From positions 52,665 to 116,664 of the forward strand of contig ONHW01000004.1 in the NCBI GenBank assembly GCA_900317745.1: a stretch of DNA of 64,000 nt, written 5' to 3'. The notes beneath the pieces were generated by a model, which saw only the letters and a program-made list of their open reading frames with translations, made no database searches and was not told the origin of the DNA. Positions within the stretch are counted from its first letter, which is position 1, and the number at the start of each line of letters is the position of its first letter. Of the stretch, positions 1-64,000 are shown in pieces. Origin of the DNA: an uncultured Bacteroidales bacterium. Its GTDB lineage: Bacteria; Bacteroidota; Bacteroidia; Bacteroidales; Paludibacteraceae. The position numbers and the translations under genes were made by a program.

Positions 1-1598
1 TCGCCAAGGCGCTCGCACTTGATCCCGTTGATTCTACCGGTTTGGCGGAACTGAAGGCTATCGCCTCGGAAAAATCGTTCACCGAAACAGCCTCCGCCGA
101 TATGTATGTTCCCGCTTTGATGACAGATAAGTTCCCCTACCTGGACAACGGCACTACATGCGACGTGCTGTACACCATGCGCGAAGGCAAGTCGAACCGT
201 GTTAAGGAGTTTGACGGAGCACAGGGATTTGCTCTCACCATCGACGATTATGAGACTATCTGGCAGAAGCGCGGAGCCGACTACCTCACACCGGCTACGC
301 TGCCGGATGTGCCGGCTTTCCTCGCTGGCAAACTGGCGAACGCCAAGCAAGGACAGATCGCGCTGATTACCTATAACTACAGCGATGATGAGCCTGATCC
401 CTCTGAACTGTCCGACTTCCTGCCATACGAACTGACACTCGCCGAGTTGCTCGCGTTCCCCGATGAGAAAAGACACCAGATCTCCGGTTATGTAGGAGAA
501 GTCAAGTCGTCTATTTCAGGCAGATTCTACATGATTGACGGCGATTACAGCATTTACGTTTATGGCCTTACCGATGAGGATGGCAACAAGGTTTGGAAGG
601 ACAAAGGCATTCAGCAGGGCGATGCGATCACGATCATCGGCAGATATTCCGAGGAGAGTGGCGAACCGCAGATTCTCGATGGTATCTATGTCAGCCACAC
701 GCCTGCCAACCCGGCTCCGCGTCGCGCACCAATGGCTCGCAAACTCGAGGTGATCAATGCACTTTACCAACTTACTGCCGAAGGATGGCAACCTTATCAG
801 AACGACCAACTCAAGCAGGCTATTGCGCTGCCGCAAAGCGTCTATCAGTCTGCAGGAGTGACGGCAATCACAGATCCAGATATCATCCTCAAGTACCTCC
901 AGGCTGTCTATCCGTATGCGGCGGACAAAGAGATTTATCTCGTTGCCTATATGGGTAAGAACGGTGCTACGGCTGACGAATGGGTGGTCAATGGCACGGA
1001 GTTCGTGCTCACAACAGGATATATCACCGAAACAATGTCATTCGAGGTGAAGAACAACCAGTGGGTAGCCAATATCTCTACCTACCTGCAGGCTAAATTT
1101 GTAGGCGAAGGTCCCGGCAAGTTCACTATCCAGCACGTTAATCTCGATGGCTTGAACTACGCTTGGCGCTATCAGGCTGCGTATGGTATGACCGCCTCGG
1201 CGTACGTCGGTGGCACGAACCATCGTCTGGAAGATTGGCTCTTATCGCCCAATATCCGACTCAAGAAGAGCGTTCAACCGCAACTGACCTTTGATCAGGC
1301 GGTACGCTACGGCAATGTCAACGACAACCCGAAGTGGCTCAACGTAATGGTAACTGACAACTTTACCGGTGATGTAACCACAACCGAGTGGAAACAACTC
1401 GAGTGGCAAGCCGAACTGCCTGATGGCAGCAACTGGATCTTCCAATCATCGGGCGTGTTTGACCTGAGCGAATACAACGGCAAAACTATCGTTTTAGGCT
1501 TCCGCTACAAGACGGATTTCGATGGCATTGAGGTCCCTTCTGCTCCTACTTGGGAGATTCAGAACCTCCTCCTTGCCGAGCCAGCCGAGAATGAATAG
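1..1598 (+). CDS. Secreted OB-fold / choice-of-anchor-J-like protein, 5' partial
   Basis: The reading frame is open back to the window edge (codons begin at base 3), so the true start lies upstream and the first methionine-type codon at 42 is not a real start. About 170 residues in there is an OB-fold-like segment (YVGEVKSS...FYMIDGDYSIYVYG, then GDAITIIGRY). Such modules are common in Bacteroidetes secreted and surface proteins. The last 200 residues look like a jelly-roll 'choice-of-anchor J' domain: LSPNIRL, LTFDQAVRYGN, FDLSEYNGKTIVLGFRYKT, then IQNLLL at the end. That architecture suggests an extracellular carbohydrate- or protein-binding lipoprotein, but no catalytic motif is visible. 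The next gene is another OB-fold secreted protein, so the two may be related in function. Domain calls are from motif appearance only. Confidence 0.75.
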   Translation, partial: AKALALDPVDSTGLAELKAIASEKSFTETASADMYVPALMTDKFPYLDNGTTCDVLYTMREGKSNRVKEFDGAQGFALTIDDYETIWQKRGADYLTPATLPDVPAFLAGKLANAKQGQIALITYNYSDDEPDPSELSDFLPYELTLAELLAFPDEKRHQISGYVGEVKSSISGRFYMIDGDYSIYVYGLTDEDGNKVWKDKGIQQGDAITIIGRYSEESGEPQILDGIYVSHTPANPAPRRAPMARKLEVINALYQLTAEGWQPYQNDQLKQAIALPQSVYQSAGVTAITDPDIILKYLQAVYPYAADKEIYLVAYMGKNGATADEWVVNGTEFVLTTGYITETMSFEVKNNQWVANISTYLQAKFVGEGPGKFTIQHVNLDGLNYAWRYQAAYGMTASAYVGGTNHRLEDWLLSPNIRLKKSVQPQLTFDQAVRYGNVNDNPKWLNVMVTDNFTGDVTTTEWKQLEWQAELPDGSNWIFQSSGVFDLSEYNGKTIVLGFRYKTDFDGIEVPSAPTWEIQNLLLAEPAENE

Positions 1599-1644
1599 GT
1601 CCATTTTCGACCCATTGTCGGACCGTTATCGGGTCAATCCTAGA

Positions 1645-1672
1645 CCTTATAACTTTGACTAAGCTTATAAGG
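1645..1672 (+). terminator. Stem-loop after the first gene, with an embedded -7-like box
   Basis: CCTTATAA (1645-1652) pairs with TTATAAGG (1665-1672) around a 12-nt loop. No T-tract follows. The left arm and loop contain TAACTTTG (1650-1657), an exact match to the Bacteroidetes -7 box, but there is no TTG 20 nt upstream. It may therefore be a weak promoter for the gene at 1749, a 3'-end structure, or both. Confidence 0.35.
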
Positions 1673-1748
1673 CTCTGGAAATCAACACGAAACAAGCCAA
1701 AATTAAGATAATAAAATTAAACGTTTTTTAACCCAAAAACTAACTAAA

Positions 1749-2933
1749 ATGAAAAAGTTCTTTACTTTTGCAGCAATGTTGATTGCTGCGGTGTCAATCA
1801 ACGCCCAGGAGCCTATTCCTGTGACATGTGCTGAGGCTGCTGCCGCTATGCCGGCTCAGTCAGGTGACGAAACTGCTGACGTGTACATCGTTACCGGTTA
1901 CATTACCAACACCAACGGTACAATCAGCAAGGGACAGCAGACCTTCTACATGGATGATGTGAAGGGCTCCCAGAAGACCTTGCAAGGCTACTGGTGTAAC
2001 CTGCCAACTGAAGAGGTAGAAGCGAATCACCCGCTTAACGTAGGCGACAAGATTACTCTTACCGGTAAGATTCTCAACTACAACAACACTCCGGAGATTA
2101 AGAACGGTGACGTTGTTATCCTCGAGCGTGCAACTGTAAAGATAGATACAATTGAAGTATCTGTTTGCGAGGCGCTGGAAGAAGGTAGTTCGCTGAATGA
2201 CAAGGACTATTCGGATGACGTATTCCGCGTATTCGGTCGCCTCAAAGGTACTGATGCTGTCAACAACAATGGCCAGCACACCTTTGAGATGGCTTGCGGT
2301 GACGAGATTTTCAAACCCTACAACTGCAATGGTGCTGAGGGTCTGGAACTTGGCAAGGGTGACTCGGTGAAGGTAACCGGCAAGTTGTACAACTACGGTG
2401 GTGTAATCGAGATCTCCAACGGTACGGTAGAACTTATCGAGAAGAGCGGACAGGAAGAAGTAATTATCGAGGCTACTGTTTCCGAGGCTGTTGCTGCAGT
2501 TATGGCTTTGGAGAAGGGCGCAAAAACAGACGACCGTTATGCTGTAACCGGATTTGTTGATTCGATTGCTACTCCTTACGACGAAGGCTATGGCAATATC
2601 TCGTTCTTCATGACGGATAATATGGACGCTCCCACTTATGACTTTGAGGCATATCGCGTATCTGTTACTCCTCAACAGGCAGAGAAGATTGTTTTGGGCG
2701 TTAAGGTAACTGTTACGGCGGCTTTGCAGCGTTACTATAAGGCTGCTACGGAAACTCTTGATGAGATTGATCTGGCTGAAACAGTTGCCGGTGGTTCGCT
2801 TAAGTTTGCAGGCGAATCGGCTGTGATCAATGTCAACAACGACGCCAAGTCGCTCAAGACTATTGAAAACGGACAGATCATCATTCTCCGTGACGGTGTA
2901 CGCTACAATATGCTTGGAACAGAGATCCGCTAA
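1749..2933 (+). CDS. Secreted protein with three OB-fold domains and a short C-terminal tail motif
   Basis: A 394-residue protein with a clear signal peptide (MKKFFTFAAMLIAAVSINAQ). Three similar domains follow at roughly residues 25-130, 135-230 and 240-345. Each has the pattern 'YIVTGYITN ... FYMDD ... GDKITLTGKI' or 'FRVFGRLKG ... GDSVKVTGKLYNY', typical of OB-fold modules in Bacteroidales exported proteins. The protein ends with a short basic tail (NGQIIILRDGVRYN...TEIR). A related tail ends three other exported proteins of this window, at 40134, 51192 and 54584. No catalytic residues are recognisable, so the role is probably ligand binding at the cell surface. The start is fixed by the signal peptide. 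Confidence 0.8.
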   Translation: MKKFFTFAAMLIAAVSINAQEPIPVTCAEAAAAMPAQSGDETADVYIVTGYITNTNGTISKGQQTFYMDDVKGSQKTLQGYWCNLPTEEVEANHPLNVGDKITLTGKILNYNNTPEIKNGDVVILERATVKIDTIEVSVCEALEEGSSLNDKDYSDDVFRVFGRLKGTDAVNNNGQHTFEMACGDEIFKPYNCNGAEGLELGKGDSVKVTGKLYNYGGVIEISNGTVELIEKSGQEEVIIEATVSEAVAAVMALEKGAKTDDRYAVTGFVDSIATPYDEGYGNISFFMTDNMDAPTYDFEAYRVSVTPQQAEKIVLGVKVTVTAALQRYYKAATETLDEIDLAETVAGGSLKFAGESAVINVNNDAKSLKTIENGQIIILRDGVRYNMLGTEIR

Positions 2934-2994
2934 ATCCCTGAATGAATGGTTCCAAGCCTTACAATGTTTGTAAGTGCGAAAGAACCTGAGTAAC

Positions 2995-3025
2995 AAAGGT
3001 GGTGCATCCGTGATGCACCACCTTT
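2995..3025. terminator. Strong bidirectional terminator between convergent genes
   Basis: A perfect 14-bp stem (2995-3008 with 3012-3025) closes on a 3-nt loop, CGT. The stem begins AAAGG and ends CCTTT, so each strand has a run of T at its 3' side. It lies between the convergent genes ending at 2933 (+) and 3059 (-) and can serve both. Confidence 0.9.
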
Positions 3026-3058
3026 TCGTTTTCGTCATGCGGAACGATAACTTGCCTG

Positions 3059-3610
3059 TCAATGTCGCTCCAGTTCGATAACTTCCAGATTGTCGATTTT
3101 CTGTCCGTCAATCGTGAAGCGGAGTAGGGTTTGTACGGTTTGCCAGCCGCTCTTGCCTGCTGCACCGGGATTGAGTGTGAGAAACTGATAGTGTTTGTCG
3201 TACTGCACCTTCAGAATATGGCTATGTCCGCACACAAACAAGTCAATGTCGTCCCGATTAAACGAATTGTCTTCGGCTGAACTATTGACCGCCTGTTTGG
3301 CTTTCAGGCTTTTCTCGAACCACGGAATAAGCCAAGGATTGTATTTACCCGGATAGCCGCCAATATGAGTCATTAGTACGTTTACTTCCTCCACGCGGAA
3401 GCGGTAGAACTCCGACAGGCTGTAGCGTACCTCTCCTCCGTCTATGTTGCCGAACACGGCACGCGTAGGACGGAACTCGCGCAAGGCGCGCAACACTTCT
3501 GCCGAACCTATATCTCCGGCGTGCCAGATCTCGTCGCACGGCTCAAAGTGTTCGAACACCCGCTTGTCCAGCAATCCGTGGGTATCGCTTAGTAAGCCTA
3601 TCTTGGTCAT
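3059..3610 (-). CDS. Metallophosphoesterase, YfcE/MJ0936 family
   Basis: A 183-residue calcineurin-like phosphoesterase. The family's metal-binding motifs appear in order: SDTHG near residue 8, GDIGS, GNID, THIGG and GHSH near the C-terminal third. These coordinate two metals for phosphodiester hydrolysis; the physiological substrate is not known for most family members. I chose the start giving MTKIGLLSDTHG, because the family begins two or three residues before the first beta strand. That ATG overlaps the TGA of the upstream permease gene (ATGA, 3607-3610), which implies translational coupling. A longer reading frame exists but would extend into the permease gene. The protein is cytoplasmic. 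Confidence 0.88.
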   Translation of the reverse strand: MTKIGLLSDTHGLLDKRVFEHFEPCDEIWHAGDIGSAEVLRALREFRPTRAVFGNIDGGEVRYSLSEFYRFRVEEVNVLMTHIGGYPGKYNPWLIPWFEKSLKAKQAVNSSAEDNSFNRDDIDLFVCGHSHILKVQYDKHYQFLTLNPGAAGKSGWQTVQTLLRFTIDGQKIDNLEVIELERH

Positions 3611-4272
3611 AATCTGGTTAAATAGCGTATAAGAGGAATAGTCAGCAGCACGCTGATGATAGCGGTACAAGCAAAGAAGAACACATCGCGGACGTCAATC
3701 ACGCCGCGGGCGAGGCTCTGGAAGTGCTCTTGCATTAGCAGCCAGTACAAAGCAAAGTTAACCACTGCACCGAGGATGAACGCTACAATCTGGTTCGTGG
3801 TGCTTGCCGCGCACAGCAGGCTTACGCCGAGCATTGCGGCAGCGAGCAACAGCAGTCCTACCATCGAGCCGGCAAAAGCGCCGGTATCCACATTGCCGAC
3901 AGGTTCGGCTATGGCATACACGATGAACAGGTGTACCACGCAGGGCAGCAACGCACAAACCATCACGGTGAGTGCTGCGGCGTATTTCGCCCAAACGATA
4001 CGTCCGATGCTGGTCGGCAATGAGCGCAGCACATCCCAGGTGCCGCTCTGACGCTCCTCGGCAAACAGCCTCATGGTCAGAGCCGGGCACACCAGGATAA
4101 GCAGCCACGGCGCGATAGCAAACAAGCCGTCCACGTTGGCATAGCCTGCATCAATAATGTTCCACTCACCGGGTATAACCCACAGGAACAGACTGATACC
4201 CAGCACAAACAACGCCAGCACGATATACGCTATCGGGGTTGAGAAATAATATGAGAGTTCTTTCCTGAACAT
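3607..4272 (-). CDS. ABC-2 type permease, GldF-like
   Basis: A 221-residue inner-membrane protein with six likely membrane segments, starting MFRKELSYYFSTPIAYIV. The 'KELxxYFxSPIAYI' start and the following 'MRLFAEERQSGTWDVLRSLP' segment are typical of GldF and other ABC-2 permeases. GldF works with an ATPase (GldA) and GldG in gliding and type IX secretion-associated export. Neither a GldG nor an ATPase gene is adjacent, so a general ABC-2 exporter remains possible. Two palindromic hairpins lie just upstream (4281-4333), the nearer only 9 nt from the start codon. The stop overlaps the phosphoesterase start by ATGA. Confidence 0.78.
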   Translation of the reverse strand: MFRKELSYYFSTPIAYIVLALFVLGISLFLWVIPGEWNIIDAGYANVDGLFAIAPWLLILVCPALTMRLFAEERQSGTWDVLRSLPTSIGRIVWAKYAAALTVMVCALLPCVVHLFIVYAIAEPVGNVDTGAFAGSMVGLLLLAAAMLGVSLLCAASTTNQIVAFILGAVVNFALYWLLMQEHFQSLARGVIDVRDVFFFACTAIISVLLTIPLIRYLTRL

Positions 4273-4280
4273 CGTATTCT

Positions 4281-4333
4281 ATCAGCCAAACTTGGCTGAT
4301 ATCATGTTATATTCGATCAGCCAATTGGCTGAT
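4281..4333. repeat. Two tandem CAGCCAA-type palindromes
   Basis: ATCAGCCAAACTTGGCTGAT (4281-4300) and ATCAGCCAATTGGCTGAT (4316-4333) are two near-perfect palindromes. Each is followed by AYCATGTTA, so the pair also forms a direct repeat with a 35-nt period. The same core stem occurs at 9013 and 9833 with different but still complementary flanks. The pair sits between the MFS gene (3' end at 4340) and the ABC permease start (4272). Confidence 0.8.
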
Positions 4334-4339
4334 ACCATG

Positions 4340-5707
4340 TTAGTGCTTAACCTCCTCATTCGGGTTGACAGGCGTTTGGGGGAAGAACAGCCAGAACAGG
4401 ATTGCCACAACCAGTGCGTAGCCTGCGAAGATGTACCAGAATGTTTGCCATCCGGTCCATTGATCAACAGCTGCGCTATGTATGGCTTGAAGTGTCTGCA
4501 CGTCAATGATCTGATCCCATGCAATCTTGCCGGCCTCATCGCGGACGATACCCAGTGCGTTGAAGTCGAACTGCGGCACAACCTTGTTGAACACGGCTTG
4601 TGCAGTCAGTGTACCGATAGTAGCACCAAAACCGTTGGTCATCATCATAAACAGACCTTGTGCACTCGAGCGCATCGATGTGTCAGTCTCGCGGTCAACA
4701 TATAGCGCACCGCTGATGTTGAAGAAGTCGAACGCAAATCCATACACAATACAACTCACTACAAACAGCCAGACACCCGTACCCGGGTTACCCATGCCGA
4801 AGAAGGCGAAACGGAACACCCAGGCAAACATTGCCATAAGCATAACGTTTTTTATTCCGAACCTCTTCAGGAAGAACGGGATAGTCAGAATACACAGTGC
4901 CTCGCAGATCTGCGATATACTGATCAGAATATTCGAGTACTGTACGCCGAACGAGTTCGACCAATCTTTGAAGTATTCAAAACTGCCGAGGAACGGGTTG
5001 GCGTAACCGTTGGTGATCTGCAGACTGAAACCAAGCAGCATAGAGAAAATAAAGAACAACGCCATCTTCTTCTGCTTGAACAGCGCGAACGCTTTCAGTC
5101 CCAGCGCATCAACAATCGACTCGCGCTCTGCGCCACTCTTCAGTTCGCAGCGCGGCAAGGTCAGCGAGTAGGCTGCCATCACAAGGCTCAATCCACCGGA
5201 GAGCAAGAACTGATTAGGTGTAGCCTCCCAATGAAGCAGGCTCACGCACCACATAGATACAATGAATCCTACCGTACCGAACACACGGATAGGCGGGAAG
5301 TCCTTAACGGTATCCATGCCGTTCTTAATCAGTGCGTTGAAGGCTACGGAGTTCGTCAGCGCAATAGTCGGCATAAAGAATGCCACACTCACGGTGTACA
5401 GCGTGAACAGTGTACCGAACTGCACTGCGTCGCCTGCACCGATAGCGTACCAGCCGGCGGCTACCATGAACGTTCCTGCCAAAAGGTGGCAGAGGCTTTG
5501 CAGTTTCTGTGCCTCTATCCAGCGGTCGGCTACTATACCCATCAGCGTAGGCATAAGCAGACTGACTATACCTTGTACCGAATAGAACCAGCCGATGTGC
5601 GTTGCCAAACCGACATTAGCCAGATAGCGTCCCATAGACGTCAGGTAGGCGCCCCAGACGGCAAACTCCAGGAAGTTGAAGAAGATAAGTTGAAGCTTTG
5701 TTTTCAT
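4340..5707 (-). CDS. MFS nucleoside-type transporter (NupG/XapB-like)
   Basis: A 455-residue protein with about twelve hydrophobic segments. The N-terminus (MKTKLQLIFFNFLEFAVWGAYL) and the following 'GIADRWI'-like loop (GIVADRWIEAQ) match the nucleoside:H+ symporter branch of the major facilitator superfamily. It should import purine or pyrimidine nucleosides across the inner membrane using the proton gradient. Members of this branch are frequent in Bacteroidetes. The 60-nt gap to korB upstream contains short AT-rich repeats. The substrate assignment is by family resemblance; a different small polar solute cannot be excluded. Confidence 0.78.
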   Translation of the reverse strand: MKTKLQLIFFNFLEFAVWGAYLTSMGRYLANVGLATHIGWFYSVQGIVSLLMPTLMGIVADRWIEAQKLQSLCHLLAGTFMVAAGWYAIGAGDAVQFGTLFTLYTVSVAFFMPTIALTNSVAFNALIKNGMDTVKDFPPIRVFGTVGFIVSMWCVSLLHWEATPNQFLLSGGLSLVMAAYSLTLPRCELKSGAERESIVDALGLKAFALFKQKKMALFFIFSMLLGFSLQITNGYANPFLGSFEYFKDWSNSFGVQYSNILISISQICEALCILTIPFFLKRFGIKNVMLMAMFAWVFRFAFFGMGNPGTGVWLFVVSCIVYGFAFDFFNISGALYVDRETDTSMRSSAQGLFMMMTNGFGATIGTLTAQAVFNKVVPQFDFNALGIVRDEAGKIAWDQIIDVQTLQAIHSAAVDQWTGWQTFWYIFAGYALVVAILFWLFFPQTPVNPNEEVKH

Positions 5708-5767
5708 ACTATTCTAATTTATGGTTAATGTTAATCATCCATTATTTATGGCAATTCTAATAATTGC

Positions 5768-6829
5768 TTACATTTCCCACCGCTCCAGCGATTGCGTCAG
5801 TTCGTCAAAGGTGTGAGCCTTCGCTTTTTCGCGTACCTCGTTGATCTGTCGGTTGACCGCTTCATCGTAGGTCTCGGCCTCTACGTTGCGGATCACACCT
5901 AAGGCAACCGGCAATGCGCTCTCAACGTTGGCATCTGCTACGTCGGTAAACCGCTCTTGACCCATAAGTGCGAGCAGGCGGTGCAGAGTAGGATCTTGCT
6001 GGTGTGCATCGTGAACGAGTACGCGCTCATCATCAGCAGGCACAACTATGATACGCGGGATAAACGTCTGCGGGTCAATCTCGATAGCCAGACCTTTGTC
6101 TTGGTTGGCACCGAAGATCATCTTTTCGCCATGCTTGAGCACGATAGAGTGCTCGGCACGTTGTTCGCGGTTGGCTATCCACTCGTGGGTGCCGTTGTTG
6201 AAGATCACGCAGTTCACCAGACACTCAATGACTGAGGCGCCTTTGTGCGCGTGCGCCTGAACCATACAATCAACGGTGGTAGGCATATCCACATCCAACG
6301 TGCGGGCAAAGAACGTGCCGCGTGCGCCCAGCACCAGTTCGGCAGGTATGAACGGACGCTCAACAGTACCGAAGGGCGACGATTTGCTCACGAAGCCCTT
6401 GGGCGAGGTAGGCGAGTACTGACCTTTGGTCAGACCGTAGATGCGGTTGTTGAACATACAGATGTTCAGATCTACGTTTCGGCGAATCTCATGGATAAAG
6501 TGGTTGCCGCCTATGGCGAGACAGTCTCCGTCGCCGGACATCTGCCATACGCTCAGTTCGGGGTGTGAGGTTTTTACACCTGTAGCCACTGCACCGCCAC
6601 GGCCGTGGATGGTGTTGAAGCCGTAGGTGTTCAGATAGTGCGGCATACGGCTGGAGCAGCCGATACCCGAGATTACTGCTATCCGGTGAGGCGGAATACC
6701 TATCTGCGCCATGGCTTTCTGTAGAGCCATGCAGATGGCGTGGTCGCCGCAACCCGGGCAGAAACGAACATATTGATCGGATTTATAATCTTGAGGAAGC
6801 ATAACATTTACTATTTGGTTATTTACCAT
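5768..6829 (-). CDS. korB: 2-oxoacid (2-oxoglutarate) ferredoxin oxidoreductase, beta subunit
   Basis: The thiamine-diphosphate-binding subunit of an oxygen-sensitive enzyme that oxidatively decarboxylates 2-oxoacids to acyl-CoA and reduces ferredoxin. The sequence shows FCPGCGDHAIC near the N-terminus, the metal-diphosphate motif GDGDCLAIGGNH, and the partner residues MFNNRIYGLTKGQYSPTS. Length (353 aa) is typical of KorB. The nine residues after the first ATG (MVNNQIVNV) are encoded by an AT-rich tandem repeat. Homologues usually begin only a few residues before the DQxVRxCPGCG block, so the ATG at 6802 (MLPQDYKSDQ) may be the true start. The gene lies 21 nt after korA and probably shares its transcript. 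Confidence 0.93.
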   Translation of the reverse strand: MVNNQIVNVMLPQDYKSDQYVRFCPGCGDHAICMALQKAMAQIGIPPHRIAVISGIGCSSRMPHYLNTYGFNTIHGRGGAVATGVKTSHPELSVWQMSGDGDCLAIGGNHFIHEIRRNVDLNICMFNNRIYGLTKGQYSPTSPKGFVSKSSPFGTVERPFIPAELVLGARGTFFARTLDVDMPTTVDCMVQAHAHKGASVIECLVNCVIFNNGTHEWIANREQRAEHSIVLKHGEKMIFGANQDKGLAIEIDPQTFIPRIIVVPADDERVLVHDAHQQDPTLHRLLALMGQERFTDVADANVESALPVALGVIRNVEAETYDEAVNRQINEVREKAKAHTFDELTQSLERWEM

Positions 6830-6857
6830 TTACGATTTGGTGTTTACCATTTACAAT
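6803..6857. repeat. AT-rich short tandem repeat between korA and korB
   Basis: Imperfect ATTTACC / ATTTACG / ATTTGGT units fill the short spacer and run into the first codons of korB. The same unit recurs in the ispE-trmN6 spacer at 16560. Confidence 0.65.
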
Positions 6858-8704
6858 TCTTTTACGTAATCCACGATTTGTTCTACCTGGAACGGTTGAG
6901 CTGTCATTTGGTTGTATTGCAACAGCGTTACGTTCGGTACTTGCGAACGCAGGTAGGCAGCCAGTTGACCGGAGTTCAGCTCGCAGACAATCACTCGTTT
7001 GTACGAACGGATAATGTCGCCTACGTTGCGTTGCAGCGGGCAGATGTAGTTCAGTTGCAGCAGTGCGCAGTTGAGTTCCTTTGCTGCGGCACGCAGGTGA
7101 CCTTCGGTCGAGCCGAAGCCTACGAGCAGGGTATCGCTGTCAGCATTGCCCCAAACCTCTGCTTCGGGAATACGGTCGGCAACCTGATCCACTTTTGCCT
7201 GTCGGGCGAGGATCATGCGCTGGTGATTCTCGGGGTTAGTGGAGATGGAGCCCTTCTCTGCATCGCGCTCCAGACCCATGTTACGGTACTGGAAGCCTTC
7301 CATTCCCGGGATAGCCATGTAGCGCACGCCGTTCTCGTCGCGAAGGGCGGGGTTGTACTTGCCTTTCAACTCTTCGGGTACGCCTTGCGGTTTGATTGCA
7401 GGCAGTTCAGCCAGTTGGGGAATACGCCACAGGCTGCTGCCGTTGGCGAGATAGGTGTCGGTGAGCAAGATTACCGGAGTCATGTTCTCCAGTGCAATCT
7501 TGCACGCCTCGTAGGCATATTGGAAGCAGTTAGCCGGAGTAGATGCAGCAATGACAACAGCCGGGCATTCGCCGTTACGGCCGTAGATGGCTTGCAGCAG
7601 GTCAGTCTGCTCGGTCTTGGTAGGCAGACCTGTACTCGGACCACCGCGTTGTACGTCAATCACCACGAGCGGTAACTCTGCCATCACAGCCAGACCTATG
7701 CCTTCGGACTTGAGCGACAGACCGGGACCGGAGGTCGAGGTGCACGCCAGGTCACCGGCGAATGATGCGCCGATAGCCGTGCACACGCCGGCTATCTCAT
7801 CCTCGGCTTGTACAACCATGACGTTCATATCCTTGCGTCCGGCGAGTTCGTGCATGATATCCGTAGCCGGAGTGATAGGGTACGAACCCAAGAACAGTCG
7901 TTTGCCGGCTTTCTCGGCAGCGGCAATCAGTCCCCATGCCGTGGCTTTGTTGCCGGCAATGGAGGTATAAGTGCCGTGCTCCTGTTCAGTAGCAGGAGTG
8001 AGACGGATCTGGTTGACGGACAGTGCGAGGTTCTGACCGTAGTTGAAGCCGTCGGTCAGCACCTTGACGTTCGGAGCGATGAGTGCGGGTTTCTTGGCGA
8101 ACTTGCCTTCCAGGAAGTGGATAGCCTTGTCAATAGGGCGGTCGAACAGCCAGCATACGATGCCTAAGGCGAACATGTTTCGCGACTTGAGCATGGCTTT
8201 GTTGTCCATGCCTGAGTCTTTCAGCGCCTCTTTGGTCAGATTGGTCAGTGCGACAGGTACAACCTGTACGGATTCGGGTAAACCGAGTTCGGTGAACGGG
8301 TTGTCGGTGGTGTACAGGGCTTTCTGGAGGTCGGCATCGGTGAACGAGTCGGTATCGACTATGACCACGGCATCTTTCTTGAACAGTGCGTCCGCCTCGT
8401 TGAAGGTAGCGCCTTGCTTGCTGAACTTCGAGCCCAGGGCACAAACCTTGAGTGCCGCTGCGTTCATTGCCACAATCACATCGGCTTTGTCACCCGGTGT
8501 GAACACACCTTTGCCCACATTGACCTGGAAGCCGCTCACGCCGCCTAATGTACCTTGCGGCGCACGAATCTCGGCAGGGAAGTCAGGCAGGGTACTGATC
8601 TCGTTACCCAGAATGGCTGACAGTGACGAGAACAATCCGCCTGTCAACTGCATACCATCGCCCGAGTCTCCGCAAAACCGAACAACAATATTATCTTTTT
8701 TCAT
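6851..8704 (-). CDS. korA: 2-oxoacid (2-oxoglutarate) ferredoxin oxidoreductase, alpha subunit (gamma-alpha fusion)
   Basis: A 617-residue fused subunit. Residues 1-190 form the gamma domain (FCGDSGDGMQLTG...FPAEIRAPQGTLGGVSGFQVN). From about residue 250 the alpha (pyrimidine-binding) domain follows, with LFLGSYPITPATDIMHEL, QAEDEIAGVCTAIGASFAG and TSTSGPGLSLKSEGIGLA. With KorB it converts 2-oxoglutarate or related 2-oxoacids to acyl-CoA in the anaerobic cytoplasm. The ferredoxin gene just upstream is the likely electron acceptor. A wobble-containing hairpin at 8738-8772 separates the two genes, so korA may also have its own promoter or be reached by read-through. Confidence 0.94.
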   Translation of the reverse strand: MKKDNIVVRFCGDSGDGMQLTGGLFSSLSAILGNEISTLPDFPAEIRAPQGTLGGVSGFQVNVGKGVFTPGDKADVIVAMNAAALKVCALGSKFSKQGATFNEADALFKKDAVVIVDTDSFTDADLQKALYTTDNPFTELGLPESVQVVPVALTNLTKEALKDSGMDNKAMLKSRNMFALGIVCWLFDRPIDKAIHFLEGKFAKKPALIAPNVKVLTDGFNYGQNLALSVNQIRLTPATEQEHGTYTSIAGNKATAWGLIAAAEKAGKRLFLGSYPITPATDIMHELAGRKDMNVMVVQAEDEIAGVCTAIGASFAGDLACTSTSGPGLSLKSEGIGLAVMAELPLVVIDVQRGGPSTGLPTKTEQTDLLQAIYGRNGECPAVVIAASTPANCFQYAYEACKIALENMTPVILLTDTYLANGSSLWRIPQLAELPAIKPQGVPEELKGKYNPALRDENGVRYMAIPGMEGFQYRNMGLERDAEKGSISTNPENHQRMILARQAKVDQVADRIPEAEVWGNADSDTLLVGFGSTEGHLRAAAKELNCALLQLNYICPLQRNVGDIIRSYKRVIVCELNSGQLAAYLRSQVPNVTLLQYNQMTAQPFQVEQIVDYVKEL

Positions 8705-8737
8705 TATATAGTAGAGTAGAATGATTTTTCGTCAAAA

Positions 8738-8772
8738 TGCACATCTACAAGCACGTAACTTGCAGATGTGCA
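8738..8772 (-). terminator. Intercistronic hairpin between ferredoxin and korA
   Basis: A 14-bp stem (8738-8751 with 8759-8772) closes on a 7-nt loop. The single imperfect pair is A-C on the plus strand but G-U on the minus-strand RNA. That fits a structure acting in the minus transcript. TTTT follows on the minus strand. It may attenuate transcription so that ferredoxin is made in excess over KorAB. Confidence 0.7.
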
Positions 8773-8787
8773 GTCAATTGAACGTGC

Positions 8788-8958
8788 TTATGCTTCGGGA
8801 GCAATAGCGCCGCTCGGGCAGACGTCAGCGCACGTGCCGCAATCAACACAGATCTCGGGGTCGATTGAGTAGTGCTCACCCTCGGAAATTGCGCCCATCG
8901 GGCACTCGTCTTTACATGTACCGCATGCAATGCAGTCGTTAGAAATTTTGTAAGCCAT
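8788..8958 (-). CDS. 2[4Fe-4S] ferredoxin
   Basis: A 56-residue protein with two complete cluster motifs, CIACGTCKDECP and CVDCGTCADVCP. It therefore binds two [4Fe-4S] clusters and carries electrons at low potential. Its place directly before korA-korB points to it as the acceptor for that oxidoreductase. I use the ATG giving MAYKISNDCIACG, the usual length for this class. An upstream in-frame ATG (9021) would add 21 residues rich in His, Lys and Asn that do not resemble a ferredoxin. Confidence 0.93.
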   Translation of the reverse strand: MAYKISNDCIACGTCKDECPMGAISEGEHYSIDPEICVDCGTCADVCPSGAIAPEA

Positions 8959-9012
8959 AATTGTTTTTATTTTGTTGTTTGTTGTTTTGTCGGTCGAATG
9001 TTGGTGTCTATG

Positions 9013-9032
9013 GGCAGCCAAGTTTGGCTGCC
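9013..9032. repeat. CAGCCAA-type palindrome 3' of ruvC
   Basis: GGCAGCCAA and TTGGCTGCC flank a GT loop. It lies one base beyond the ruvC stop codon and 55 nt upstream of the ferredoxin start on the minus strand. The outer pairs are G-C here, A-T at 4281 and A-T (AA/TT) at 9833, so the stem is conserved while its outer bases change. Confidence 0.75.
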
Positions 9033-9033
9033 G

Positions 9034-9657
9034 TTATTTGTGACCACGCAGGGCAGCGAGGAGTTTCTGGTTCGGTGTGGTGGCAGCGGTGTCAGCGAGC
9101 CCGTGCTGCTTGGCGAACGTAGTCCAGTTCTTTGCACCCTTGGCGGTATTGACAGGCAACCCGAGTTGCAGGAAATGGCAGTAGGCTATACCCAAGGCGT
9201 CGGTTGCGTCAAGTTTCTTAGGCATCTGCTCGTCGGGTATATGCAGAAACCGCTGCAGCATATCTGCCACCTGCTGCTTGGTGGAGTGTCCGTTGCCGGT
9301 GATAGCCATCTTGATTTTCATCGGCGAATATTCGTATATCGGCACATCGCGTGAGAGTGCTGCGGCTATGGCTACGCCCTGTGCGTGCACGATCTTGATC
9401 ATCGTTTGCGGGTTCTTGTCAACAAACTGCGTCTCAATCGCCAAACAAGTAGGGTGGTGCTTGTCGATCAGTTGCTGAATGAAGAAGAACTCCTGTTGCA
9501 GGCGTGCATACTGGTCGTCGAGTTTGTGTACATCGAGTGTGCTGAACTCGCGTATCTCGGCTTTCTGTCCCACGGTGTGCAGAATAGCGTAGCCCATGAA
9601 CAATGTACCCGGGTCGATGCCGAGGATACAATGTTCGTTTACGAGTTTGTCTTGCAT
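9034..9657 (-). CDS. ruvC: Holliday junction resolvase RuvC
   Basis: An endonuclease that cuts Holliday junctions with RuvAB during recombinational repair. Catalytic acidic residues are visible: D15 in LGIDPG, E75 in LAIETQF, and the pair in KLDATDALG near residue 150. Length (207 aa) is slightly above the usual 170-190 because of a longer C-terminus (NTAKGAKNWTTFAKQHGL...). The upstream small membrane protein gene ends one base before this start, so the two are probably co-translated. No ruvA or ruvB is adjacent, which is common in Bacteroidetes. Cytoplasmic. Confidence 0.95.
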   Translation of the reverse strand: MQDKLVNEHCILGIDPGTLFMGYAILHTVGQKAEIREFSTLDVHKLDDQYARLQQEFFFIQQLIDKHHPTCLAIETQFVDKNPQTMIKIVHAQGVAIAAALSRDVPIYEYSPMKIKMAITGNGHSTKQQVADMLQRFLHIPDEQMPKKLDATDALGIAYCHFLQLGLPVNTAKGAKNWTTFAKQHGLADTAATTPNQKLLAALRGHK

Positions 9658-9658
9658 C

Positions 9659-9817
9659 TTACTTCCCCCGCATTCTGAATGAGCCGGACAGCACTACCAA
9701 AACAGCACCTGCGACCAAGGTATAGTCGGCGTACGGTTCGATATCCTGCGTGGAGAGCACAGCTCCCACTGCTACCGTGATCAGTCCTATTATCAGTAGT
9801 ATCTTGCCTGTTTTCAT
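9659..9817 (-). CDS. Small two-helix membrane protein
   Basis: A 52-residue protein starting MKTGKILLIIGLITVAVGAVL, with two hydrophobic helices (about residues 5-22 and 33-47) and a basic C-terminus (FRMRGK). I do not recognise a family. The ATG is preceded on the minus strand by a palindromic hairpin (9833-9852), and the stop is one base from the ruvC start. That suggests a real gene in the divIC-ruvC cluster. A longer reading frame from 9868 would include the hairpin and is unlikely. Confidence 0.6.
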   Translation of the reverse strand: MKTGKILLIIGLITVAVGAVLSTQDIEPYADYTLVAGAVLVVLSGSFRMRGK

Positions 9818-9832
9818 GATGGTTGTTTTTTG

Positions 9833-9852
9833 AACAGCCAAGTTTGGCTGTT
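9833..9852. repeat. CAGCCAA-type palindrome upstream of the small membrane protein
   Basis: AACAGCCAA and TTGGCTGTT flank a GT loop, 16 nt upstream of the start codon at 9817. It is the third locus of this hairpin family in the minus-strand cluster. Confidence 0.75.
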
Positions 9853-9901
9853 GTATTTTGCAGCCCAATGTGCTGCTGTATTATAAGGTGAGTGCAGCGG
9901 T

Positions 9902-10216
9902 TTATTCCACTACATAGACCTCCTCGTTGGGCGCGTGCATGTGATATTGCTCGCGCGCGAAACGCTCGAGGCTGTCGGGGTTAGCCAGTGCGTCCAGTTG
10001 GCGCTGGTAGTTGGCAATGTTGGTGCGGCTCTCCTCTATCTGTCGCTCGAGGTGTCGCGCCTGGTGGGCACGCTTGATCTGCCGGATCAGGCACTGGTCA
10101 CCGATGAACAAAAAGAACACACCGAATATGAGTACAGTGATTGTGTACTTGTTCAGTACCCATTTGCGCAACCACGGATGATCGGCAATGTACTTTTGTA
10201 TGTCGGAGAGCTTCAT
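9902..10216 (-). CDS. Septum formation initiator protein, DivIC/FtsB family
   Basis: A 104-residue bitopic protein. Residues 1-25 are cytoplasmic and a single membrane helix lies near 26-43 (ITVLIFGVFFLFIGDQ). A coiled-coil follows (RAHQARHLERQIEESRTNIANYQRQLDALAN), then the family's LERFAREQYHM...EEVYVVE ending. Family members join FtsL and FtsQ in the divisome. The start giving MKLSDIQKY is preferred; an upstream ATG at 10273 lies on top of the promoter's -7 box and cannot be used. It is the first gene of the minus-strand cluster. Confidence 0.88.
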   Translation of the reverse strand: MKLSDIQKYIADHPWLRKWVLNKYTITVLIFGVFFLFIGDQCLIRQIKRAHQARHLERQIEESRTNIANYQRQLDALANPDSLERFAREQYHMHAPNEEVYVVE

Positions 10217-10274
10217 TGTTTGCCAAAAATCGGGAAAACCGGCACTGTGCTGCCTGATTTTCCTAAAAAGCACA

Positions 10275-10306
10275 CAAAGTTACAAAAAATATTTGACATT
10301 TGCAAA
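10275..10306 (-). promoter_or_regulatory. Bacteroidetes-type promoter for the DivIC/FtsB cluster
   Basis: On the minus strand TTTG (10306-10303) is followed after exactly 20 nt by TAACTTTG (10282-10275). Expected transcription start is near 10269, giving a leader of about 50 nt to the ATG at 10216. The region to the divergent peptidase gene shows no equally good plus-strand promoter. Confidence 0.8.
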
Positions 10307-10420
10307 TACTACGGGCACTTTTTTTATTTGCGGTACGATTTTTGCGGTTTTTTTCGCGTCAGCGGTCAATTCGATGCAACAGGTGTGCTGTTTGTGCGAA
10401 ATAAAAGTGAACAAAGATAT

Positions 10421-11665
10421 ATGAAGAAAGTATTGATTATTGCAGGTCTGTTTGCCTGCATGTGTCTGTCGGCTCAGACGACAGGTTTGGTTGTTGTGGA
10501 TCAGCCGTCCGATACAACGGCAGTAAAGGACAGTGTTGACGGTTTCCGGTTCACAATGGTGGACAGTGTGGCTATCACACCTGTGAAGGATCAGAACCGC
10601 TCCAGCACCTGCTGGGCATTTTCGACCATCGGATTCCTGGAGAGCGAGTTGCTGCGTATGGGTAAGGGCGAGTATGACCTGAGTGAGATGTTTGTGGTGA
10701 GCAAGACAATGATGGATCGTGCCACGTACTTTGTACGTCAGTATGGCGACGGTAGCAGTTTTGCGCCTGGCGGCAGTGCGTATGACGTAATCTATTGTAT
10801 GTCGCACTACGGGCTGGTGCCCCAGGAGGCTATGCCGGGTATCCGTTACGGCGCAGCCAAAGGCGACACGCTGCCGGTGCATAGCGAGTTGGACGCAGTA
10901 GCCGGCGGGTATCTGAAGGCGCTGACCAGCGGAAAACTCAAGAAACTGACACCGGTGTGGAAGGAAGGTCTGCAGGCAATTTACGACACGTATCTGGGCG
11001 CGTGCCCCGAGGAGTTTACTTATAAAGGCAAGAAATATACACCGAAGAGTTTTGCGGAGAGTCTGGGGCTGAAGGAGGATGATTATGTGAGTATAACCAG
11101 TTATACGCACCACCCGTTCTATGAGCGGTTTGCACTGGAGGTGCCCGACAACTGGCGTATGGATCAGATGTACAATATCCCTATCGACGAACTGATAGCG
11201 GTGATAGACAACGCTATAGCCAAAGGTTATACGTTAGCCTGGGGTGCGGATGTGAGCGAGGACGGATTTACGCGCAAGGGTATAGGCGTTATGCCCGATG
11301 CAGACAACGGTGCGGAGATCACCGGCAGCGATATGGCACATTGGCTCGGACTGAAAGCCGACCAGCGCAAGGACGAACTGACCAAACGGCCTTTGCCGGA
11401 GGTGGAAGTGACACAACAGATGCGCCAGGATGCTTACGACCGCTGGGAGACAACCGACGACCACGGCATGCAGATCTTCGGCATTGCACACGACCAGAAC
11501 GGCAAGAAATATTACATGGTGAAGAACTCTTGGGGAACGGCGCGCTCTGACTACAAGGGTATATGGTATGTAAGTGAGGCGTTTATGCGCTACAAGACCA
11601 ACGATATTCTGGTTCACAAAGACGCGCTACCCAAGGATATCAAAAAGAAGATGGGAGTGAAGTAG
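10421..11665 (+). CDS. Secreted C1 (papain/bleomycin hydrolase-like) cysteine peptidase
   Basis: A 414-residue protein with a signal peptide (MKKVLIIAGLFACMCLSAQ). The catalytic triad is in place: C64 in RSSTCWAFS, H348 in DDHGMQIFG and N369 in VKNSWG. The long segment between Cys and His, and the spacing, resemble the bleomycin-hydrolase branch (C1B) widespread in exported Bacteroidetes peptidases. It probably degrades peptides in the periplasm or outside the cell. The signal peptide fixes the start. The basic C-terminus (KDIKKKMGVK) is unremarkable. The gene is followed by a repeat-filled spacer and a histidine kinase. Confidence 0.88.
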   Translation: MKKVLIIAGLFACMCLSAQTTGLVVVDQPSDTTAVKDSVDGFRFTMVDSVAITPVKDQNRSSTCWAFSTIGFLESELLRMGKGEYDLSEMFVVSKTMMDRATYFVRQYGDGSSFAPGGSAYDVIYCMSHYGLVPQEAMPGIRYGAAKGDTLPVHSELDAVAGGYLKALTSGKLKKLTPVWKEGLQAIYDTYLGACPEEFTYKGKKYTPKSFAESLGLKEDDYVSITSYTHHPFYERFALEVPDNWRMDQMYNIPIDELIAVIDNAIAKGYTLAWGADVSEDGFTRKGIGVMPDADNGAEITGSDMAHWLGLKADQRKDELTKRPLPEVEVTQQMRQDAYDRWETTDDHGMQIFGIAHDQNGKKYYMVKNSWGTARSDYKGIWYVSEAFMRYKTNDILVHKDALPKDIKKKMGVK

Positions 11666-11671
11666 TGATTT

Positions 11672-11731
11672 AGGATTTAGTGTTTCAAATTAAGGATTTA
11701 GTGTTTCAAATTTCAACTTTCAACTTTCAAA
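11672..11731. repeat. Direct repeats before the histidine kinase gene
   Basis: The 19-bp AGGATTTAGTGTTTCAAAT occurs twice (11672-11690, 11693-11711), followed by three TTTCAAC/TTTCAAA units. The tract fills nearly the whole 72-bp spacer and ends six bases before the start codon at 11738. Confidence 0.8.
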
Positions 11732-11737
11732 GTATCA

Positions 11738-12895
11738 ATGCGTAATCGTACAATAAGTTGGATTATACTGGTATTTGCGCTGCTGTTTGTCGGCACATCT
11801 GTCTGGTTTACACAGCGCTTGTCGCGTCAGTTTGCAGAGATTGAGAAACAACGTATGGAGGTGTGGGCGGAAGCAACGCGGCAACTCGTGATTGCTGACG
11901 AGAACACGGATATATCCCTTTACTCGTCCATCATTGAGGCAAATACCACTATACCGGTCTATATGACCGATGCCGATTTTCATGTCATTCTGACCCGTAA
12001 CGTGCCTGAGCCGAAAAAGGATGTAGAGGCGTTCTATCAAGACAAGATAGAGCACCTGCGCGAGTCGCAGACGCCAATCGAGGTGCACGTGTCACCGGGA
12101 GTGACACAGTATATCTTCTACGAGGAGTCGAGTCTTCTCCGCCAGTTGCGGTTCTTCCCGTGGGTGCAGATGCTCGTTGTGCTGAGTTTTATAGCCCTGC
12201 TGGTGACGTATATCATCACTTCGTATCGCAACGAGCAGAACCGTGTGTGGGTTGGTCTGACCAAAGAGACAGCCCACCAGTTGGGCACACCTATATCTTC
12301 GCTCAACGGCTGGCTTGAACTGCTGCGAACGCGATACCCGGAGGATGATCTGCTACCGGATGTGGCTACGGATATCAACCGTCTGCAACTCGTAGCCGAG
12401 CGGTTCTCGCGTATCGGCAGTGCGCCGACATTGCAACCGACGGATATGCGGCAGGTGGTGGAGCAGACCTACGCGTATATGCGTACGCGCATATCCAACA
12501 AGGTAGAGATGGAACTGAAGATTGATCTTCCAGTTGAGAGTGGCGAAACGATAGTGCAGGCAGACGCTCCGCTAATGGCGTGGGTGGTTGAGAACCTGAT
12601 CAAGAACGCCGTGGATGCAATGAACGGTCGCGGGTGGATAGGTTTGCACCTGCTGCGCGAGGGAGAGACGGTTATTCTGGATGTGACAGACACTGGCAAA
12701 GGTATAGAACGCAAGCGTTACACCCAAGTTTTTCGTCCCGGGTACACGACGAAGTCGCGAGGCTGGGGGTTGGGACTGAGTCTGTGCAAACGTATAGTTG
12801 AGGAGTATCACCGCGGGAAAATCTTTGTTCATCAGTCGGTGGTCGGCAAGGGAACTACGTTCAGGGTGGTACTTCGGTGCGCTGATGGACGATAG
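11738..12895 (+). CDS. Sensor histidine kinase
   Basis: A 385-residue membrane kinase. The N-terminal membrane helix is near residues 7-24, an extracytoplasmic sensor region follows to about 135, and a second helix lies near 142-160. The H-box KETAHQLGTPISSL has the phospho-accepting H180. The ATP-binding N-box (ENLIKNAVDAM), DTGKGI and GLGLSLCKRIVEEYHRG complete the kinase core. HQLGTP is a Bacteroidetes variant of the H-box. No response regulator gene lies nearby, so the partner is elsewhere. The signal sensed is unknown. Confidence 0.92.
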   Translation: MRNRTISWIILVFALLFVGTSVWFTQRLSRQFAEIEKQRMEVWAEATRQLVIADENTDISLYSSIIEANTTIPVYMTDADFHVILTRNVPEPKKDVEAFYQDKIEHLRESQTPIEVHVSPGVTQYIFYEESSLLRQLRFFPWVQMLVVLSFIALLVTYIITSYRNEQNRVWVGLTKETAHQLGTPISSLNGWLELLRTRYPEDDLLPDVATDINRLQLVAERFSRIGSAPTLQPTDMRQVVEQTYAYMRTRISNKVEMELKIDLPVESGETIVQADAPLMAWVVENLIKNAVDAMNGRGWIGLHLLREGETVILDVTDTGKGIERKRYTQVFRPGYTTKSRGWGLGLSLCKRIVEEYHRGKIFVHQSVVGKGTTFRVVLRCADGR

Positions 12896-12943
12896 ACCGC
12901 CTATTGGCTGTTAGACGGTGACTTGCAAAATACACTTTTCTGT

Positions 12944-12983
12944 AAAAATATTCGACAATCATTTGCATTTGTCGAATATTTTT
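12944..12983 (+). terminator. Long hairpin overlapping the MNT-HEPN promoter
   Basis: A perfect 15-bp stem (12944-12958 with 12969-12983) has a 10-nt loop and an in-stem T-run. It can terminate transcription from the upstream kinase gene. The -33 TTTG of the next promoter (12962-12965) is in its loop, and the 3' arm fills the promoter spacer. Confidence 0.8.
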
Positions 12984-12993
12984 TGTAACTTTG
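12962..12993 (+). promoter_or_regulatory. Bacteroidetes-type promoter for the MNT-HEPN pair
   Basis: TTTG (12962-12965), a 20-nt spacer, then TAACTTTG (12986-12993). The ATG is at 13014, which gives a leader of roughly 15 nt. The promoter is embedded in the hairpin at 12944-12983. Confidence 0.88.
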
Positions 12994-13013
12994 CGGTCGG
13001 AAAGGAAAATATT

Positions 13014-13331
13014 ATGACTCCAACGGATGTTATACATAAAATAACTCAGGTAGGGAAGGACGTTTTACCTCCCGGCGGTCACTTGTGGCTTTACGGTTCG
13101 CGTGCTCGCGGCGATGCGCACCCGACTTCTGATTGGGACTTGCTTGTATTGCTTGATCAGGACAAACTACGCGATGAAGATTATGATCACATTTCCTATC
13201 CGTTTACTATGCTCAGTTGCGATATAGGTGAGATTGTTAATCCTGTTATGTACACCAAACGCGAATGGGAATCATATAGTTTCACTCCTTTCTATCATAA
13301 TGTTCAACATGATAAAATCGTATTGTTATGA
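13014..13331 (+). CDS. MNT-type minimal nucleotidyltransferase
   Basis: A 105-residue protein with the nucleotidyltransferase signature LYGSRARGDAHPTSDWDLLVLLD (GSxxRG, then SDxDL), which binds metal and NTP. Family members pair with HEPN proteins. In characterised MNT-HEPN toxin-antitoxin systems the MNT protein is an antitoxin that adenylylates the HEPN partner. Its stop codon overlaps the start of the HEPN gene (ATGA, 13328-13331), which supports a two-gene unit. A promoter lies immediately upstream. The toxin-antitoxin function is inferred from family and arrangement, not shown by the sequence. Confidence 0.88.
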   Translation: MTPTDVIHKITQVGKDVLPPGGHLWLYGSRARGDAHPTSDWDLLVLLDQDKLRDEDYDHISYPFTMLSCDIGEIVNPVMYTKREWESYSFTPFYHNVQHDKIVLL

Positions 13332-13747
13332 GCTTATCTGAACAAGACCGTCAAGCGATGTGCAAGCTGCACATGGAGCGAAGTGAGTTATTCTTGCAAA
13401 AGGCGGATGCTTATTATGCACAATGTGACTTTTATACCGCAGCCAACAGGTATTATTATGCATGTTTTCATGCTATACATGCGTTGTTTGTAGTTAATGA
13501 GTTGTATACCCGTTCCCATGAAGGAATGAATGTGCTATTTAGCCTTCATTTTGTCAAAACCGGTGTGTTTGATCCTAAATATGGGTCATTGGTTGCACGT
13601 ATGGAACAGTTGCGTGATAAGGCTGACTATAATGTCTTGTTTGAGGTAGGTGAAGAAGATTTGCAATCCATGCGTCCGCTCATTCATAAGCTGATAGAAC
13701 AGATAAAAGAATATTTAAATAAAGAGTTTCCATTCCGTAAAGGATGA
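13328..13747 (+). CDS. HEPN domain protein, partner of the MNT gene
   Basis: A 139-residue all-helical protein of the HEPN superfamily. The core NRYYYACFHAIHALFV matches the 'AxRxYYAxFHAxxALL' pattern of the class and provides an R-x6-H motif as found in HEPN ribonucleases. A second helix pair follows (RMEQLRDKADYNVLFEVGEEDL). It is encoded with a 4-nt overlap after the MNT gene. If this is a toxin-antitoxin pair, this is the RNase toxin. HEPN-MNT pairs can also have housekeeping or abortive-infection roles. Many GAT and TAT codons give it a lower G+C than the flanking housekeeping genes, compatible with transfer. Confidence 0.85.
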   Translation: MSLSEQDRQAMCKLHMERSELFLQKADAYYAQCDFYTAANRYYYACFHAIHALFVVNELYTRSHEGMNVLFSLHFVKTGVFDPKYGSLVARMEQLRDKADYNVLFEVGEEDLQSMRPLIHKLIEQIKEYLNKEFPFRKG

Positions 13748-13784
13748 AAATAATTAACAAATAACAGTTCCAAAAGTTTAAGTT

Positions 13785-14456
13785 ATGAAGAAATCAATTT
13801 TTGTTTCTGTGTTTGTATTTAGTGCAGCATTAGTCTTAGTTGGATGCAAGTCTAACCCAAACGAACCGGAAGGTGGCAGTTCTACGAATGGACATAAGTA
13901 TGTGGACCTTGGCCTCAGTGTCAAATGGGCAACTATGAATGTAGGTGCTACTACTCCTGAAGGCTATGGAGATTACTTTGCTTGGGGAGAAACCTCTACT
14001 AAAGATACCTATGATTGGAGTACCTATTTTGACACCAACGATGGTGGTGATACATTTACGAAGTACAATAATGAAGGAGGCAAAACTGTTCTTGACCCTG
14101 GAGACGATGCCGCTCATGTGCATTGGGGCGGTAGTTGGCGTATGCCGACCAAGGCAGAATGGCAGGAACTCATTGACAACTGCACCTGGACGTGGACTAC
14201 GCAGAACGGGATAAACGGGTACAAGGTCACGAGTAATAAAGAGGGCTACACGGACAGGTTTATTTTTCTTCCTGCGGCGGGCAGCCGCTACGACAGCGAC
14301 CTCCGCTATGTGGGCTCCAGCGGCGGCTATTGGTCGTCTTCGCGCGGTGAGGGCTACTCGGACTACGCGTGGGACTTGCGCTTCAGTTCGGGCCGCCGCG
14401 GTCACTACGGCAGCATCCGCGGCTACGGGCGATCTGTGCGGCCTGTACTACCTTAG
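13785..14456 (+). CDS. Lipoprotein with a lectin-like, variable-looking C-terminal domain
   Basis: A 223-residue lipoprotein: signal peptide, then lipobox LVGC with the modified Cys at residue 21. The body (HKYVDLGLSVKWATMNVG...YFAWGE...WRMPTKAEWQEL) belongs to the FISUMP/DUF1566-like family common in Bacteroidetes. Its C-type-lectin-like fold is related to formylglycine-generating and Mtd-type domains. The last 60 residues (FLPAAGSRYDS...GGYWSSSRG...AWDLRF...SVRPV) have the alternating fixed and variable positions seen in ligand-binding lectin modules. DNA for this end (about 14270-14450) is clearly richer in G+C than the AT-rich first half, suggesting recombination or homing into the 3' end. 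No reverse transcriptase is in the window. Confidence 0.75.
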   Translation: MKKSIFVSVFVFSAALVLVGCKSNPNEPEGGSSTNGHKYVDLGLSVKWATMNVGATTPEGYGDYFAWGETSTKDTYDWSTYFDTNDGGDTFTKYNNEGGKTVLDPGDDAAHVHWGGSWRMPTKAEWQELIDNCTWTWTTQNGINGYKVTSNKEGYTDRFIFLPAAGSRYDSDLRYVGSSGGYWSSSRGEGYSDYAWDLRFSSGRRGHYGSIRGYGRSVRPVLP

Positions 14457-14503
14457 AATTTTACCTTCGTTTCACCCCAATCCCAAATTAGTCAAAGGCG
14501 GAA

Positions 14504-14935
14504 TCAGTCGAAAACGGGGTGCTCCTTGCGGAGAACGGCGCGGATGAAATTGTCGGGACGGGCGTAGATGGTGTAGTTGCCGAACTTGTCTTTGGGCGCA
14601 ATGGGATCGTGCTTGCCCTTGAGCTGTTTGTAGAAACGAGATTTGACCTGATCGAGGAACGACTGTTTGCTATCGGGAAGAGGCGTGTTGTTCTTCCAAG
14701 CATCGATGAACTCCTGCGCCAAGTGTGAGACATTGCCGAAGGCTTGCTGGTTGTCACGCTCCCCGAGAACAACGGGGTGGGCGACGTAGTTTCGTTTGTG
14801 GGGCGTATAGCCCTCTTTTTTGCCGATCTTGGTTATGTTGCCGTCGTAGTCGCGGAAGACCTTTTGGCGCTCAACTATACCGGAGTGGGCGCCAATGATT
14901 TTGTCAAACTGGGGATTGTGAAAAACTTCTGCCAT
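14504..14935 (-). CDS. Uncharacterised 143-residue protein
   Basis: I do not recognise a family. The protein begins MAEVFHNPQFDKIIGAHSG, is rich in Lys, Arg and aromatic residues, and has no signal peptide or membrane helix. Short motifs include VFRDYDGNITKIGKKEGYTPHKR and NYTIYARPDNFIRAVLRKEHPVF near the end. It has a recognisable promoter (15064-15094) and a leader of about 120 nt, so I consider it real. The gene converges on the lectin-like lipoprotein with no clear terminator between. It borders a palindrome-rich tract and may be accessory DNA. Confidence 0.6.
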   Translation of the reverse strand: MAEVFHNPQFDKIIGAHSGIVERQKVFRDYDGNITKIGKKEGYTPHKRNYVAHPVVLGERDNQQAFGNVSHLAQEFIDAWKNNTPLPDSKQSFLDQVKSRFYKQLKGKHDPIAPKDKFGNYTIYARPDNFIRAVLRKEHPVFD

Positions 14936-15006
14936 AAAGTAGTTTATTGAGACGTTAACAATTTGTTTGGCCGTATATTGGACCGAAAATCACGCATGAA
15001 TAACGG

Positions 15007-15055
15007 ACTAAGCACAGACTAACCTCGCGCTAACCACAGACTTATCACGCACTAA
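15007..15055. repeat. Imperfect tandem repeat in the leader of the 14504 gene
   Basis: Units of the form ACTAAGCACAG / ACTAACCTCGCG / CTAACCACAG / ACTTATCACGC / ACTAA repeat with a period near 10 or 21 nt. The tract lies within the presumed 5' leader on the minus strand. Confidence 0.5.
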
Positions 15056-15063
15056 ATTTTGTG

Positions 15064-15094
15064 CAAAGATACGAAAAATTTTTGGATTTTGCAA
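15064..15094 (-). promoter_or_regulatory. Bacteroidetes-type promoter for the 14504 gene
   Basis: On the minus strand TTG (15094-15092), 20 nt, then TATCTTTG (15071-15064). Nothing else within the following 120 nt looks like a start except the ATG at 14935. Confidence 0.75.
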
Positions 15095-15179
15095 GAAAAA
15101 AGAGGATTTTTTGTAGGAAAGAATACTACTATATACGTAGTATATAGTACAATCGTGTGGGAGCAATGAGAAAAAAATG

Positions 15180-15600
15180 AGCAGAGGTAGGGGTGGCGGA
15201 TATGAGGAAACCCGGCGTTGAAAGCGCCGGACACAGGACACCAAACTCGGCGGAATACCGCCGAGAACAGAACACCGCTGCGCTAAACTCGCTCATGAAA
15301 TCGCGAGCACATGACACCACGCGTTCGGCAGATAGGCGCTACTGATGCCGCTTGGCGGCATGGGGCGCACTGGCGCGTTCGGCAAGGCGGTCGCATCAGA
15401 TGGCGCTTTGCGCCATAAAGGCGACGCCTGCCTCCGCTCTCCCCACCGCAACCTGCGGTTACGTCGGGGACCCCAAGGGCGGCGGAACAGCGCCGAGCGC
15501 TAAACGACTGACCAAAAATCCGGCGTTGAAAGCGCCGGACACAGGACACTAAACTCGGCGGAATACCGCCGAGAACAGAACACCGCTGCGCTTAACTTGG
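15180..15600. repeat. Palindrome-rich non-coding tract with a duplicated 78-bp unit
   Basis: The gene-free stretch 14936-15662 holds no supported gene, but from 15180 on it is packed with hairpins. A 78-bp unit occurs at 15212-15289 and 15520-15597 with two mismatches. It contains CCGGCG...CGCCGG and CTCGGCGG-AATA-CCGCCGAG, and ends with ACCGCTGCGCT. Between the copies are ATGCCGC-TTG-GCGGCAT, ATGGCGC-TTT-GCGCCAT and ACCGCA-ACC-TGCGGT. A shorter relative lies at 50855-50895. The arrangement resembles clustered REP/BIME elements. Apparent reading frames here follow from the G+C-rich repeats. Confidence 0.8.
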
Positions 15601-15662
15601 CGGGGTGCGGAGGGGCAACTGTTGCGAGGTTAAGGTGCGGGCAGTGGGCTGCGGGCAGTGGG

Positions 15663-16556
15663 TTAGGGGAGAATGGCGTTGAAGATGAGCATGTCTGCCA
15701 AGGCGGGAGCGGTCAAGCCGTAACCGGCAAGAGTGGTGCGGTCGAATTCATCCCACTGCGCAGGCTCGCAGGAATCCTGAGGGTCAGATTCGAACAGACC
15801 ATAAACGGTTGAACCACTGCCACTCATGGCGGCATACACGGCACCGGCGTTCAGCAGGCTCTGTTTGATAGCCTCCAACTCGGGGTGTAAGGGGAAAACG
15901 GTTCGCTCAAAGTCGTTGAAGATAATATCCGCATGGCGCACTAGATCGATAGGTGCAATACCGCTTCGTACGAGGGCAGCCAACGAGGGTTGGTCGGCGG
16001 AGAGGCGGATACCTGCGTACGCCTCGCGTGTGCTGATATGAACGTCGGGCTTGAGCATGATCAGACGAAAACCTCCGAGTGAGAACGGGACAGGTGTAAG
16101 CCGTTCGCCAATGCCCTCTGCCAGACAGGGTGTGTTGTAGATGAAGAACGCACAATCCGCACCCAGCGGTGCCACCTCGGCAGCCAGTTGCTGCTGCGTC
16201 AACCCCAACTCAAACAACTCGTTGAGCGCGATAGCCATGTGTGCCGCGTCGCTTGAGCCGCCACCCAGACCTGCACCGAACGGGATACGTTTGGTGAAGC
16301 GGATATCCACATTGCCGATCTGCGGGTAGTGCGCCTGCATGCGGCGGAAACACTTGATAATCAGGTTGTCGTCCGTCGGGCAGTCAACCACCAAACCTGA
16401 TTGCGTGATGCGGAACTGTTTGGAAGGTATAACCTCCAGGATATCCGACAGACCTTTCACGGGGTAGAAGATTGTTTCCAGGTCGTGGTAGCCGTCGGCG
16501 CGCTTGCTGATTACGCGCAGGCCAATGTTAATCTTGCAGTTGGGGTACAATAACAT
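15663..16556 (-). CDS. ispE: 4-diphosphocytidyl-2-C-methyl-D-erythritol kinase
   Basis: The GHMP kinase of the MEP pathway; it phosphorylates CDP-methylerythritol on the way to isopentenyl diphosphate. Substrate residues are near the N-terminus (PNCKINIGLRVISKRADGYHDLETIF) and the ATP-binding loop is PFGAGLGGGSSDAA around residue 95. The C-terminal MSGSGSTVYGLFES motif completes the fold. About 45 residues follow that motif (DPQDSCEPAQWDEFDRT...), somewhat more than usual. The start at MLLYPNCKIN suits the family. Cytoplasmic; downstream of trmN6 with an intervening repeat-filled spacer. Confidence 0.95.
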   Translation of the reverse strand: MLLYPNCKINIGLRVISKRADGYHDLETIFYPVKGLSDILEVIPSKQFRITQSGLVVDCPTDDNLIIKCFRRMQAHYPQIGNVDIRFTKRIPFGAGLGGGSSDAAHMAIALNELFELGLTQQQLAAEVAPLGADCAFFIYNTPCLAEGIGERLTPVPFSLGGFRLIMLKPDVHISTREAYAGIRLSADQPSLAALVRSGIAPIDLVRHADIIFNDFERTVFPLHPELEAIKQSLLNAGAVYAAMSGSGSTVYGLFESDPQDSCEPAQWDEFDRTTLAGYGLTAPALADMLIFNAILP

Positions 16557-16559
16557 GAT

Positions 16560-16606
16560 ATTTACGATTTAATCATTTACGATTTACGATTTGCGATTTA
16601 CGATTT
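16560..16606. repeat. ATTTACG tandem repeat before ispE
   Basis: Five to six imperfect ATTTACG / ATTTGCG units occupy the 56-bp spacer between trmN6 and ispE. The same unit is present between korA and korB. Confidence 0.75.
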
Positions 16607-16612
16607 GGCTAT

Positions 16613-17395
16613 TTAGAGGTAGAAGTCGCGAGTGAGTTGTTGGTATTCGGGGCTACGCGGAGCGTCTGTGCTCTCGAGGGTGAGGTGATCTGTGCGGATG
16701 TCACGGATGTCACGGATGCAATGTTGCCAGGCAAGTAGTACGCGTTTGGCTGGTCTGCCGGGCTTGGGGTGGACGTAGCAACGGTGCGTACATGATAAGC
16801 CGTGTTGCATGGCGAGGGCTTGCAGTTCGGGTTCCGCCTCAGCAGGTACGATGAGCGCCAGTATGCCGTTGGGCGCTAACAAGCGTGTGCTGCATGCGAT
16901 GAGTTCGCCGAACGGCAGTGTGTCGTTGTGCCGGGCCGTGCAACGCGCTGCGTCAGGGTTCTTGAGGCTGTCAACGAAGTATGGCGGATTGCTCAGTATG
17001 AGATTATAGACCGCCTTCGGCTGATTGACCGCTGCGCTGACAGAAGAGAGTCCGCCTTCAGCAGACAGACTATTGTTTGCTAACTGTTGTAGCGGACAAT
17101 GCGTGGCGTGGAGACGTTCTGCCCACGGTGAGGCGGCGAAGTTTGCCGCTGCCTGTTCGCAGGCTTGTTGGTCGATGTCTATTGCGTCAATCTGTGCTTC
17201 GGGGCATCGCTGCGCCAGCATGAGTGCAATCAGTCCCGAGCCCGTACCGATGTCAAGAATCCTGCATGCAGATGGTTGAGTGCTGACGGCAGGTACCGGC
17301 GCCCACGCGCCGAGAAGCACGCCATCGGTGCCGACCTTCATAGCACAACGATCGTGCCTAACGAAGAACTGCTTGAACTGAAATCCCGTGCTCAT
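16613..17395 (-). CDS. trmN6: tRNA1(Val) adenine-37 N6-methyltransferase with an in-frame insert
   Basis: A 260-residue SAM-dependent methyltransferase. It starts MSTGFQFKQFFVRHDRCAMKVGTDGVLLGAW, as in TrmN6/YfiC. SAM motif I is ILDIGTGSGLIALMLAQR; the catalytic NPPY is in ILSNPPYF. It should methylate A37 of tRNA1(Val). Between the DAIDI...HCPLQQL strand and the NPPY strand, residues about 108-123 (SLSAEGGLSSVSAAV) match neither neighbour. Their DNA (17028-17072) is a diverged copy of a repeat also found in the RND and giant secreted genes, so this looks like a tolerated coding insert in a surface loop. The start overlaps the 3' end of the upstream permease gene by 38 nt. Confidence 0.88.
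   Translation of the reverse strand: MSTGFQFKQFFVRHDRCAMKVGTDGVLLGAWAPVPAVSTQPSACRILDIGTGSGLIALMLAQRCPEAQIDAIDIDQQACEQAAANFAASPWAERLHATHCPLQQLANNSLSAEGGLSSVSAAVNQPKAVYNLILSNPPYFVDSLKNPDAARCTARHNDTLPFGELIACSTRLLAPNGILALIVPAEAEPELQALAMQHGLSCTHRCYVHPKPGRPAKRVLLAWQHCIRDIRDIRTDHLTLESTDAPRSPEYQQLTRDFYL
17028..17072 (-). repeat. Coding repeat (GGTCTGTC class) inside trmN6
   Basis: Read on the minus strand, this segment aligns with 49674-49718 over about 45 bases with roughly ten differences. Its plus strand begins with ACCGCTGCGCT, the 11-mer ending the non-coding units at 15274, 15582 and 50884. It keeps the reading frame. Confidence 0.6.
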
Positions 17396-18080
17396 GGTCG
17401 TGATCATGGTGGTGGAAGGTGTGGAAGCATAAAAATATACCCAAGGCGAGGAACAGAACGGCACAGATATACCTGAACCACTTCTCGAAGGTGTGCAGTT
17501 TGTTCGTCAGACTGCCTATGCTGACCGCGCTGTAACTTACGAGCCAGGCAATGAGCATGATAGGCAGACCGGTGCCCAAACCGAAGACAACAGGCAGAAC
17601 CCAGTTCCATGAAGCCGGCAAGGAAACGGTGATTTCAATCATCGTGATAAAATATACCAATCGGTGCGGGCAGAACGCAATGGCGAAGAATATACCCAGC
17701 ATGAACGACCATATCCAACTGCTCTCGCTGCCCACGCTCTGCAGCCACTTGCTCATACCGTGGTCGTGGTTGTGGTGGTGATGGCCGCTATACAGCAGCA
17801 CGCCGCCGCAGATAATCATAAACACGCCCAGTATAGGTTCGCTGTAGTGCTCGAGAATATGTTGTATGCCTTCCGTCTGTGCGCCCATGATAAACGGCAC
17901 AGACAGTAGCACGTAGGTTGCCAGTTTGCCCAGCACGAACATCAATCCGTTGAGCAAAACCTTGCGCCGGTTAGCCAACTCACGGTCGATATAACTGATA
18001 GCCGTGATACTCGTGAACAGGGTGCATGGGTCAAGTATAGTAAGTAATCCTAATAGTAAGGCAGTAAAAATAGCAGCCAT
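17358..18080 (-). CDS. CcdA/ArsG-like membrane permease with histidine-rich loops
   Basis: A 240-residue protein with six likely membrane helices. The first helix has LTILDPCTLFT and a later helix has AIAFCPHRLVY; paired 'xPC' and 'xCP' sites are typical of the CcdA/DsbD superfamily, which includes ArsG-type permeases. Two histidine-rich stretches are conspicuous: HHHHNHDHG in the middle loop and HHHDHDHEHG near the C-terminus. They suggest metal binding or metal transport. It could move electrons across the membrane or export a metal or metalloid; the sequence does not decide. It is transcribed from a promoter that overlaps the divergent kinase promoter at 18144-18181. Confidence 0.72.
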   Translation of the reverse strand: MAAIFTALLLGLLTILDPCTLFTSITAISYIDRELANRRKVLLNGLMFVLGKLATYVLLSVPFIMGAQTEGIQHILEHYSEPILGVFMIICGGVLLYSGHHHHNHDHGMSKWLQSVGSESSWIWSFMLGIFFAIAFCPHRLVYFITMIEITVSLPASWNWVLPVVFGLGTGLPIMLIAWLVSYSAVSIGSLTNKLHTFEKWFRYICAVLFLALGIFLCFHTFHHHDHDHEHGISVQAVLR

Positions 18081-18143
18081 ATATAAGTTAAATGTTGAAT
18101 GTTGAATGTTTAGCGACGAAAATTGAAATATTTATTCGATTTT

Positions 18144-18181
18144 GCTTGCAAAGTTACGATTTTTTTTGTAACTTTGCAAGC
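18144..18181. promoter_or_regulatory. Perfect inverted repeat carrying two overlapping divergent promoters
   Basis: GCTTGCAAAGTTAC (18144-18157) and GTAACTTTGCAAGC (18168-18181) are perfect inverted copies around GATTTTTTTT. Plus strand: TTG 18146-18148, 20 nt, TAACTTTG 18169-18176, driving the kinase at 18186. Minus strand: TTG 18179-18177, 20 nt, TAACTTTG 18156-18149, driving the permease at 18080. The two promoters occupy the same 34 bp, so only one polymerase can bind at a time. The plus transcript would have a leader of only a few bases. Confidence 0.82.
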
Positions 18182-18185
18182 GGAA

Positions 18186-20387
18186 ATGAAAAAACTGCTA
18201 AAAATAGTACGTTTTGTTGTGCTGATTGGCGTGTTGAGTGTGCTTTTTTGCGCATGTCACAGTCTGTCGGCTGACGGCAACAGGGTTCAGAAGACCCTTT
18301 TGAGCCGCCAGGCGGAGGTACAGACCCTGCTTGCACAACTCCAACCGTTGCTGGAGCAGCACAAGTTGGATTCGCTGCTGCCGCTCTCGCACGCGTACCC
18401 GGCAATCGTATTCTATGTATATGACAACAACGACCTGCTGTTCTGGTCGCACAACTGGCTGGTAGCCAACGGTCTGTATCGTGTGCGTTACGACGAGTGG
18501 TGGTTGGGGCGGTTCGATAATGCCATAGGCGTAGGCCGCTGGACAAAATGCGGTGATTACTCGGTGTGCACGATTATTCCGCTCAAGTTCCAGTTTGCGC
18601 AGTACAGCGAACGCCTGCCCAACGACTTTATTCCGCCGTTTGACGCCGACAACCGCTGGCTCATTCGCCGGCAGCGCGTGAACGAGGGCTGCTATGCAAT
18701 CATGGCGGATGACGGAACGTATCTGTTCTCGCTCGTGCCGCCGGAAATGGAGCAGGAGGAGCCTTTGCCTGCCTTGTCGCCGGATAGTTTCTCATATGGT
18801 ACACTATTCACCGAACCGCATCGCGGATTGTCGCGCTACCATCTGATGATAGGTATCGTGCTGCTGATCTGCCTGATTGTGATCACGGCGTTTGTGATCA
18901 ACCTATGGCGCAGTCACGGCATACGTAACATGAAAATGTACACCAAGGTGCAGTACCTGGTGGTGGCACTGGTGCTGGCAGGGTTCGTGTACGTGTTCTT
19001 TATGTCCACGTCCTACGTGCGCACGCATTATGAGCAACGCCAGCAGGCAATGCAGCAAGCCAAGGCGAGGTACATACAAGCCGTGCTGGAGGACCTGTAT
19101 TACTGGGATATCAACCTCTCCGCCCTGAACACCCGCGGTCTGAACACCGATCTTCGCGACCTGAGTTATACCTACGAGACGGATATACTTGTATATGACA
19201 CCCGCGGCAGGCTGGTAGGTTCATCTGTGCCGCAGTTGCTGGAGTCAGGATTGATATCGCCCGTTATTGCGCCCGAACCGTTTTTTACCGACAGCGTGGA
19301 CCGAATATGCTACGAGCAGATAGGCTCGGTGCCCTACCTGACAGCTTACACCACGTTCTACAACGGCAATCAGGTGGCTATAGGATACATAGCCGTGCCG
19401 TGCTACGTATCCTCGGCGCAGGTGGAGCAGGAGGTTGCGGAATATTTAGGCCGGTTTCTGCCTCCGTACATCTTCCTGCTTGTGCTGGCGTTCGTAATAG
19501 CCGTGTTTGTCACGCAGCGTTTGACGCGCAACATGCGAAACATGGCGGATACCATGCACCGCTTTCAACTCGGCAAGGATAACTATATCCGCTATGAGGG
19601 CAATGACGAGTTGGGCGAGCTGATCGGGCAGTACAACCTGATGGTTAAGCAGTTAGAGCAGTCCACGACGAAACTTGCACAATCGGAACGCGAGTCGGCT
19701 TGGCGAACCATGGCACGGCAGATTGCCCATGAGATCAACAACTCGCTGACCCCGATGAAACTATCTGTACAGCAGTTGCAGCGTATCAAGGGAACAGAAT
19801 ATTTCGACGAGCGTTTCGACCGCGCCTCACGCCTGCTACTCGAGCAGTTCGATGATCTGGGACGCATAGCCACCACCTTCTCCGATTTCGCGAAGATGCC
19901 AGAGGTCAAACCCTCGGAGGTGGACGTGGCGGAGAAACTGTTCTCGGCTGTTACGCTCATGCGCGTGAGTGACCCGGATATACCAATCCGATATGTCGGT
20001 CCGGAAAGCGGAGTGATGGCATACGCTGATGCCGAGCAGGTGGCGCACGTGTTCACGAATATCATCAAGAACGCCCTGCAGGCACTACACGGACACAAGG
20101 ATTCCGATATCATTGTTATGCTCAAACAGGCTGCTCCGGAAACAATGGTGCAACGCCGGTTGCCGGCTACCTACGCATGGGTGGAGATAAGCATATCAGA
20201 CAATGGTCCGGGAATACCGCAAAATATTCAAGATAAGATATTTATGCCTAACTTCACCACCAAATCCACAGGCATGGGTTTGGGGTTAGCCATCACCAAG
20301 AATATTGTGGATGGCAGCGAGGGTGTTATCACATTTGACACCTCGGCGAAGGGGACAACATTTTATGTATATTTCAAAAAACTATAA
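18186..20387 (+). CDS. NtrY-like sensor histidine kinase
   Basis: A 733-residue membrane kinase. The N-terminus (MKKLLKIVRFVVLIGVLSVLFCACHS) is a membrane anchor or lipoprotein-like signal. Further membrane helices lie around residues 220-240, 257-277 and 430-450, the last followed by a HAMP-like segment (MADTMHRFQLGKDNYIRYEGNDELGEL). The H-box ARQIAHEINNSLTPMKLSVQQL has H515; the kinase core continues with NIIKNALQAL, DNGPGIP and GMGLGLAITKNIV. The H-box and domain order match NtrY. No response regulator is adjacent. The start is only about ten bases after the promoter's -7 box. Confidence 0.9.
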   Translation: MKKLLKIVRFVVLIGVLSVLFCACHSLSADGNRVQKTLLSRQAEVQTLLAQLQPLLEQHKLDSLLPLSHAYPAIVFYVYDNNDLLFWSHNWLVANGLYRVRYDEWWLGRFDNAIGVGRWTKCGDYSVCTIIPLKFQFAQYSERLPNDFIPPFDADNRWLIRRQRVNEGCYAIMADDGTYLFSLVPPEMEQEEPLPALSPDSFSYGTLFTEPHRGLSRYHLMIGIVLLICLIVITAFVINLWRSHGIRNMKMYTKVQYLVVALVLAGFVYVFFMSTSYVRTHYEQRQQAMQQAKARYIQAVLEDLYYWDINLSALNTRGLNTDLRDLSYTYETDILVYDTRGRLVGSSVPQLLESGLISPVIAPEPFFTDSVDRICYEQIGSVPYLTAYTTFYNGNQVAIGYIAVPCYVSSAQVEQEVAEYLGRFLPPYIFLLVLAFVIAVFVTQRLTRNMRNMADTMHRFQLGKDNYIRYEGNDELGELIGQYNLMVKQLEQSTTKLAQSERESAWRTMARQIAHEINNSLTPMKLSVQQLQRIKGTEYFDERFDRASRLLLEQFDDLGRIATTFSDFAKMPEVKPSEVDVAEKLFSAVTLMRVSDPDIPIRYVGPESGVMAYADAEQVAHVFTNIIKNALQALHGHKDSDIIVMLKQAAPETMVQRRLPATYAWVEISISDNGPGIPQNIQDKIFMPNFTTKSTGMGLGLAITKNIVDGSEGVITFDTSAKGTTFYVYFKKL

Positions 20388-20414
20388 TCATTTTCAATCC
20401 AAACAATCAAACAA

Positions 20415-21758
20415 ATGAAAACACAAGAAATTATGCAGCGACTCGCTGCCAAGCACCCGGGCGAAGCCGAGTACTTACAAGCTGTACAGGAAGTGTTGGA
20501 GTCCATCGAAGAGACCTACAACCAACACCCTGAGTTCGAACGTGCGCAGATCATCGAGCGTATGGTTGAGCCCGATCGGATCTTTACGTTCCGTGTAACA
20601 TGGGTGGACGACGAAGGTAAGGTGCAGACCAACCTTGGCTACCGCGTACAGTTCAACAGCGCTATCGGTCCGTACAAAGGCGGATTGCGTTTCCACAAGG
20701 CTGTAACGCCTTCGATGCTTAAGTTTTTAGGCTTTGAGCAGACATTCAAGAATGCTCTGACAACCCTGCCTATGGGCGGTGCAAAGGGCGGTTCGGACTT
20801 CGATCCTGTAGGCAAGTCAGACGATGAGATCATGCGCTTCTGCCAGGCATTCATGCTCGAGCTTTGGCGTTGCATCGGTCCCGACCAGGATATACCTGCC
20901 GGTGACGTAGGTGTCGGAGGTCGTGAGATCGGCTTTCTGAACGGAATGTATCAGAAACTCGCCCGTGAGTACCACACCGGCGTGCTGACCGGCAAAGGTA
21001 TGACTTGGGGCGGTTCGATTTTGCGTCCTGAGGCAACAGGTTTCGGTGCACTGTACTTCACCCAGCACCTGCTGCACACCGCCGGCAAATCGATTGAAGG
21101 CAAGCGTGTCGCTATCTCGGGCTTCGGCAACGTAGCTTGGGGTGCTGCAACGAAAGCCAAACAACTCGGTGCCAAGGTTGTAGCCATCAGCGGTCCAGAC
21201 GGCGTTGTAGAGATACCTGACGGTATAACCGACGAGATGATTGATTACATGCTCGTTATGCGTGCATCGAACCGCAACAAGGTGGAAGATATGGCAACGA
21301 AGTTCCCGGGCAAGGTTCACTTTACCGAAGGCAAGAAAGCCTGGTCGATCAAGTGCGATATAGCTCTGCCGTGCGCGTTCCAGAACGAGTTGAGCGAGGA
21401 AGATGCCAAGGAGTTGAAAGCCAACGGCTGCTGGTGCTGCTGCGAGGTAAGTAACATGGGTTGCCAACCCGGTGCTATCCACTACTTCCAGCACAACGGT
21501 GTACTGTTTGCTCCGGGTAAGGCTGTCAATGCCGGTGGCGTGGCTACCTCAGGTCTGGAAATGACCCAGAACGCCGAGCACCTGAGCTGGAAAGCCGAGG
21601 AGGTGGACGAACGTCTGCACCATATCATGGAGTCGATCCACGAGCAGTGCGTGAAGTTCGGTACGCAGAAAGACGGAACGATTGATTATGTCAAGGGTGC
21701 CAACATTGCCGGCTTTATGAAAGTAGCAACGGCTATGTTGGAGCAGGGCATTATCTAA
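20415..21758 (+). CDS. gdhA: NADP-type glutamate dehydrogenase
   Basis: A 447-residue hexameric-type enzyme interconverting 2-oxoglutarate plus ammonia and glutamate, the main ammonium entry route in many gut Bacteroidetes. Substrate-binding YKGGLRFH and the catalytic lysine K124 in PMGGAKGGSDFDP are present. The Rossmann motif is SGFGNVAWGAATKAKQLGAKV near residue 235, and the length is typical of the bacterial NADP enzyme. It follows the kinase gene by 27 nt, so read-through is possible. The gene ends before two nested hairpins (21781-21866). Confidence 0.97.
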   Translation: MKTQEIMQRLAAKHPGEAEYLQAVQEVLESIEETYNQHPEFERAQIIERMVEPDRIFTFRVTWVDDEGKVQTNLGYRVQFNSAIGPYKGGLRFHKAVTPSMLKFLGFEQTFKNALTTLPMGGAKGGSDFDPVGKSDDEIMRFCQAFMLELWRCIGPDQDIPAGDVGVGGREIGFLNGMYQKLAREYHTGVLTGKGMTWGGSILRPEATGFGALYFTQHLLHTAGKSIEGKRVAISGFGNVAWGAATKAKQLGAKVVAISGPDGVVEIPDGITDEMIDYMLVMRASNRNKVEDMATKFPGKVHFTEGKKAWSIKCDIALPCAFQNELSEEDAKELKANGCWCCCEVSNMGCQPGAIHYFQHNGVLFAPGKAVNAGGVATSGLEMTQNAEHLSWKAEEVDERLHHIMESIHEQCVKFGTQKDGTIDYVKGANIAGFMKVATAMLEQGII

Positions 21759-21780
21759 ATTTTTCGTTTGATTTTGTCTC

Positions 21781-21866
21781 TCAGTAGCAACTTTTAGTTG
21801 CGCTGACAAGAAAAATCCCACAAAATGCATTTTTTCTGCCGGAAAATTTGCAAATGTGGGATTTTT
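21781..21866 (+). terminator. Tandem hairpins after gdhA, the second overlapping the next promoter
   Basis: First hairpin: GCAACT-TTT-AGTTGC (21787-21801) with a further TCAG/CTGA pairing, no T-tract. Second hairpin: AAAAATCCCACA (21811-21822) with TGTGGGATTTTT (21855-21866), followed by more T. The second is a plausible intrinsic terminator. Its loop contains the -33 box of the next promoter. Confidence 0.78.
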
Positions 21867-21878
21867 TTTGTACCTTTG
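21847..21878 (+). promoter_or_regulatory. Bacteroidetes-type promoter for the 21954 gene
   Basis: TTTG (21847-21850), 20 nt, TACCTTTG (21871-21878). The start codon at 21954 leaves a leader of about 70 nt. Confidence 0.85.
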
Positions 21879-21953
21879 TAGCGATTTATTGTGTGCGCGC
21901 GTACTTTGTGTGCCGTGTGTGCGCAGAAGCCTAACGAAAATAAAACAAGATTC

Positions 21954-22748
21954 ATGAATATATCTACTCGCTTCCGACTGTTGGTTCTGCTGCTTGCTCT
22001 GCCTCTGATGGTGTTTGCCGAGCAAGCCGTACAACATAAACTTGTGTTCCGCTCGGGTAGGGTGGTGACCGGTGAGATTGTGCTGCGTAATGAAGACGTG
22101 GTGATCATCAAGGACGGTTACGGCACGCGATTCCAGTTCCCTATGTCAGATATCGTAGAGATAACCGAACTAAAGGAAGAAGAGCCCGATCAGAAACCGA
22201 AGGAAGACCCGCAATCGCGCTCGGTGACCAACGTCAAGCGTACCTCGTTGGGAGTGCGTGTGGCAGGCGGTGTAGCGTGTCTGGACGGTTCGGTGACAGA
22301 CGCAGGCAAGGCGACCTTGGGCGGAGCTATTGCTGCGGATTTTCGTCTGGGTGCGAATAACCTCGGTGGCAAACATATCTTTTTGGGCGGCCAAGTAGGC
22401 TACCGCGCCTTGATGGCTGAAGGAAAGACGCTATCGATTATTCCCGTTGATGCAGTGATGGAGTTGCCTGTTATAACAGGTGCACACGCTCCGATGATCG
22501 GTGTCAACATAGGTTACGGCATAGGTGTGGGCGGCATACGCGGTGGCGTGAATGCCGGACTGACCCTGGCATATCGCTACCACTTCTCGCGTACAGGCTC
22601 GCTGCACATAGGTGTGGAAGCCGAGGTGCAACAACTTGCTGCCGCCAGCCACACGGTAGGTGTTCCGGATGAATCGTTGCAATCATTTCTCTCCACCGGC
22701 AGGCGAACGGCGGTTATGGGATTGCTGACGTTCGGAGTGTTGTTTTGA
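21954..22748 (+). CDS. Exported protein with SH3-like N-terminus and beta-barrel-like C-terminus
   Basis: A 264-residue protein. Signal peptide MNISTRFRLLVLLLALPLMVFAEQA. Residues 25-70 (HKLVFRSGRVVTGEIVLRNEDVVIIKDGYGTRFQF...DIVEI) look like a small beta-barrel of SH3/LSm type often found before a barrel in Bacteroidetes. From residue 95 on, alternating hydrophobic strands (LGVRVAGGVACL, AIAADFRLGAN, FLGGQVGYRAL, TLAYRYHFS, MGLLTFGVLF) end in an aromatic residue. This is consistent with an outer-membrane barrel of moderate size. I cannot assign a substrate. The start downstream of the promoter with its signal peptide is preferred over an upstream in-frame ATG at 21891. Confidence 0.7.
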   Translation: MNISTRFRLLVLLLALPLMVFAEQAVQHKLVFRSGRVVTGEIVLRNEDVVIIKDGYGTRFQFPMSDIVEITELKEEEPDQKPKEDPQSRSVTNVKRTSLGVRVAGGVACLDGSVTDAGKATLGGAIAADFRLGANNLGGKHIFLGGQVGYRALMAEGKTLSIIPVDAVMELPVITGAHAPMIGVNIGYGIGVGGIRGGVNAGLTLAYRYHFSRTGSLHIGVEAEVQQLAAASHTVGVPDESLQSFLSTGRRTAVMGLLTFGVLF

Positions 22749-22775
22749 CGGATGAGCAGGTGAATAGAAGGATTG

Positions 22776-22982
22776 ATGAAAAAGAACAGTTCCTCCGGCA
22801 AGTTTAAGAAGCAGCCGCGCAACCACAAAGTAACGGTTCTGCTCAACGATAGCGAGATGCGAACGATCACGCGCTATTGCGAACGGTATAAGTTCAGCAA
22901 CCGCTCGGAAATGGTGCGGCAGACATTGATGAAAACGATACTTAGGAAGTTTGACCAGGATAGTCCGACATTGTTTGACTGA
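22776..22982 (+). CDS. Small ribbon-helix-helix-like protein
   Basis: A 68-residue basic protein. The segment HKVTVLLNDSEMRTITRYCERYKFSNRSEMVRQTLMKTIL matches the strand-helix-turn-helix plan of ribbon-helix-helix DNA-binding proteins. The short family found in Bacteroidetes has the same 'Y C x R Y x x x N R S' centre. Its stop overlaps the antiporter start by one base (TGATG, 22980-22984). It may regulate, or simply be co-expressed with, that gene. A TTG three bases upstream (22773) is a possible alternative start. Confidence 0.72.
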   Translation: MKKNSSSGKFKKQPRNHKVTVLLNDSEMRTITRYCERYKFSNRSEMVRQTLMKTILRKFDQDSPTLFD

Positions 22983-24850
22983 TGATTACCAACAGCCTTG
23001 CCATATTAACGCTTGTACTTGCCATCATTTGGCTTGTGCCTATGGCGTGCCGCAGGATTCACGTGCCGGCACTTGTCGGTTTTATTCTGGTAGGTATCCT
23101 TATCGGTGAACACGGTTTGGGGCTGATAGGAAAGAACGCCACGATAGATGTGTTAGGAAAGATGGGCATGCTGTATATCATGCTCCAAGCAGGTATAGAG
23201 ATTGACATGAACGACTTCCGCCAGTACCGCTTCGGTGCGGTGGTGTTCGGTTTGTTCACGTTCGTAATTCCCTTTACTTTTGGGCTCTTTATCGCGCGCG
23301 CGATTGGTTTGTCGTGGGAGACGAGCGCTCTGCTCGGTGCTATGTTCGGCAGCCATACGCTTATGACCTATCCTATAGTCAGCCGCTACGGCGTGCAGCA
23401 GTCGGCTGCGGTGAACATGACTGTCGGCGCAACGATGTTAGCCATAACACTTTCGCTACTTGTGCTGGCTGTGCTCAAGAGCAAACTGCTGGCGGGTGAC
23501 GGCTGGGTGTACTGGTGGACGCTGGCGGGGAAAACGACATTGTTGGGAGTGATGGTATTTGGTGTGTTCCCGATGATAGCCAAGTGGTTCTTCCGTCACC
23601 GTCAAGGTACAGCAGCGGGTTTTGCAATGGTTATGCTGATGCTCGTAGGCAGTGCATGGCTGGCAGAGTGGGCGGGGCTGGAAGGCATATTGGGCGCATT
23701 CCTATGCGGTGTGGCGCTGAACAGATGGGTGCCCAATCTCTCGCCGTTGATGGGTAGAATCAACTTTGTGGGCAACACGATCTTCGTACCGCTGTTCCTG
23801 TTGGGCGTAGGCATGATGATCGATGTCCGACTGCTGTTCGTAGGCTGGGGCACGGCCCTCATGGCACTGGCGATGATTATTACCAAACTGGCGAGCAAGT
23901 GGCTCGCTGCGTGGGCTGCACAACGCTCGTTCCGCCTATCGGGTTGGGATAGGGAGTTGATGTTCGGTCTGACGCATGCTACCGCTGCCGGCACGCTGGC
24001 AATCGTAACTATCGGCTATTCGGTCGGGCTGTTCGATACCACGATCCTTAATGCCACGGTAGTTATGATTCTTGTGTTGTGCACCACAGCCTCGTTCGTT
24101 ACCGAGCATGCCGCCAAGCAACTTGCTCTGCTTGAGGAAGCTCGTCTGGAGAGCGAACGAACGGAAGACCAGTGGCTCGTGATGCAGGTGGCGGAGCAGA
24201 ACGACAAAGCGCTACACGGTATATCGACTCTCAGTCAGTTGCCCGAACCCGAGTTTGTGTCGGCAGTTGATTGGCAAGAGGCAGAGCAGTTTGTGGAGCG
24301 CTCGGGCAAATCGGTAGTTATCTACCACGAGCAGCAGCCGCTGAACACGATCAACCGCCTGGTGGTAGCTGTACCACGCTATGCAGAGAAAGAGCGCGAC
24401 TTTATCTCTTGCTTTGGTCAGATACGCCGTTTGAGCAGCCAGATTGGTGCGAAGGTACTCTTCTACTGCAACGGTGATACCAAACGTCCACTGCAGGCAC
24501 TGTGTGCACGCCCGGGCAAATACTTGCGTGCTTCGTACCGCGAACTGACGGATTGGGAAGACGTGTTGCAGATAGCCAAACAGATAGAGAAAGATGACCT
24601 GCTTGTGCTCGTGCAGTCGCGACGTTCAACAGCCAGTTACAACCCCTTGTTCACACAAGTGCCGCGTATGCTCCAGGAGTTCTTTGGCAACTACAGTACA
24701 CTATTGCTTTATCCCGAGCAGAGTACGCGCACCGAGGGGCAGGACTTCCTGCTCACCGATATACCGCAGCCGTCAGCAATCTGGCGTCTGGTAAGCGGAG
24801 TGAAAGAGTGGCTGCTGGCGTTATGGCGTCGCTCGCAGAAAAGTAGATAG
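22982..24850 (+). CDS. CPA2-family cation:proton antiporter with C-terminal cytoplasmic domain
   Basis: A 622-residue protein. Residues 1-385 contain about twelve membrane helices with CPA2 features: RRIHVPALVGFILVGILIGEHGLG near the start and FLCGVALNRWVPN in the middle. It should exchange Na+ or K+ for H+ at the inner membrane. Residues 400-600 form a soluble domain resembling universal-stress or nucleotide-binding modules (SVVIYHEQQPLNTINRLVVAVP...RRLSSQIGAKVLFYCNGD), probably a gating domain. It is translationally coupled to the small RHH-like protein. Ion specificity cannot be read from the sequence. Confidence 0.85.
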   Translation: MITNSLAILTLVLAIIWLVPMACRRIHVPALVGFILVGILIGEHGLGLIGKNATIDVLGKMGMLYIMLQAGIEIDMNDFRQYRFGAVVFGLFTFVIPFTFGLFIARAIGLSWETSALLGAMFGSHTLMTYPIVSRYGVQQSAAVNMTVGATMLAITLSLLVLAVLKSKLLAGDGWVYWWTLAGKTTLLGVMVFGVFPMIAKWFFRHRQGTAAGFAMVMLMLVGSAWLAEWAGLEGILGAFLCGVALNRWVPNLSPLMGRINFVGNTIFVPLFLLGVGMMIDVRLLFVGWGTALMALAMIITKLASKWLAAWAAQRSFRLSGWDRELMFGLTHATAAGTLAIVTIGYSVGLFDTTILNATVVMILVLCTTASFVTEHAAKQLALLEEARLESERTEDQWLVMQVAEQNDKALHGISTLSQLPEPEFVSAVDWQEAEQFVERSGKSVVIYHEQQPLNTINRLVVAVPRYAEKERDFISCFGQIRRLSSQIGAKVLFYCNGDTKRPLQALCARPGKYLRASYRELTDWEDVLQIAKQIEKDDLLVLVQSRRSTASYNPLFTQVPRMLQEFFGNYSTLLLYPEQSTRTEGQDFLLTDIPQPSAIWRLVSGVKEWLLALWRRSQKSR

Positions 24851-24905
24851 CGGATAAGGGCACTTTTTTGAAGTGCTCATAATTCAATTCAAAATTGATT
24901 GTGAT

Positions 24906-27533
24906 ATGAAACGTGTAATTGTTTTATTAGTCAGTGTTCTGATTCCGCTTGCTGCAAGTATGGCGCAGACCGGTGGTGTGATTGATGGAACAAACATAAC
25001 GTGGGAACTTGAGGGCACTACATTGACCATCAGTGGTGATGGTGAGATTCCCGCCTTTACTACGTCATCCGCAGTACCATGGTACAGCAATGCGACGGCA
25101 ATCACCGTAGTAAATTTGTCCGGTAATATAACAGCGATTGGCAAATATACATTCAATACGTGTAAGAGTATTACGAAGATCATTACCGATATTGTTGTTC
25201 CTCCTACATTGGAAGCGAACACGTTCTACAGCAGCCTTATAAGCCGAATAACCGTGCTTGTACCTCCCGATGCTGAAGATGCTTATATGGAGGCGCAGTA
25301 TTGGAGCCAGATGACAGTGGAGATCAATCCGGAATACGACATCAATCCCGGTACAGGCGGTGAAGATGTTCTTTCGGAAGGCTATATCGGTGATGGTGAT
25401 GCAATCCATTGGCAACTATACAAATCGGGTCAGCTGACGTTAGAAGGCTCCGGAATGATGCCCGACTATGAAGATGCCAGTGTTCAACCTTGGAGCAATA
25501 TGAGAAGTATGATATACGAGGTGAGTATGACCGGAGCGATAGGCAATGTCGGTAATTATGCGTTTGCTCAATGTGACGGATTGAATACCGTATATCTATC
25601 TACTTCAACAATTACTATTGGTGACTTTTCCTTCAGTGAATGCATGAATCTGTCGCGCATTGTTATTCCCGCGAACGATGTAATTTCCTCATCCGAATTG
25701 GCGTTCGGTTATAACTTCGACAGATCGAGCCTAACAATAGCCGTTCCGTCAGATATGGTTGAGACGTACCAAGGTGTCATGTTCTGGTATGAGTTTCAGG
25801 TCGTTTCCATGGACGGCGGTGGCAACCCAACCGGCGAGGTCCACAACGGAGAGATTGGTAGTGTGTTCTGGGAACTGAAGGATGGCCAACTGCGCCTGTA
25901 TGGTGAAGGAGAAGTGGCGTTTGGATCAGCAGCCGAGCAGCCGTGGGCAAATTACCGTGACCAAATATACAAACTGCATATATCCGACCAGGTTACGGTG
26001 ATTGGCAGTTATGCCTTGGCGGAGTGTACGGAGTTGAACGAGATCTTTGTTCAGGGTGAGAGTCTGGATTCGATAGGTATGTATGCTTTTGCCAATTGTA
26101 CGAATCTGGTACAGATCACAATTGCGAGTGAGATCGTTGTCAGTGCTGATGCCAATGCCTTTAGTGGTGTTACTACTTCCAATATTACCGTGTCAATGAT
26201 GGAGGAGATCATGGAGAGTTATCAGGATGGCGTGTGGGCAGATATGCAGAAGTCTCCGCTCAATAATCAGCAGGAGGAGGTTAGCGGACTTATTTATGAG
26301 AACCTCTACTGGTCGTTCAATTCTTCCGAGGGATTGCTGACCATCTATGGCAATGGAGCTATGCCCGATTGGATTCAGTCGATGGCACCATGGGGCGAGT
26401 ATCTGGATGCAATCACTCAGGTTAAGGTTGGAGTAGGTGTTACGTACGTTTGTAACGGTGCGTTTGCTTATTGCGAGAATATAACAAGCGTGACAGTTGC
26501 TTTCACAGTTGACTCTATTGGTGATAATCTATTCACAGGCAATAACTCGCCGATTCAGTTCCACGTCCAGAACATGACACCGCCGGGTATCACCGAGAAC
26601 ACATTTGCCAATGTTCAGGGTTGTGTATATGTTTATTGCTACGAAAGCGCCTTTTCCGCCTTTGAGAACCATCCGTACTGGAGTCAGACCTGTCTCGGAT
26701 ATGACGATGATCCGCACTATGAGAACTATCAATTGTCCGCCATCTACGTCAACGGCACTATAATCAGCGGGTTCGACCCGAATCTGTATAACTACAATAT
26801 TACGTTGCCGGAAGGCACGGAAGCAGTACCCGAAGTCACCTATAAGCCAGCCAATGCCGACCAGGTCGTTACTATCCAGCAGGCAACATCCACCAACGGC
26901 AAAGCGTACGTTAACGTGGCAGTAGGCGGCATAGATATGGCGACCTATTCCATTAATTTCTCCGTCGAGGGTGGTGGATCGCAGGCGCAGACTATATCCC
27001 TCACTCTCAACGACACTGCATGGACGTTCGTTATGCTTCCCAGTGCTTTGGGCGGTATGATTACAGCTGACGATATAGTAGCCGATGGTGACCTGATATG
27101 GGGACGTTACAACGGTGAGAAACGTGCAGCCAATCAATCCGGATGGGAACTTGTGGATAACTTTGACGTTTCTTACTATAAGGATTGGGGACATATCGTG
27201 CGTGCCGTGAACGGTGATGTTAATCTGACCATCAATCTGCCTGAATCTTTCAACAATAGTGAAGGTACATTGCGTCTGCGCGCATATCCTGCAGCGCATC
27301 AGCAGAACGCCAACTGGAATTTTGTCGGCAATCCGTATAATGCCAAATACGATATACTCGGTCAGTTGTCCAAGATGGGCATTGAGTCGCCCATCGCCGT
27401 GTGGAACGGAACGGGTTATACAACATACACTCCGGGTATTGACAGCTATGTATTACAGCCGTTCGAACCGTTCTTCATTCAGGTAACTGAAGACCGTGAT
27501 ATCCAGTTGACGCCTGAGTATATCCAACAATAA
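24906..27533 (+). CDS. Secreted BspA-type leucine-rich repeat protein
   Basis: An 875-residue exported protein, signal peptide MKRVIVLLVSVLIPLAASMAQ. It contains several repeats of the BspA/LRR_5 type, each opening 'ITWELEGTTLTISGDGEIP...PW' and continuing 'ITAIGKYTFNTCKSITKI' (also near 25380, 25850 and 26290). A cadherin-like beta-sandwich follows (LSAIYVNGTIISGFDPNLYNYNITLP). The last 170 residues (ITADDIVADGDLIWGRYNGEKRA...NWNFVGNPY...WNGTGYTTYTPGIDSYVLQPFEPFFIQ) are shared with the next gene, so the C-terminal module is probably an export or attachment domain. BspA-type repeats often mediate adhesion. The gene is 24 nt from its paralogue. Confidence 0.82.
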   Translation: MKRVIVLLVSVLIPLAASMAQTGGVIDGTNITWELEGTTLTISGDGEIPAFTTSSAVPWYSNATAITVVNLSGNITAIGKYTFNTCKSITKIITDIVVPPTLEANTFYSSLISRITVLVPPDAEDAYMEAQYWSQMTVEINPEYDINPGTGGEDVLSEGYIGDGDAIHWQLYKSGQLTLEGSGMMPDYEDASVQPWSNMRSMIYEVSMTGAIGNVGNYAFAQCDGLNTVYLSTSTITIGDFSFSECMNLSRIVIPANDVISSSELAFGYNFDRSSLTIAVPSDMVETYQGVMFWYEFQVVSMDGGGNPTGEVHNGEIGSVFWELKDGQLRLYGEGEVAFGSAAEQPWANYRDQIYKLHISDQVTVIGSYALAECTELNEIFVQGESLDSIGMYAFANCTNLVQITIASEIVVSADANAFSGVTTSNITVSMMEEIMESYQDGVWADMQKSPLNNQQEEVSGLIYENLYWSFNSSEGLLTIYGNGAMPDWIQSMAPWGEYLDAITQVKVGVGVTYVCNGAFAYCENITSVTVAFTVDSIGDNLFTGNNSPIQFHVQNMTPPGITENTFANVQGCVYVYCYESAFSAFENHPYWSQTCLGYDDDPHYENYQLSAIYVNGTIISGFDPNLYNYNITLPEGTEAVPEVTYKPANADQVVTIQQATSTNGKAYVNVAVGGIDMATYSINFSVEGGGSQAQTISLTLNDTAWTFVMLPSALGGMITADDIVADGDLIWGRYNGEKRAANQSGWELVDNFDVSYYKDWGHIVRAVNGDVNLTINLPESFNNSEGTLRLRAYPAAHQQNANWNFVGNPYNAKYDILGQLSKMGIESPIAVWNGTGYTTYTPGIDSYVLQPFEPFFIQVTEDRDIQLTPEYIQQ

Positions 27534-27557
27534 TCAGTAATCTAATCCTCCTTAGAT

Positions 27558-30500
27558 ATGAAACGCTCACTCTTTTCATTTGCTTGCACGGTACTGCTTC
27601 TCAGCCTTACTTGTTCTGTCCGTGCTGCTTCCACGTATGGAATTTTGATCAACAGCAACCGACTCGTTGCTGCTGAAGAGGCAGGCGAATCGGTTGATGG
27701 TCATACGCAGTATCTTGCGCGTGTGCAGTTGAACGTACTGGATACCATCCGGTTGATTGACACAAGTAACAACAACGCCACGTGGATGGTTGATTTGGAT
27801 GCCGCCAGTGTCAGCGGGTTTGAGGGAAGTGCCACGTTGGGCTACATGGTATGTATGACAGCCGGATGCTACGACTGCTATATCAAACTCAAGTATCAGA
27901 GCGACCAATTGTATATAGGTGCGGGCACTGACGGATGTTCCGAGGGCGTGGAGTATAATCCTTCCGCCGGCGGTGAAGGCACGCAGGTAGAGTATTATCT
28001 CGTAGGTAACTCTGCTGATATGGGCGAGTGGTCGCTGGAGAATGCTTTGCTTCTGACCGATGGCACCATAACATTGGATCTGCAGGAGGGTGAGTATAAG
28101 TTCAAGGTCGTTGAGGGACGGAGTTGGGATATAGCATTAGGATATGCCAATCTGGACTTCAATTGCTCATCGTATAATGTCCGCAGTGATGAGGACGGTA
28201 ATGTCAATGTCGTACTTGCGCAAGCCGGTACGCTTACCGTGGCTGTACAGAATGGTCAACTTTGTGTAACGGGTAATTTTGTTAACAACACCGATCAGGT
28301 ACGGCTCACAACAGGCGTATCGCCCGAAGGTGCAGGTTACATCTCGCCGTCAAGTGGAAATTATTCCATCGGTTCATCGGTTGAACTGTCAGCCAGTATT
28401 GCTACCGGCGGATGGATGTTCGATCGCTGGTCGGACGACAATAGTTGGGGCAACCCGCGTACCATCACCCTGACACAAGATACGACTATCACAGCAATCT
28501 TCTCGCCGGGCGAATACGGACTGCTCATCAATGGCAGCACTATCGTTGATGGTACGTTCACCGGTCGCGTACCCGAAGGGTCGTACATCGGTCAGTTCAA
28601 GGCTACAACCTATCTCCAGCAGGGTGACCAACTGCAAATCATCAACCTCTTCCACGGCGACAATAGCGCCTGGCGTCCCGAAATAGAGGATGGCGGACTA
28701 TCCGGCAACTTCGAAATAGGCGACAATAACCTGATTTGTAACGTGGCAGGCTGCTATGATATATATATCAAGATTCATTACGGTCAGTCGTCCGATGTGG
28801 TGTATATCGGCGAGGGCTATGACTGCCCTAACCAGGGCGACCCGAGCGGAGGTAACACCGGTGGCGATGTACTGTTCAGCACTTCGTTTGAGGATTGGCC
28901 GAGCCAGACCTATTCGTCAGAACAGACTTGGGCATCGTCCAACATAATCTTTACCCTTAACCGCGTGAAGGTCGTTCCTAACCAGCAGCCTACATCGGTA
29001 TCCGGCAGCAGCGTAGGATACATCCAGCCTACCAACGTCTCGTCGGCTTACGTGTACACCGATCGGCTCGCGTATGTGGAGAGGGTAATATATACGCACG
29101 CTTCCGCTATATCAGGCGGCGGCTGGCAGTTGCAGAGCAGTAGCGACGGTGTCGACTGGTATGCGTTCAATGACAATGAGACCGGCTGCGCTACATCGTA
29201 TCAGGCGGAAGAGAAGGAGGTATATGTATATATGGAGAACGTTTGGCTCCGATGGGTGCCTCTGGGCAATAGCACCAATACCAATATCTATCTGACCGAC
29301 ATCATTATCTACGGCAACAACGGCTCGTCCGGTGCACCTGGTATCGTGGCTTCCGGTGATTGCGCTGAAGATGGCAGTTCAAATGTTACCTGGCTGCTCA
29401 GCACCGACAGTATTCTTACCATCGGCGGCAACGGACGTATGGCTGATTACGATGAACAGACGAACATTGCACCGTGGTATCAGTACAAGGACGCTTACAA
29501 CTCCGTTTATATAGCAGACGGCGTAACCAATGTAGGTAATCTGGCTTTCCGTGAGAGTCCGAACCTGCGCTACGTTGAGCTCGCGAGCACTGTTACTCAG
29601 TTGGGTAATTACTCGTTCTATAATTGTCCTGCTCTGCACTCCCTCACGCTCCCCGAAAGTGTGACTGTTCTTAGCGAGAACACACCGTTCGGTGGTACCA
29701 CCAAAATGAACTCCGCCGTATATAACAGCCGCGTGTTTGTCAGTCTGCCACAGGACTATTCCGGCGAATTTGCAGTCGCAGACGGTACTATCATGGTAGC
29801 CTCACAGGCTTTTAGAGATTGTAGCCAACTCACGGCAGTAGCTCTGCCAAATACTGTTACTAACCTGCTTGGCAGTTCGACCTTCGAGAATTGTACGTCT
29901 CTCATGTCGGTTATTCTCCCCGATGGAATCATTGATCTTGGGCAATATGCGTTCTCCGGTTGTATCGCACTCAAGGGTATTGACCTGCCGTCCACGTTGG
30001 CATCTCTCGGTTCGTACTGCTTTGCCGAGTGCAGTGCTGTCGATTCCATCATCTGTCGTGCCACGACACCTCCCTCTGCTAACGGCTCAACCTTCGCAGG
30101 TGTGCCTGAGGGGACAACGGTGTATGTTCCCGGAGAATCCATCGAGACCTATCTCGCAGCCGATGGCTGGAGTACATTCAGTACGTACCTGGCTCTTGAC
30201 CAGTCTGCCGGTAACACATGCCCTGTATCCGGCACGTGCGGTGCGGACGGCGATAATATAAGGTGGGAACTTGGTTGCGACAGTGTGCTCACCATATCAG
30301 GTACGGGTGCGATGGCAACCTACAATAGCAATACTACACCCTGGTTGGCAAATGCTGCTGCTATCAAGAGCGTTGTGATCGAACATGGCGTAACGAGCCT
30401 CAGTCCATACGCATTCTACAACTCGGGTAGCTCTGCTAATTACAAATCGCTTACGCATGTCTCTATCCCGAGTTCGATATCTACCTTGTCGAACAATCAG

Positions 30501-31679
30501 TTCTGGCAGTGCCCGATACAAACGGTAGAACTCAACTCCGAGGCACTCATGCTGAATATAACTTCTTCCAGCAACAACCTAATGTATATCTTCGGTACGC
30601 AAGTTCGAAAATATATCCTTGGCGACAGCGTGCTGACGATTGGTAAGTATGCGTTTTATAACCAGGGCGATGATTCTCTTCGCACGATTGTGCTGCCGCA
30701 AGGACTGACCACTATCTCTGCGTGGGGATTTGGTTATCTCGAGCACCTGCAATCGATAGAGATCCCCGCTAATGTGACATCGATAGGAGGTAATGCTTTC
30801 AGCGGCTGTACAAATCTTCGATCGGTGGTTATCGGCTCGGGAGTGACGAGTATTGCTTCACAGGCCTTCCGCGATTGCAACAGCCTGACACGCGTCACTT
30901 CGAATGCCCCTACGCCGCCGACAATCGCCGCTTCCGATGCTTTCAGTCTCCAGGACACTCTGCTCGTTCCTTGCGAGGCGAAAACGCTGTACCAACAAGC
31001 ACAATTCTGGCAGAACTTCAGCAAGATTATCTGCCCTGACGATATGAATACGCCTACCGAACTAACCTACACACTCACCACCGACTGGCAGTTCATCACG
31101 CTCCCGGGCGTGTTCGGATTGAGTGCTGACGATATAGTTACCGACGGTGAGGTCGTTTGGGCAACTTACAACGCCGAGCGGCGTGCTGCGGGACTCTCCG
31201 GTTGGGAGATCTATAGTGCAGCAACAGGCTTTAGCGGAACGAAAGCGTTCATCGTGCGTGCTGCCGATGCCAACGCTACACTCACCATACATATACCCGA
31301 CCAGGCACGCGAGCCGGCGGGCGCTGCGTTGCCGCTCACCTATCAAGCGGCAGCACATCCGCAGAACGCCAACTGGAACTTCCTCGGCAACCCTTATCCT
31401 TATGAATACAACATCTCCGCCGCTCTGCTGGCGCAAGGTATAGAAACGCCCATCACCGTCTGGAACGGCACAGGCTATAGCACCTACACACCCGGTATTG
31501 ACGAATATACGCTCCAACCTTTCCAGGCGTTCTTTATCCAGTTGCCCGACGGCGGTCCGCAGGCTATCCAGTTCTCACCCGAGTATATTGTCGGCGGTAC
31601 GGGTGGCAACGCTCCTGTTCGTGTATCAGATATAGTTCGTTCACATATAGCACAACAAATAACAGAAAATCAATATTAA
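27558..31679 (+). CDS. Large secreted BspA-type protein, partial paralogue of the preceding gene
   Basis: A 1,373-residue exported protein with signal peptide MKRSLFSFACTVLLLSLTCSVRAAS. The N-terminal half has two copies of a module beginning 'YGILINSNRLV' and 'YGLLINGSTIV', each ending in a CYDCYIKLKY or CYDIYIKIHY segment. A starch-binding-like stretch and an InlB-type B-repeat (GYISPSSGNYSIGSSVELSA) lie between. The middle and C-terminal thirds carry many LRR_5 repeats (SITKI/LTHVSIPSS-type). The end repeats the C-terminal module of the previous protein (NWNFLGNPYPYEYNI...WNGTGYSTYTPGIDEYTLQPFQAFFIQ). Likely a surface adhesin or glycan-binding protein. Confidence 0.82.
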   Translation: MKRSLFSFACTVLLLSLTCSVRAASTYGILINSNRLVAAEEAGESVDGHTQYLARVQLNVLDTIRLIDTSNNNATWMVDLDAASVSGFEGSATLGYMVCMTAGCYDCYIKLKYQSDQLYIGAGTDGCSEGVEYNPSAGGEGTQVEYYLVGNSADMGEWSLENALLLTDGTITLDLQEGEYKFKVVEGRSWDIALGYANLDFNCSSYNVRSDEDGNVNVVLAQAGTLTVAVQNGQLCVTGNFVNNTDQVRLTTGVSPEGAGYISPSSGNYSIGSSVELSASIATGGWMFDRWSDDNSWGNPRTITLTQDTTITAIFSPGEYGLLINGSTIVDGTFTGRVPEGSYIGQFKATTYLQQGDQLQIINLFHGDNSAWRPEIEDGGLSGNFEIGDNNLICNVAGCYDIYIKIHYGQSSDVVYIGEGYDCPNQGDPSGGNTGGDVLFSTSFEDWPSQTYSSEQTWASSNIIFTLNRVKVVPNQQPTSVSGSSVGYIQPTNVSSAYVYTDRLAYVERVIYTHASAISGGGWQLQSSSDGVDWYAFNDNETGCATSYQAEEKEVYVYMENVWLRWVPLGNSTNTNIYLTDIIIYGNNGSSGAPGIVASGDCAEDGSSNVTWLLSTDSILTIGGNGRMADYDEQTNIAPWYQYKDAYNSVYIADGVTNVGNLAFRESPNLRYVELASTVTQLGNYSFYNCPALHSLTLPESVTVLSENTPFGGTTKMNSAVYNSRVFVSLPQDYSGEFAVADGTIMVASQAFRDCSQLTAVALPNTVTNLLGSSTFENCTSLMSVILPDGIIDLGQYAFSGCIALKGIDLPSTLASLGSYCFAECSAVDSIICRATTPPSANGSTFAGVPEGTTVYVPGESIETYLAADGWSTFSTYLALDQSAGNTCPVSGTCGADGDNIRWELGCDSVLTISGTGAMATYNSNTTPWLANAAAIKSVVIEHGVTSLSPYAFYNSGSSANYKSLTHVSIPSSISTLSNNQFWQCPIQTVELNSEALMLNITSSSNNLMYIFGTQVRKYILGDSVLTIGKYAFYNQGDDSLRTIVLPQGLTTISAWGFGYLEHLQSIEIPANVTSIGGNAFSGCTNLRSVVIGSGVTSIASQAFRDCNSLTRVTSNAPTPPTIAASDAFSLQDTLLVPCEAKTLYQQAQFWQNFSKIICPDDMNTPTELTYTLTTDWQFITLPGVFGLSADDIVTDGEVVWATYNAERRAAGLSGWEIYSAATGFSGTKAFIVRAADANATLTIHIPDQAREPAGAALPLTYQAAAHPQNANWNFLGNPYPYEYNISAALLAQGIETPITVWNGTGYSTYTPGIDEYTLQPFQAFFIQLPDGGPQAIQFSPEYIVGGTGGNAPVRVSDIVRSHIAQQITENQY

Positions 31680-31689
31680 ACATTTATAT

Positions 31690-33633
31690 ATGTCAAGAAA
31701 ACATGTTTACGAGGACAATAACGGCGAGCCGTTACCTTACCCGTGGCTAATCAATGCTATGCTATGCCTTGTTGGCGGCACTCAGACCTTGCGTCTCAAG
31801 ATTAAGAGCCGACACCCGCGGCACTCGGCTGAGAACGTTCTGAGGAACATCCTTTCCCTCGCCAAGGATACCGTGTACGGCAAGGAGCATCATTTCGACA
31901 CGATCCTACACGCTACGTCCACCAAGGATTTTTTCCTCCTCTACCAGCAGTTCGTGCCGGTCAACGAGAGTTTCGAAACGCTCCGCCCGTACATCGAGCG
32001 CCACAAGAACGGTGAGCCCGATATTCTCTTCCCCGGTAAGCCGGATATGTACGCTACCACCTCAGGCACCACCAGCGAACCGAAGTGGGTGCCTATGACA
32101 CACAAGTACCTCAAGGCGGTTTATGGCAAAATGTCGCACGTCTGGACATGGAACTTTGTCAAGCACCGCAGCCGTATCTTCGGCGGACATATCTTCCCGA
32201 TTGTGGGTAAGGAGGTCGAGGGATACGCGCCTGACGGTACACTGTACGGCAGTGTCAGCGGTGTGCTCGTACGCGATATACCGCCTATTATCAAGAAACA
32301 TTATGTCGCCCCGGCTGCCGTGATGTCTATACCTGATTATGCTGCGCGTAACTATGCCCTCATGCGACTGGCTATACAGCACCGCGACGTGACGCTCTGG
32401 GCTACTGCCAACCCGTCCACCATTCTCGAACTCATGCGTACCGTGGACGAGCATGCCGACGAACTCATAATGGATATAGCCCACGGCACACTCAGCGACA
32501 AGTTCGACATCCCTGACGATATACGCGAGACGCTCAAACCATACGTGTTCTCCAAACCCGAACGAGCACAGGAACTTAAGCAACTGTTGCAGCAGAACGG
32601 ACGACTGCTGCCCAAAGACTATTGGCCTTGGCTGCAGTACCTCTCTACATGGAAGTGCGGCAATACCAAGATCTATATGGATAAGTACATGGATGCTTTC
32701 GACTGGGATCAGACATTCTATCAGGAACTCGGATATATAGCTACCGAGTGCCGCTTCGGCTTCTCGCTTGACGATACGAACGAGAGCGTGCTCTTCCCGC
32801 ATTTCCATTACTACGAGTTTGTGGCGGAAGATGAAATCGACAAGCCCAACAAGCACTTCCTCCAGATCGACGAACTCGAACTCGGCAAACGCTACTGTGC
32901 CTACGTAACCACCTATTCCGGCCTGTACCGCTATAACATGAACGACCTCGTTGAGGTCGGAGGATTCTACCGCAAGACGCCTACCGTGCACATGATATCC
33001 AAGGTCAACGGTATAGTATCCATGACCGGCGAGAAACTCTACGAACCGCAGTTCATACAGGCTGTACACGAGGCGGAGAAGGAAACGAAGATCAAAACGA
33101 AGTTCTTTGTCGGTTTTGCTGATATACAGCAGAGCCTCTACCATTTCTACTTCGAGTTCGTTAACGAGGATATACGCCAGGAGCAGGCGGATGCTTTCGG
33201 CAAGGTCGTTGATGAACACCTGCAGAAGATCAATATTGAGTACGAAGCCAAACGCGCCTCTTTCCGCTTGCACGACCCGCAGGTACATATCCTGCAATCC
33301 AACGCCTACGCACGATTCAAAACCGCTTGCCTCAAGGATGGCTTCCGCGACGGACAGTTCAAGTTCAACCTGCTCATGCAGGATGAGTTCCGCCGGCGTA
33401 AGTTCACCTTTATCGAGAAACTGCAGGACGGCTCACTCAGCCAGGCTATCATCGAGAAAGCCAACGAGTGGGACGAGCGTATCAAGCAGAACCGGGCTCG
33501 ACGTACACAACGACGTGCGGAACGTACCGAACGACGTGAGATGCGACGCAGGGAGCGTGCCGAACGACGACAAGGCAGCAAGGCTGACAACACAACCGAC
33601 ACCAACGCCAACACCGAACCAAAGCAAGAGTAG
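31690..33633 (+). CDS. GH3-family acyl-adenylate-forming enzyme with an arginine-rich tail
   Basis: A 647-residue protein of the GH3 auxin-responsive promoter family (not glycoside hydrolase 3). These enzymes activate carboxylic acids with ATP and transfer them to amino acids or other nucleophiles. The ATP-binding motif is TSGTTSEPKWVPMT near residue 123; YSGLYRYNMNDLVEVGGFY is a second conserved block near 410. In Bacteroidetes the substrates are unknown. The last 45 residues are extreme: RARRTQRRAERTERREMRRR, followed by an acidic Asn/Thr-rich end. That tail may bind nucleic acid or a membrane. The HAD gene begins 2 nt after its stop, so the two probably act together. Confidence 0.83.
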   Translation: MSRKHVYEDNNGEPLPYPWLINAMLCLVGGTQTLRLKIKSRHPRHSAENVLRNILSLAKDTVYGKEHHFDTILHATSTKDFFLLYQQFVPVNESFETLRPYIERHKNGEPDILFPGKPDMYATTSGTTSEPKWVPMTHKYLKAVYGKMSHVWTWNFVKHRSRIFGGHIFPIVGKEVEGYAPDGTLYGSVSGVLVRDIPPIIKKHYVAPAAVMSIPDYAARNYALMRLAIQHRDVTLWATANPSTILELMRTVDEHADELIMDIAHGTLSDKFDIPDDIRETLKPYVFSKPERAQELKQLLQQNGRLLPKDYWPWLQYLSTWKCGNTKIYMDKYMDAFDWDQTFYQELGYIATECRFGFSLDDTNESVLFPHFHYYEFVAEDEIDKPNKHFLQIDELELGKRYCAYVTTYSGLYRYNMNDLVEVGGFYRKTPTVHMISKVNGIVSMTGEKLYEPQFIQAVHEAEKETKIKTKFFVGFADIQQSLYHFYFEFVNEDIRQEQADAFGKVVDEHLQKINIEYEAKRASFRLHDPQVHILQSNAYARFKTACLKDGFRDGQFKFNLLMQDEFRRRKFTFIEKLQDGSLSQAIIEKANEWDERIKQNRARRTQRRAERTERREMRRRERAERRQGSKADNTTDTNANTEPKQE

Positions 33634-33635
33634 GG

Positions 33636-34244
33636 ATGTTAACCTCTATTTCCATACCCAAGGACGTTTCCCTCGTTGTGCTTGACCTCGACGGGACGCT
33701 CTACCGCAAACCGCGTATGGCGTGGTATATGATACGCAGCCAGTGGCGCCATCTGCCGTCGTTGGCTGCCGAACGACGCTACCGACGACTACTGCGACGC
33801 CGCCTGGCGCTTAACACGGCCAACACATCCGCTAAGACCGTGACACGGGAGTTTTCCGACAAGTGGTATAACGAAAGTTATCTTCCCGCTATGGTACGTG
33901 TCATTGCACGACACTACAAAGCCGAACCTTGGGTACAACCGCTGCTCGACGACTGCCATACACGTGGCATAAAAGTCGCACTGCTGTCTGATTATGAGGC
34001 CGCTGTGGACAAACTGCGTGTACTCCGCCTCAACCCCACAGACTTCGATTGTATCCTCTCCACCGGCGATCTGGGTACTATCAAACCCGACCCGAGCCTT
34101 GGGGACATGCTTCTCAGGCACTTGTACCCGGCATGCGATATGCCTGACCCTTTCCCCTGGCAGCACGCGCTATTCATCGGCGACCGACAGGATACCGACG
34201 GCATGCTCGCACATGCACTGGGCGCACAGTTCATGCAAGTATAA
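33636..34244 (+). CDS. HAD-family hydrolase
   Basis: A 202-residue cytoplasmic phosphatase-like protein. Motif I is VVLDLDGTLY near residue 15, motif II is ALLSDY, motif III lies in STGDLGTIKPDPS, and motif IV is FIGDRQDTDG. The aspartates coordinate Mg2+ and form the phospho-aspartate intermediate. The insert between motifs I and II is helical and arginine-rich (RRYRRLLRRRLAL). It follows the GH3-family gene after only 2 nt. Phosphatase activity on a small metabolite is likely; the substrate is unknown. Confidence 0.85.
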   Translation: MLTSISIPKDVSLVVLDLDGTLYRKPRMAWYMIRSQWRHLPSLAAERRYRRLLRRRLALNTANTSAKTVTREFSDKWYNESYLPAMVRVIARHYKAEPWVQPLLDDCHTRGIKVALLSDYEAAVDKLRVLRLNPTDFDCILSTGDLGTIKPDPSLGDMLLRHLYPACDMPDPFPWQHALFIGDRQDTDGMLAHALGAQFMQV

Positions 34245-34308
34245 TGACCCCCAAAAATATCTGCTTAATTTGTGAACCCAATAGAAATTACTTTAATTTA
34301 CTAAAACA

Positions 34309-35415
34309 ATGAAAAATTGTATGAAAAATCTGTATCTCAGAAACCTACTGCCAGCCATGGCGTTGGTGTCGTTGCTGACCGGCTGTGTCAAGATGCCGGA
34401 AGAGCAACACACGAGTTATGAAACGATCACCCTCACCCGTCAGACCGTCACCGCTCCACTCACATGGAGTGCCGCTATTCGCGGTACGGGCGATGTGTCG
34501 ATCGTCTCGCGATGCACCGGCACGCTCAACCGCATCCTTGTCAAGGACGGACAACGTGTCAAGAACGGCGACGTGCTCTTCCTCATCGACAGCCGTAGCG
34601 CCCAAAACGCACTCGTGCATGCACAGGCTGACCTCCAGACCGCCATCGCCAACCGAGACAATGCACAACTTGAGGCGGAGAGTAACAAGGAACTGGCTGA
34701 ACAAGGCATAATCAGCGATTATCTTCTGCGCAAGAGCCTGAACAGCCTCCAGTCTGCCGAGGCACAGGTCGCACAGGCACGTGCTGCCGTGAGAGATGCC
34801 GAACTCCGACTCGATTATTGTACTGTCAAAAGCCCCGTGGACGGATTGATCGGCAATGTGGCACCGCACGTTGGCGACGTGATATCTGAAGGTATGGTAC
34901 TCACGCGCGTAGCAGGCGTAAGCGAGATGGAGGTGAGTTTCTCGCTTACCGAGAGCCAGATACATGCGATTGTCAGCGAGTTAGGTTCGCTCGAGCAAGT
35001 CATCAAGATTGCGCCGCCGCTCACACTGCGCTTCAAGGACGGTACGGAGTATTCCGAGAAAGGACGAATAACCAGTTTCTCAGGTATGGTTGACCAGCGT
35101 ACGGGTAGCGTAACCTGCTATGTCACCTTCCCCAACCCCAAAGGAGAACTGTTCTCGGGTATGCAAGGTACCATCGTTATGCCCATCGAGTGGGAGGATG
35201 TGATGCTCGTGCCGCTTACAGCGATCGTGCGTATTCAGGACAAAGCATTGGTCTATAAGGTAGGCGCGGACAGCCTGGCTACCAGTGCTATAGTCGAGAT
35301 TGAGGAACTGGGAGACGGCGAACGTGCCGCAATACTATCTGGCGCTGAAGTGGGCGAGACTATCGTTGCCAAAGGGGCTGCTAATGTACATGATAACGAC
35401 CGCGTAATTTGGTAA
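34309..35415 (+). CDS. RND efflux periplasmic adaptor lipoprotein (AcrA/MexA-type)
   Basis: A 368-residue membrane-fusion protein with lipobox LLTGC (Cys 26). The order is as in AcrA: a beta-barrel strand (GTGDVSIVSRCTGTLNRILVKDGQRVKNGDVLFLID), an alpha-helical hairpin (about residues 100-170, ALVHAQADLQTAIANRDNAQLEAES...), the second lipoyl half (YCTVKSPVDGLIGN) and a membrane-proximal barrel. It bridges the inner-membrane RND pump and the outer-membrane channel encoded just downstream, so this is the first gene of a classical tripartite efflux operon. Two in-frame ATGs at 34309 and 34321 are both possible starts. Confidence 0.92.
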   Translation: MKNCMKNLYLRNLLPAMALVSLLTGCVKMPEEQHTSYETITLTRQTVTAPLTWSAAIRGTGDVSIVSRCTGTLNRILVKDGQRVKNGDVLFLIDSRSAQNALVHAQADLQTAIANRDNAQLEAESNKELAEQGIISDYLLRKSLNSLQSAEAQVAQARAAVRDAELRLDYCTVKSPVDGLIGNVAPHVGDVISEGMVLTRVAGVSEMEVSFSLTESQIHAIVSELGSLEQVIKIAPPLTLRFKDGTEYSEKGRITSFSGMVDQRTGSVTCYVTFPNPKGELFSGMQGTIVMPIEWEDVMLVPLTAIVRIQDKALVYKVGADSLATSAIVEIEELGDGERAAILSGAEVGETIVAKGAANVHDNDRVIW

Positions 35416-35419
35416 TACT

Positions 35420-38400
35420 ATGGCTAAAGGAAACATTTTCGTAGATCGTAAAGTGATGGCAGTCTGTATCTCACTGCTCATCGCTTTGATTGGCTTTATT
35501 TGCCTGAAGACTTTACCTATTGAGCAGTACCCCGATATAGCACCGCCGACGGTGATGATCACCACATCATACTCCGGCGCCGATGCCAATACGGTTATGA
35601 AATCTGTCGTGATGCCTATCGAGGAGGCGGTCAACGGTGTGGAGAACATGGCGTACATGACCTCCGAGGCGTCCGCTACCGGTGATGTGAGTATCAATGT
35701 CTATTTCAAGCAGGGCACTGATCCCGATATGGCGGCGGTCAACGTACAGAACCGCGTGTCGGCTGCATTGGGACTGCTTCCACAAGAGGTAACGCGCGTC
35801 GGCGTGAAAGTGGAGAAAAGGCAAAACAATATCCTGCAGATCGCTGCTCTCGTCAGCAGAGATGGTAAGTTTGACAACGATTTTATTGCCAACTACATCG
35901 ATATCAACGTTAAACCGCGCTTGCTACGAGTCACTGGAGTGGGAGCGGTGCAGAACTTGGGAAATACCTATTCGCTACGTATATGGATGAAACCTGACGT
36001 CATGGCGCAATACGGATTGATGCCCGATGATATCTTTGCCGCTATCGGCAACCAGAACATGGTGGCGGCCACAGGATCGCTCGGAGAACAGAGCGGAAAC
36101 ACCTACCAGTATAACCTCGAGTACAAAGGACGATTGCAGTCTATCGAGGAGTTTGAGTCCATCGTTCTGCGTAGCGCAGGAGGAAACGTGCTGCACCTGC
36201 GAGATGTGGCGGATGTGGAACTGGGAGCACTCAGTTACAGCTTCTCTTCACGCGTGGACGGACAGCCCGGGGTGGCGTTTATCATCAACCAGGCACCGGG
36301 TGCCAACGCCACGCAGGTCAATGCCTCTATCAACGAGTTGTACGAACAACTCAAGCGAACCATGCCTGCAGGATTGGAGTTCACCATCCTACAGACCAGC
36401 GACGATTTCCTTTACGCTGCTATACATAATGTCGTTGAGACGCTCATCATCGCCATCCTCTTGGTCATACTGGTCGTATATTTCTTCCTGCAAGACTTCA
36501 AGGCTACCCTTATACCGTCTATCTCGATCATCGTCTCACTACTCGGCACGTTTGCGGTGGTTAAGGTCGCTGGGTTCTCCCTGAACATCCTTACGCTCTT
36601 TGCGCTCGTCCTCGCTATCGGTACCGTCGTCGATGACGCAATAGTCGTCGTCGAGGCGGTCATGGCGAAGATGGAGAGCGGATACACCTCGGCTTACCAG
36701 GCAACCAAAGATGCAATGAGCGAAGTCACCGTTGCCGTCATCAGTTGTACACTCGTGTTCATGGCGGTGTTCATACCCGTCACGTTCATGCCGGGAACCA
36801 GCGGCACGTTCTTCACACAGTTCGGTATAACCATCGCATCGTCCGTCGGACTGAGTTGTATATCAGCCCTTACACTCTGTCCCGCTCTTACTGCCGTAAT
36901 GTTCCGACCGAAAAACGAAGATCCGAACAGCAAAAAATCTTTCAGCCAATATGTCAAACAGGCGTACGAAGCTGGATACAATGCTATTCTCGGTAAGTAC
37001 AAGAACGGCGTTGCCAAGTTCCTGCAAAAACCCCGACGCGCATGGCTATGGCTCTTCGCAGCCGTCATCGCTATGGTCTTCGCAATGCGAGCACTGCCTG
37101 CTGGACTCGTGCCGCAGGAGGACCAGGGCGTGATCTTGGTCGATGTTACCGCACCCGCCGGATCACCGCTCGTCGAAACCGACAAGATAATGGCGCAGGT
37201 CGAGGAACATGTGCTGCGACTCGAGGAGGTCGAGAGTTACGCCAAGATATCCGGATTCGGATTGCTCTCCGGTACAGGAGTAAGTTACGGTACACTCGTC
37301 GTACGACTCAAACCCTGGGACCAACGAGAGGGACTCGAACACTACATCGACATGGTCATGGCTAAGTTGTATTACTCCTGCGAGGATATCAAAGATGCAC
37401 AGATCATCCCCTTCCAGATGCCGCAGATCCCGGGATATGGCAATAGTAACGCTATCGATCTGCAGATGGAAGATCTGCAAGGCGGCGATATGTCGAAGTT
37501 CAACGAGGTCGTCAATACCTTCCTTGCCGAACTGCAGAAGCACCCGGAGGTGCAGATGGCAATGTCGCTCTACTCCGAGTCTTTCCCCAAATATAAGGTG
37601 GACGTCAACGCTACACAATGCGACCGGGCAGGTATATCGCCCGACGTCGTGCTTAACACACTCGGAGCCTACTGCGGTAGTGCGTATGTCAGCAACTTCA
37701 ACCAGTACGGCAAGGTCTATCGTGTGATGGCTGGAGCCGCACCCGAATATCGCCTCGACCCGAATTCTCTGAACAATATCTTTGTGCGCGTAGGGGATGA
37801 GATGGCTCCCATAGCACAGTTCGTGACTCTCACACCTTCCGTCGGATCGGCTACCCAGAAGCGCTTCAACCTCTATCAGTCCATCGCATGCTCTGTTCAG
37901 CCTAACGCCGGATTTAGCGAAGGCGATGTACAACGCGTTATCGCCGAGGTCGCCAAGGAGCATCTGCCCACCGGTTATAGTTACGAATACGGAGGCATGA
38001 GCCGTGAGCTGGAAGCAAACAGCAAATCGAATCTCACCGGATTGATCTATCTCGTCTGTGTATTGCTCATCTATATGATCCTTGCGTCACTCTACGAGTC
38101 GTTCTTCATTCCGCTTGCTGTCCTGCTCTCAGTGCCTTTCGGACTGATGGGAGCGTTCGCTCTGTCATGGCTATGCGGACAGCAGAATAATATCTACCTC
38201 CAGACCGGCGTGATCATGCTCATCGGATTGCTTGCCAAAACGGCTATCCTCATCACCGAGTTCGCCGTCGAGAAACGCAAACAAGGCATGCCGATCATTC
38301 AGGCTGCTCTCAGCGCATGTGAGGACCGACTACGTCCTATCCTCATGACCGTCGTCACGATGATCGCAGGTATGATCCCGCTTATCATCGAGGGCGGTGC

Positions 38401-39931
38401 GGGTGCCAACGGCAACCGGGCACTGGCTATCGGCGTCACAGGAGGTATGGCGGTCGGCACACTCGCACTCGTCTTCGTCGTTCCGGCGTTCTATATCATC
38501 TTCCAATCACTGCACGAACGTTTCCAAGGCAACAACGATCAACCCTCTGTCAGCGCCGGCGGTCTGTCAGGCGAAGCCGGTCTGTCAGCGTTAGCGGTCT
38601 GCATTGTAGCACTCTCCCTCTCCTCCTGCGGCGTGTTCAAGCATTATACACCTGCCGAACAACCCGAACAGGATAGTCTGGTCACTGCCGTTAGTAATGC
38701 CGGGTGGAAAACGTACATCGAAGACCCCGTTCTGCGTAACCTCATCGACACGGCTCTCGCCAACAACGTCGATTATCGCACACGACAACTCGCCGTACAA
38801 GAGGCAGACGCACAACTACGTGCGGCTAAACTCGGCTTCCTGCCAACTCTCGCCATCAGCACCGCTAACATCGGCGTCTCAGGCACAGTCACACCGGGAA
38901 GCGGCGCGTCACCTGCCATGCTCAGTTATCAGGTGCCGCTCGCACTCAACTGGGGTGGAGAAGGATTCGGTACAATCACTAACCGCAAACGACAGGCTCA
39001 GGTCCTACGCGAACAGGCGGAAGATAACCGTGCCGCAGCACACGCTAACCTCGTCGCTACGGTCGCAAGACTTTATACGCAACTCCAACTGCTCGACTTC
39101 GAGGCACAGATCATCGATTCTACAGAAATGATCTGGCAACAGGTCCTTGAGATACAACGCGTACTCGTCAAGAACGGACAGGCATACTCGCCATCCGTCG
39201 GACAGATGGAAGCATCGCTCATCAATGTACGTATCCAACGCAAACAACTCCTTCAGCAGATACACGCGCTCGAACTCACACTATGTCAACTGCTCAACCA
39301 AGAACCGCACAACATTGCACGCTCTCCTTGGGTCAGTTATACGTTCGATACATGGACCATCAACCCCATACCCGCTGCACAACTCAGCAACCGAGCCGAT
39401 GTGCGGGCAGCCGAACGAAACGTAGCCGCTGCGTTCTATCAGACAAACATCGCTAAAGCCGCTTTCTGCCCCGCACTGTCGCTATCCGGACTCATCGGAT
39501 GGACGAACAACGGAGGCATAGTCGCTAACCCCGGACAACTGCTCATGAATGCCGTCCTCGGACTCGCACAACCGATCTTCGCAGGTGGCAAACTCAAGGC
39601 TAACCTCCAGATCGCCAGACTGCAACAGCAGGAAGCCGCTAACCGATACGTGCAGACTATGCTCCGAGCCGGTAGCGAGGTCAACGATGCAATCTTCCGA
39701 TGCCGCAATGCACAGGAACAGGGCGAACTCTACCAACGTATGCTCTCTACACAACAGGAAGCGTATGACGGTACGTGCGAACTGATGAAGAAAGGTAAGG
39801 CGTCCTACCTCGAGGTTCTCACCGCACAGGAGAACCTCCTCAAAGCACAACTCGCCGACGTCACCAACCGATACAACGGACTCATCAGCCTCATCGACCT
39901 CTATGTCGCACTCGGCGGTGCCACTAACTAA
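35420..39931 (+). CDS. RND pump fused in frame to its outer-membrane factor (AcrB-OprM fusion)
   Basis: A single 1,503-residue reading frame. Residues 1-1035 are an AcrB-type pump: twelve membrane helices, two large periplasmic loops, and the proton-relay pair D405-D406 in GTVVDDAIVVVE. Residues 1056-1503 are a TolC/OprM-type outer-membrane factor with its own signal-like segment and lipobox (LSLSSC, Cys 1070), two OEP repeats and a typical ending. Normally these are separate genes. The joint (about 1042-1055, SVSAGGLSGEAGLS) is encoded by a repeat identical over 43 bp to one in the giant secreted gene. Apparently it removed the pump's stop and the channel's start. Signal processing inside the fusion could restore two proteins; this is untested. 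Confidence 0.88.
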   Translation: MAKGNIFVDRKVMAVCISLLIALIGFICLKTLPIEQYPDIAPPTVMITTSYSGADANTVMKSVVMPIEEAVNGVENMAYMTSEASATGDVSINVYFKQGTDPDMAAVNVQNRVSAALGLLPQEVTRVGVKVEKRQNNILQIAALVSRDGKFDNDFIANYIDINVKPRLLRVTGVGAVQNLGNTYSLRIWMKPDVMAQYGLMPDDIFAAIGNQNMVAATGSLGEQSGNTYQYNLEYKGRLQSIEEFESIVLRSAGGNVLHLRDVADVELGALSYSFSSRVDGQPGVAFIINQAPGANATQVNASINELYEQLKRTMPAGLEFTILQTSDDFLYAAIHNVVETLIIAILLVILVVYFFLQDFKATLIPSISIIVSLLGTFAVVKVAGFSLNILTLFALVLAIGTVVDDAIVVVEAVMAKMESGYTSAYQATKDAMSEVTVAVISCTLVFMAVFIPVTFMPGTSGTFFTQFGITIASSVGLSCISALTLCPALTAVMFRPKNEDPNSKKSFSQYVKQAYEAGYNAILGKYKNGVAKFLQKPRRAWLWLFAAVIAMVFAMRALPAGLVPQEDQGVILVDVTAPAGSPLVETDKIMAQVEEHVLRLEEVESYAKISGFGLLSGTGVSYGTLVVRLKPWDQREGLEHYIDMVMAKLYYSCEDIKDAQIIPFQMPQIPGYGNSNAIDLQMEDLQGGDMSKFNEVVNTFLAELQKHPEVQMAMSLYSESFPKYKVDVNATQCDRAGISPDVVLNTLGAYCGSAYVSNFNQYGKVYRVMAGAAPEYRLDPNSLNNIFVRVGDEMAPIAQFVTLTPSVGSATQKRFNLYQSIACSVQPNAGFSEGDVQRVIAEVAKEHLPTGYSYEYGGMSRELEANSKSNLTGLIYLVCVLLIYMILASLYESFFIPLAVLLSVPFGLMGAFALSWLCGQQNNIYLQTGVIMLIGLLAKTAILITEFAVEKRKQGMPIIQAALSACEDRLRPILMTVVTMIAGMIPLIIEGGAGANGNRALAIGVTGGMAVGTLALVFVVPAFYIIFQSLHERFQGNNDQPSVSAGGLSGEAGLSALAVCIVALSLSSCGVFKHYTPAEQPEQDSLVTAVSNAGWKTYIEDPVLRNLIDTALANNVDYRTRQLAVQEADAQLRAAKLGFLPTLAISTANIGVSGTVTPGSGASPAMLSYQVPLALNWGGEGFGTITNRKRQAQVLREQAEDNRAAAHANLVATVARLYTQLQLLDFEAQIIDSTEMIWQQVLEIQRVLVKNGQAYSPSVGQMEASLINVRIQRKQLLQQIHALELTLCQLLNQEPHNIARSPWVSYTFDTWTINPIPAAQLSNRADVRAAERNVAAAFYQTNIAKAAFCPALSLSGLIGWTNNGGIVANPGQLLMNAVLGLAQPIFAGGKLKANLQIARLQQQEAANRYVQTMLRAGSEVNDAIFRCRNAQEQGELYQRMLSTQQEAYDGTCELMKKGKASYLEVLTAQENLLKAQLADVTNRYNGLISLIDLYVALGGATN
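38544..38586 (+). repeat. Coding repeat (GGTCTGTC class) at the RND-OMF junction
   Basis: A 43-bp sequence (beginning CCTCTGTCAGCGCCGGCGG) identical to 49654-49696. It is in frame and encodes SVSAGGLSGEAGLS. Confidence 0.9.
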
Positions 39932-39970
39932 TATCTGTGACCGGGGACCATGCGTCCTCGGTCACAGATA
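39932..39970 (+). terminator. Stable hairpin after the RND operon
   Basis: TATCTGTGACCG (39932-39943) pairs with CGGTCACAGATA (39959-39970). The stem continues inward through five more pairs to a 5-nt loop. The whole 17-bp stem is G+C-rich. No T-tract follows, so it may stabilise the transcript end rather than terminate by itself. Confidence 0.7.
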
Positions 39971-40133
39971 AACATACTCCGGTCTTGATGCCGGTGCGTT
40001 TTGTCAAGCGTTTGTCGGTCAGTACGCGTGTAGCGTACATGGCCGAGTGCTCGTTACGGCATGACTTGCTGTCAACGTGACAGTTACTACTGTCTGTTGG
40101 CTATTGTTGGTATGCATAATATATTCAACTGAT

Positions 40134-43100
40134 ATGAAGAATCTTTATCTCTCCGGCAGCAGATTGCTGACCGTTGTATTGATCGGGCTGATCTGTGTAA
40201 TCGGACAGCAGATGTACGCTAATGATTATCTCGAAAGGCAGAAACATTATATGGTTTATTCTGCCGGTGCCGACCATATCCATTTCAAAGTGCCCGTCTG
40301 GGCGTACGGACGCGCCTACGACTACTACCTCGATGGCGCTACACGTATCTTCTATGTCAAGAATGGCAACGAGACGCTCATCGCCAACGTGCAGTCCGAC
40401 CGCTACGACGAGAATGAGAAAGATACCGATAAAGGTACTGCCTATTTCCGCCTCGAGCATGGTCAAGGTAGTGCCACCGTCACCTCGATGGCGAATGGCG
40501 CTCCGTACTACGTTAGCGACAACGGCGCGTGGACGCCACAACTCATTGTCGTCCAGCGCGAGGACGACGACTGTCCGCAGGTCACTTTCCTCGAGTTCGA
40601 TTGGTATCCGCCCGCATCGCTGTTCGGAAAAGGGAATATAACGATCAAGATGGATGTGCGTATCAACAGGTCGAAATCCGGTGAAGAGAAATACCGCTAC
40701 ACCTGGGATTTCGGTTTGTTCGATCCGGGCAATACGCTCATGACTCCGCAACTGTTTGCGCCGTTCCTGTATGCGCTCAACGAGAATGGCGTAACCGGAT
40801 ACGGTAATGCCGGTGTGCCTTACGCGCTCTATTATGAGCCGAAGAACTATACTACTTCTCTCAGTTCCAATATCATCAGTCTCGGCAATTCCGAACGCTC
40901 CGGCAATCTGTTTGTCATGACTTCCGACACGGTAATTGAGCAGTTCTCCGCTAACTTCAATGTCAAGTATAATGCTGCCGGTGATACGGTTATTCAGAAG
41001 AGTACGGCTGTGGATATACCGCCTTACCACCGTATTTACGATTTCCAAGCTACCGAGGAACAGGATCAGACCGGCACCTATACCGGCAACAACAAGCTGG
41101 AGTGGACCATCAGAAATCCTCAACTCAAGGACCTGGTGGATGGCGATTACTTTGAACTGCAGCGCGCTCTGAAGAGTGACTTCTCGGACGCACAGACGCT
41201 GAGTGTCATTCCTATGCGCCGCATGGATGACAACGGCACGTACTCCTATACCGACATGAGTCGCGAAACCTGGACGGGTAATGCTACTATCCACTCCGAC
41301 ACCGTACCGGAGGACAAGGTTGGACTCACAGTCAAGACGTACCTGCTCCGCACTGCTGATAACAAGCCTTTATGCACCGTCGATGTGGACTTCTTCACCA
41401 ATATGGTGCTGCAACCTGCCGTACCTGTTTATTACCGCGTGCGTCGTGCATCGTCTGCCGTATGGGGTTGGGAGGGACATGAGTTCATGCGCTCGATTGT
41501 GATGAACAAGCATAATTTCCTTGCACCTTTGGCTGCTACCCAGGCGCCATATACTCTTGATGCTGATTATGCCAACAATCATAAGGTGTATTTCCGTATC
41601 AAACTCGACAATGCCGAGGTCTCGCAGTTCACTGTTCCGGCTAAAGAAGAATTCAACCTGTCGTATAGCAATGTCAAGCAACCCGTAGAGGACAATCAAC
41701 AGGTATTGCTCACCGTGGTCAATCCTTATCCGCAAACGCAGATCACCGTTGCAGATATCGACAACGGCACAATCACCACTCCTACTCGTACGCTTAACGA
41801 GGGCACACACACGTTTTCTGTCCAATCCGGCAGTCGTGTCACCCTCAAGTATCCGTCATATACGGTAGGATCGTCTGTCTATAAGTGGAACAACGAGTCT
41901 TTCGACGTGTTCCACAGCTCCACCTTGACTATCAACAAGGAGGAGGGACCATGGCACACCTCGGGCAGTTGTAGTTACAATGCCGATGGCCCGACCTTGG
42001 AGGTGCTACAGGAGGCTTTCAATCGCGTATATAATCACCTGCGCGACAGCTTGTATGCCGAGGTGTCGGCTAACATCATCGCTGCCGGCTCGCAGTTGGG
42101 TAGGTGTATGTGGGATCAGTCTGCACGTCTGACGCTGCTTCGTACAGCGGAGGAGACTGGCCAGACGCTTGAACTTATCATCCCTTCTGACAGTATCCGC
42201 AGGCAGGCTGACGGCTCATGGATTGCTTCGTTCACCGATGTGCCGGTTAGCGCTTGTACCCATTACCGCTACGCAGCGCGTATCGACCAATCTACATCCG
42301 ACCTGCGACTCTACAACCCCGATGAGCAACTCAAACCCGTTCCTATCACTGGTCCCGAACTCTATTACGACGAAGGTGCAACCATTGATCGCTTCACGGC
42401 TACGCGGGGCTTGACTACCGATTATCTCAAGCAGGGCGTTCTGCTCAACTGGACTGCCTCTTCTGCCAATGTTGATGAGTATTGCCTGCTTCGTCTGCCG
42501 AAGAATAGCGACAAGGTGCCTGACACTCTCTACACAGGTATCGCCAATACCTACCTCGACCGCACGGCTGTGCCGGAGGTTCACTACGAGTACACCGTTA
42601 CGGCTATCTACCAGTGTAACTCCAAGCGTACCGCCAACAGTGCTACCACTGAAGGCTGGCGCACACCGTTTGGTGAGATCCGTGGTTCGATTCTTATGAC
42701 CGACAATAGCGGTGTAGCAGGCGTGGAGGTGGCTTTGCAGACGAATGGGACCACCGTGCGTTCTGTCATCACCAAAGCCGATGGCGTATTCCGATTCGAT
42801 AGCCTGACTTACGACTTCCTGAACGGAACAGACTATGCTATCGTCCCGACCTCGCAGTACGGCAGGTTCGGTTTCAACTACACTTCCACACCTTCCGCCA
42901 CAGTCCGACTAACGACGCAGAACCCGTTGGCTACGGATATCAATTTCCAAAGTACCAATCCTGTTCGCCTGACGGGACGAGTGCTGTACAAAGGCACCAC
43001 TATCCCCGTTGCCGGAGCCATGTTCCTGCTTAACGGTGATACATTGCGCCGTGGCAGCGCACCGCTCACTACGGGTATTGACGGTAGTTTCGAACTCACG

Positions 43101-46100
43101 CTCATCGAGCGGCAACCGTATAGCCTGCAGGTGTTCAAGCAGGGACACACGTTTGAGGGCAATGGCGTTCTGGAGGTGCAGACCGGCAGTTCCATCTTTG
43201 CTCTTGACAAGGCGCTGGACGGCGTTCGGTTCTACGACATGACGAAAGTTCGTCTCATTGGCCGCGTAGCAGGTGGCAACGACCAACGCGACCTGCCCGA
43301 AGGCTTTGGCTTGGGTACGAACAACCTCGGTGATAACCTGCAACTCGTCCTCCAACTCGAGGGTGACAATACTGCACAATTGGTGCATGATCCCGATGAT
43401 CTGACGCGCGACACAATGATGCAGCAAATAGGTAACACCGGCACGCTGTTTGCCAAGAAGCGTATCACTATCCATCCTGATCCTCAGACCGGTGAGTATG
43501 CCGTCGATTTGTTCCCTGTCAAGTATAAGGTTGTACAGGCTACAGCCACCGGTTATGCTACGTTGTTCGCACCGGGGCAGGGTAGTGAGACGTTCGATCT
43601 CACCACGGCACCTCTCGATACAATCGATGCCGTATATTTTGCCGAAAAAGATTCTGTGCTCATCAGTCATCTGCGCAACGGCGAGGTGATTAGCAACACG
43701 TCTATTCCTGTCGGTGCACCGCGTGGCACCTTGCGCGACCGGCAGAGCGTTACCTGCAACGCCATCTACGACCGCATTTATCACAATCCTGTGCAAGTAC
43801 ATCTCACCCAATTGGTGTATGGCATGCCACAGCAGGGATTGGGCGAACCAACCATGCAGGTCAGCACGATGACGAACGATGGTGAGTTAGTACCGTTGTA
43901 CACACCTACCGTGCACAGCAACGGCAATGTGGACGTCCACTACCTGTTAGGTTATCCTCTGTTCCTCAATAAGCACAACTACGAGTTTACTGCGGCTGCC
44001 TACGAGGATTATTACTATAATAATAATGTTACATTAGGCGCGCGCGACCGCGTGCCTGTGCGCGGTGGCAAGGTGCTGATTCATAACGGCTTGCAAAACA
44101 CTGGACGCAGCATAACGTATGATCTGGATAGGCAGGGCAAGTGCCGGTTTGTGCTGCCTGTGGATAACCTGGATGTAACCTACGCAAGCAACATGGCACT
44201 CCGTACCGTCACAGCTGCGCTTGAGCAGGAAGGTAATGTCGTGGAGACTGAGGTTATTCGCGGATTCATTACCGGTGAGAAAGTTCTTGAGAACTCCCTG
44301 CGTTCCACCGAGTCCAATGTCCTTCTGCTCGATGTCGTACGTAACCCGGGCGGTACGGGCAGTAACTCGTGGATTGAGTCCGGCACTACCTACCACTACT
44401 CCTACAAGGAGGGCTACAAGTGGGAAGCCGGCATCAATCTGAATCTGAAGTGGGGCGTTGACATATCCGCCGATGTAGGTATCCTGACCGGCGCACCGGG
44501 CAACTATACCGGCTCCACGTATTCCACCAGCCGGCAGTTGGAGGTGCCGCTGCCCTTCACACACAAACACGATTGGGGATACCAGTACGATTATACATTT
44601 ACTACCACCGAGCGTATATCCACAGCTTCCACCGGTTCGGTATATAACTACGGTGGTTTGGCGGACGCTTCCGCCGGTGTAGGCTATGGTGTGGGTGGTA
44701 TGGCGGACGTGTTTGTCGGCACTACGGTCAGCATGCTGTCCGGAAAGGCTAAAACCATCGCACTCATCAACGATAGCGTGTACCAACTCAAGCAACCTGC
44801 GTTCAAGGCGGGTACGATGCGTGTGATTGCCGATGGCGTGGATGCGAATGGCAAACACTACTATCTCGTTAATGCCGAAAAAGTTGTGATGGGCTCACAA
44901 CTCAATCACACTTTCGTTTATTCGCAGTTCTATATCCTCTACACGGTTATGCCGCGTTTGGCTATGGAACGACAGAACCTGCTTATGCATTTCCCCAGCG
45001 AGGAGGCTGCACAGCAGGCTGCCGACAGGCTGAAGCGACCTGTATATTGGCTGACCGATACCTCACATGTCAGTATGCAGGACACAATGCCGAAGAACTA
45101 TTATAAGATGGTCTTCCCTACCGACAATACCGAGAGTTATCCCGACGAAGTGGCATCCCTCGATGTGATGCTTACCCAGTGGTCGAACATCCTCGTTCAG
45201 AACGAGAAAACAAAGGTCATTGCCCGTATGATGGGACGCTACGAGGGCACATATTCCGTCTCGTTTGGCAATGTCTATACCCGTACCGACAACTATACGG
45301 CGATAGCGGGCGAGAATGCTGTGCCAGATGGCAGTATATTGGCATTTGAGGGAATCAACTCCGGCTCGCAAATCGGAGCCTCGCTCATCAAGAATCACCA
45401 GAATATATGGGGATTCATATCAGGCATGTTTAGTTCCAAGATTGGTAAGACTGCCGAGGAGGCATTGGCTGACTTCTACAAGACCCGCGATGTGGTGAAT
45501 GCCAATGGTGATGTAATCAAGGAGCGTACCGATCAACCCAAGGGATTTGAGGAACTGGGTGTCAAGGACAACAAGTCCAAACTCACCTATACGTTCACGC
45601 CTATCTTCAACTTCAATGCCGACCTGCGCCGCTCCAACGACAAGACGCTCCACAAGAGCTGCGGCTTCTCGCTTGTGCCGGATGCCTATGGCGATATCAC
45701 CGTGTCCGTCTATCGTGCACCTATCGACAAGGTTTGGGGTGACGACTCCAATGCTATCCGCAGCGCTCTGGGCATAACCAGCCACAACGACTCGCTGCTA
45801 TACGGCTCCTACGTGTTCATTACCGAGGCGGGATCTACGTTCTGCCCGTACGAAGGCGAGACGCGTACTGCGTTCTACAACCCAGGCACATTGCTCAACA
45901 ATGCTACCGTGCCCATCGCAGAACCCGAGATAACTGCCAACACCTACGAGATTACTCATGTCCAGCCCGACCAACCCGCCTATTTGCGCGTCGAACTGAA
46001 GAACAACGGCCAACAGGGAGAGGGACGTCTGTCTGACTTCCGGAACTTCGAACTCGGCATGGTCAATGCCAGCAATGCCGACGGACTGGAGGTTTATGCC

Positions 46101-49100
46101 GATGGCAACTCTCTTGCTGCACCTATTCCTGTGCTTATCCTGCCCGGACAGACTGTGTACAAAACGCTCAAGATCATGCGCGGTACGGTGGATGACTACA
46201 ACGACCTCAAACTCCGCCTGTATGTGGCAAGCTGCCCGAAGAACTTCTCGGATATGAACTTCTCTGTTCATTATATGCCGCAGTCCAGTCCTGTGCAGAT
46301 CACTTCACCGGGACAAAACTGGGTGATGAACACCCTCTCGCCGCACGACTCGGCGGGGTACTATCTGCCCATTGAGATTGGAGGATTCAACCTCAACCAG
46401 AAGAACTTCGACCACATCGAGTTCCAGTACAAACTCAACACGCAGTCCGACGATATGTGGGTTACGCTCTGCTCGTTCTATGCCGAAGATTCTCTCTACA
46501 ACGCCGCTTCCGGCAATAAAGCACTCATACGCAACGGACGCATCGAACCGTTCCGTTTCTATGGCGATCGCGATCCAGTTGAGCAACGCTACGACCTGCG
46601 CGCGGTTAGTTTCTGCCGCTACGGCTCAGGCTTCGTCAGCAAAGCTTCGCCCGTCATCACGGGTGTCAAAGATACACGGCCGCCACGCGTGTTCGGCGAA
46701 CCCGAACCGGTCAACGCTATACTCGGCGTGGGCGATAACCTGCTGCTCAGGTTCAACGAATCCATAGCAGGCAATTACCTTGATGCTGACAACAACTTCC
46801 AGATCAAGGGCGTAACCAACGCTACAGGTATAACCGCCGCTACATCGCTGCATTTCGATGGCACGGTCACCTCGGCTGCTGTCAGCAGCATCAACCGCAG
46901 CCTGAGCAATCAGTCGTTCACCGTTGATATGCTCGTGCGACCCGCGCAGGGCAAACAGGCCGTGTTCTTCTCGCATAGCGATGCCGACAATGTCTTCGAG
47001 TTCGGTATGAACGCCGACAGACAACTCTATGCCAAGTTTGCCGATGATTATGTCCTCACCTCGCGCAAGCTCGATCCTGTCCTCGATTTTACGCGCGTTT
47101 GTGTGGTCTATGACCGCACGCAACACACCGTGCGGTTCTATGCCGGCACCGGCGATGTCACCGATCCCGACAACACCCATCTCGACGAGTTCATCCGCCA
47201 CGATGTCTCTGCACCGCTCTGCTTCGGACAGGGCATGGACGGCAACATGCTCGAGGCGCGACTATGGGTCAAAGCACTCACACAGGAGGAGATAGCCGCC
47301 ACACACATGCGCTACCTCACAGGCTATGAGCAGGAACTGCTCGCCTATTACCGCATGAACGAGGGCAACGGCAACACCGTCACCGATCGTGCCAACGGCG
47401 CTACGCTCACTCTCACCGGCACATCATGGATCGTGCCGCAAGGTATATCCCTCGCACTCCGACCCGCGCAGCCCGTACCGCTCAACGCCAACCTCCTGTC
47501 ACGCTCCGGAGCGTACGATGCAACGTATATGTTCTGGTTCCGAGCCACTTCCGACGGACATCTCTTCTCCGCCGGACGGATAGACAACGCCGAGCGCAAG
47601 AGCGGACTGCTCATCGCCGTGGACAACGGTAACCTGGCGATGCATATTGCCGATACCTTGCTCGCCGGACCGACGGTCAACGACAACGCATGGCACCACA
47701 TCGCCATCGTCATCAACCGAACATACAACACACTGTCTGTCTATCTCGATACCGAACTGATCACCGTCGGACAGGCACTCGCTCTGCCTGTCGTCAGCGG
47801 AGATATGTTCTTCGGTGGCGCAGGTATGAACGGAAACATCGACGAGTTCGCACTCTTCGAGCAGGCGCTGCCCAAAGCGCTCATCGAGCAGTTCGCCGCT
47901 CACGCACCCGTTGGCGACGAGATGGGACTGATGGCGTATCTGCCCTTCCAGCAGCAATGGCGTAATCCTAACGGCGTACTCGAACTCGTCTTCAGTCCGA
48001 ACGACCAGCGTATCTTCCGCGACGCAGCAGGGAACATCGTCAACAAGGTCGTGCCGCTCATCCTCACCGATCAGCAGTCCTTGCCTGTTGAGCAGATGGC
48101 AGATCGTACCAACCACGCGCCGATCAGCAATCTGGGCGAACTTACCAACCTCAACTTCGACTGGGCGTTCAACAACGACGAACTGCTCATACACCTGCGT
48201 ATGCCCGACCGAGAGATCAACAAGCAGTCCGTCTTCATCACCGTTCGCGATGTCGAGGATCTCAACGGCAATCCTATGCCATCACCCGTGATGTGGACCG
48301 CTTATGTCGATCGTAATACGCTCAAGTGGGGCGAACGCGAACTGACAATTAACGCTGCCTATGGCGAGCAGAACGACGCCTACAACCGACGAGATATCAA
48401 GATCATCAACAACTCCGGCAAGCGGCACCAATATACCATCGAGTCGCTGCCAGAATGGCTCAGCGTTGATCGCTCATACGGATCGCTGCAACCTACCGAG
48501 GATAAGACCGTCACGTTCACATTCGATATCGAACGATCCGTTGGCGTCTATTCCGACCTCGTCTATCTAACCGACGAAAACGGACTGTCCGAACCGCTGC
48601 GCGTCGAGATGACTGTCGAGGCTGAATGCCCCTGGCAGGATATGCAGGTCAACCAAACGAAGTTCGACCAGTCGATGTCCATGCGCGCACAGATCTTTTT
48701 CGACGATGAGCACGAAGGCGGACATTTCGACACCTCTACCGACGATGTCGTTGCCGTCTTCTGCGACGGCGAACTCGTTGGCAAGGCTAACAACACCTTT
48801 GCCGCGACTTCCGCACAATCGTACGTCTATCTCACTATCTACGGCAACGCCGCTATAACCAACCACGTGCTCGCATTCAAACTCTGGCGGGCCGCTACAG
48901 GTAAGATCTACAACCTGCGTCCATCGGCTACGCAACGCTATCGCACCAACACCATGCGAGGCGTCTCGCCCGACGAACCCGTACGACTATCCACCACAGC
49001 CGGTGCAACGCTGCCCATTGAACTACAGCAGGGCTGGAACTGGCTGTCATGGAACCTGCTGCCCGCTACATCCACACCCAACGCACTGTTCACTGCCGAA

Positions 49101-50150
49101 CAGGGCTTCCGTGACGGAGATATAGTTAAGTCCGCTGCCGACAGACGCTTTGCACAGTTCCTGCTCAACGATACCGAGAGCCGCTGGAGCGGTACGCTCA
49201 CTACGCTCGATCACCGACGGATGTACAACGTACGCGCCTCGCAGGCGTTCACGCTTAACATCGAGGGTAAGGCACTCACCGATGCACAACGTACCGTCAC
49301 ACTCAACCGTGGTTGGAACAGTCTCGCTTTCCTGTATAGCGAACCGCAGAACGTGCGTGACGCCTTGGCGGACTATTACGATCATGCTACCGTTGGCGAT
49401 CTCATCAAGTCCAAGACGCAGTTCGCTGTCTTCACCGAGAACAAACGTTGGGAAGGCTCGCTCAACACGATGCGACCCGGTCAGGGCTATCTGCTCTACC
49501 GTCAAGCACAGGGTGCTGTCACTGTCCGTTTCATCAACCCCTCGCCTAACAGCGCTCAACACTCTACACTCAGCACTCAGCCCTCAACCCTCAGCGCTCC
49601 CGAGTTCTCCAACCCGAACGCTACCGCCAACATGACCATCATCGCCACGCTCGCCTCTGTCAGCGCCGGCGGTCTGTCAGGCGAAGCCGGTCTGTCTTCT
49701 GTCAGCGCCAGCGGTCTGTCTTCTATCTTCGTTTACGCTGCAGGCGAACTGGTCGGTGTCGCATCTCCGATATCCGTTTCTGAACCGCTCAACACTCAAC
49801 ACTCAACACTCAACTCATCAGGGAACGCCTTGTACTTCCTCACCATCCAGTCCGACCAAATCGGTGCACCGCTCACGTTCCGCACCGCCGAAGGCCAATG
49901 GCTCAACGTACAAATAAATAACCCATACAGCGAAGCAGATCGTTCGACCGAAGGGAGAAAAGAAATCGTAAATAACCCTGATGCTCACTACGGCACGCTC
50001 GAGTCTCCGGTACTTCTCACTCCTTCTCTGAATGGGCAGAGTGGGGCAGATGCGGCTGTTGACGTGTACAAACTCCTTGACAACGGTCATGTCGTAATCA
50101 TCCGCAATGGCGAGCGTTACGACGTCACCGGCCTTCGCCTTACCAGGTAA
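40134..50150 (+). CDS. Giant secreted multidomain protein (3,338 residues) with LamG-like domains
   Basis: Signal peptide after MKNLYLSGSRLLTVVLIGLICVIGQQMYA. Visible modules: a carboxypeptidase-regulatory-like sandwich near residues 846-900 (GEIRGSILMTDNSGVAGVEVALQT), LamG/concanavalin-like domains near 2237-2400 and 2461-2600 (SFTVDMLVRP..., WHHIAIVINRTYNTLSVYLDT), and two related Trp-rich modules near 2966 and 3050 (GWNWLSWNLLP, GWNSLAFLYSEP). Region 49551-49817 contains three in-frame repeats, two of CTCAACACT type and one of GGTCTGTC type. The protein ends with the short NGHVVIIRNGERYDVTG...LTR tail shared with other exported proteins here. Probably a surface adhesin or glycan-binding protein. 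Confidence 0.82.
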   Translation: MKNLYLSGSRLLTVVLIGLICVIGQQMYANDYLERQKHYMVYSAGADHIHFKVPVWAYGRAYDYYLDGATRIFYVKNGNETLIANVQSDRYDENEKDTDKGTAYFRLEHGQGSATVTSMANGAPYYVSDNGAWTPQLIVVQREDDDCPQVTFLEFDWYPPASLFGKGNITIKMDVRINRSKSGEEKYRYTWDFGLFDPGNTLMTPQLFAPFLYALNENGVTGYGNAGVPYALYYEPKNYTTSLSSNIISLGNSERSGNLFVMTSDTVIEQFSANFNVKYNAAGDTVIQKSTAVDIPPYHRIYDFQATEEQDQTGTYTGNNKLEWTIRNPQLKDLVDGDYFELQRALKSDFSDAQTLSVIPMRRMDDNGTYSYTDMSRETWTGNATIHSDTVPEDKVGLTVKTYLLRTADNKPLCTVDVDFFTNMVLQPAVPVYYRVRRASSAVWGWEGHEFMRSIVMNKHNFLAPLAATQAPYTLDADYANNHKVYFRIKLDNAEVSQFTVPAKEEFNLSYSNVKQPVEDNQQVLLTVVNPYPQTQITVADIDNGTITTPTRTLNEGTHTFSVQSGSRVTLKYPSYTVGSSVYKWNNESFDVFHSSTLTINKEEGPWHTSGSCSYNADGPTLEVLQEAFNRVYNHLRDSLYAEVSANIIAAGSQLGRCMWDQSARLTLLRTAEETGQTLELIIPSDSIRRQADGSWIASFTDVPVSACTHYRYAARIDQSTSDLRLYNPDEQLKPVPITGPELYYDEGATIDRFTATRGLTTDYLKQGVLLNWTASSANVDEYCLLRLPKNSDKVPDTLYTGIANTYLDRTAVPEVHYEYTVTAIYQCNSKRTANSATTEGWRTPFGEIRGSILMTDNSGVAGVEVALQTNGTTVRSVITKADGVFRFDSLTYDFLNGTDYAIVPTSQYGRFGFNYTSTPSATVRLTTQNPLATDINFQSTNPVRLTGRVLYKGTTIPVAGAMFLLNGDTLRRGSAPLTTGIDGSFELTLIERQPYSLQVFKQGHTFEGNGVLEVQTGSSIFALDKALDGVRFYDMTKVRLIGRVAGGNDQRDLPEGFGLGTNNLGDNLQLVLQLEGDNTAQLVHDPDDLTRDTMMQQIGNTGTLFAKKRITIHPDPQTGEYAVDLFPVKYKVVQATATGYATLFAPGQGSETFDLTTAPLDTIDAVYFAEKDSVLISHLRNGEVISNTSIPVGAPRGTLRDRQSVTCNAIYDRIYHNPVQVHLTQLVYGMPQQGLGEPTMQVSTMTNDGELVPLYTPTVHSNGNVDVHYLLGYPLFLNKHNYEFTAAAYEDYYYNNNVTLGARDRVPVRGGKVLIHNGLQNTGRSITYDLDRQGKCRFVLPVDNLDVTYASNMALRTVTAALEQEGNVVETEVIRGFITGEKVLENSLRSTESNVLLLDVVRNPGGTGSNSWIESGTTYHYSYKEGYKWEAGINLNLKWGVDISADVGILTGAPGNYTGSTYSTSRQLEVPLPFTHKHDWGYQYDYTFTTTERISTASTGSVYNYGGLADASAGVGYGVGGMADVFVGTTVSMLSGKAKTIALINDSVYQLKQPAFKAGTMRVIADGVDANGKHYYLVNAEKVVMGSQLNHTFVYSQFYILYTVMPRLAMERQNLLMHFPSEEAAQQAADRLKRPVYWLTDTSHVSMQDTMPKNYYKMVFPTDNTESYPDEVASLDVMLTQWSNILVQNEKTKVIARMMGRYEGTYSVSFGNVYTRTDNYTAIAGENAVPDGSILAFEGINSGSQIGASLIKNHQNIWGFISGMFSSKIGKTAEEALADFYKTRDVVNANGDVIKERTDQPKGFEELGVKDNKSKLTYTFTPIFNFNADLRRSNDKTLHKSCGFSLVPDAYGDITVSVYRAPIDKVWGDDSNAIRSALGITSHNDSLLYGSYVFITEAGSTFCPYEGETRTAFYNPGTLLNNATVPIAEPEITANTYEITHVQPDQPAYLRVELKNNGQQGEGRLSDFRNFELGMVNASNADGLEVYADGNSLAAPIPVLILPGQTVYKTLKIMRGTVDDYNDLKLRLYVASCPKNFSDMNFSVHYMPQSSPVQITSPGQNWVMNTLSPHDSAGYYLPIEIGGFNLNQKNFDHIEFQYKLNTQSDDMWVTLCSFYAEDSLYNAASGNKALIRNGRIEPFRFYGDRDPVEQRYDLRAVSFCRYGSGFVSKASPVITGVKDTRPPRVFGEPEPVNAILGVGDNLLLRFNESIAGNYLDADNNFQIKGVTNATGITAATSLHFDGTVTSAAVSSINRSLSNQSFTVDMLVRPAQGKQAVFFSHSDADNVFEFGMNADRQLYAKFADDYVLTSRKLDPVLDFTRVCVVYDRTQHTVRFYAGTGDVTDPDNTHLDEFIRHDVSAPLCFGQGMDGNMLEARLWVKALTQEEIAATHMRYLTGYEQELLAYYRMNEGNGNTVTDRANGATLTLTGTSWIVPQGISLALRPAQPVPLNANLLSRSGAYDATYMFWFRATSDGHLFSAGRIDNAERKSGLLIAVDNGNLAMHIADTLLAGPTVNDNAWHHIAIVINRTYNTLSVYLDTELITVGQALALPVVSGDMFFGGAGMNGNIDEFALFEQALPKALIEQFAAHAPVGDEMGLMAYLPFQQQWRNPNGVLELVFSPNDQRIFRDAAGNIVNKVVPLILTDQQSLPVEQMADRTNHAPISNLGELTNLNFDWAFNNDELLIHLRMPDREINKQSVFITVRDVEDLNGNPMPSPVMWTAYVDRNTLKWGERELTINAAYGEQNDAYNRRDIKIINNSGKRHQYTIESLPEWLSVDRSYGSLQPTEDKTVTFTFDIERSVGVYSDLVYLTDENGLSEPLRVEMTVEAECPWQDMQVNQTKFDQSMSMRAQIFFDDEHEGGHFDTSTDDVVAVFCDGELVGKANNTFAATSAQSYVYLTIYGNAAITNHVLAFKLWRAATGKIYNLRPSATQRYRTNTMRGVSPDEPVRLSTTAGATLPIELQQGWNWLSWNLLPATSTPNALFTAEQGFRDGDIVKSAADRRFAQFLLNDTESRWSGTLTTLDHRRMYNVRASQAFTLNIEGKALTDAQRTVTLNRGWNSLAFLYSEPQNVRDALADYYDHATVGDLIKSKTQFAVFTENKRWEGSLNTMRPGQGYLLYRQAQGAVTVRFINPSPNSAQHSTLSTQPSTLSAPEFSNPNATANMTIIATLASVSAGGLSGEAGLSSVSASGLSSIFVYAAGELVGVASPISVSEPLNTQHSTLNSSGNALYFLTIQSDQIGAPLTFRTAEGQWLNVQINNPYSEADRSTEGRKEIVNNPDAHYGTLESPVLLTPSLNGQSGADAAVDVYKLLDNGHVVIIRNGERYDVTGLRLTR
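49551..49600 (+). repeat. CTCAACACT-type coding repeat, first tract in the giant gene
   Basis: Imperfect units CTCAACACT / CTACACTCAG / CACTCAGCCCTCAACCCT encode a Ser/Thr/Gln-rich stretch (AQHSTLSTQPSTLSAP). The same unit recurs at 49786 and in the FemAB-like gene at 53670. Confidence 0.8.
49654..49730 (+). repeat. GGTCTGTC-class coding repeat in the giant gene
   Basis: The first 43 bp (49654-49696) are identical to the RND-OMF junction. A second partial unit follows (CTTCTGTCAGCGCCAGCGG...TCT). It encodes SVSAGGLSGEAGLSSVSASG and then LSS. Confidence 0.9.
49786..49817 (+). repeat. CTCAACACT-type coding repeat, second tract
   Basis: Nearly pure CTCAACACT units, 32 bp, encoding NTQHSTLNS. 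In frame within the giant secreted gene. Confidence 0.8.
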
Positions 50151-50172
50151 CGTCCGTTGTCGGACATATCTA

Positions 50173-50209
50173 CAAGCAGAGGGTGTGGCAATTCCACACC
50201 CTCTGCTTG
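50173..50209 (+). terminator. Perfect 16-bp hairpin after the giant gene
   Basis: CAAGCAGAGGGTGTGG (50173-50188) pairs perfectly with 50194-50209 around CAATT. No immediate T-tract. Likely the 3' end of the giant transcript. Confidence 0.8.
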
Positions 50210-50226
50210 CTCTCGATAATTGTTGG

Positions 50227-50287
50227 TAATTGTTGATAATGGTTGACCCCAAAAATAATTGTTGTTAATTGTTGATAATGGTTGACC
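50227..50287. repeat. ATTGTTGATAATGG direct repeats
   Basis: A 22-bp sequence starting TAATTGTTGATAATGG and ending TTGACC occurs twice, at about 50227 and 50266, within a tract of ATTGTTG/TAATTGT units. It fills most of the spacer between the giant gene and the next promoter. Confidence 0.75.
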
Positions 50288-50357
50288 GACAACCTTCCCA
50301 TTGTTGCCTGACCAAAAGAATAGAAAAGTGCAATAATGCTGAAAAAATACAAATAAA

Positions 50358-50389
50358 TTTGCATTTGTCAAAAATTTTTAGTAACTTTG
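50358..50389 (+). promoter_or_regulatory. Bacteroidetes-type promoter for the 50406 gene
   Basis: TTTG (50358-50361), 20 nt, TAACTTTG (50382-50389). A short hairpin (ACAAAT/ATTTGT) places TTTG in its loop. The ATG is only 16 nt beyond the -7 box. Confidence 0.85.
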
Positions 50390-50405
50390 CAACGCATAAG
50401 GCACT

Positions 50406-50627
50406 ATGAAAACAATCAGAGAGTTTATGAAACTGAAGAAAAGAAAAATCAAATTTGCAGGTATCTTTTTTCTATGCTGGTTCGGCTTTCTGGTTTTGTT
50501 GGTGGACGGCATCATAGGATTTCAAGCATTGGTTGACTATTTCGGTTCGTACGCCCTGGTAGAGATCATGCTATTTCTTTTGGTCGTACTGCCGACATTG
50601 GCTGTTTACAAATTGGTAAGAGAATAA
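50406..50627 (+). CDS. Small membrane protein, function unknown
   Basis: A 73-residue protein with a very basic start (MKTIREFMKLKKRKIKF) and two hydrophobic helices (about 18-40 and 48-68). No family is recognisable. A good promoter immediately upstream supports expression. The following 560 bp carry no gene. Confidence 0.65.
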   Translation: MKTIREFMKLKKRKIKFAGIFFLCWFGFLVLLVDGIIGFQALVDYFGSYALVEIMLFLLVVLPTLAVYKLVRE

Positions 50628-51029
50628 AACGAACTTTCACAACAAAAGCCCCGATGCCTCCGTAAGGAATAATTGCTCTTGAGCATGATGGGTTAAAAAG
50701 ACATAACTCAAAAAACACCATCTGACCCCGATATGGCTTGGTACTTTTTTGAATAAGACTGACCAAAAACGTACCAAGCCACACATAAACGAACATATAA
50801 GCAAAGCACGCAAAGCCCGCACGCAAAGCTACATGCAAAAAAAGCATAACTCAAGGGCGGCGGAATACCGCCTAAAACAGGACACCGCTGCGCTTGCACC
50901 CACTCCCCGAAGAAAAATATCGCTACGCGATTACCTTTTTTTAGTAGCATAGCACCAGCCTTATGCAAGCATAGTCCGGCACTATGCTACTAAAAAAATG
51001 CACATCCTTGCAATTTTTCTTCGGGGAGA
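50628..51029. repeat. Gene-free structured region with nested inverted repeats
   Basis: No gene is supported between 50628 and 51191. It contains a partial copy (50855-50895) of the 15212 unit, ending in ACCGCTGCGCT. A 16-bp inverted repeat CTCCCCGAAGAAAAAT (50903-50918) / ATTTTTCTTCGGGGAG (51013-51028) encloses a 17-bp perfect hairpin (50936-50952 with 50982-50998). The outer pair bounds a 126-bp segment that could be a MITE-like element, though I see no target duplication. The first 220 bp show nothing further. Confidence 0.7.
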
Positions 51030-51050
51030 TTTGCAAATGTGCATTTTTTT
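50992..51050 (+). terminator. Hairpin with T-run overlapping the 51192 promoter
   Basis: AAAAAAATGCACAT (50992-51005) pairs with ATGTGCATTTTTTT (51037-51050); TTGCAA on each side adds inner pairing. The A-run is also the 3' end of the preceding 17-bp hairpin, so the two structures are mutually exclusive. Confidence 0.78.
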
Positions 51051-51061
51051 TCGTATCTTTG
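51030..51061 (+). promoter_or_regulatory. Bacteroidetes-type promoter for the 51192 gene
   Basis: TTTG (51030-51033), 20 nt, TATCTTTG (51054-51061). The -33 box lies inside the hairpin at 50992-51050. The leader to the ATG is long, about 125 nt. Confidence 0.85.
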
Positions 51062-51191
51062 CATGCGGAAAGGATTAGAATTGAACAATAAGTTCAAATA
51101 GGAGATTTGAAGCCGGCGGTGCTGCATGTCGCATATACGCAGCAAGGCGATAGGGAATGTATAATGACGGAAATGTAATAACAAAAAACGA

Positions 51192-51563
51192 ATGAACAGA
51201 AAACTATTGATATGGATCGTGAGTTGGCTCACGGTGATCGGTCTGCATGCTGAGACGATCCGCGTTATGCGGTTTGTGCCGATAGACGGAGCAGAAAGCG
51301 AAGTGGCTGTGAACAGTTTGCAGAAAGTGGTGTTTACCCGCGACAGCGTGGTGCTCATCTCCGCATTAGACGGAGAGGCTGAGCCGGTGTACAAGTATGA
51401 CTACCGGAGCATCCGGTTCGACGAAAGCCGTTTGCCGACGGAGGTACAGGCTGCCGGCGAGGAACAACCGACGCGTGGCGAGAAGTTCATACGCGACGGA
51501 CAACTGCTGATCCGATTGGATAACCGGGTATATACAATCTGGGGGATGAGAGTGAGGGAATGA
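51192..51563 (+). CDS. Small secreted protein with the shared C-terminal tail
   Basis: A 123-residue exported protein. Signal peptide MNRKLLIWIVSWLTVIGLHAE; a short beta-rich body follows (IRVMRFVPIDGAESEVAV, VVFTRDSVVLISA, YDYRSIRFDESRLP). It ends in KFIRDGQLLIRLDNRVYTIWG followed by MRVRE. This is the same tail type as in the proteins ending at 2933, 50150 and 56344. The body is barely larger than one domain, so this may be close to a minimal carrier of the tail. Function unknown. The leader is unusually long. Confidence 0.72.
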   Translation: MNRKLLIWIVSWLTVIGLHAETIRVMRFVPIDGAESEVAVNSLQKVVFTRDSVVLISALDGEAEPVYKYDYRSIRFDESRLPTEVQAAGEEQPTRGEKFIRDGQLLIRLDNRVYTIWGMRVRE

Positions 51564-51640
51564 GAGAGTGAGGGAGTGAGAGAGTGAAGGAATGAGAGAG
51601 TGAGGGAATGAGGAAATGAGAGAGTGAGAGAATTAGAGAG
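51564..51640. repeat. GAGTGAGRGA tandem repeat before the hydrolase gene
   Basis: About eight imperfect units of GAGAGTGAGG / GAATGAG fill the spacer from just after the 51563 stop to the start of the next gene. Purine-only on the plus strand. Confidence 0.85.
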
Positions 51641-51643
51641 AAT

Positions 51644-52819
51644 ATGAAAAAGATAATGACCATAGTGCTGCTGTGTGCAGCGATAAGTGCAAGTGCGCAG
51701 ACCTACGTGTGGAAGAACGGTCATGCGCTGATTGAAGATCCGGACAGTATCACGTTTGTCAAGCCGGATATGGGTTTGCAGGTGTATGACAGCGCGAACA
51801 ACTCCTCGTATGTCGACTACAGGTTTACGTATCCGACCGTCGATCATGCGGGTAAGCCGTGTGTGATGTCGGCAGTGTTGTCGTTGCACTCCAACGAGAA
51901 AGCCAGCCGGCGTATAGGCAAGATGGCGCTGTACAACCATTATACGATTCTGCGTTCGAACGAGGCGCCGAGTGTCGGTGAGTTGATGGATCTGCAGCTT
52001 GTCGGGTTGAGCAAAGGTATGGCTGTGGTGAGTCCCGACCTCGAGGGATTTGGCGTGACGGGTGACCGTGTGCAGGCGTACTGCTTTGCGGAGGCGAATG
52101 CACGTGTGTCAATCGACGCGCTGCTGGCGGCACGCCAATGGCTGGTAGAGCAGGGATATACAGTGGGCGACTCGATCCTGAACTACGGCTATTCGCAAGG
52201 CGGACAAACAGCGATGGCGGCACTCAAGTTGTCGCAGACCGAGTACCGCGGACGAGTGCATTTCACCAAAACGATAGCCGGCGCCGGACCATATGACCTG
52301 CGGCTCACCTTCTGCAAGTTCCTCGAGTGGAAGAGGATAGGCATGCCCGGTGTGCTGCCGCTGACCATAGCCGCACTCAACGAGATGTATCACCTCGGGA
52401 TAAAGGACAAAGAGGCGTTCCTCGAGCCGCTGGCGTCGAACATGAAGAGCTGGATCGTATCGAAAAAATTCAATCAGGAAGAGTTCAAACAACTGCTGGG
52501 AACAGACAGCATAGCGAAGTTTATGCAACCGGCGTACTGCGATTCGACAACGGCAGAAATGGTGCGTGTACTCAGTTATGTGGACAGGATGCGTTTCACC
52601 GATGATTGGACGCCCGATGCCGATACCGATGTGAAAATCTATCACTCGCTCAACGACGATATAGTGGCACCCGAGAACTCGCAGATGATGTATCAGTGGC
52701 TGGTGAGCAAAGGTGTGCAGCACGCAGTGCTCGACACAACATCGCTCACAGGAACGCACCTGGATTCGGGAATGTACTTCCTGCTAAGTGCCATGACGTT
52801 CGATCTGATTGGGTGGTAA
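51644..52819 (+). CDS. Secreted alpha/beta hydrolase, lipase/esterase-like
   Basis: A 391-residue exported protein, signal peptide MKKIMTIVLLCAAISASAQ. The nucleophile elbow is GYSQGG in LNYGYSQGGQTAMAAL; the acid is probably D in YHSLNDDIV, and the catalytic His in LTGTHLDSG. The layout resembles the secretory lipase (LIP) and related peptidase/esterase families. It may release acyl or feruloyl groups from extracellular substrates, but the specificity is unclear. A purine-rich tandem repeat fills the upstream spacer. Confidence 0.8.
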   Translation: MKKIMTIVLLCAAISASAQTYVWKNGHALIEDPDSITFVKPDMGLQVYDSANNSSYVDYRFTYPTVDHAGKPCVMSAVLSLHSNEKASRRIGKMALYNHYTILRSNEAPSVGELMDLQLVGLSKGMAVVSPDLEGFGVTGDRVQAYCFAEANARVSIDALLAARQWLVEQGYTVGDSILNYGYSQGGQTAMAALKLSQTEYRGRVHFTKTIAGAGPYDLRLTFCKFLEWKRIGMPGVLPLTIAALNEMYHLGIKDKEAFLEPLASNMKSWIVSKKFNQEEFKQLLGTDSIAKFMQPAYCDSTTAEMVRVLSYVDRMRFTDDWTPDADTDVKIYHSLNDDIVAPENSQMMYQWLVSKGVQHAVLDTTSLTGTHLDSGMYFLLSAMTFDLIGW

Positions 52820-52881
52820 GCAATCTTTTTTACTTCTTTGCATGGGCAAACAATTACACAAAAACAAAATAACTATACACT

Positions 52882-53325
52882 ATGTTACAAGTAGGAGACA
52901 TGATGCCGGCGTTCAGCGTGGCGGATGAGCAGGGACGCGTGGTGACGAACAATGATATGACCGGCAAAAAGACCGTTATCTATTTCTATCCGAAAGACTC
53001 GACGCCGGGTTGTACCGCCGAGGCATGCAACATACGCGACAACTACCATGCGTTTCTGGCGCAAGGCTATCAGGTGTACGGCGTGAGCAAGGACAGTCAG
53101 GCGTCGCATGTCAAGTTCAAAGAGAAGTATGACCTGCCGTTTCCGCTGCTGAGCGACCCGACAACCGCGATGCTGCAGGCGTTCGGAGCATGGGGTGAGA
53201 AGAAGAACTACGGCAAGGTGACGATGGGCACGCTGAGGAAGACGTTTGTATTTGACGAAGAGGGCAGAGTGGCGCGAATCATAGAGAAAGTGGACACGAA
53301 GAATCATTCGGAGCAGATTTTGTAA
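52882..53325 (+). CDS. bcp: Thioredoxin-dependent peroxiredoxin, BCP family
   Basis: A 147-residue atypical 2-Cys peroxiredoxin. The peroxidatic cysteine is C44 in DSTPGCTAEAC and the resolving cysteine is C49, as in BCP/PrxQ. It reduces hydrogen and organic peroxides using thioredoxin, helping an anaerobe survive oxygen exposure. Start MLQVGDMMPAF and length are typical. The FemAB-like gene follows after 7 nt. Confidence 0.95.
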   Translation: MLQVGDMMPAFSVADEQGRVVTNNDMTGKKTVIYFYPKDSTPGCTAEACNIRDNYHAFLAQGYQVYGVSKDSQASHVKFKEKYDLPFPLLSDPTTAMLQAFGAWGEKKNYGKVTMGTLRKTFVFDEEGRVARIIEKVDTKNHSEQIL

Positions 53326-53332
53326 GAAATGT

Positions 53333-54562
53333 ATGTCTGATAGTACGATCCTGACATATACGGAAATAGACCGCGAGGCGTGGAGCAGGCTGGTGCAGAC
53401 GAGCCGGACAGGGACGTGGTTTCAGAGCCCGGAGGCGTATGAGCTGTTTGCTTCGCTGCCGGAGATGTTTACTCCTTTCGCCTTTGGCGTAGTGAGCAAG
53501 CCCGAATCGGATTCGGGACTAATAAACAAAGAAACATTGCGGGGTGTATGTGTGGGATATGTGACGAAGGAAAAGAGTAGGCTGAGGCAGTTCTTTACGC
53601 GGCGGGCAATCATCCTGGGCGGACCGTGTCTGGCTGAAGACGCGACGGACGAGGAGGTGACAGCGCTTCTCTCAACACTCCACGCTCAACGCTCAACTCT
53701 CAACACTCCTATCTACATCGAGATACGTAACTTCAACGATTTCAGCCGTTGGCGCGGAGCGTTTGAGGCGGCAGGTTTTGCGTATCAGCCGCACCTGAAC
53801 TTCCACGTGGATTGTACGGACAAACAGATGATGTGGGAACGGCTGAGCGATAACAGGAAGAGGCAGATAAAAAGGGGAATGCCTACCCCCAGCCCATATC
53901 TGGGTCAGAGCGACGCTCCCCGCTGCTCTTCCCGTTCGAATTGCCAAGCCGAGGCAATTCTCCATCTGAAAGGAGGGGAGAAGGATGGAAGGGATGTATC
54001 TGAGCTGGATGTAAGGGAGTGGTACGGCATATTGCAGGAGTTGTACAGGACGAAAGTCAAGACGCCGCTATGGCCGGTGGAGTTCTTTGTGCAGGCTTAC
54101 AAGCAAGGCGTCGGACATTTCCTGCTGATAAGGCATGAGGGAAAGATCATCGGCGGCAGTATGGTGGTAAGAAAGCCTACCCCCAACCCCTCCCTAAAAG
54201 GAGGGGAGAATACAATGGAGAACATCGGGGAGAACGGAGTAGTATATGAGTGGTACGAGTGCGGGATGAATGCGGCGTACAAAGAGCAGTATCCGTCGGT
54301 GATGGCAACATGGGCAGGCATGCAGTATGCGCATGAGCAAGGTTGTGCACGTTACGACATGATGGGTGCGGGTGTGCCGGGCGTGCCGTACGGCGTGCGG
54401 GACTTCAAAGCCGAGTTCGGCGGCACGCTGGTGGAGCACGGACGATGGCTGTATGTAGCCAAGCCGTGGCTGTACTCTATCGGGAAAGCGGGAGTGGAAA
54501 TGTTGAAAGGGGCCTACCCCCATCCCCTCCCTAAAGGGAAGGGTGAATACGTTGAAAATTAA
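53333..54562 (+). CDS. FemAB/FemX-like aminoacyl- or acetyltransferase carrying five in-frame inserts
   Basis: A 409-residue protein with the double-GNAT plan of the FemAB family: WSRLVQTSRTGTWFQSPEAYELF at the start, IEIRNFNDFSRW, NRKRQIKRG, HEGKIIGGSMVV, and GARYDMMGAG-like CARYDMMGAGVPG near the end. Related enzymes add amino acids to peptidoglycan or act on cell-surface glycans. About 75-80 residues look like inserts: KPESDSGL (53501), a CTCAACACT repeat (53670), a PTPSPYLGQSD...LKGGEK block (53881), PTPNPSLKGGE (54175) and PHPLPKGKGE (54512). Without them the length would match the family. Whether the protein still functions is unclear, but the frame is intact. Confidence 0.8.
   Translation: MSDSTILTYTEIDREAWSRLVQTSRTGTWFQSPEAYELFASLPEMFTPFAFGVVSKPESDSGLINKETLRGVCVGYVTKEKSRLRQFFTRRAIILGGPCLAEDATDEEVTALLSTLHAQRSTLNTPIYIEIRNFNDFSRWRGAFEAAGFAYQPHLNFHVDCTDKQMMWERLSDNRKRQIKRGMPTPSPYLGQSDAPRCSSRSNCQAEAILHLKGGEKDGRDVSELDVREWYGILQELYRTKVKTPLWPVEFFVQAYKQGVGHFLLIRHEGKIIGGSMVVRKPTPNPSLKGGENTMENIGENGVVYEWYECGMNAAYKEQYPSVMATWAGMQYAHEQGCARYDMMGAGVPGVPYGVRDFKAEFGGTLVEHGRWLYVAKPWLYSIGKAGVEMLKGAYPHPLPKGKGEYVEN
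53501..53517 (+). repeat. Perfect palindrome inside the FemAB-like gene
   Basis: CCCGAATC-G-GATTCGGG, a perfect 8-bp-arm palindrome encoding part of KPESDSGL. The core CCGAAT/ATTCGG resembles the palindromes inside the transposase gene at 57975 and 58590. Confidence 0.75.
53670..53708 (+). repeat. CTCAACACT-type coding repeat in the FemAB-like gene
   Basis: Four imperfect CTCAACRCT units encode LSTLHAQRSTLN, the same repeat class as in the giant secreted gene. Confidence 0.8.
53881..53982 (+). repeat. Compound palindromic insert in the FemAB-like gene
   Basis: Starts GCCTACCCCCAGCCC, contains CCCA-TATC-TGGG and GAATTGCC (53938-53945) with GGCAATTC (53953-53960), and ends AAAGGAGGGGAGAAGG. 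It looks like the 54175 element split by further sequence. It encodes about 34 residues in frame. Confidence 0.75.
54175..54208 (+). repeat. PTPNPSLKGGE palindromic insert
   Basis: GCCTACCCCCAAC then CCCCTCC (54187-54193) and GGAGGGG (54200-54206), an imperfect palindrome encoding PTPNPSLKGGE. I recall peptides of this kind recurring in many Bacteroidetes proteins. Confidence 0.85.
54512..54545 (+). repeat. Second PTPNPS-type palindromic insert at the gene end
   Basis: GCCTACCCCCATCCC then TCCC-TAAA-GGGA, encoding PHPLPKGKGE, six to ten residues before the stop codon. It shares its first ten bases with the elements at 53881 and 54175. Confidence 0.8.
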
Positions 54563-54583
54563 AATTATTAACCTTATAAGATT

Positions 54584-56344
54584 ATGAGAAAGATTGTAAT
54601 GATTGTAGCGGTATGCGTGCTGTCGATGCAGATGATGGCAGCGTACTATGTAGCCGGCAACGGTTCGGCAGGAAACCCGTGGTGCGACGGCAAGTCGTGG
54701 CAAGTCAACGGAAGTGCTATGACAGACATGGGCGGCGGATTGTGGTCAGTCACGTTCGCGAATGTGCCGGTAGGCGGCGATTATCAGTTCAAGGTCACCA
54801 ACGGTTCGAGCACGTGGATGGGCTTCGACAAGTATTCGTCAGACGGTTCGAACATCTATGCGACCTCGTCGGGCGGCGACCAGAACATCGTGTTCTCGAT
54901 CAGTGAGCCGCAGGACATAACGATCACGTACAACGGCACGAAGATCTGCGTGAACGGCACCATAGGCAACGATGCTCCCGACCCGTCGAAATACTGGGCG
55001 GTAGGTGTGCCGGCAGAGTATGAAGGTGTGATGCTGCAGGCGTTCTACTGGGAAGCACAGAAACTGACAGATTACTCCCGAATGAAGTATGTCGATCTGC
55101 TGAACAGCGGTCTGGTGGACGAGATGGGCACGAACTTTGACCTGGTATGGATGCCACCTTCGGGAATGGGTGGCGGAGTAGGTTACTATACTCGTCAGTA
55201 CTCCAATCTGGAAAGTGACTGGGGTACTAAAGCCAAGCTGCAGGAGGTGCTTGAGCGTCTGCACGCCAAGGGCTGCAAGGTGCTGGCGGATATAGTGATC
55301 AATCATACGCAGAGTTCTTCGGGATGGGCTAAATCGTTTATGACGAACAATTTTGGCAACTACGGAACCTATCAGATCACGTCGGAGCATATCTGTGCGG
55401 GCGATGAGGCATTTACCAGTTCATCGTCTGACAGCAAGAGTCTGCCTCACGGTGCAGCGGACACGGGTACGAATGACGGCGGTTGTCGTGACCTGGATCA
55501 TACAAGCACGTACGTGCAGAACATGTGCAAGGCATACACACAATGGATGATCAACACGATAGGTTTCGATGGTTTCCGCTACGATATGACGTTAGGTTAT
55601 CACGGCAAGTACCTGTCGATGTACAACCTTGCCTCGAAGCCGTTCTTCTCGGTATCGGAGTGCTGGAGCGATGTGAACACGATCAAAGCGCATCTGGAGG
55701 CTGCCAGCTACAACACGTTGGCGTTTGACTTCCCGACAAAGTACAAGTTCAACTCGTGGAAAGGCGGTTCGGCATACAGCAACCTGAAGAATCCGGGTAT
55801 GCGTGCATTGGGCTTGACGAGAAACGCGGTAACGTTCATCGACAACCACGACACGTTCCACCGCTCGGATAACCAGAGTGGCGAGTTCCTGGGCTATAAC
55901 ACGAACCTGAACGGCAAGAAGCCGCAGATCCTTGAGGCAAACGCTTATCTGCTGATGATGCCGGGCGTGCCGTGTGTGTTCTGGCCGCACTGGTACACCT
56001 TCAAAAGTGATATCAACAAACTGATAGCCATCCGCAAACGTATGGGTATCCATTCGGAGTCAGAGGTAACGGACGAGGTGGCAGGTACGAACAAATATTC
56101 GGCCACCATAACCGGTCATCACGGTAAGGTTATTCTGCGTATGGGTTCGGCGCGCGACATGTCGGAGCCGGCAGGATATGAACATGCATATACCGGCGAC
56201 AACTTTGATATCTATACCGCGTATGGCACCGGTGTGGAGGACGTGCAAGTACAATCGCCCGCGACGAAGGTGCTGGAGAACGGCACGTTGTACATCATGC
56301 GTGACGGCGAGCGATATACGGTGGACGGACGTAAGACTGAATAA
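54584..56344 (+). CDS. Secreted GH13 alpha-amylase with N-terminal starch-binding-like domain
   Basis: A 586-residue exported glycoside hydrolase, signal peptide MRKIVMIVAVCVLSMQMMA. Residues 20-125 resemble a carbohydrate-binding module (GNPWCDGKSWQVNGSAM, FANVPVGGDYQFKVTNG). From about residue 150 the GH13 barrel follows: VLADIVINHTQ, nucleophile D in GFDGFRYDMT (near 331), acid/base E in VSECWSD (near 358), and the third acid in FIDNHDTF (near 418). It should cleave internal alpha-1,4 bonds of starch outside the cell. The end carries the shared short tail (KVLENGTLYIMRDGERYTVDG). The galactanase gene begins 2 nt after its stop. No SusC/SusD genes are in the window. Confidence 0.92.
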   Translation: MRKIVMIVAVCVLSMQMMAAYYVAGNGSAGNPWCDGKSWQVNGSAMTDMGGGLWSVTFANVPVGGDYQFKVTNGSSTWMGFDKYSSDGSNIYATSSGGDQNIVFSISEPQDITITYNGTKICVNGTIGNDAPDPSKYWAVGVPAEYEGVMLQAFYWEAQKLTDYSRMKYVDLLNSGLVDEMGTNFDLVWMPPSGMGGGVGYYTRQYSNLESDWGTKAKLQEVLERLHAKGCKVLADIVINHTQSSSGWAKSFMTNNFGNYGTYQITSEHICAGDEAFTSSSSDSKSLPHGAADTGTNDGGCRDLDHTSTYVQNMCKAYTQWMINTIGFDGFRYDMTLGYHGKYLSMYNLASKPFFSVSECWSDVNTIKAHLEAASYNTLAFDFPTKYKFNSWKGGSAYSNLKNPGMRALGLTRNAVTFIDNHDTFHRSDNQSGEFLGYNTNLNGKKPQILEANAYLLMMPGVPCVFWPHWYTFKSDINKLIAIRKRMGIHSESEVTDEVAGTNKYSATITGHHGKVILRMGSARDMSEPAGYEHAYTGDNFDIYTAYGTGVEDVQVQSPATKVLENGTLYIMRDGERYTVDGRKTE

Positions 56345-56346
56345 TC

Positions 56347-57474
56347 ATGAGAGCGAAGAAACGATATATCTATCCGGCAATAGTCCTGACGGCTATTGTG
56401 CTGTTGGCGTCGTGTACGCGTCCGGCAGCGAAAGAATCGGGTTATGCCTACGGCGCCGACCTGAGTTGGCTGACGGAGCAGGAGCGTGACGGAGTGGTGT
56501 TCTACAACCTGAACGGACAGAGCGACGAGTGCATGCACCTGCTGCAAGGAATAGGAATGAACAGCGTGCGGTTGCGCGTGTGGGTGAATCATACTACAGG
56601 CTGGTGCAATCTGCCGGATATGCTGGTGAAAGCACGCCGTGCCGACAGCCTCGGGCTACGGCTGATGATTGACTTCCACTACTCGGACTTCTTTGCCGAT
56701 CCGCATCGTCAGGACGTGCCGGCAGAGTGGCTCACGTGGGACAACCCCGACGGAAACGAACGGACCTATGCCGATACAATCAGCCACCTGACGGAGTGCG
56801 TGTATGCGCACACGAAGTCTGTGCTGCAGGCGCTCAAGGCGGAAGGTATAACGCCCGAATGGGTGCAGGTAGGCAACGAGACGCGCTATGGCACGTTGTG
56901 GCCCTACGGCCGTACGACTGACGAGGATTATGTGGCAGTGCGTAACGGCGAAGGATGGAGCAACTATGCGAAGTTCGTTACCGCAGGCTACGAGGCGTGC
57001 CATGAGGTCTTCCCCGATGTGATAGTGATCAACCATATCGACAACGCGTATATGGACAACGTGTGGTTCTACGAGCAACTGCAGGCAGACGGCGGCAAGT
57101 GGGATATGATTGGTCTGAGCCATTACCCGATGATGGGCGCGTGGAGCGGCGGCATACCCTGGCAGGAGATGAACGAGCGGGCGCGCCGTAACATTATCGC
57201 CCTGCATGAGGCATTCGGCTGTCCGGTTATGCTGTCCGAGATAGGCACGATGGAGCACGACCCGCAGACCTCGCAACAGGTGATTGCCGATGTGCGCAGC
57301 AAACTGGATACGTTGCCGTATTTCGGAGGAATATTCTACTGGGAGCCGCAGGTGTTTGCCGGTTGGCGTCCGCAGGAGTATATCCCGTTAGGCTGGGGTG
57401 CGTACGACATGGGCGCGTTCAAGACCGAAACAGGTCAGCCGAACGAGGCACTGGTAACACTATTTGCACACTAA
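56347..57474 (+). CDS. GH53 arabinogalactan endo-beta-1,4-galactanase lipoprotein
   Basis: A 375-residue lipoprotein, lipobox LLASC. The GH53 barrel is recognisable from GYAYGADLSWLTEQE, SVRLRVWVNH and LMIDFHYSDFFADPHRQDVPAEW. The acid/base is the Glu of WVQVGNET near residue 178 and the nucleophile the Glu of VMLSEIGTM near 298. It should cut beta-1,4-galactan side chains of pectin, a plant-cell-wall substrate. It is almost contiguous with the amylase gene and ends before a classical terminator, so the two are probably one operon. Confidence 0.93.
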   Translation: MRAKKRYIYPAIVLTAIVLLASCTRPAAKESGYAYGADLSWLTEQERDGVVFYNLNGQSDECMHLLQGIGMNSVRLRVWVNHTTGWCNLPDMLVKARRADSLGLRLMIDFHYSDFFADPHRQDVPAEWLTWDNPDGNERTYADTISHLTECVYAHTKSVLQALKAEGITPEWVQVGNETRYGTLWPYGRTTDEDYVAVRNGEGWSNYAKFVTAGYEACHEVFPDVIVINHIDNAYMDNVWFYEQLQADGGKWDMIGLSHYPMMGAWSGGIPWQEMNERARRNIIALHEAFGCPVMLSEIGTMEHDPQTSQQVIADVRSKLDTLPYFGGIFYWEPQVFAGWRPQEYIPLGWGAYDMGAFKTETGQPNEALVTLFAH

Positions 57475-57485
57475 ATTTCTCACCC

Positions 57486-57512
57486 AAGCAGCCCACACGG
57501 GGCTGCTTTTTT
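57486..57512 (+). terminator. Intrinsic terminator after the amylase-galactanase pair
   Basis: AAGCAGCCC (57486-57494) pairs with GGGCTGCTT (57500-57508) around ACACG, followed by a run of six T (57507-57512). Classical form. Confidence 0.93.
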
Positions 57513-57562
57513 GTGCCTGAACCGAAAAAAACACACTGCTTACGAAAAAGGATGGGGAATAG

Positions 57563-57593
57563 TTGCAAATTTCAAATATTTTTCGTACCTTTG
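57563..57593 (+). promoter_or_regulatory. Bacteroidetes-type promoter for the RAYT gene
   Basis: TTG (57563-57565), 20 nt, TACCTTTG (57586-57593). TACGAAAAA (57541-57549) and TTTTTCGTA (57579-57587) can pair, placing the -33 box in a 29-nt loop, the same plan as at 12944 and 21811. Confidence 0.82.
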
Positions 57594-57615
57594 CAGCGCA
57601 AATCAGCAAACGGTA

Positions 57616-58614
57616 ATGAGCGAAGATAAGTGGCATTGGCAAACAGGGCGTATATGGCGCGGGGTTGGTATATACCATGTGACGATGGTTGTACCAAGTC
57701 GCATGCCTTTGTTTGGTGATTTGGTTATCCCTGATGATGATCCCGGACAAGCGTATATAGCGCGCAAAGAGTTGGGCGAGGCTATTCTCAAGTTGATGTT
57801 CATGATACCGGATTATCACCCGGAAGTAGAGATTATTCAGTTCTGCTTGATGCCGGATCATATTCATTTTATCTTGCGCGTAAAACGTGAGATGAAAAAA
57901 GGCATCGCATCTGTTGTGCGCGGGTTCTGGCAAGGTGCCAAGAAAGCCGGCAATGTATATGCTTCGTCAGTTTTTCCGAATACTATTCGGAGTGACCAGC
58001 CGAAATGGAATCCCATCTTTACCGAGAAACCCTTCATCCGCCCTATGTCGCGCAAAGGGCAACTGCAATCCATGATCCGCTATGTGCAGATGAATCCTCA
58101 GCGCCTTGCTACCAAGCGTCTCAAACCCGGTTATTTCTATGTGCAAGAGAATGTGGAAATAGGTGCTCGCGTTTATAGTGCCGTAGGCAATATCCAACTG
58201 CTGCATGCTCAGAAATATTCTCCCGTGCATGTGCGGAGCATGTGGGTGAAGGATGCCGAACAGAATGGAAATATTCAGCCCCTCAGAGACTACAAGAACG
58301 GCTGCGTTCTTGCAGCCCGAGAGGGAACGGTTATGGTCTCGCCGTTTATCAGCGAACATGAGAAAGCCGTGTTAGATGTGCTCCTTAAGGAGCAACACGG
58401 CATTATCTATATCGCCGATAATGGTTTCGGGCGATATTTCAAACCATCTGATGCCTTGTTCGATGCAGTCGCAGAGGGTCGCCTTCTCATCCTCTCCCCA
58501 TGGTCGTATGATCCAAGCAAGAAGCGCGTAAGCCGTGACGAATGCGTAGCGATGAACGGCATGGCGGAGGAGATTTGCGATGCTCTTTCTCCGAATACTA
58601 TTCGGAAAAATTAA
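57616..58614 (+). CDS. REP-associated tyrosine transposase (RAYT, Y1/IS200-like)
   Basis: A 332-residue single-strand transposase relative. The HUH motif is in CLMPDHIHFILRV near residue 80 and the likely catalytic tyrosine is in SMIRYVQMNPQRL near 155. RAYTs act on REP-type palindromes in other bacteria. Two identical perfect palindromes, TCCGAATACTATTCGGA, lie inside the gene at 57975-57991 and 58590-58606. The first encodes VFPNTIRSD within the catalytic domain, the second the last residues SPNTIRKN. A 14-bp palindrome ACGAAGCGCTTCGT overlaps the stop codon. I use the ATG after the promoter; an upstream in-frame extension reaches 57511 across the promoter and is rejected. Confidence 0.85.
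   Translation: MSEDKWHWQTGRIWRGVGIYHVTMVVPSRMPLFGDLVIPDDDPGQAYIARKELGEAILKLMFMIPDYHPEVEIIQFCLMPDHIHFILRVKREMKKGIASVVRGFWQGAKKAGNVYASSVFPNTIRSDQPKWNPIFTEKPFIRPMSRKGQLQSMIRYVQMNPQRLATKRLKPGYFYVQENVEIGARVYSAVGNIQLLHAQKYSPVHVRSMWVKDAEQNGNIQPLRDYKNGCVLAAREGTVMVSPFISEHEKAVLDVLLKEQHGIIYIADNGFGRYFKPSDALFDAVAEGRLLILSPWSYDPSKKRVSRDECVAMNGMAEEICDALSPNTIRKN
57975..57991 (+). repeat. 17-bp palindrome inside the RAYT gene, copy 1
   Basis: TCCGAATA-C-TATTCGGA, perfect 8-bp arms, identical to copy 2 at 58590. Confidence 0.9.
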
Positions 58615-58627
58615 CGAAGCGCTTCGT
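58590..58627 (+). repeat. 17-bp palindrome copy 2 plus 14-bp palindrome at the RAYT 3' end
   Basis: TCCGAATACTATTCGGA (58590-58606) followed by ACGAAGCGCTTCGT (58614-58627), a second perfect palindrome beginning on the last base of the stop codon. Confidence 0.88.
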
Positions 58628-58699
58628 CTGTTTAGGGCTATATCACACGTGACGTAGAAACCTGCATGCACGAGCATTATCCAATCGTTATACATACTA

Positions 58700-58732
58700 A
58701 ATCGGGCTAACGCTGCTGACGTTAGCCCGATT
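58700..58732. terminator. Hairpin between convergent RAYT and aspC genes
   Basis: AATCGGGCTAACG (58700-58712) pairs perfectly with CGTTAGCCCGATT (58720-58732) around a 7-nt loop. No T-run on either side, so termination may be weak or assisted. Confidence 0.75.
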
Positions 58733-58749
58733 CGGTTATGGCGGAATGA

Positions 58750-59940
58750 CTATTGTGCGTTGTATGTCTCCAGCGCCTTACGCAGCACGATCATCGCTTT
58801 GCCCAGGTCGTCCTTGTTCAGCACATACGCCATGCGCACCTGCTTGCGGCCGTCCTCCGGATTGGTGTAGAAACCTGTACCGGGAGCCATCATGACGGTT
58901 GCGCCCTCGAAGGAGAAATCCGTCAGACACCACTTGCAGAACTTCTCGACATCATCAACAGGCAGTTGTACCATGACGTAGAACGCACCGGTAGGTGCCG
59001 GAGCAAACACGCCGGGAATCTGGTTGAGTTGGTCGATCAGGAAGTTACGGCGACTCAGGTACTCGTCATAGACCTCGAGCATATATTCCTCCGGTGTGGA
59101 CAGCGACGCCTCGGCTACGATCTGTCCGAACAGCGGTGGCGAGAGTCGTGCCTGGCAGAACTTCATTACTGCCTCGCGTACGGCTTTGTTCTTGGTGATG
59201 AGTGCGCCGATACGTATGCCGCACTCCGAGTATCGCTTCGACACGCTGTCCACAAGGATAACGTTCTGCTCTATACCTTCCAGGTGGCAGGCGGAGATGT
59301 AGGGCGATTTGGTGTAGATAAACTCGCGATAGACCTCGTCGGAGATGAGGTAGAGGTTATACTTCTTCACCAGGTCGCGAATCTGGCGCATCTCCTGTTT
59401 GGTGTACAGGTAGCCGGTCGGGTTGTTGGGGTTACAGATGAGTATGGCACGTGTCTTGGGCGTGATCTGCTTCTCAAACTCCTCCACCGACGGCAGTTTG
59501 AAGCCGTTCTCTATATGCGTCTTGACGGACTTGACTACCGCACCGCAGGAGATAGCGAACGCCATGTAGTTGGCATAACTCGGGTCGGTAACGATGATCT
59601 CTTCGCCCGGGTTGAGGCACGACATGTATGCAAACATGATCGCCTCCGAACCGCCGGAGGTGATGATAATCTCGTCGGGCGAGAGGTCGATGCCGTAGTC
59701 GGCATAGTAACTGACCATCTTCGTGCGCAGGGATTTCAGCCCTTGCGAAGGAGAGTAGGACAGAACATCCTGTTGGAAGTTCTTGACTGCCTCCAGTGCT
59801 TGCGGCGGAGTGGCAATATCCGGCTGACCGATGTTCAGGTGATAGACATGTATGCCTGCGCGCTTGGCATCGTCGGCATACTTCGCCAGTTTGCGGATAG
59901 GCGACTCAGGCATCGATTGTGCTCGTACACTTATTTCCAT
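58750..59940 (-). CDS. aspC: Aspartate aminotransferase (class I, PLP-dependent)
   Basis: A 396-residue fold-type I aminotransferase that moves amino groups between aspartate and 2-oxoglutarate. The PLP lysine is in VDSVSKRYSECGIRIG; NPNNPTG and SDEVYREF are the standard cofactor-contacting motifs. Sequence style (GQPDIATPPQALEAV) is that of the aspartate/aromatic subgroup often annotated AspC/AspB in Bacteroidetes. Substrate range is inferred by family. It follows prfC across a tandem-repeat spacer and ends toward the RAYT gene with a hairpin between. Confidence 0.9.
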   Translation of the reverse strand: MEISVRAQSMPESPIRKLAKYADDAKRAGIHVYHLNIGQPDIATPPQALEAVKNFQQDVLSYSPSQGLKSLRTKMVSYYADYGIDLSPDEIIITSGGSEAIMFAYMSCLNPGEEIIVTDPSYANYMAFAISCGAVVKSVKTHIENGFKLPSVEEFEKQITPKTRAILICNPNNPTGYLYTKQEMRQIRDLVKKYNLYLISDEVYREFIYTKSPYISACHLEGIEQNVILVDSVSKRYSECGIRIGALITKNKAVREAVMKFCQARLSPPLFGQIVAEASLSTPEEYMLEVYDEYLSRRNFLIDQLNQIPGVFAPAPTGAFYVMVQLPVDDVEKFCKWCLTDFSFEGATVMMAPGTGFYTNPEDGRKQVRMAYVLNKDDLGKAMIVLRKALETYNAQ

Positions 59941-59945
59941 AAATG

Positions 59946-59999
59946 TTGTTATGCGGTTAAGCGGTTAAGTTGTTAAGTTGTTAAGCTGTTGCGTTGTTA
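59946..59999. repeat. GTTAAGC/GTTAAGT tandem repeat between prfC and aspC
   Basis: Seven or so imperfect GTTAAGY / GTTGTTA units fill the 56-bp spacer and run into the prfC stop codon. Confidence 0.8.
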
Positions 60000-61610
60000 A
60001 AATTCCGAGGTGAAGTGGAAGGTGATGTGTTTGTAGTCCTGTTGCGCCATCTGCAGGACGTAGGCGCTGTCCGCCATGAACACGTCGCGGCCGTCTTTGT
60101 CCAGCGCCATGTATTGTGGTTTGCGGCGCTTGAACATCTCGAGTTCGGCATCGTCGTCGCTCTCTATCCAGCAGGCTTTGTACATCTGCAGCGGCTCCCA
60201 GCGGCACTTAGCCTGATACTCATGCTCCAGGCGGTACTGAATAACCTCGAACTGCAACTGACCGACCGTACCGATGATCTTGCGTCCGTTGAGTTGGCTG
60301 ACAAACAGTTGCGCCACACCTTCGTCCATCAGTTGGCTGATACCTTTGTCGAGTTGCTTCTGCTTCATCGGGTCGGCGTTCTCGATGTACTTGAACATCT
60401 CCGGCGAGAAACTGGGCAGACCTTTGAAGTGCAGATTCTCACCCGAGGTGAGCGTGTCGCCGATCTTGAAGTTACCCGTATCCGGCAGACCGACTATATC
60501 GCCTGCAAACGCTTCGTCCACGGTCTCTTTGCGCTGTGCCATGAAACAGGTAGGCGAACTGAATCGCATCTGCTGTCCTTTACGCACGTGCGTATAATAG
60601 GTATTACGCTCAAACTTGCCGGAGCAGATCTTGAAGAACGCAATGCACGAGCGGTGGTTGGGATCCATGTTGGCGTGAATCTTGAAGCAGAACCCCGTGA
60701 ACTTGTCCTCCATAGGTTTCACCTCACGCTCCTCGGCAACCACAGGTCGCGGCGATGGAGCGATATGTACGAAGCACTCCAGCAACTCCTTGACGCCGAA
60801 CGTGTTCAGCGCCGATCCGAAAAAGACAGGTGCCAACTCGCCCGCCAGGTACGAATCGATGCTGAACGGGTCATACACGCCCTCGATCATCTCCAGGTCT
60901 TCCTGCAGTTTAGCGGCATCGCTGTCGCCTACGAGCGTAGCAATCTGCGGGTCGGTAACGTCCTCAAACTGAATGGATTCCGTCACGTGCGTCTTGTCAG
61001 GCTGATAGAGATCGAGCGTCTGCTGGAAGATGTTATACACACCTTTGAAACGTTGTCCGCTATTGATCGGCCAACTCAGCGGACGCACCTTGATGCCGAG
61101 TTCGGCTTCCACCTCGTCGAGCAGGTCGAATGGGTCTTTGCCCTCGCGGTCCATCTTGTTGATAAACACCATGACAGGCGTCTTGCGCATACGGCAGACC
61201 TGCATCAGCCGGCGTGTCTGCGTCTCGACACCTTTGGCTGCATCGATCACGATGATAACTGAGTCAACGGCTGTGAGCGTGCGGAACGTATCCTCGGCAA
61301 AGTCCTGGTGACCCGGTGTGTCAAGAATATTGATATGATAGGTTGTACCGGCTTTGTTGCGGTAGGTTGGGGTATAATCGAATCCCATGACAGAGGTAGC
61401 AACGCTGATACCACGCTGCTTCTCGATCTCCATCCAGTCGGATGTGGCGGTCTTGCGGATCTTGTTGCTCTTGACGGCTCCGGCTACGTGGATAGCGCCG
61501 CCGTAGAGCAGAAGTTTCTCGGTCAATGTGGTCTTACCGGCATCCGGGTGCGAAATGATGGCAAACGTGCGGCGACGAAGTATCTCTTGTTGGTCGGTGG
61601 TGGATAACAT
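59997..61610 (-). CDS. prfC: Peptide chain release factor 3
   Basis: A 537-residue translational GTPase that recycles RF1/RF2 after termination. G1 is SHPDAGKTT (residues 20-28), the switch region [20 protein letters not shown]3 DTPGHQDF, G4 NKMDREGKD. Length and the C-terminal domains ([13 protein letters not shown]) are typical. The first codons ([17 protein letters not shown]) suit the family. Probably monocistronic or with aspC. Cytoplasmic. Confidence 0.96.
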
Positions 61611-61714
61611 GTGGTGTTATGCTGTTAATGTGTAAAAAAATTAACTGTAGTCAACGATTTTCGTACAAAAGTACGGATAATTTTCCAAATGTGCAAATTT
61701 TTTCGGCAGAATAC

Positions 61715-61745
61715 TTGCTTTTTTGCGATAATTTTTGTATCTTTG
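61715..61745 (+). promoter_or_regulatory. Bacteroidetes-type promoter for the flavodiiron gene
   Basis: TTG (61715-61717), 20 nt, TATCTTTG (61738-61745), then a leader of about 35 nt to the ATG at 61789. A small CGTAC-AAAA-GTACG hairpin lies upstream near 61668. Confidence 0.85.
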
Positions 61746-61788
61746 CACCCATAAATTGTAAATAGCAAATTGTGAAATCATAAATTCT

Positions 61789-62931
61789 ATGAAATCTATC
61801 TCCTATATCGGTTGTGATGACCAGACTTTAGACCTGTTTGAGGGGCAGTATGCCCTGCCTGACGGAATGTGCTACAACTCCTATCTGCTATGTGCCGACA
61901 AGGTAGCCATACTGGATACGATTGACAAACGTTGTACCGATGAGTGGCTGAACAAGACCGAGAAAGCCCTGCTCGGTCGCACGCCGGACTATCTGGTAGT
62001 CCATCACATGGAGCCGGATCACTCGGGGTCAATCAAGCGGTTTGTGCAGACCTATCCGCAGGTGCAACTCGTGTGCTCGAAGATTGCCGAGAACATGTTG
62101 CGCCAGTTCGGCGTGGAGCATAACAATATCCGCGTGGTTAAAGAAGGCGACGTGCTTGACTTGGGCGGCCTGACGCTGCAGTTCATCGCTGCGCCTATGG
62201 TGCACTGGCCCGAGGTGCTGATGAGTTATTGTCCGGAGGAGAAAGTGCTGTTCTCCGCCGACGCGTTCGGCAAGTTCGGCGTATATGATGCCGATGCCGA
62301 CGACTGGGCATGCGAGGCAAGGCGATACTACTTCAATATAGTAGGTAAGTACGGCGTGCAGGTACAGGCTGTGCTCAAGAAGGTTGCACCGCTCAGTATC
62401 AGCAGTATCGCTCCGTTGCACGGACCGGTGCTGGAGGGCGAGAAGATGGCTGAGGCGTTGCGCCTGTATGCTATATGGAGCGCGTACGGCGTGGAGACCG
62501 AGGGCGTGTTTGTCGTTTCGGCTTCGATACACGGCAATACCTTGCAGGCTGCCGAATATATTGCCGACGAACTGCGCAAGCAGGGGCTGAAAGTAGCCTT
62601 TACCGACCTCACTCGTGACGATATGGCAGAGGCTGTCGAGGATGCGTTCCGCTACGGCAAGATGATCCTCTGCGCCTGCACCTATGATGCCGACCTGTTT
62701 CCGCCGATGCATACGTTCCTGCACAAGTTGCAACTCAAGGGCTACAAGAACCGCCGCGTGGCACTCGTAGAGAACGGCTCATGGGCACCCGCTGCCGCCA
62801 AGGTGATGCGCAGCATGCTTGAGCAGATGACCAATGTCGAAGTAGTTGAGCCTGTAGTCACTCTGCGAGGCTGCATGAAAGAAGCCGACAAACCCGCTAT
62901 CGCTTCGGCGATTAATGCGGTGAGGAGTTAA
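61789..62931 (+). CDS. Flavodiiron protein (FprA-type O2/NO reductase)
   Basis: A 380-residue two-domain protein. The metallo-beta-lactamase-like domain has the diiron ligands H73-x-E75-x-D77-H78 in VHHMEPDHSG, with later ligands in APMVHWPEV, SADAFGKFG and LHGPV. The flavodoxin domain starts near residue 240 (VFVVSASIHGNTLQAAEYIADEL). Such proteins reduce O2 to water or NO to N2O and protect anaerobes. There is no rubredoxin domain. A clear promoter precedes it. The DUF4301 gene follows 65 nt later. Confidence 0.94.
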   Translation: MKSISYIGCDDQTLDLFEGQYALPDGMCYNSYLLCADKVAILDTIDKRCTDEWLNKTEKALLGRTPDYLVVHHMEPDHSGSIKRFVQTYPQVQLVCSKIAENMLRQFGVEHNNIRVVKEGDVLDLGGLTLQFIAAPMVHWPEVLMSYCPEEKVLFSADAFGKFGVYDADADDWACEARRYYFNIVGKYGVQVQAVLKKVAPLSISSIAPLHGPVLEGEKMAEALRLYAIWSAYGVETEGVFVVSASIHGNTLQAAEYIADELRKQGLKVAFTDLTRDDMAEAVEDAFRYGKMILCACTYDADLFPPMHTFLHKLQLKGYKNRRVALVENGSWAPAAAKVMRSMLEQMTNVEVVEPVVTLRGCMKEADKPAIASAINAVRS

Positions 62932-62996
62932 GCGACCATTTTAACTACTTAACGTTTTTCGTAGAAAAACCATATTAACAACAAAATATCACTACC

Positions 62997-64000
62997 ATGA
63001 ACTTTACCCAACAAGATCTCGAGCAACTGAGTGCTCGCGGAATCTCCGTACAGAAAGCGGAAGAGCAGTTGAAATGTTTCCAAACGGGCTTCCCCGTGTT
63101 GGATATAGTAGAACCGGCAGCCTTGCATAAGGGCGTTATCAGCCCCTCGGTGGCTGAGCGTAAGGAATATATTGCTGCCTGGCAGCAGTATCTGGCTGAG
63201 GGGCACAAAGTGCTGAAGTTCGTTCCTGCATCGGGTGCGGCTTCGCGTATGTTCAAGAATCTGTTTGAGTACCTCGACAATGGGGTAGAGACTCCGTTCA
63301 TCCGCGAGTTTCTGGACAATATATCGAAGTTCGCCTTCGGCAAGCAACTTGCCGGCAAGGAAGGTCAGGAGGCAGTGCGCTTCCTGCTCAAGGATATGAA
63401 CTACGGCAATCTGCCCAAAGGTCTGCTGCTGTTCCACTCCTATCGCGATGGTGCACGCACACCGGCACTGGAGCACATGGTCGAAGGTGCGCTATATGCT
63501 GCCTCCAATGGCGAGGTAAACATCCACTTCACCGTTTCGCACGACCATCTGCCTCTGTTCCGCAAGCATATTGCCGACAATCTGCAGAAACTCGAGGCGA
63601 AGTACGGGGTTAAGTTCAACATCTCCTTCTCCGAGCAGAAACCTTCTACTGACACCTTGGCAGCCAATCCTGACGGCACGCCGTTCCGTACGGCAGACGG
63701 CAAACTGCTGTTCCGTCCGGGCGGTCACGGCGCACTCATCGAGAACCTGAACGAGCAAGACGCCGATATCGTGTTTATCAAGAACATCGATAATGTCGTA
63801 CCCGACCGCCTGAAAGGCTCAACGGTTGAGTTCAAACAACTGCTGGCAGGTGTGCTGGTTATGGAGCAGAAACGCGTGTTTGAGGCGCTGCGTCAGCCGG
63901 GCTTGAGCGCTGAGGAGCGTGAGCGGCTGAACCGTCCTATCCGCGTGTGCGGCGTAGTGCGTAACACCGGCGAACCCGGCGGCGGACCGTTCCGCGTACG
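62997..64000 (+). CDS. DUF4301 family protein, 3' partial
   Basis: The frame starts MNFTQQDLEQLSARGISVQKAEEQL and runs off the window end after 334 codons. GFPVLDIVEPA, FVPASGAASRMFKNLFEYLD, SYRDGARTPALEHMVEGALYA and GGHGALIENLNEQDADIVFIKNIDNVVPDR are characteristic of the DUF4301 family, restricted mainly to Bacteroidetes. The fold appears nucleotidyltransferase- or sugar-nucleotide-like (PASGAASRM, FRPGGHGAL), but no activity is established. Family length is about 510 residues, so roughly a third is missing. Confidence 0.85.
   Translation, partial: MNFTQQDLEQLSARGISVQKAEEQLKCFQTGFPVLDIVEPAALHKGVISPSVAERKEYIAAWQQYLAEGHKVLKFVPASGAASRMFKNLFEYLDNGVETPFIREFLDNISKFAFGKQLAGKEGQEAVRFLLKDMNYGNLPKGLLLFHSYRDGARTPALEHMVEGALYAASNGEVNIHFTVSHDHLPLFRKHIADNLQKLEAKYGVKFNISFSEQKPSTDTLAANPDGTPFRTADGKLLFRPGGHGALIENLNEQDADIVFIKNIDNVVPDRLKGSTVEFKQLLAGVLVMEQKRVFEALRQPGLSAEERERLNRPIRVCGVVRNTGEPGGGPFRV

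Follow-up and report, generated by a model that had tools for sequence, protein, structure and literature searches.

Recurrent fusion of an RND pump to its outer-membrane channel in a group of rumen bacteria, with a putative internal lipoprotein signal at the joint

Introduction

Tripartite efflux systems of the MexB, AcrB or CmeB type, with OprM- or CusC-type channels, are encoded in the gene order adaptor, pump, lipoprotein-type channel. The RND pump and the channel are both trimers; AcrB has twelve helices and keeps its C-terminus in the cytoplasm, and the N-terminus of OprM lies near the outer membrane. Bacterial lipoproteins are marked by the lipobox motif. Joint synthesis of a membrane protein and an exported partner is known from the Bradyrhizobium cytochrome b–c1 polyprotein, a single chain that is cut at an internal signal by signal peptidase I.

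Within the RND superfamily, the SecD–SecF fusion mentioned in a Chem Rev article (PMC8277102) also unites partners in one chain, as the gene described here does, but both of its halves belong to the inner membrane and it has no outer-membrane half; the parts of that article at hand make no mention of a pump–channel fusion. Among the open-licence literature matches listed, there was none for a natural RND–channel fusion, for a polyprotein with an internal lipobox, or for cleavage by LspA of a helix that follows twelve others.

Here we analyze a pump–channel locus found in a window of 64,000 nucleotides (the whole stretch of DNA under study) from an uncultured Bacteroidales bacterium, whose genome (G000) comprises 2.6 Mb in 38 contigs. 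The locus shares the gene order of the tripartite systems and matches their solved members strongly, but its pump and channel form a single open frame.

Results and Discussion

A pump and a channel in one open frame

As the initial annotation had claimed, one in-frame ORF of 1,503 residues encodes an AcrB-type pump followed by an OprM-type channel, and profile matches cover both halves (Table 1). The pump half exceeds curated cut-offs (936 bits for ACR_tran; 980 bits vs 940 for TIGR00915), and its best solved relatives by sequence search are CmeB, AcrB, and MexB. The channel half exceeds the Pfam OEP cut-off in two stretches (142 bits vs 22), falls below that of NCBI TIGR01845 (171 bits vs 210) while covering profile positions 4–459 of 460, and matches the solved channels OprM (6zre, 2.1e-31) and CusC (3pik, 1.4e-30). 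Judged by sequence, both halves are ordinary: an HAE1-type pump and an OprM-type channel.

Table 1. Features of the fused locus and of the repeat arrays in the window
Feature	Position	Strand	Basis
Fused pump–channel gene, 1503 codons	35420..39931	+	open frame; ACR_tran 5-1028, TIGR01845 1064-1500
Pump half, AcrB/CmeB/MexB type, residues 1-1035	35420..38524	+	Pfam ACR_tran 936 bits
Linker and hydrophobic helix (putative internal lipoprotein signal), ending one residue before Cys 1070	38525..38626	+	
Lipobox Cys 1070 (LSSC)	38627..38629	+	Cys in 64/64 fusions; first invariant column of alignment A1
Channel half, OprM/CusC type, residues 1070-1503	38627..39928	+	phmmer
Periplasmic adaptor (RND_mfp), directly upstream of fusion	34309..35415	+	TIGR01730 209.5 bits, cut-off 94.9
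Dispersed repeat array, encodes residues 1043-1060 (SVSAGGLSGEAGLSALAV)	38544..38601	+	43 bp identical to 49654-49696; array extent
Second repeat array in window, within 3357-codon ORF	49654..49723	+	frame that of first two junction units

Fused and separate states in related genomes

The fusion protein found matches in 173 of 178 genomes of the genus. Its nearest named matches come from metagenome-assembled Paludibacteraceae and Bacteroidales, many of them ruminant-derived by title, and from several metagenome projects. We classified 98 loci, 90 picked from the genus listing and 8 from among 80 named loci; the joint is open in 64 and pump and channel are separate in 34, a split that describes a chosen sample and should not be read as a prevalence. 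In channel identity to the window, 45 of the fusions are alike (>70%) and 19 divergent. In this group of rumen bacteria, pump and outer-membrane channel are often one long protein with an internal lipoprotein cutting motif. One separate locus, L181 (G113), lacked a usable channel match; it was omitted from the start-codon, channel-tree, and linker and distance counts and kept among the 34.

At the DNA level, some part of the 261-base junction finds a match in 104 of the 178 genomes; among the matches listed, the window genome is the only full-length one, and the only others that span the linker (G020, G168, and G106) do so at 70–73% identity. In an order-wide sample of 149 genomes, a query with the joint found matches in 77, and open full-length fusions outside the genus were limited to two, G185 and G282, which retain the lipobox as GVSC and FSSC. 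Two further candidates put forward by frame length (L256 in G237 and L257 in G188; 1545 and 1527) proved to be unfused, with pump ORFs of 1070 and 1066 residues that end after the pump.

Several loci are notable for their pump halves. Those of G149 and G137 contain breaks within this half, and the G149 copy (L207, G149:C3:5719-10664) looks mosaic, with 67% identity to the window as far as residue 968, where the frame breaks, and 91% in the last pump piece. A fragment in G133 (G133:C83:1-2454) is 99% identical to window residues 1–818; its joint is not visible because the fragment is cut at the contig end.

The two states are intermingled in phylogenies of either half, both of them quick trees with a few long rows. 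On the pump-half tree (94 rows), 11 changes of the fused label are required, 10 of them forced by starred branches, against a mean of 28 for shuffled labels; the channel-half tree (95 rows) needs 8, of which 6 are forced. An AU test rejects the placing of all fusions in one clade (p 9e-65). The window's own group is largely fused (41 of 43 pump rows), and near sisters differ in state: G112 is fused and G100 separate, and the pairs G119/G038 and G047/G101 behave likewise. G100 and G038, whose loci are separate, have a channel start that overlaps the pump stop. Since 11 changes are needed on the pump tree and 8 on the channel tree, the joint has opened or closed repeatedly, with the proviso that recombination at the joint could partly account for these counts and inflate them.

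A conserved internal lipobox

The hydrophobic stretch of the window protein ends in a lipobox cysteine (LSSC, residues 1067–1070), and the position first assigned to it, Cys 1070, is correct, as SSCGVF starts at residue 1068. This lipobox is thus found at residue 1070 and not near the precursor N-terminus, where the lipoprotein criterion places it. A lipobox cysteine is present in all 64 fusions, preceded at −1 by Ser (62) or Gly (2) and at −3 by Phe, Leu or Met, and Asp occurs at +2 in none. The site was chosen in each fusion by the lipobox pattern, which is present in all 64, and an alignment built without the pattern (A1; 45 rows, from 62 fused channel halves reaching a stop) has the cysteine as its first invariant column; columns 2 and 34 are the only upstream ones to approach invariance, and linker and helix are hypervariable across the 45 relatives.

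Mean hydropathy at positions −15 to −4 is 2.55 in the window and 1.97–2.98 across the 64 fusions; the residue and hydropathy comparison also took in 30 of the 34 separate loci. Lys or Arg occurs at −25 to −16 in 61 of the 64 fusions; the window is among those without, which counts against an internal signal there. The distance from the cysteine to a conserved W of the channel has a median of 26 residues (range 25–45) in 63 fusions, G119 having been missed, compared to 37 (26–40) in 33 separate loci, so the fusions have no added periplasmic spacer. Both LspA and Lgt are encoded in the window genome.

These features lead us to favor, with some confidence, a polyprotein whose extra membrane helix would be an internal lipoprotein signal cut by LspA, because the cysteine is kept, a hydrophobic stretch precedes it, no spacer has been added, starts combining an ATG with a Shine–Dalgarno (SD)-like site are few (see below), and the two processing enzymes are encoded. 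The pump half would insert with its twelve helices and leave its C-terminus in the cytoplasm, and the channel's old lipoprotein signal would become a thirteenth helix, oriented N-in and C-out. Lgt would then lipidate Cys 1070 and LspA would cut just before it, presumably yielding an ordinary channel lipoprotein destined for the outer membrane and a pump with one extra helix. As these products would equal those of two genes, the fused and separate states could interchange in evolution. Since stop and start would no longer be needed, the linker would be left free for the turnover of dispersed repeats and other sequence.

Alternatively, the chain might stay uncut, with helix 13 serving as a signal anchor and both halves assembling as one protein that spans two membranes. 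The open joint in 64 loci agrees with this, and a 1:1 stoichiometry would fit a trimeric pump and a trimeric channel. However, only ~26 residues lie between the cysteine and the conserved W of a channel whose N-terminus belongs near the outer membrane, and an anchor has no need of a cysteine, yet it is kept in every fusion; we consider an uncut chain unlikely. The initial annotation had held that the two halves would need either internal processing or a signal anchor to reach their membranes, and the invariance of the cysteine amid a varying linker and helix lends indirect support to that view.

Start codons at the joint

The channel could also be translated separately from an internal start in the linker. 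An in-frame ATG is present in the searched stretch in 33 of the 64 fusions, and some ATG, GTG or TTG in 51. Yet only 11/64 fusions have an ATG paired with an SD-like site, compared to 23/33 separate loci (Fisher p 8e-7, without correction for kinship), and 13 fusions, the window among them, contain none of the three codons. In the window, ATG, GTG, and TTG are all absent in frame from 38516 to 38627, which bears out the earlier statement that the channel has lost its start codon and rules out an internal start at any of these codons there; elsewhere the case for such a start is weak. Separate translation of the channel is thus quite improbable as a general account, and cleavage at the internal signal remains our preferred reading.

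A dispersed coding repeat at the joint

The initial annotation also reported that 43 bp at the joint (38544–38586) recur in a giant gene, and the block is indeed exactly identical to 49654–49696 in the 3357-codon ORF, with 0 matches in 100 shuffles. The junction repeat extends past 38586 by an extra unit, TCTGTCAGCGTTAGCGGTCT, to about 38601, and repeat-derived sequence therefore encodes residues 1043–1060. Taking the start of the signal helix from our own setting of its boundary, the array would fill most of the linker and supply the first part of the putative signal helix (about residues 1055–1060). Two other repeats in the window are an 82-nt direct repeat (15208–15289 and 15516–15597, 96% identical) and a purine-rich tandem array with an 8-bp step (51540–51655).

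The repeat belongs to a family dispersed through the window genome, where the unit pattern has 85 matches compared to 1 for the reversed pattern. Within 48 stretches around unit matches we found 49 arrays, of which 33 lie inside ORFs with at least 40 residues on each side and the other 16 do not. The in-ORF arrays hold 103 unit cores, which are not independent of one another, 96 in the sense strand and 7 antisense; by frame, the sense cores divide into 65 read as ...SGLS... and 17 and 14 in the other two. The ...SGLS... frame is used wholly in 12 of the 33 arrays and mostly in 18. Stop avoidance explains part of this bias, since a stop codon interrupts 7 and 18 of the 33 arrays when they are read in the other two sense frames.

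A Pfam family scores over its cut-off in 20 of 28 host ORFs; these 20 include UvrA, UvrB, a glutamyl/glutaminyl-type tRNA synthetase, a DNA polymerase III gamma/tau type protein, an O-methyltransferase, and an AcrB-type pump. The O-methyltransferase loop that carries the array has 30 residues and is shorter, with 5–24, in 29 of the 29 relatives shown; among them, repeat DNA was flagged in L336 and L339, and L338 appears to resemble these two. In UvrA, the loop at the site of the array is unlike that of the window genome in 29 of 29 relatives shown, none of which was flagged for repeat DNA; each relative shown (L304–L333) has a different peptide there, several of low complexity. A second AcrB-type pump ORF contains an array with a 42-bp period (L282, G000:C22:2607-2752), and its ACR_tran match falls in two stretches. 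A reading of the arrays as hairpin elements was rejected, as four of them fold no better than shuffles (z-scores −0.84, −0.94, −0.93, and 0.06).

Among the other fused linkers, 63 of 63 lack a copy of the 43 bp, even allowing 8 mismatches. Motifs of repeat families are present in 12/64 fused linkers (shuffled mean 0.86 per 64) and in 0/33 separate spacers, a contrast (Fisher p 0.007) uncorrected for kinship, for spacer length, and for the need of separate spacers to hold a stop. Because of this distribution, dispersed repeats may help to keep a joint open, although 52 of the 64 fused linkers have no such motif. The notion of each linker as a dispersed repeat holds only in part. The motif in the linkers of G052, G117, G054, and G018 has 38, 14, 9, and 16 matches in the respective genomes, linker copy included, compared to 0 for the control. 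The one shared by G021, G013, G129, G111, and G137 has 1, 6, 1, 1, and 2, again with the linker copy, and is therefore dispersed at most in G013. A variant pattern of the window's own family matches in 8 of 9 genomes, with none in G119; against the control, its counts are 12 vs 3 in G019, 11 vs 1 in G015, and 2 vs 1 in G037. The joint is a place where short repeats settle without breaking the gene.

This evidence bears on the original proposal that insertion of the 43-bp repeat fused two adjacent genes in the window's lineage. The repeat does lie exactly at the joint, and the motifs are confined to fused linkers; however, the window belongs to a group that is mostly fused, and most fused linkers carry no motif. 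Comparison with related genomes had been set beforehand as the test of this proposal, and it revealed the same fusion without the repeat, so that the proposal is not upheld and we regard it as very improbable. An assembly or frameshift artefact is scarcely credible, because 63 other loci have an open joint and the named matches stem from several metagenome projects, even though the window genome is in 38 contigs and two relatives have breaks in the pump half.

Short dispersed repeats that lie in frame inside unrelated genes have been described as Rickettsia palindromic elements (PMC10969869), which are the nearest in-frame repeats that we found. The window family resembles them in being dispersed and in residing within unrelated coding genes; it differs in consisting of arrays of short units, in its lack of unusual folding, in its mixed frames, and in its occurrence in Bacteroidales. 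No report of the family appeared among the open-licence literature matches listed.

Implications

Overall, our results suggest, at about even confidence, that pump and channel in a Bacteroidales lineage have alternated repeatedly between one gene and two, with an internal LspA site as the means of cutting the polyprotein, and that the internal signal helix of some genomes has incorporated a dispersed coding repeat. The proposed processing resembles that of the Bradyrhizobium cytochrome b–c1 polyprotein in that one chain with an internal signal would be cut, but it would involve LspA instead of signal peptidase I, and the proteins are unrelated. The repeat family provides a case beyond Rickettsia of dispersed repeats in core genes, with a strong bias in both strand (sense) and frame. 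If cleavage does occur, the fusion would supply two membranes from one polyprotein by way of the lipoprotein pathway, LspA would be able to act on a helix deep within a polytopic protein, and the lineage would offer many natural replicates in which the fused and separate states can be compared.
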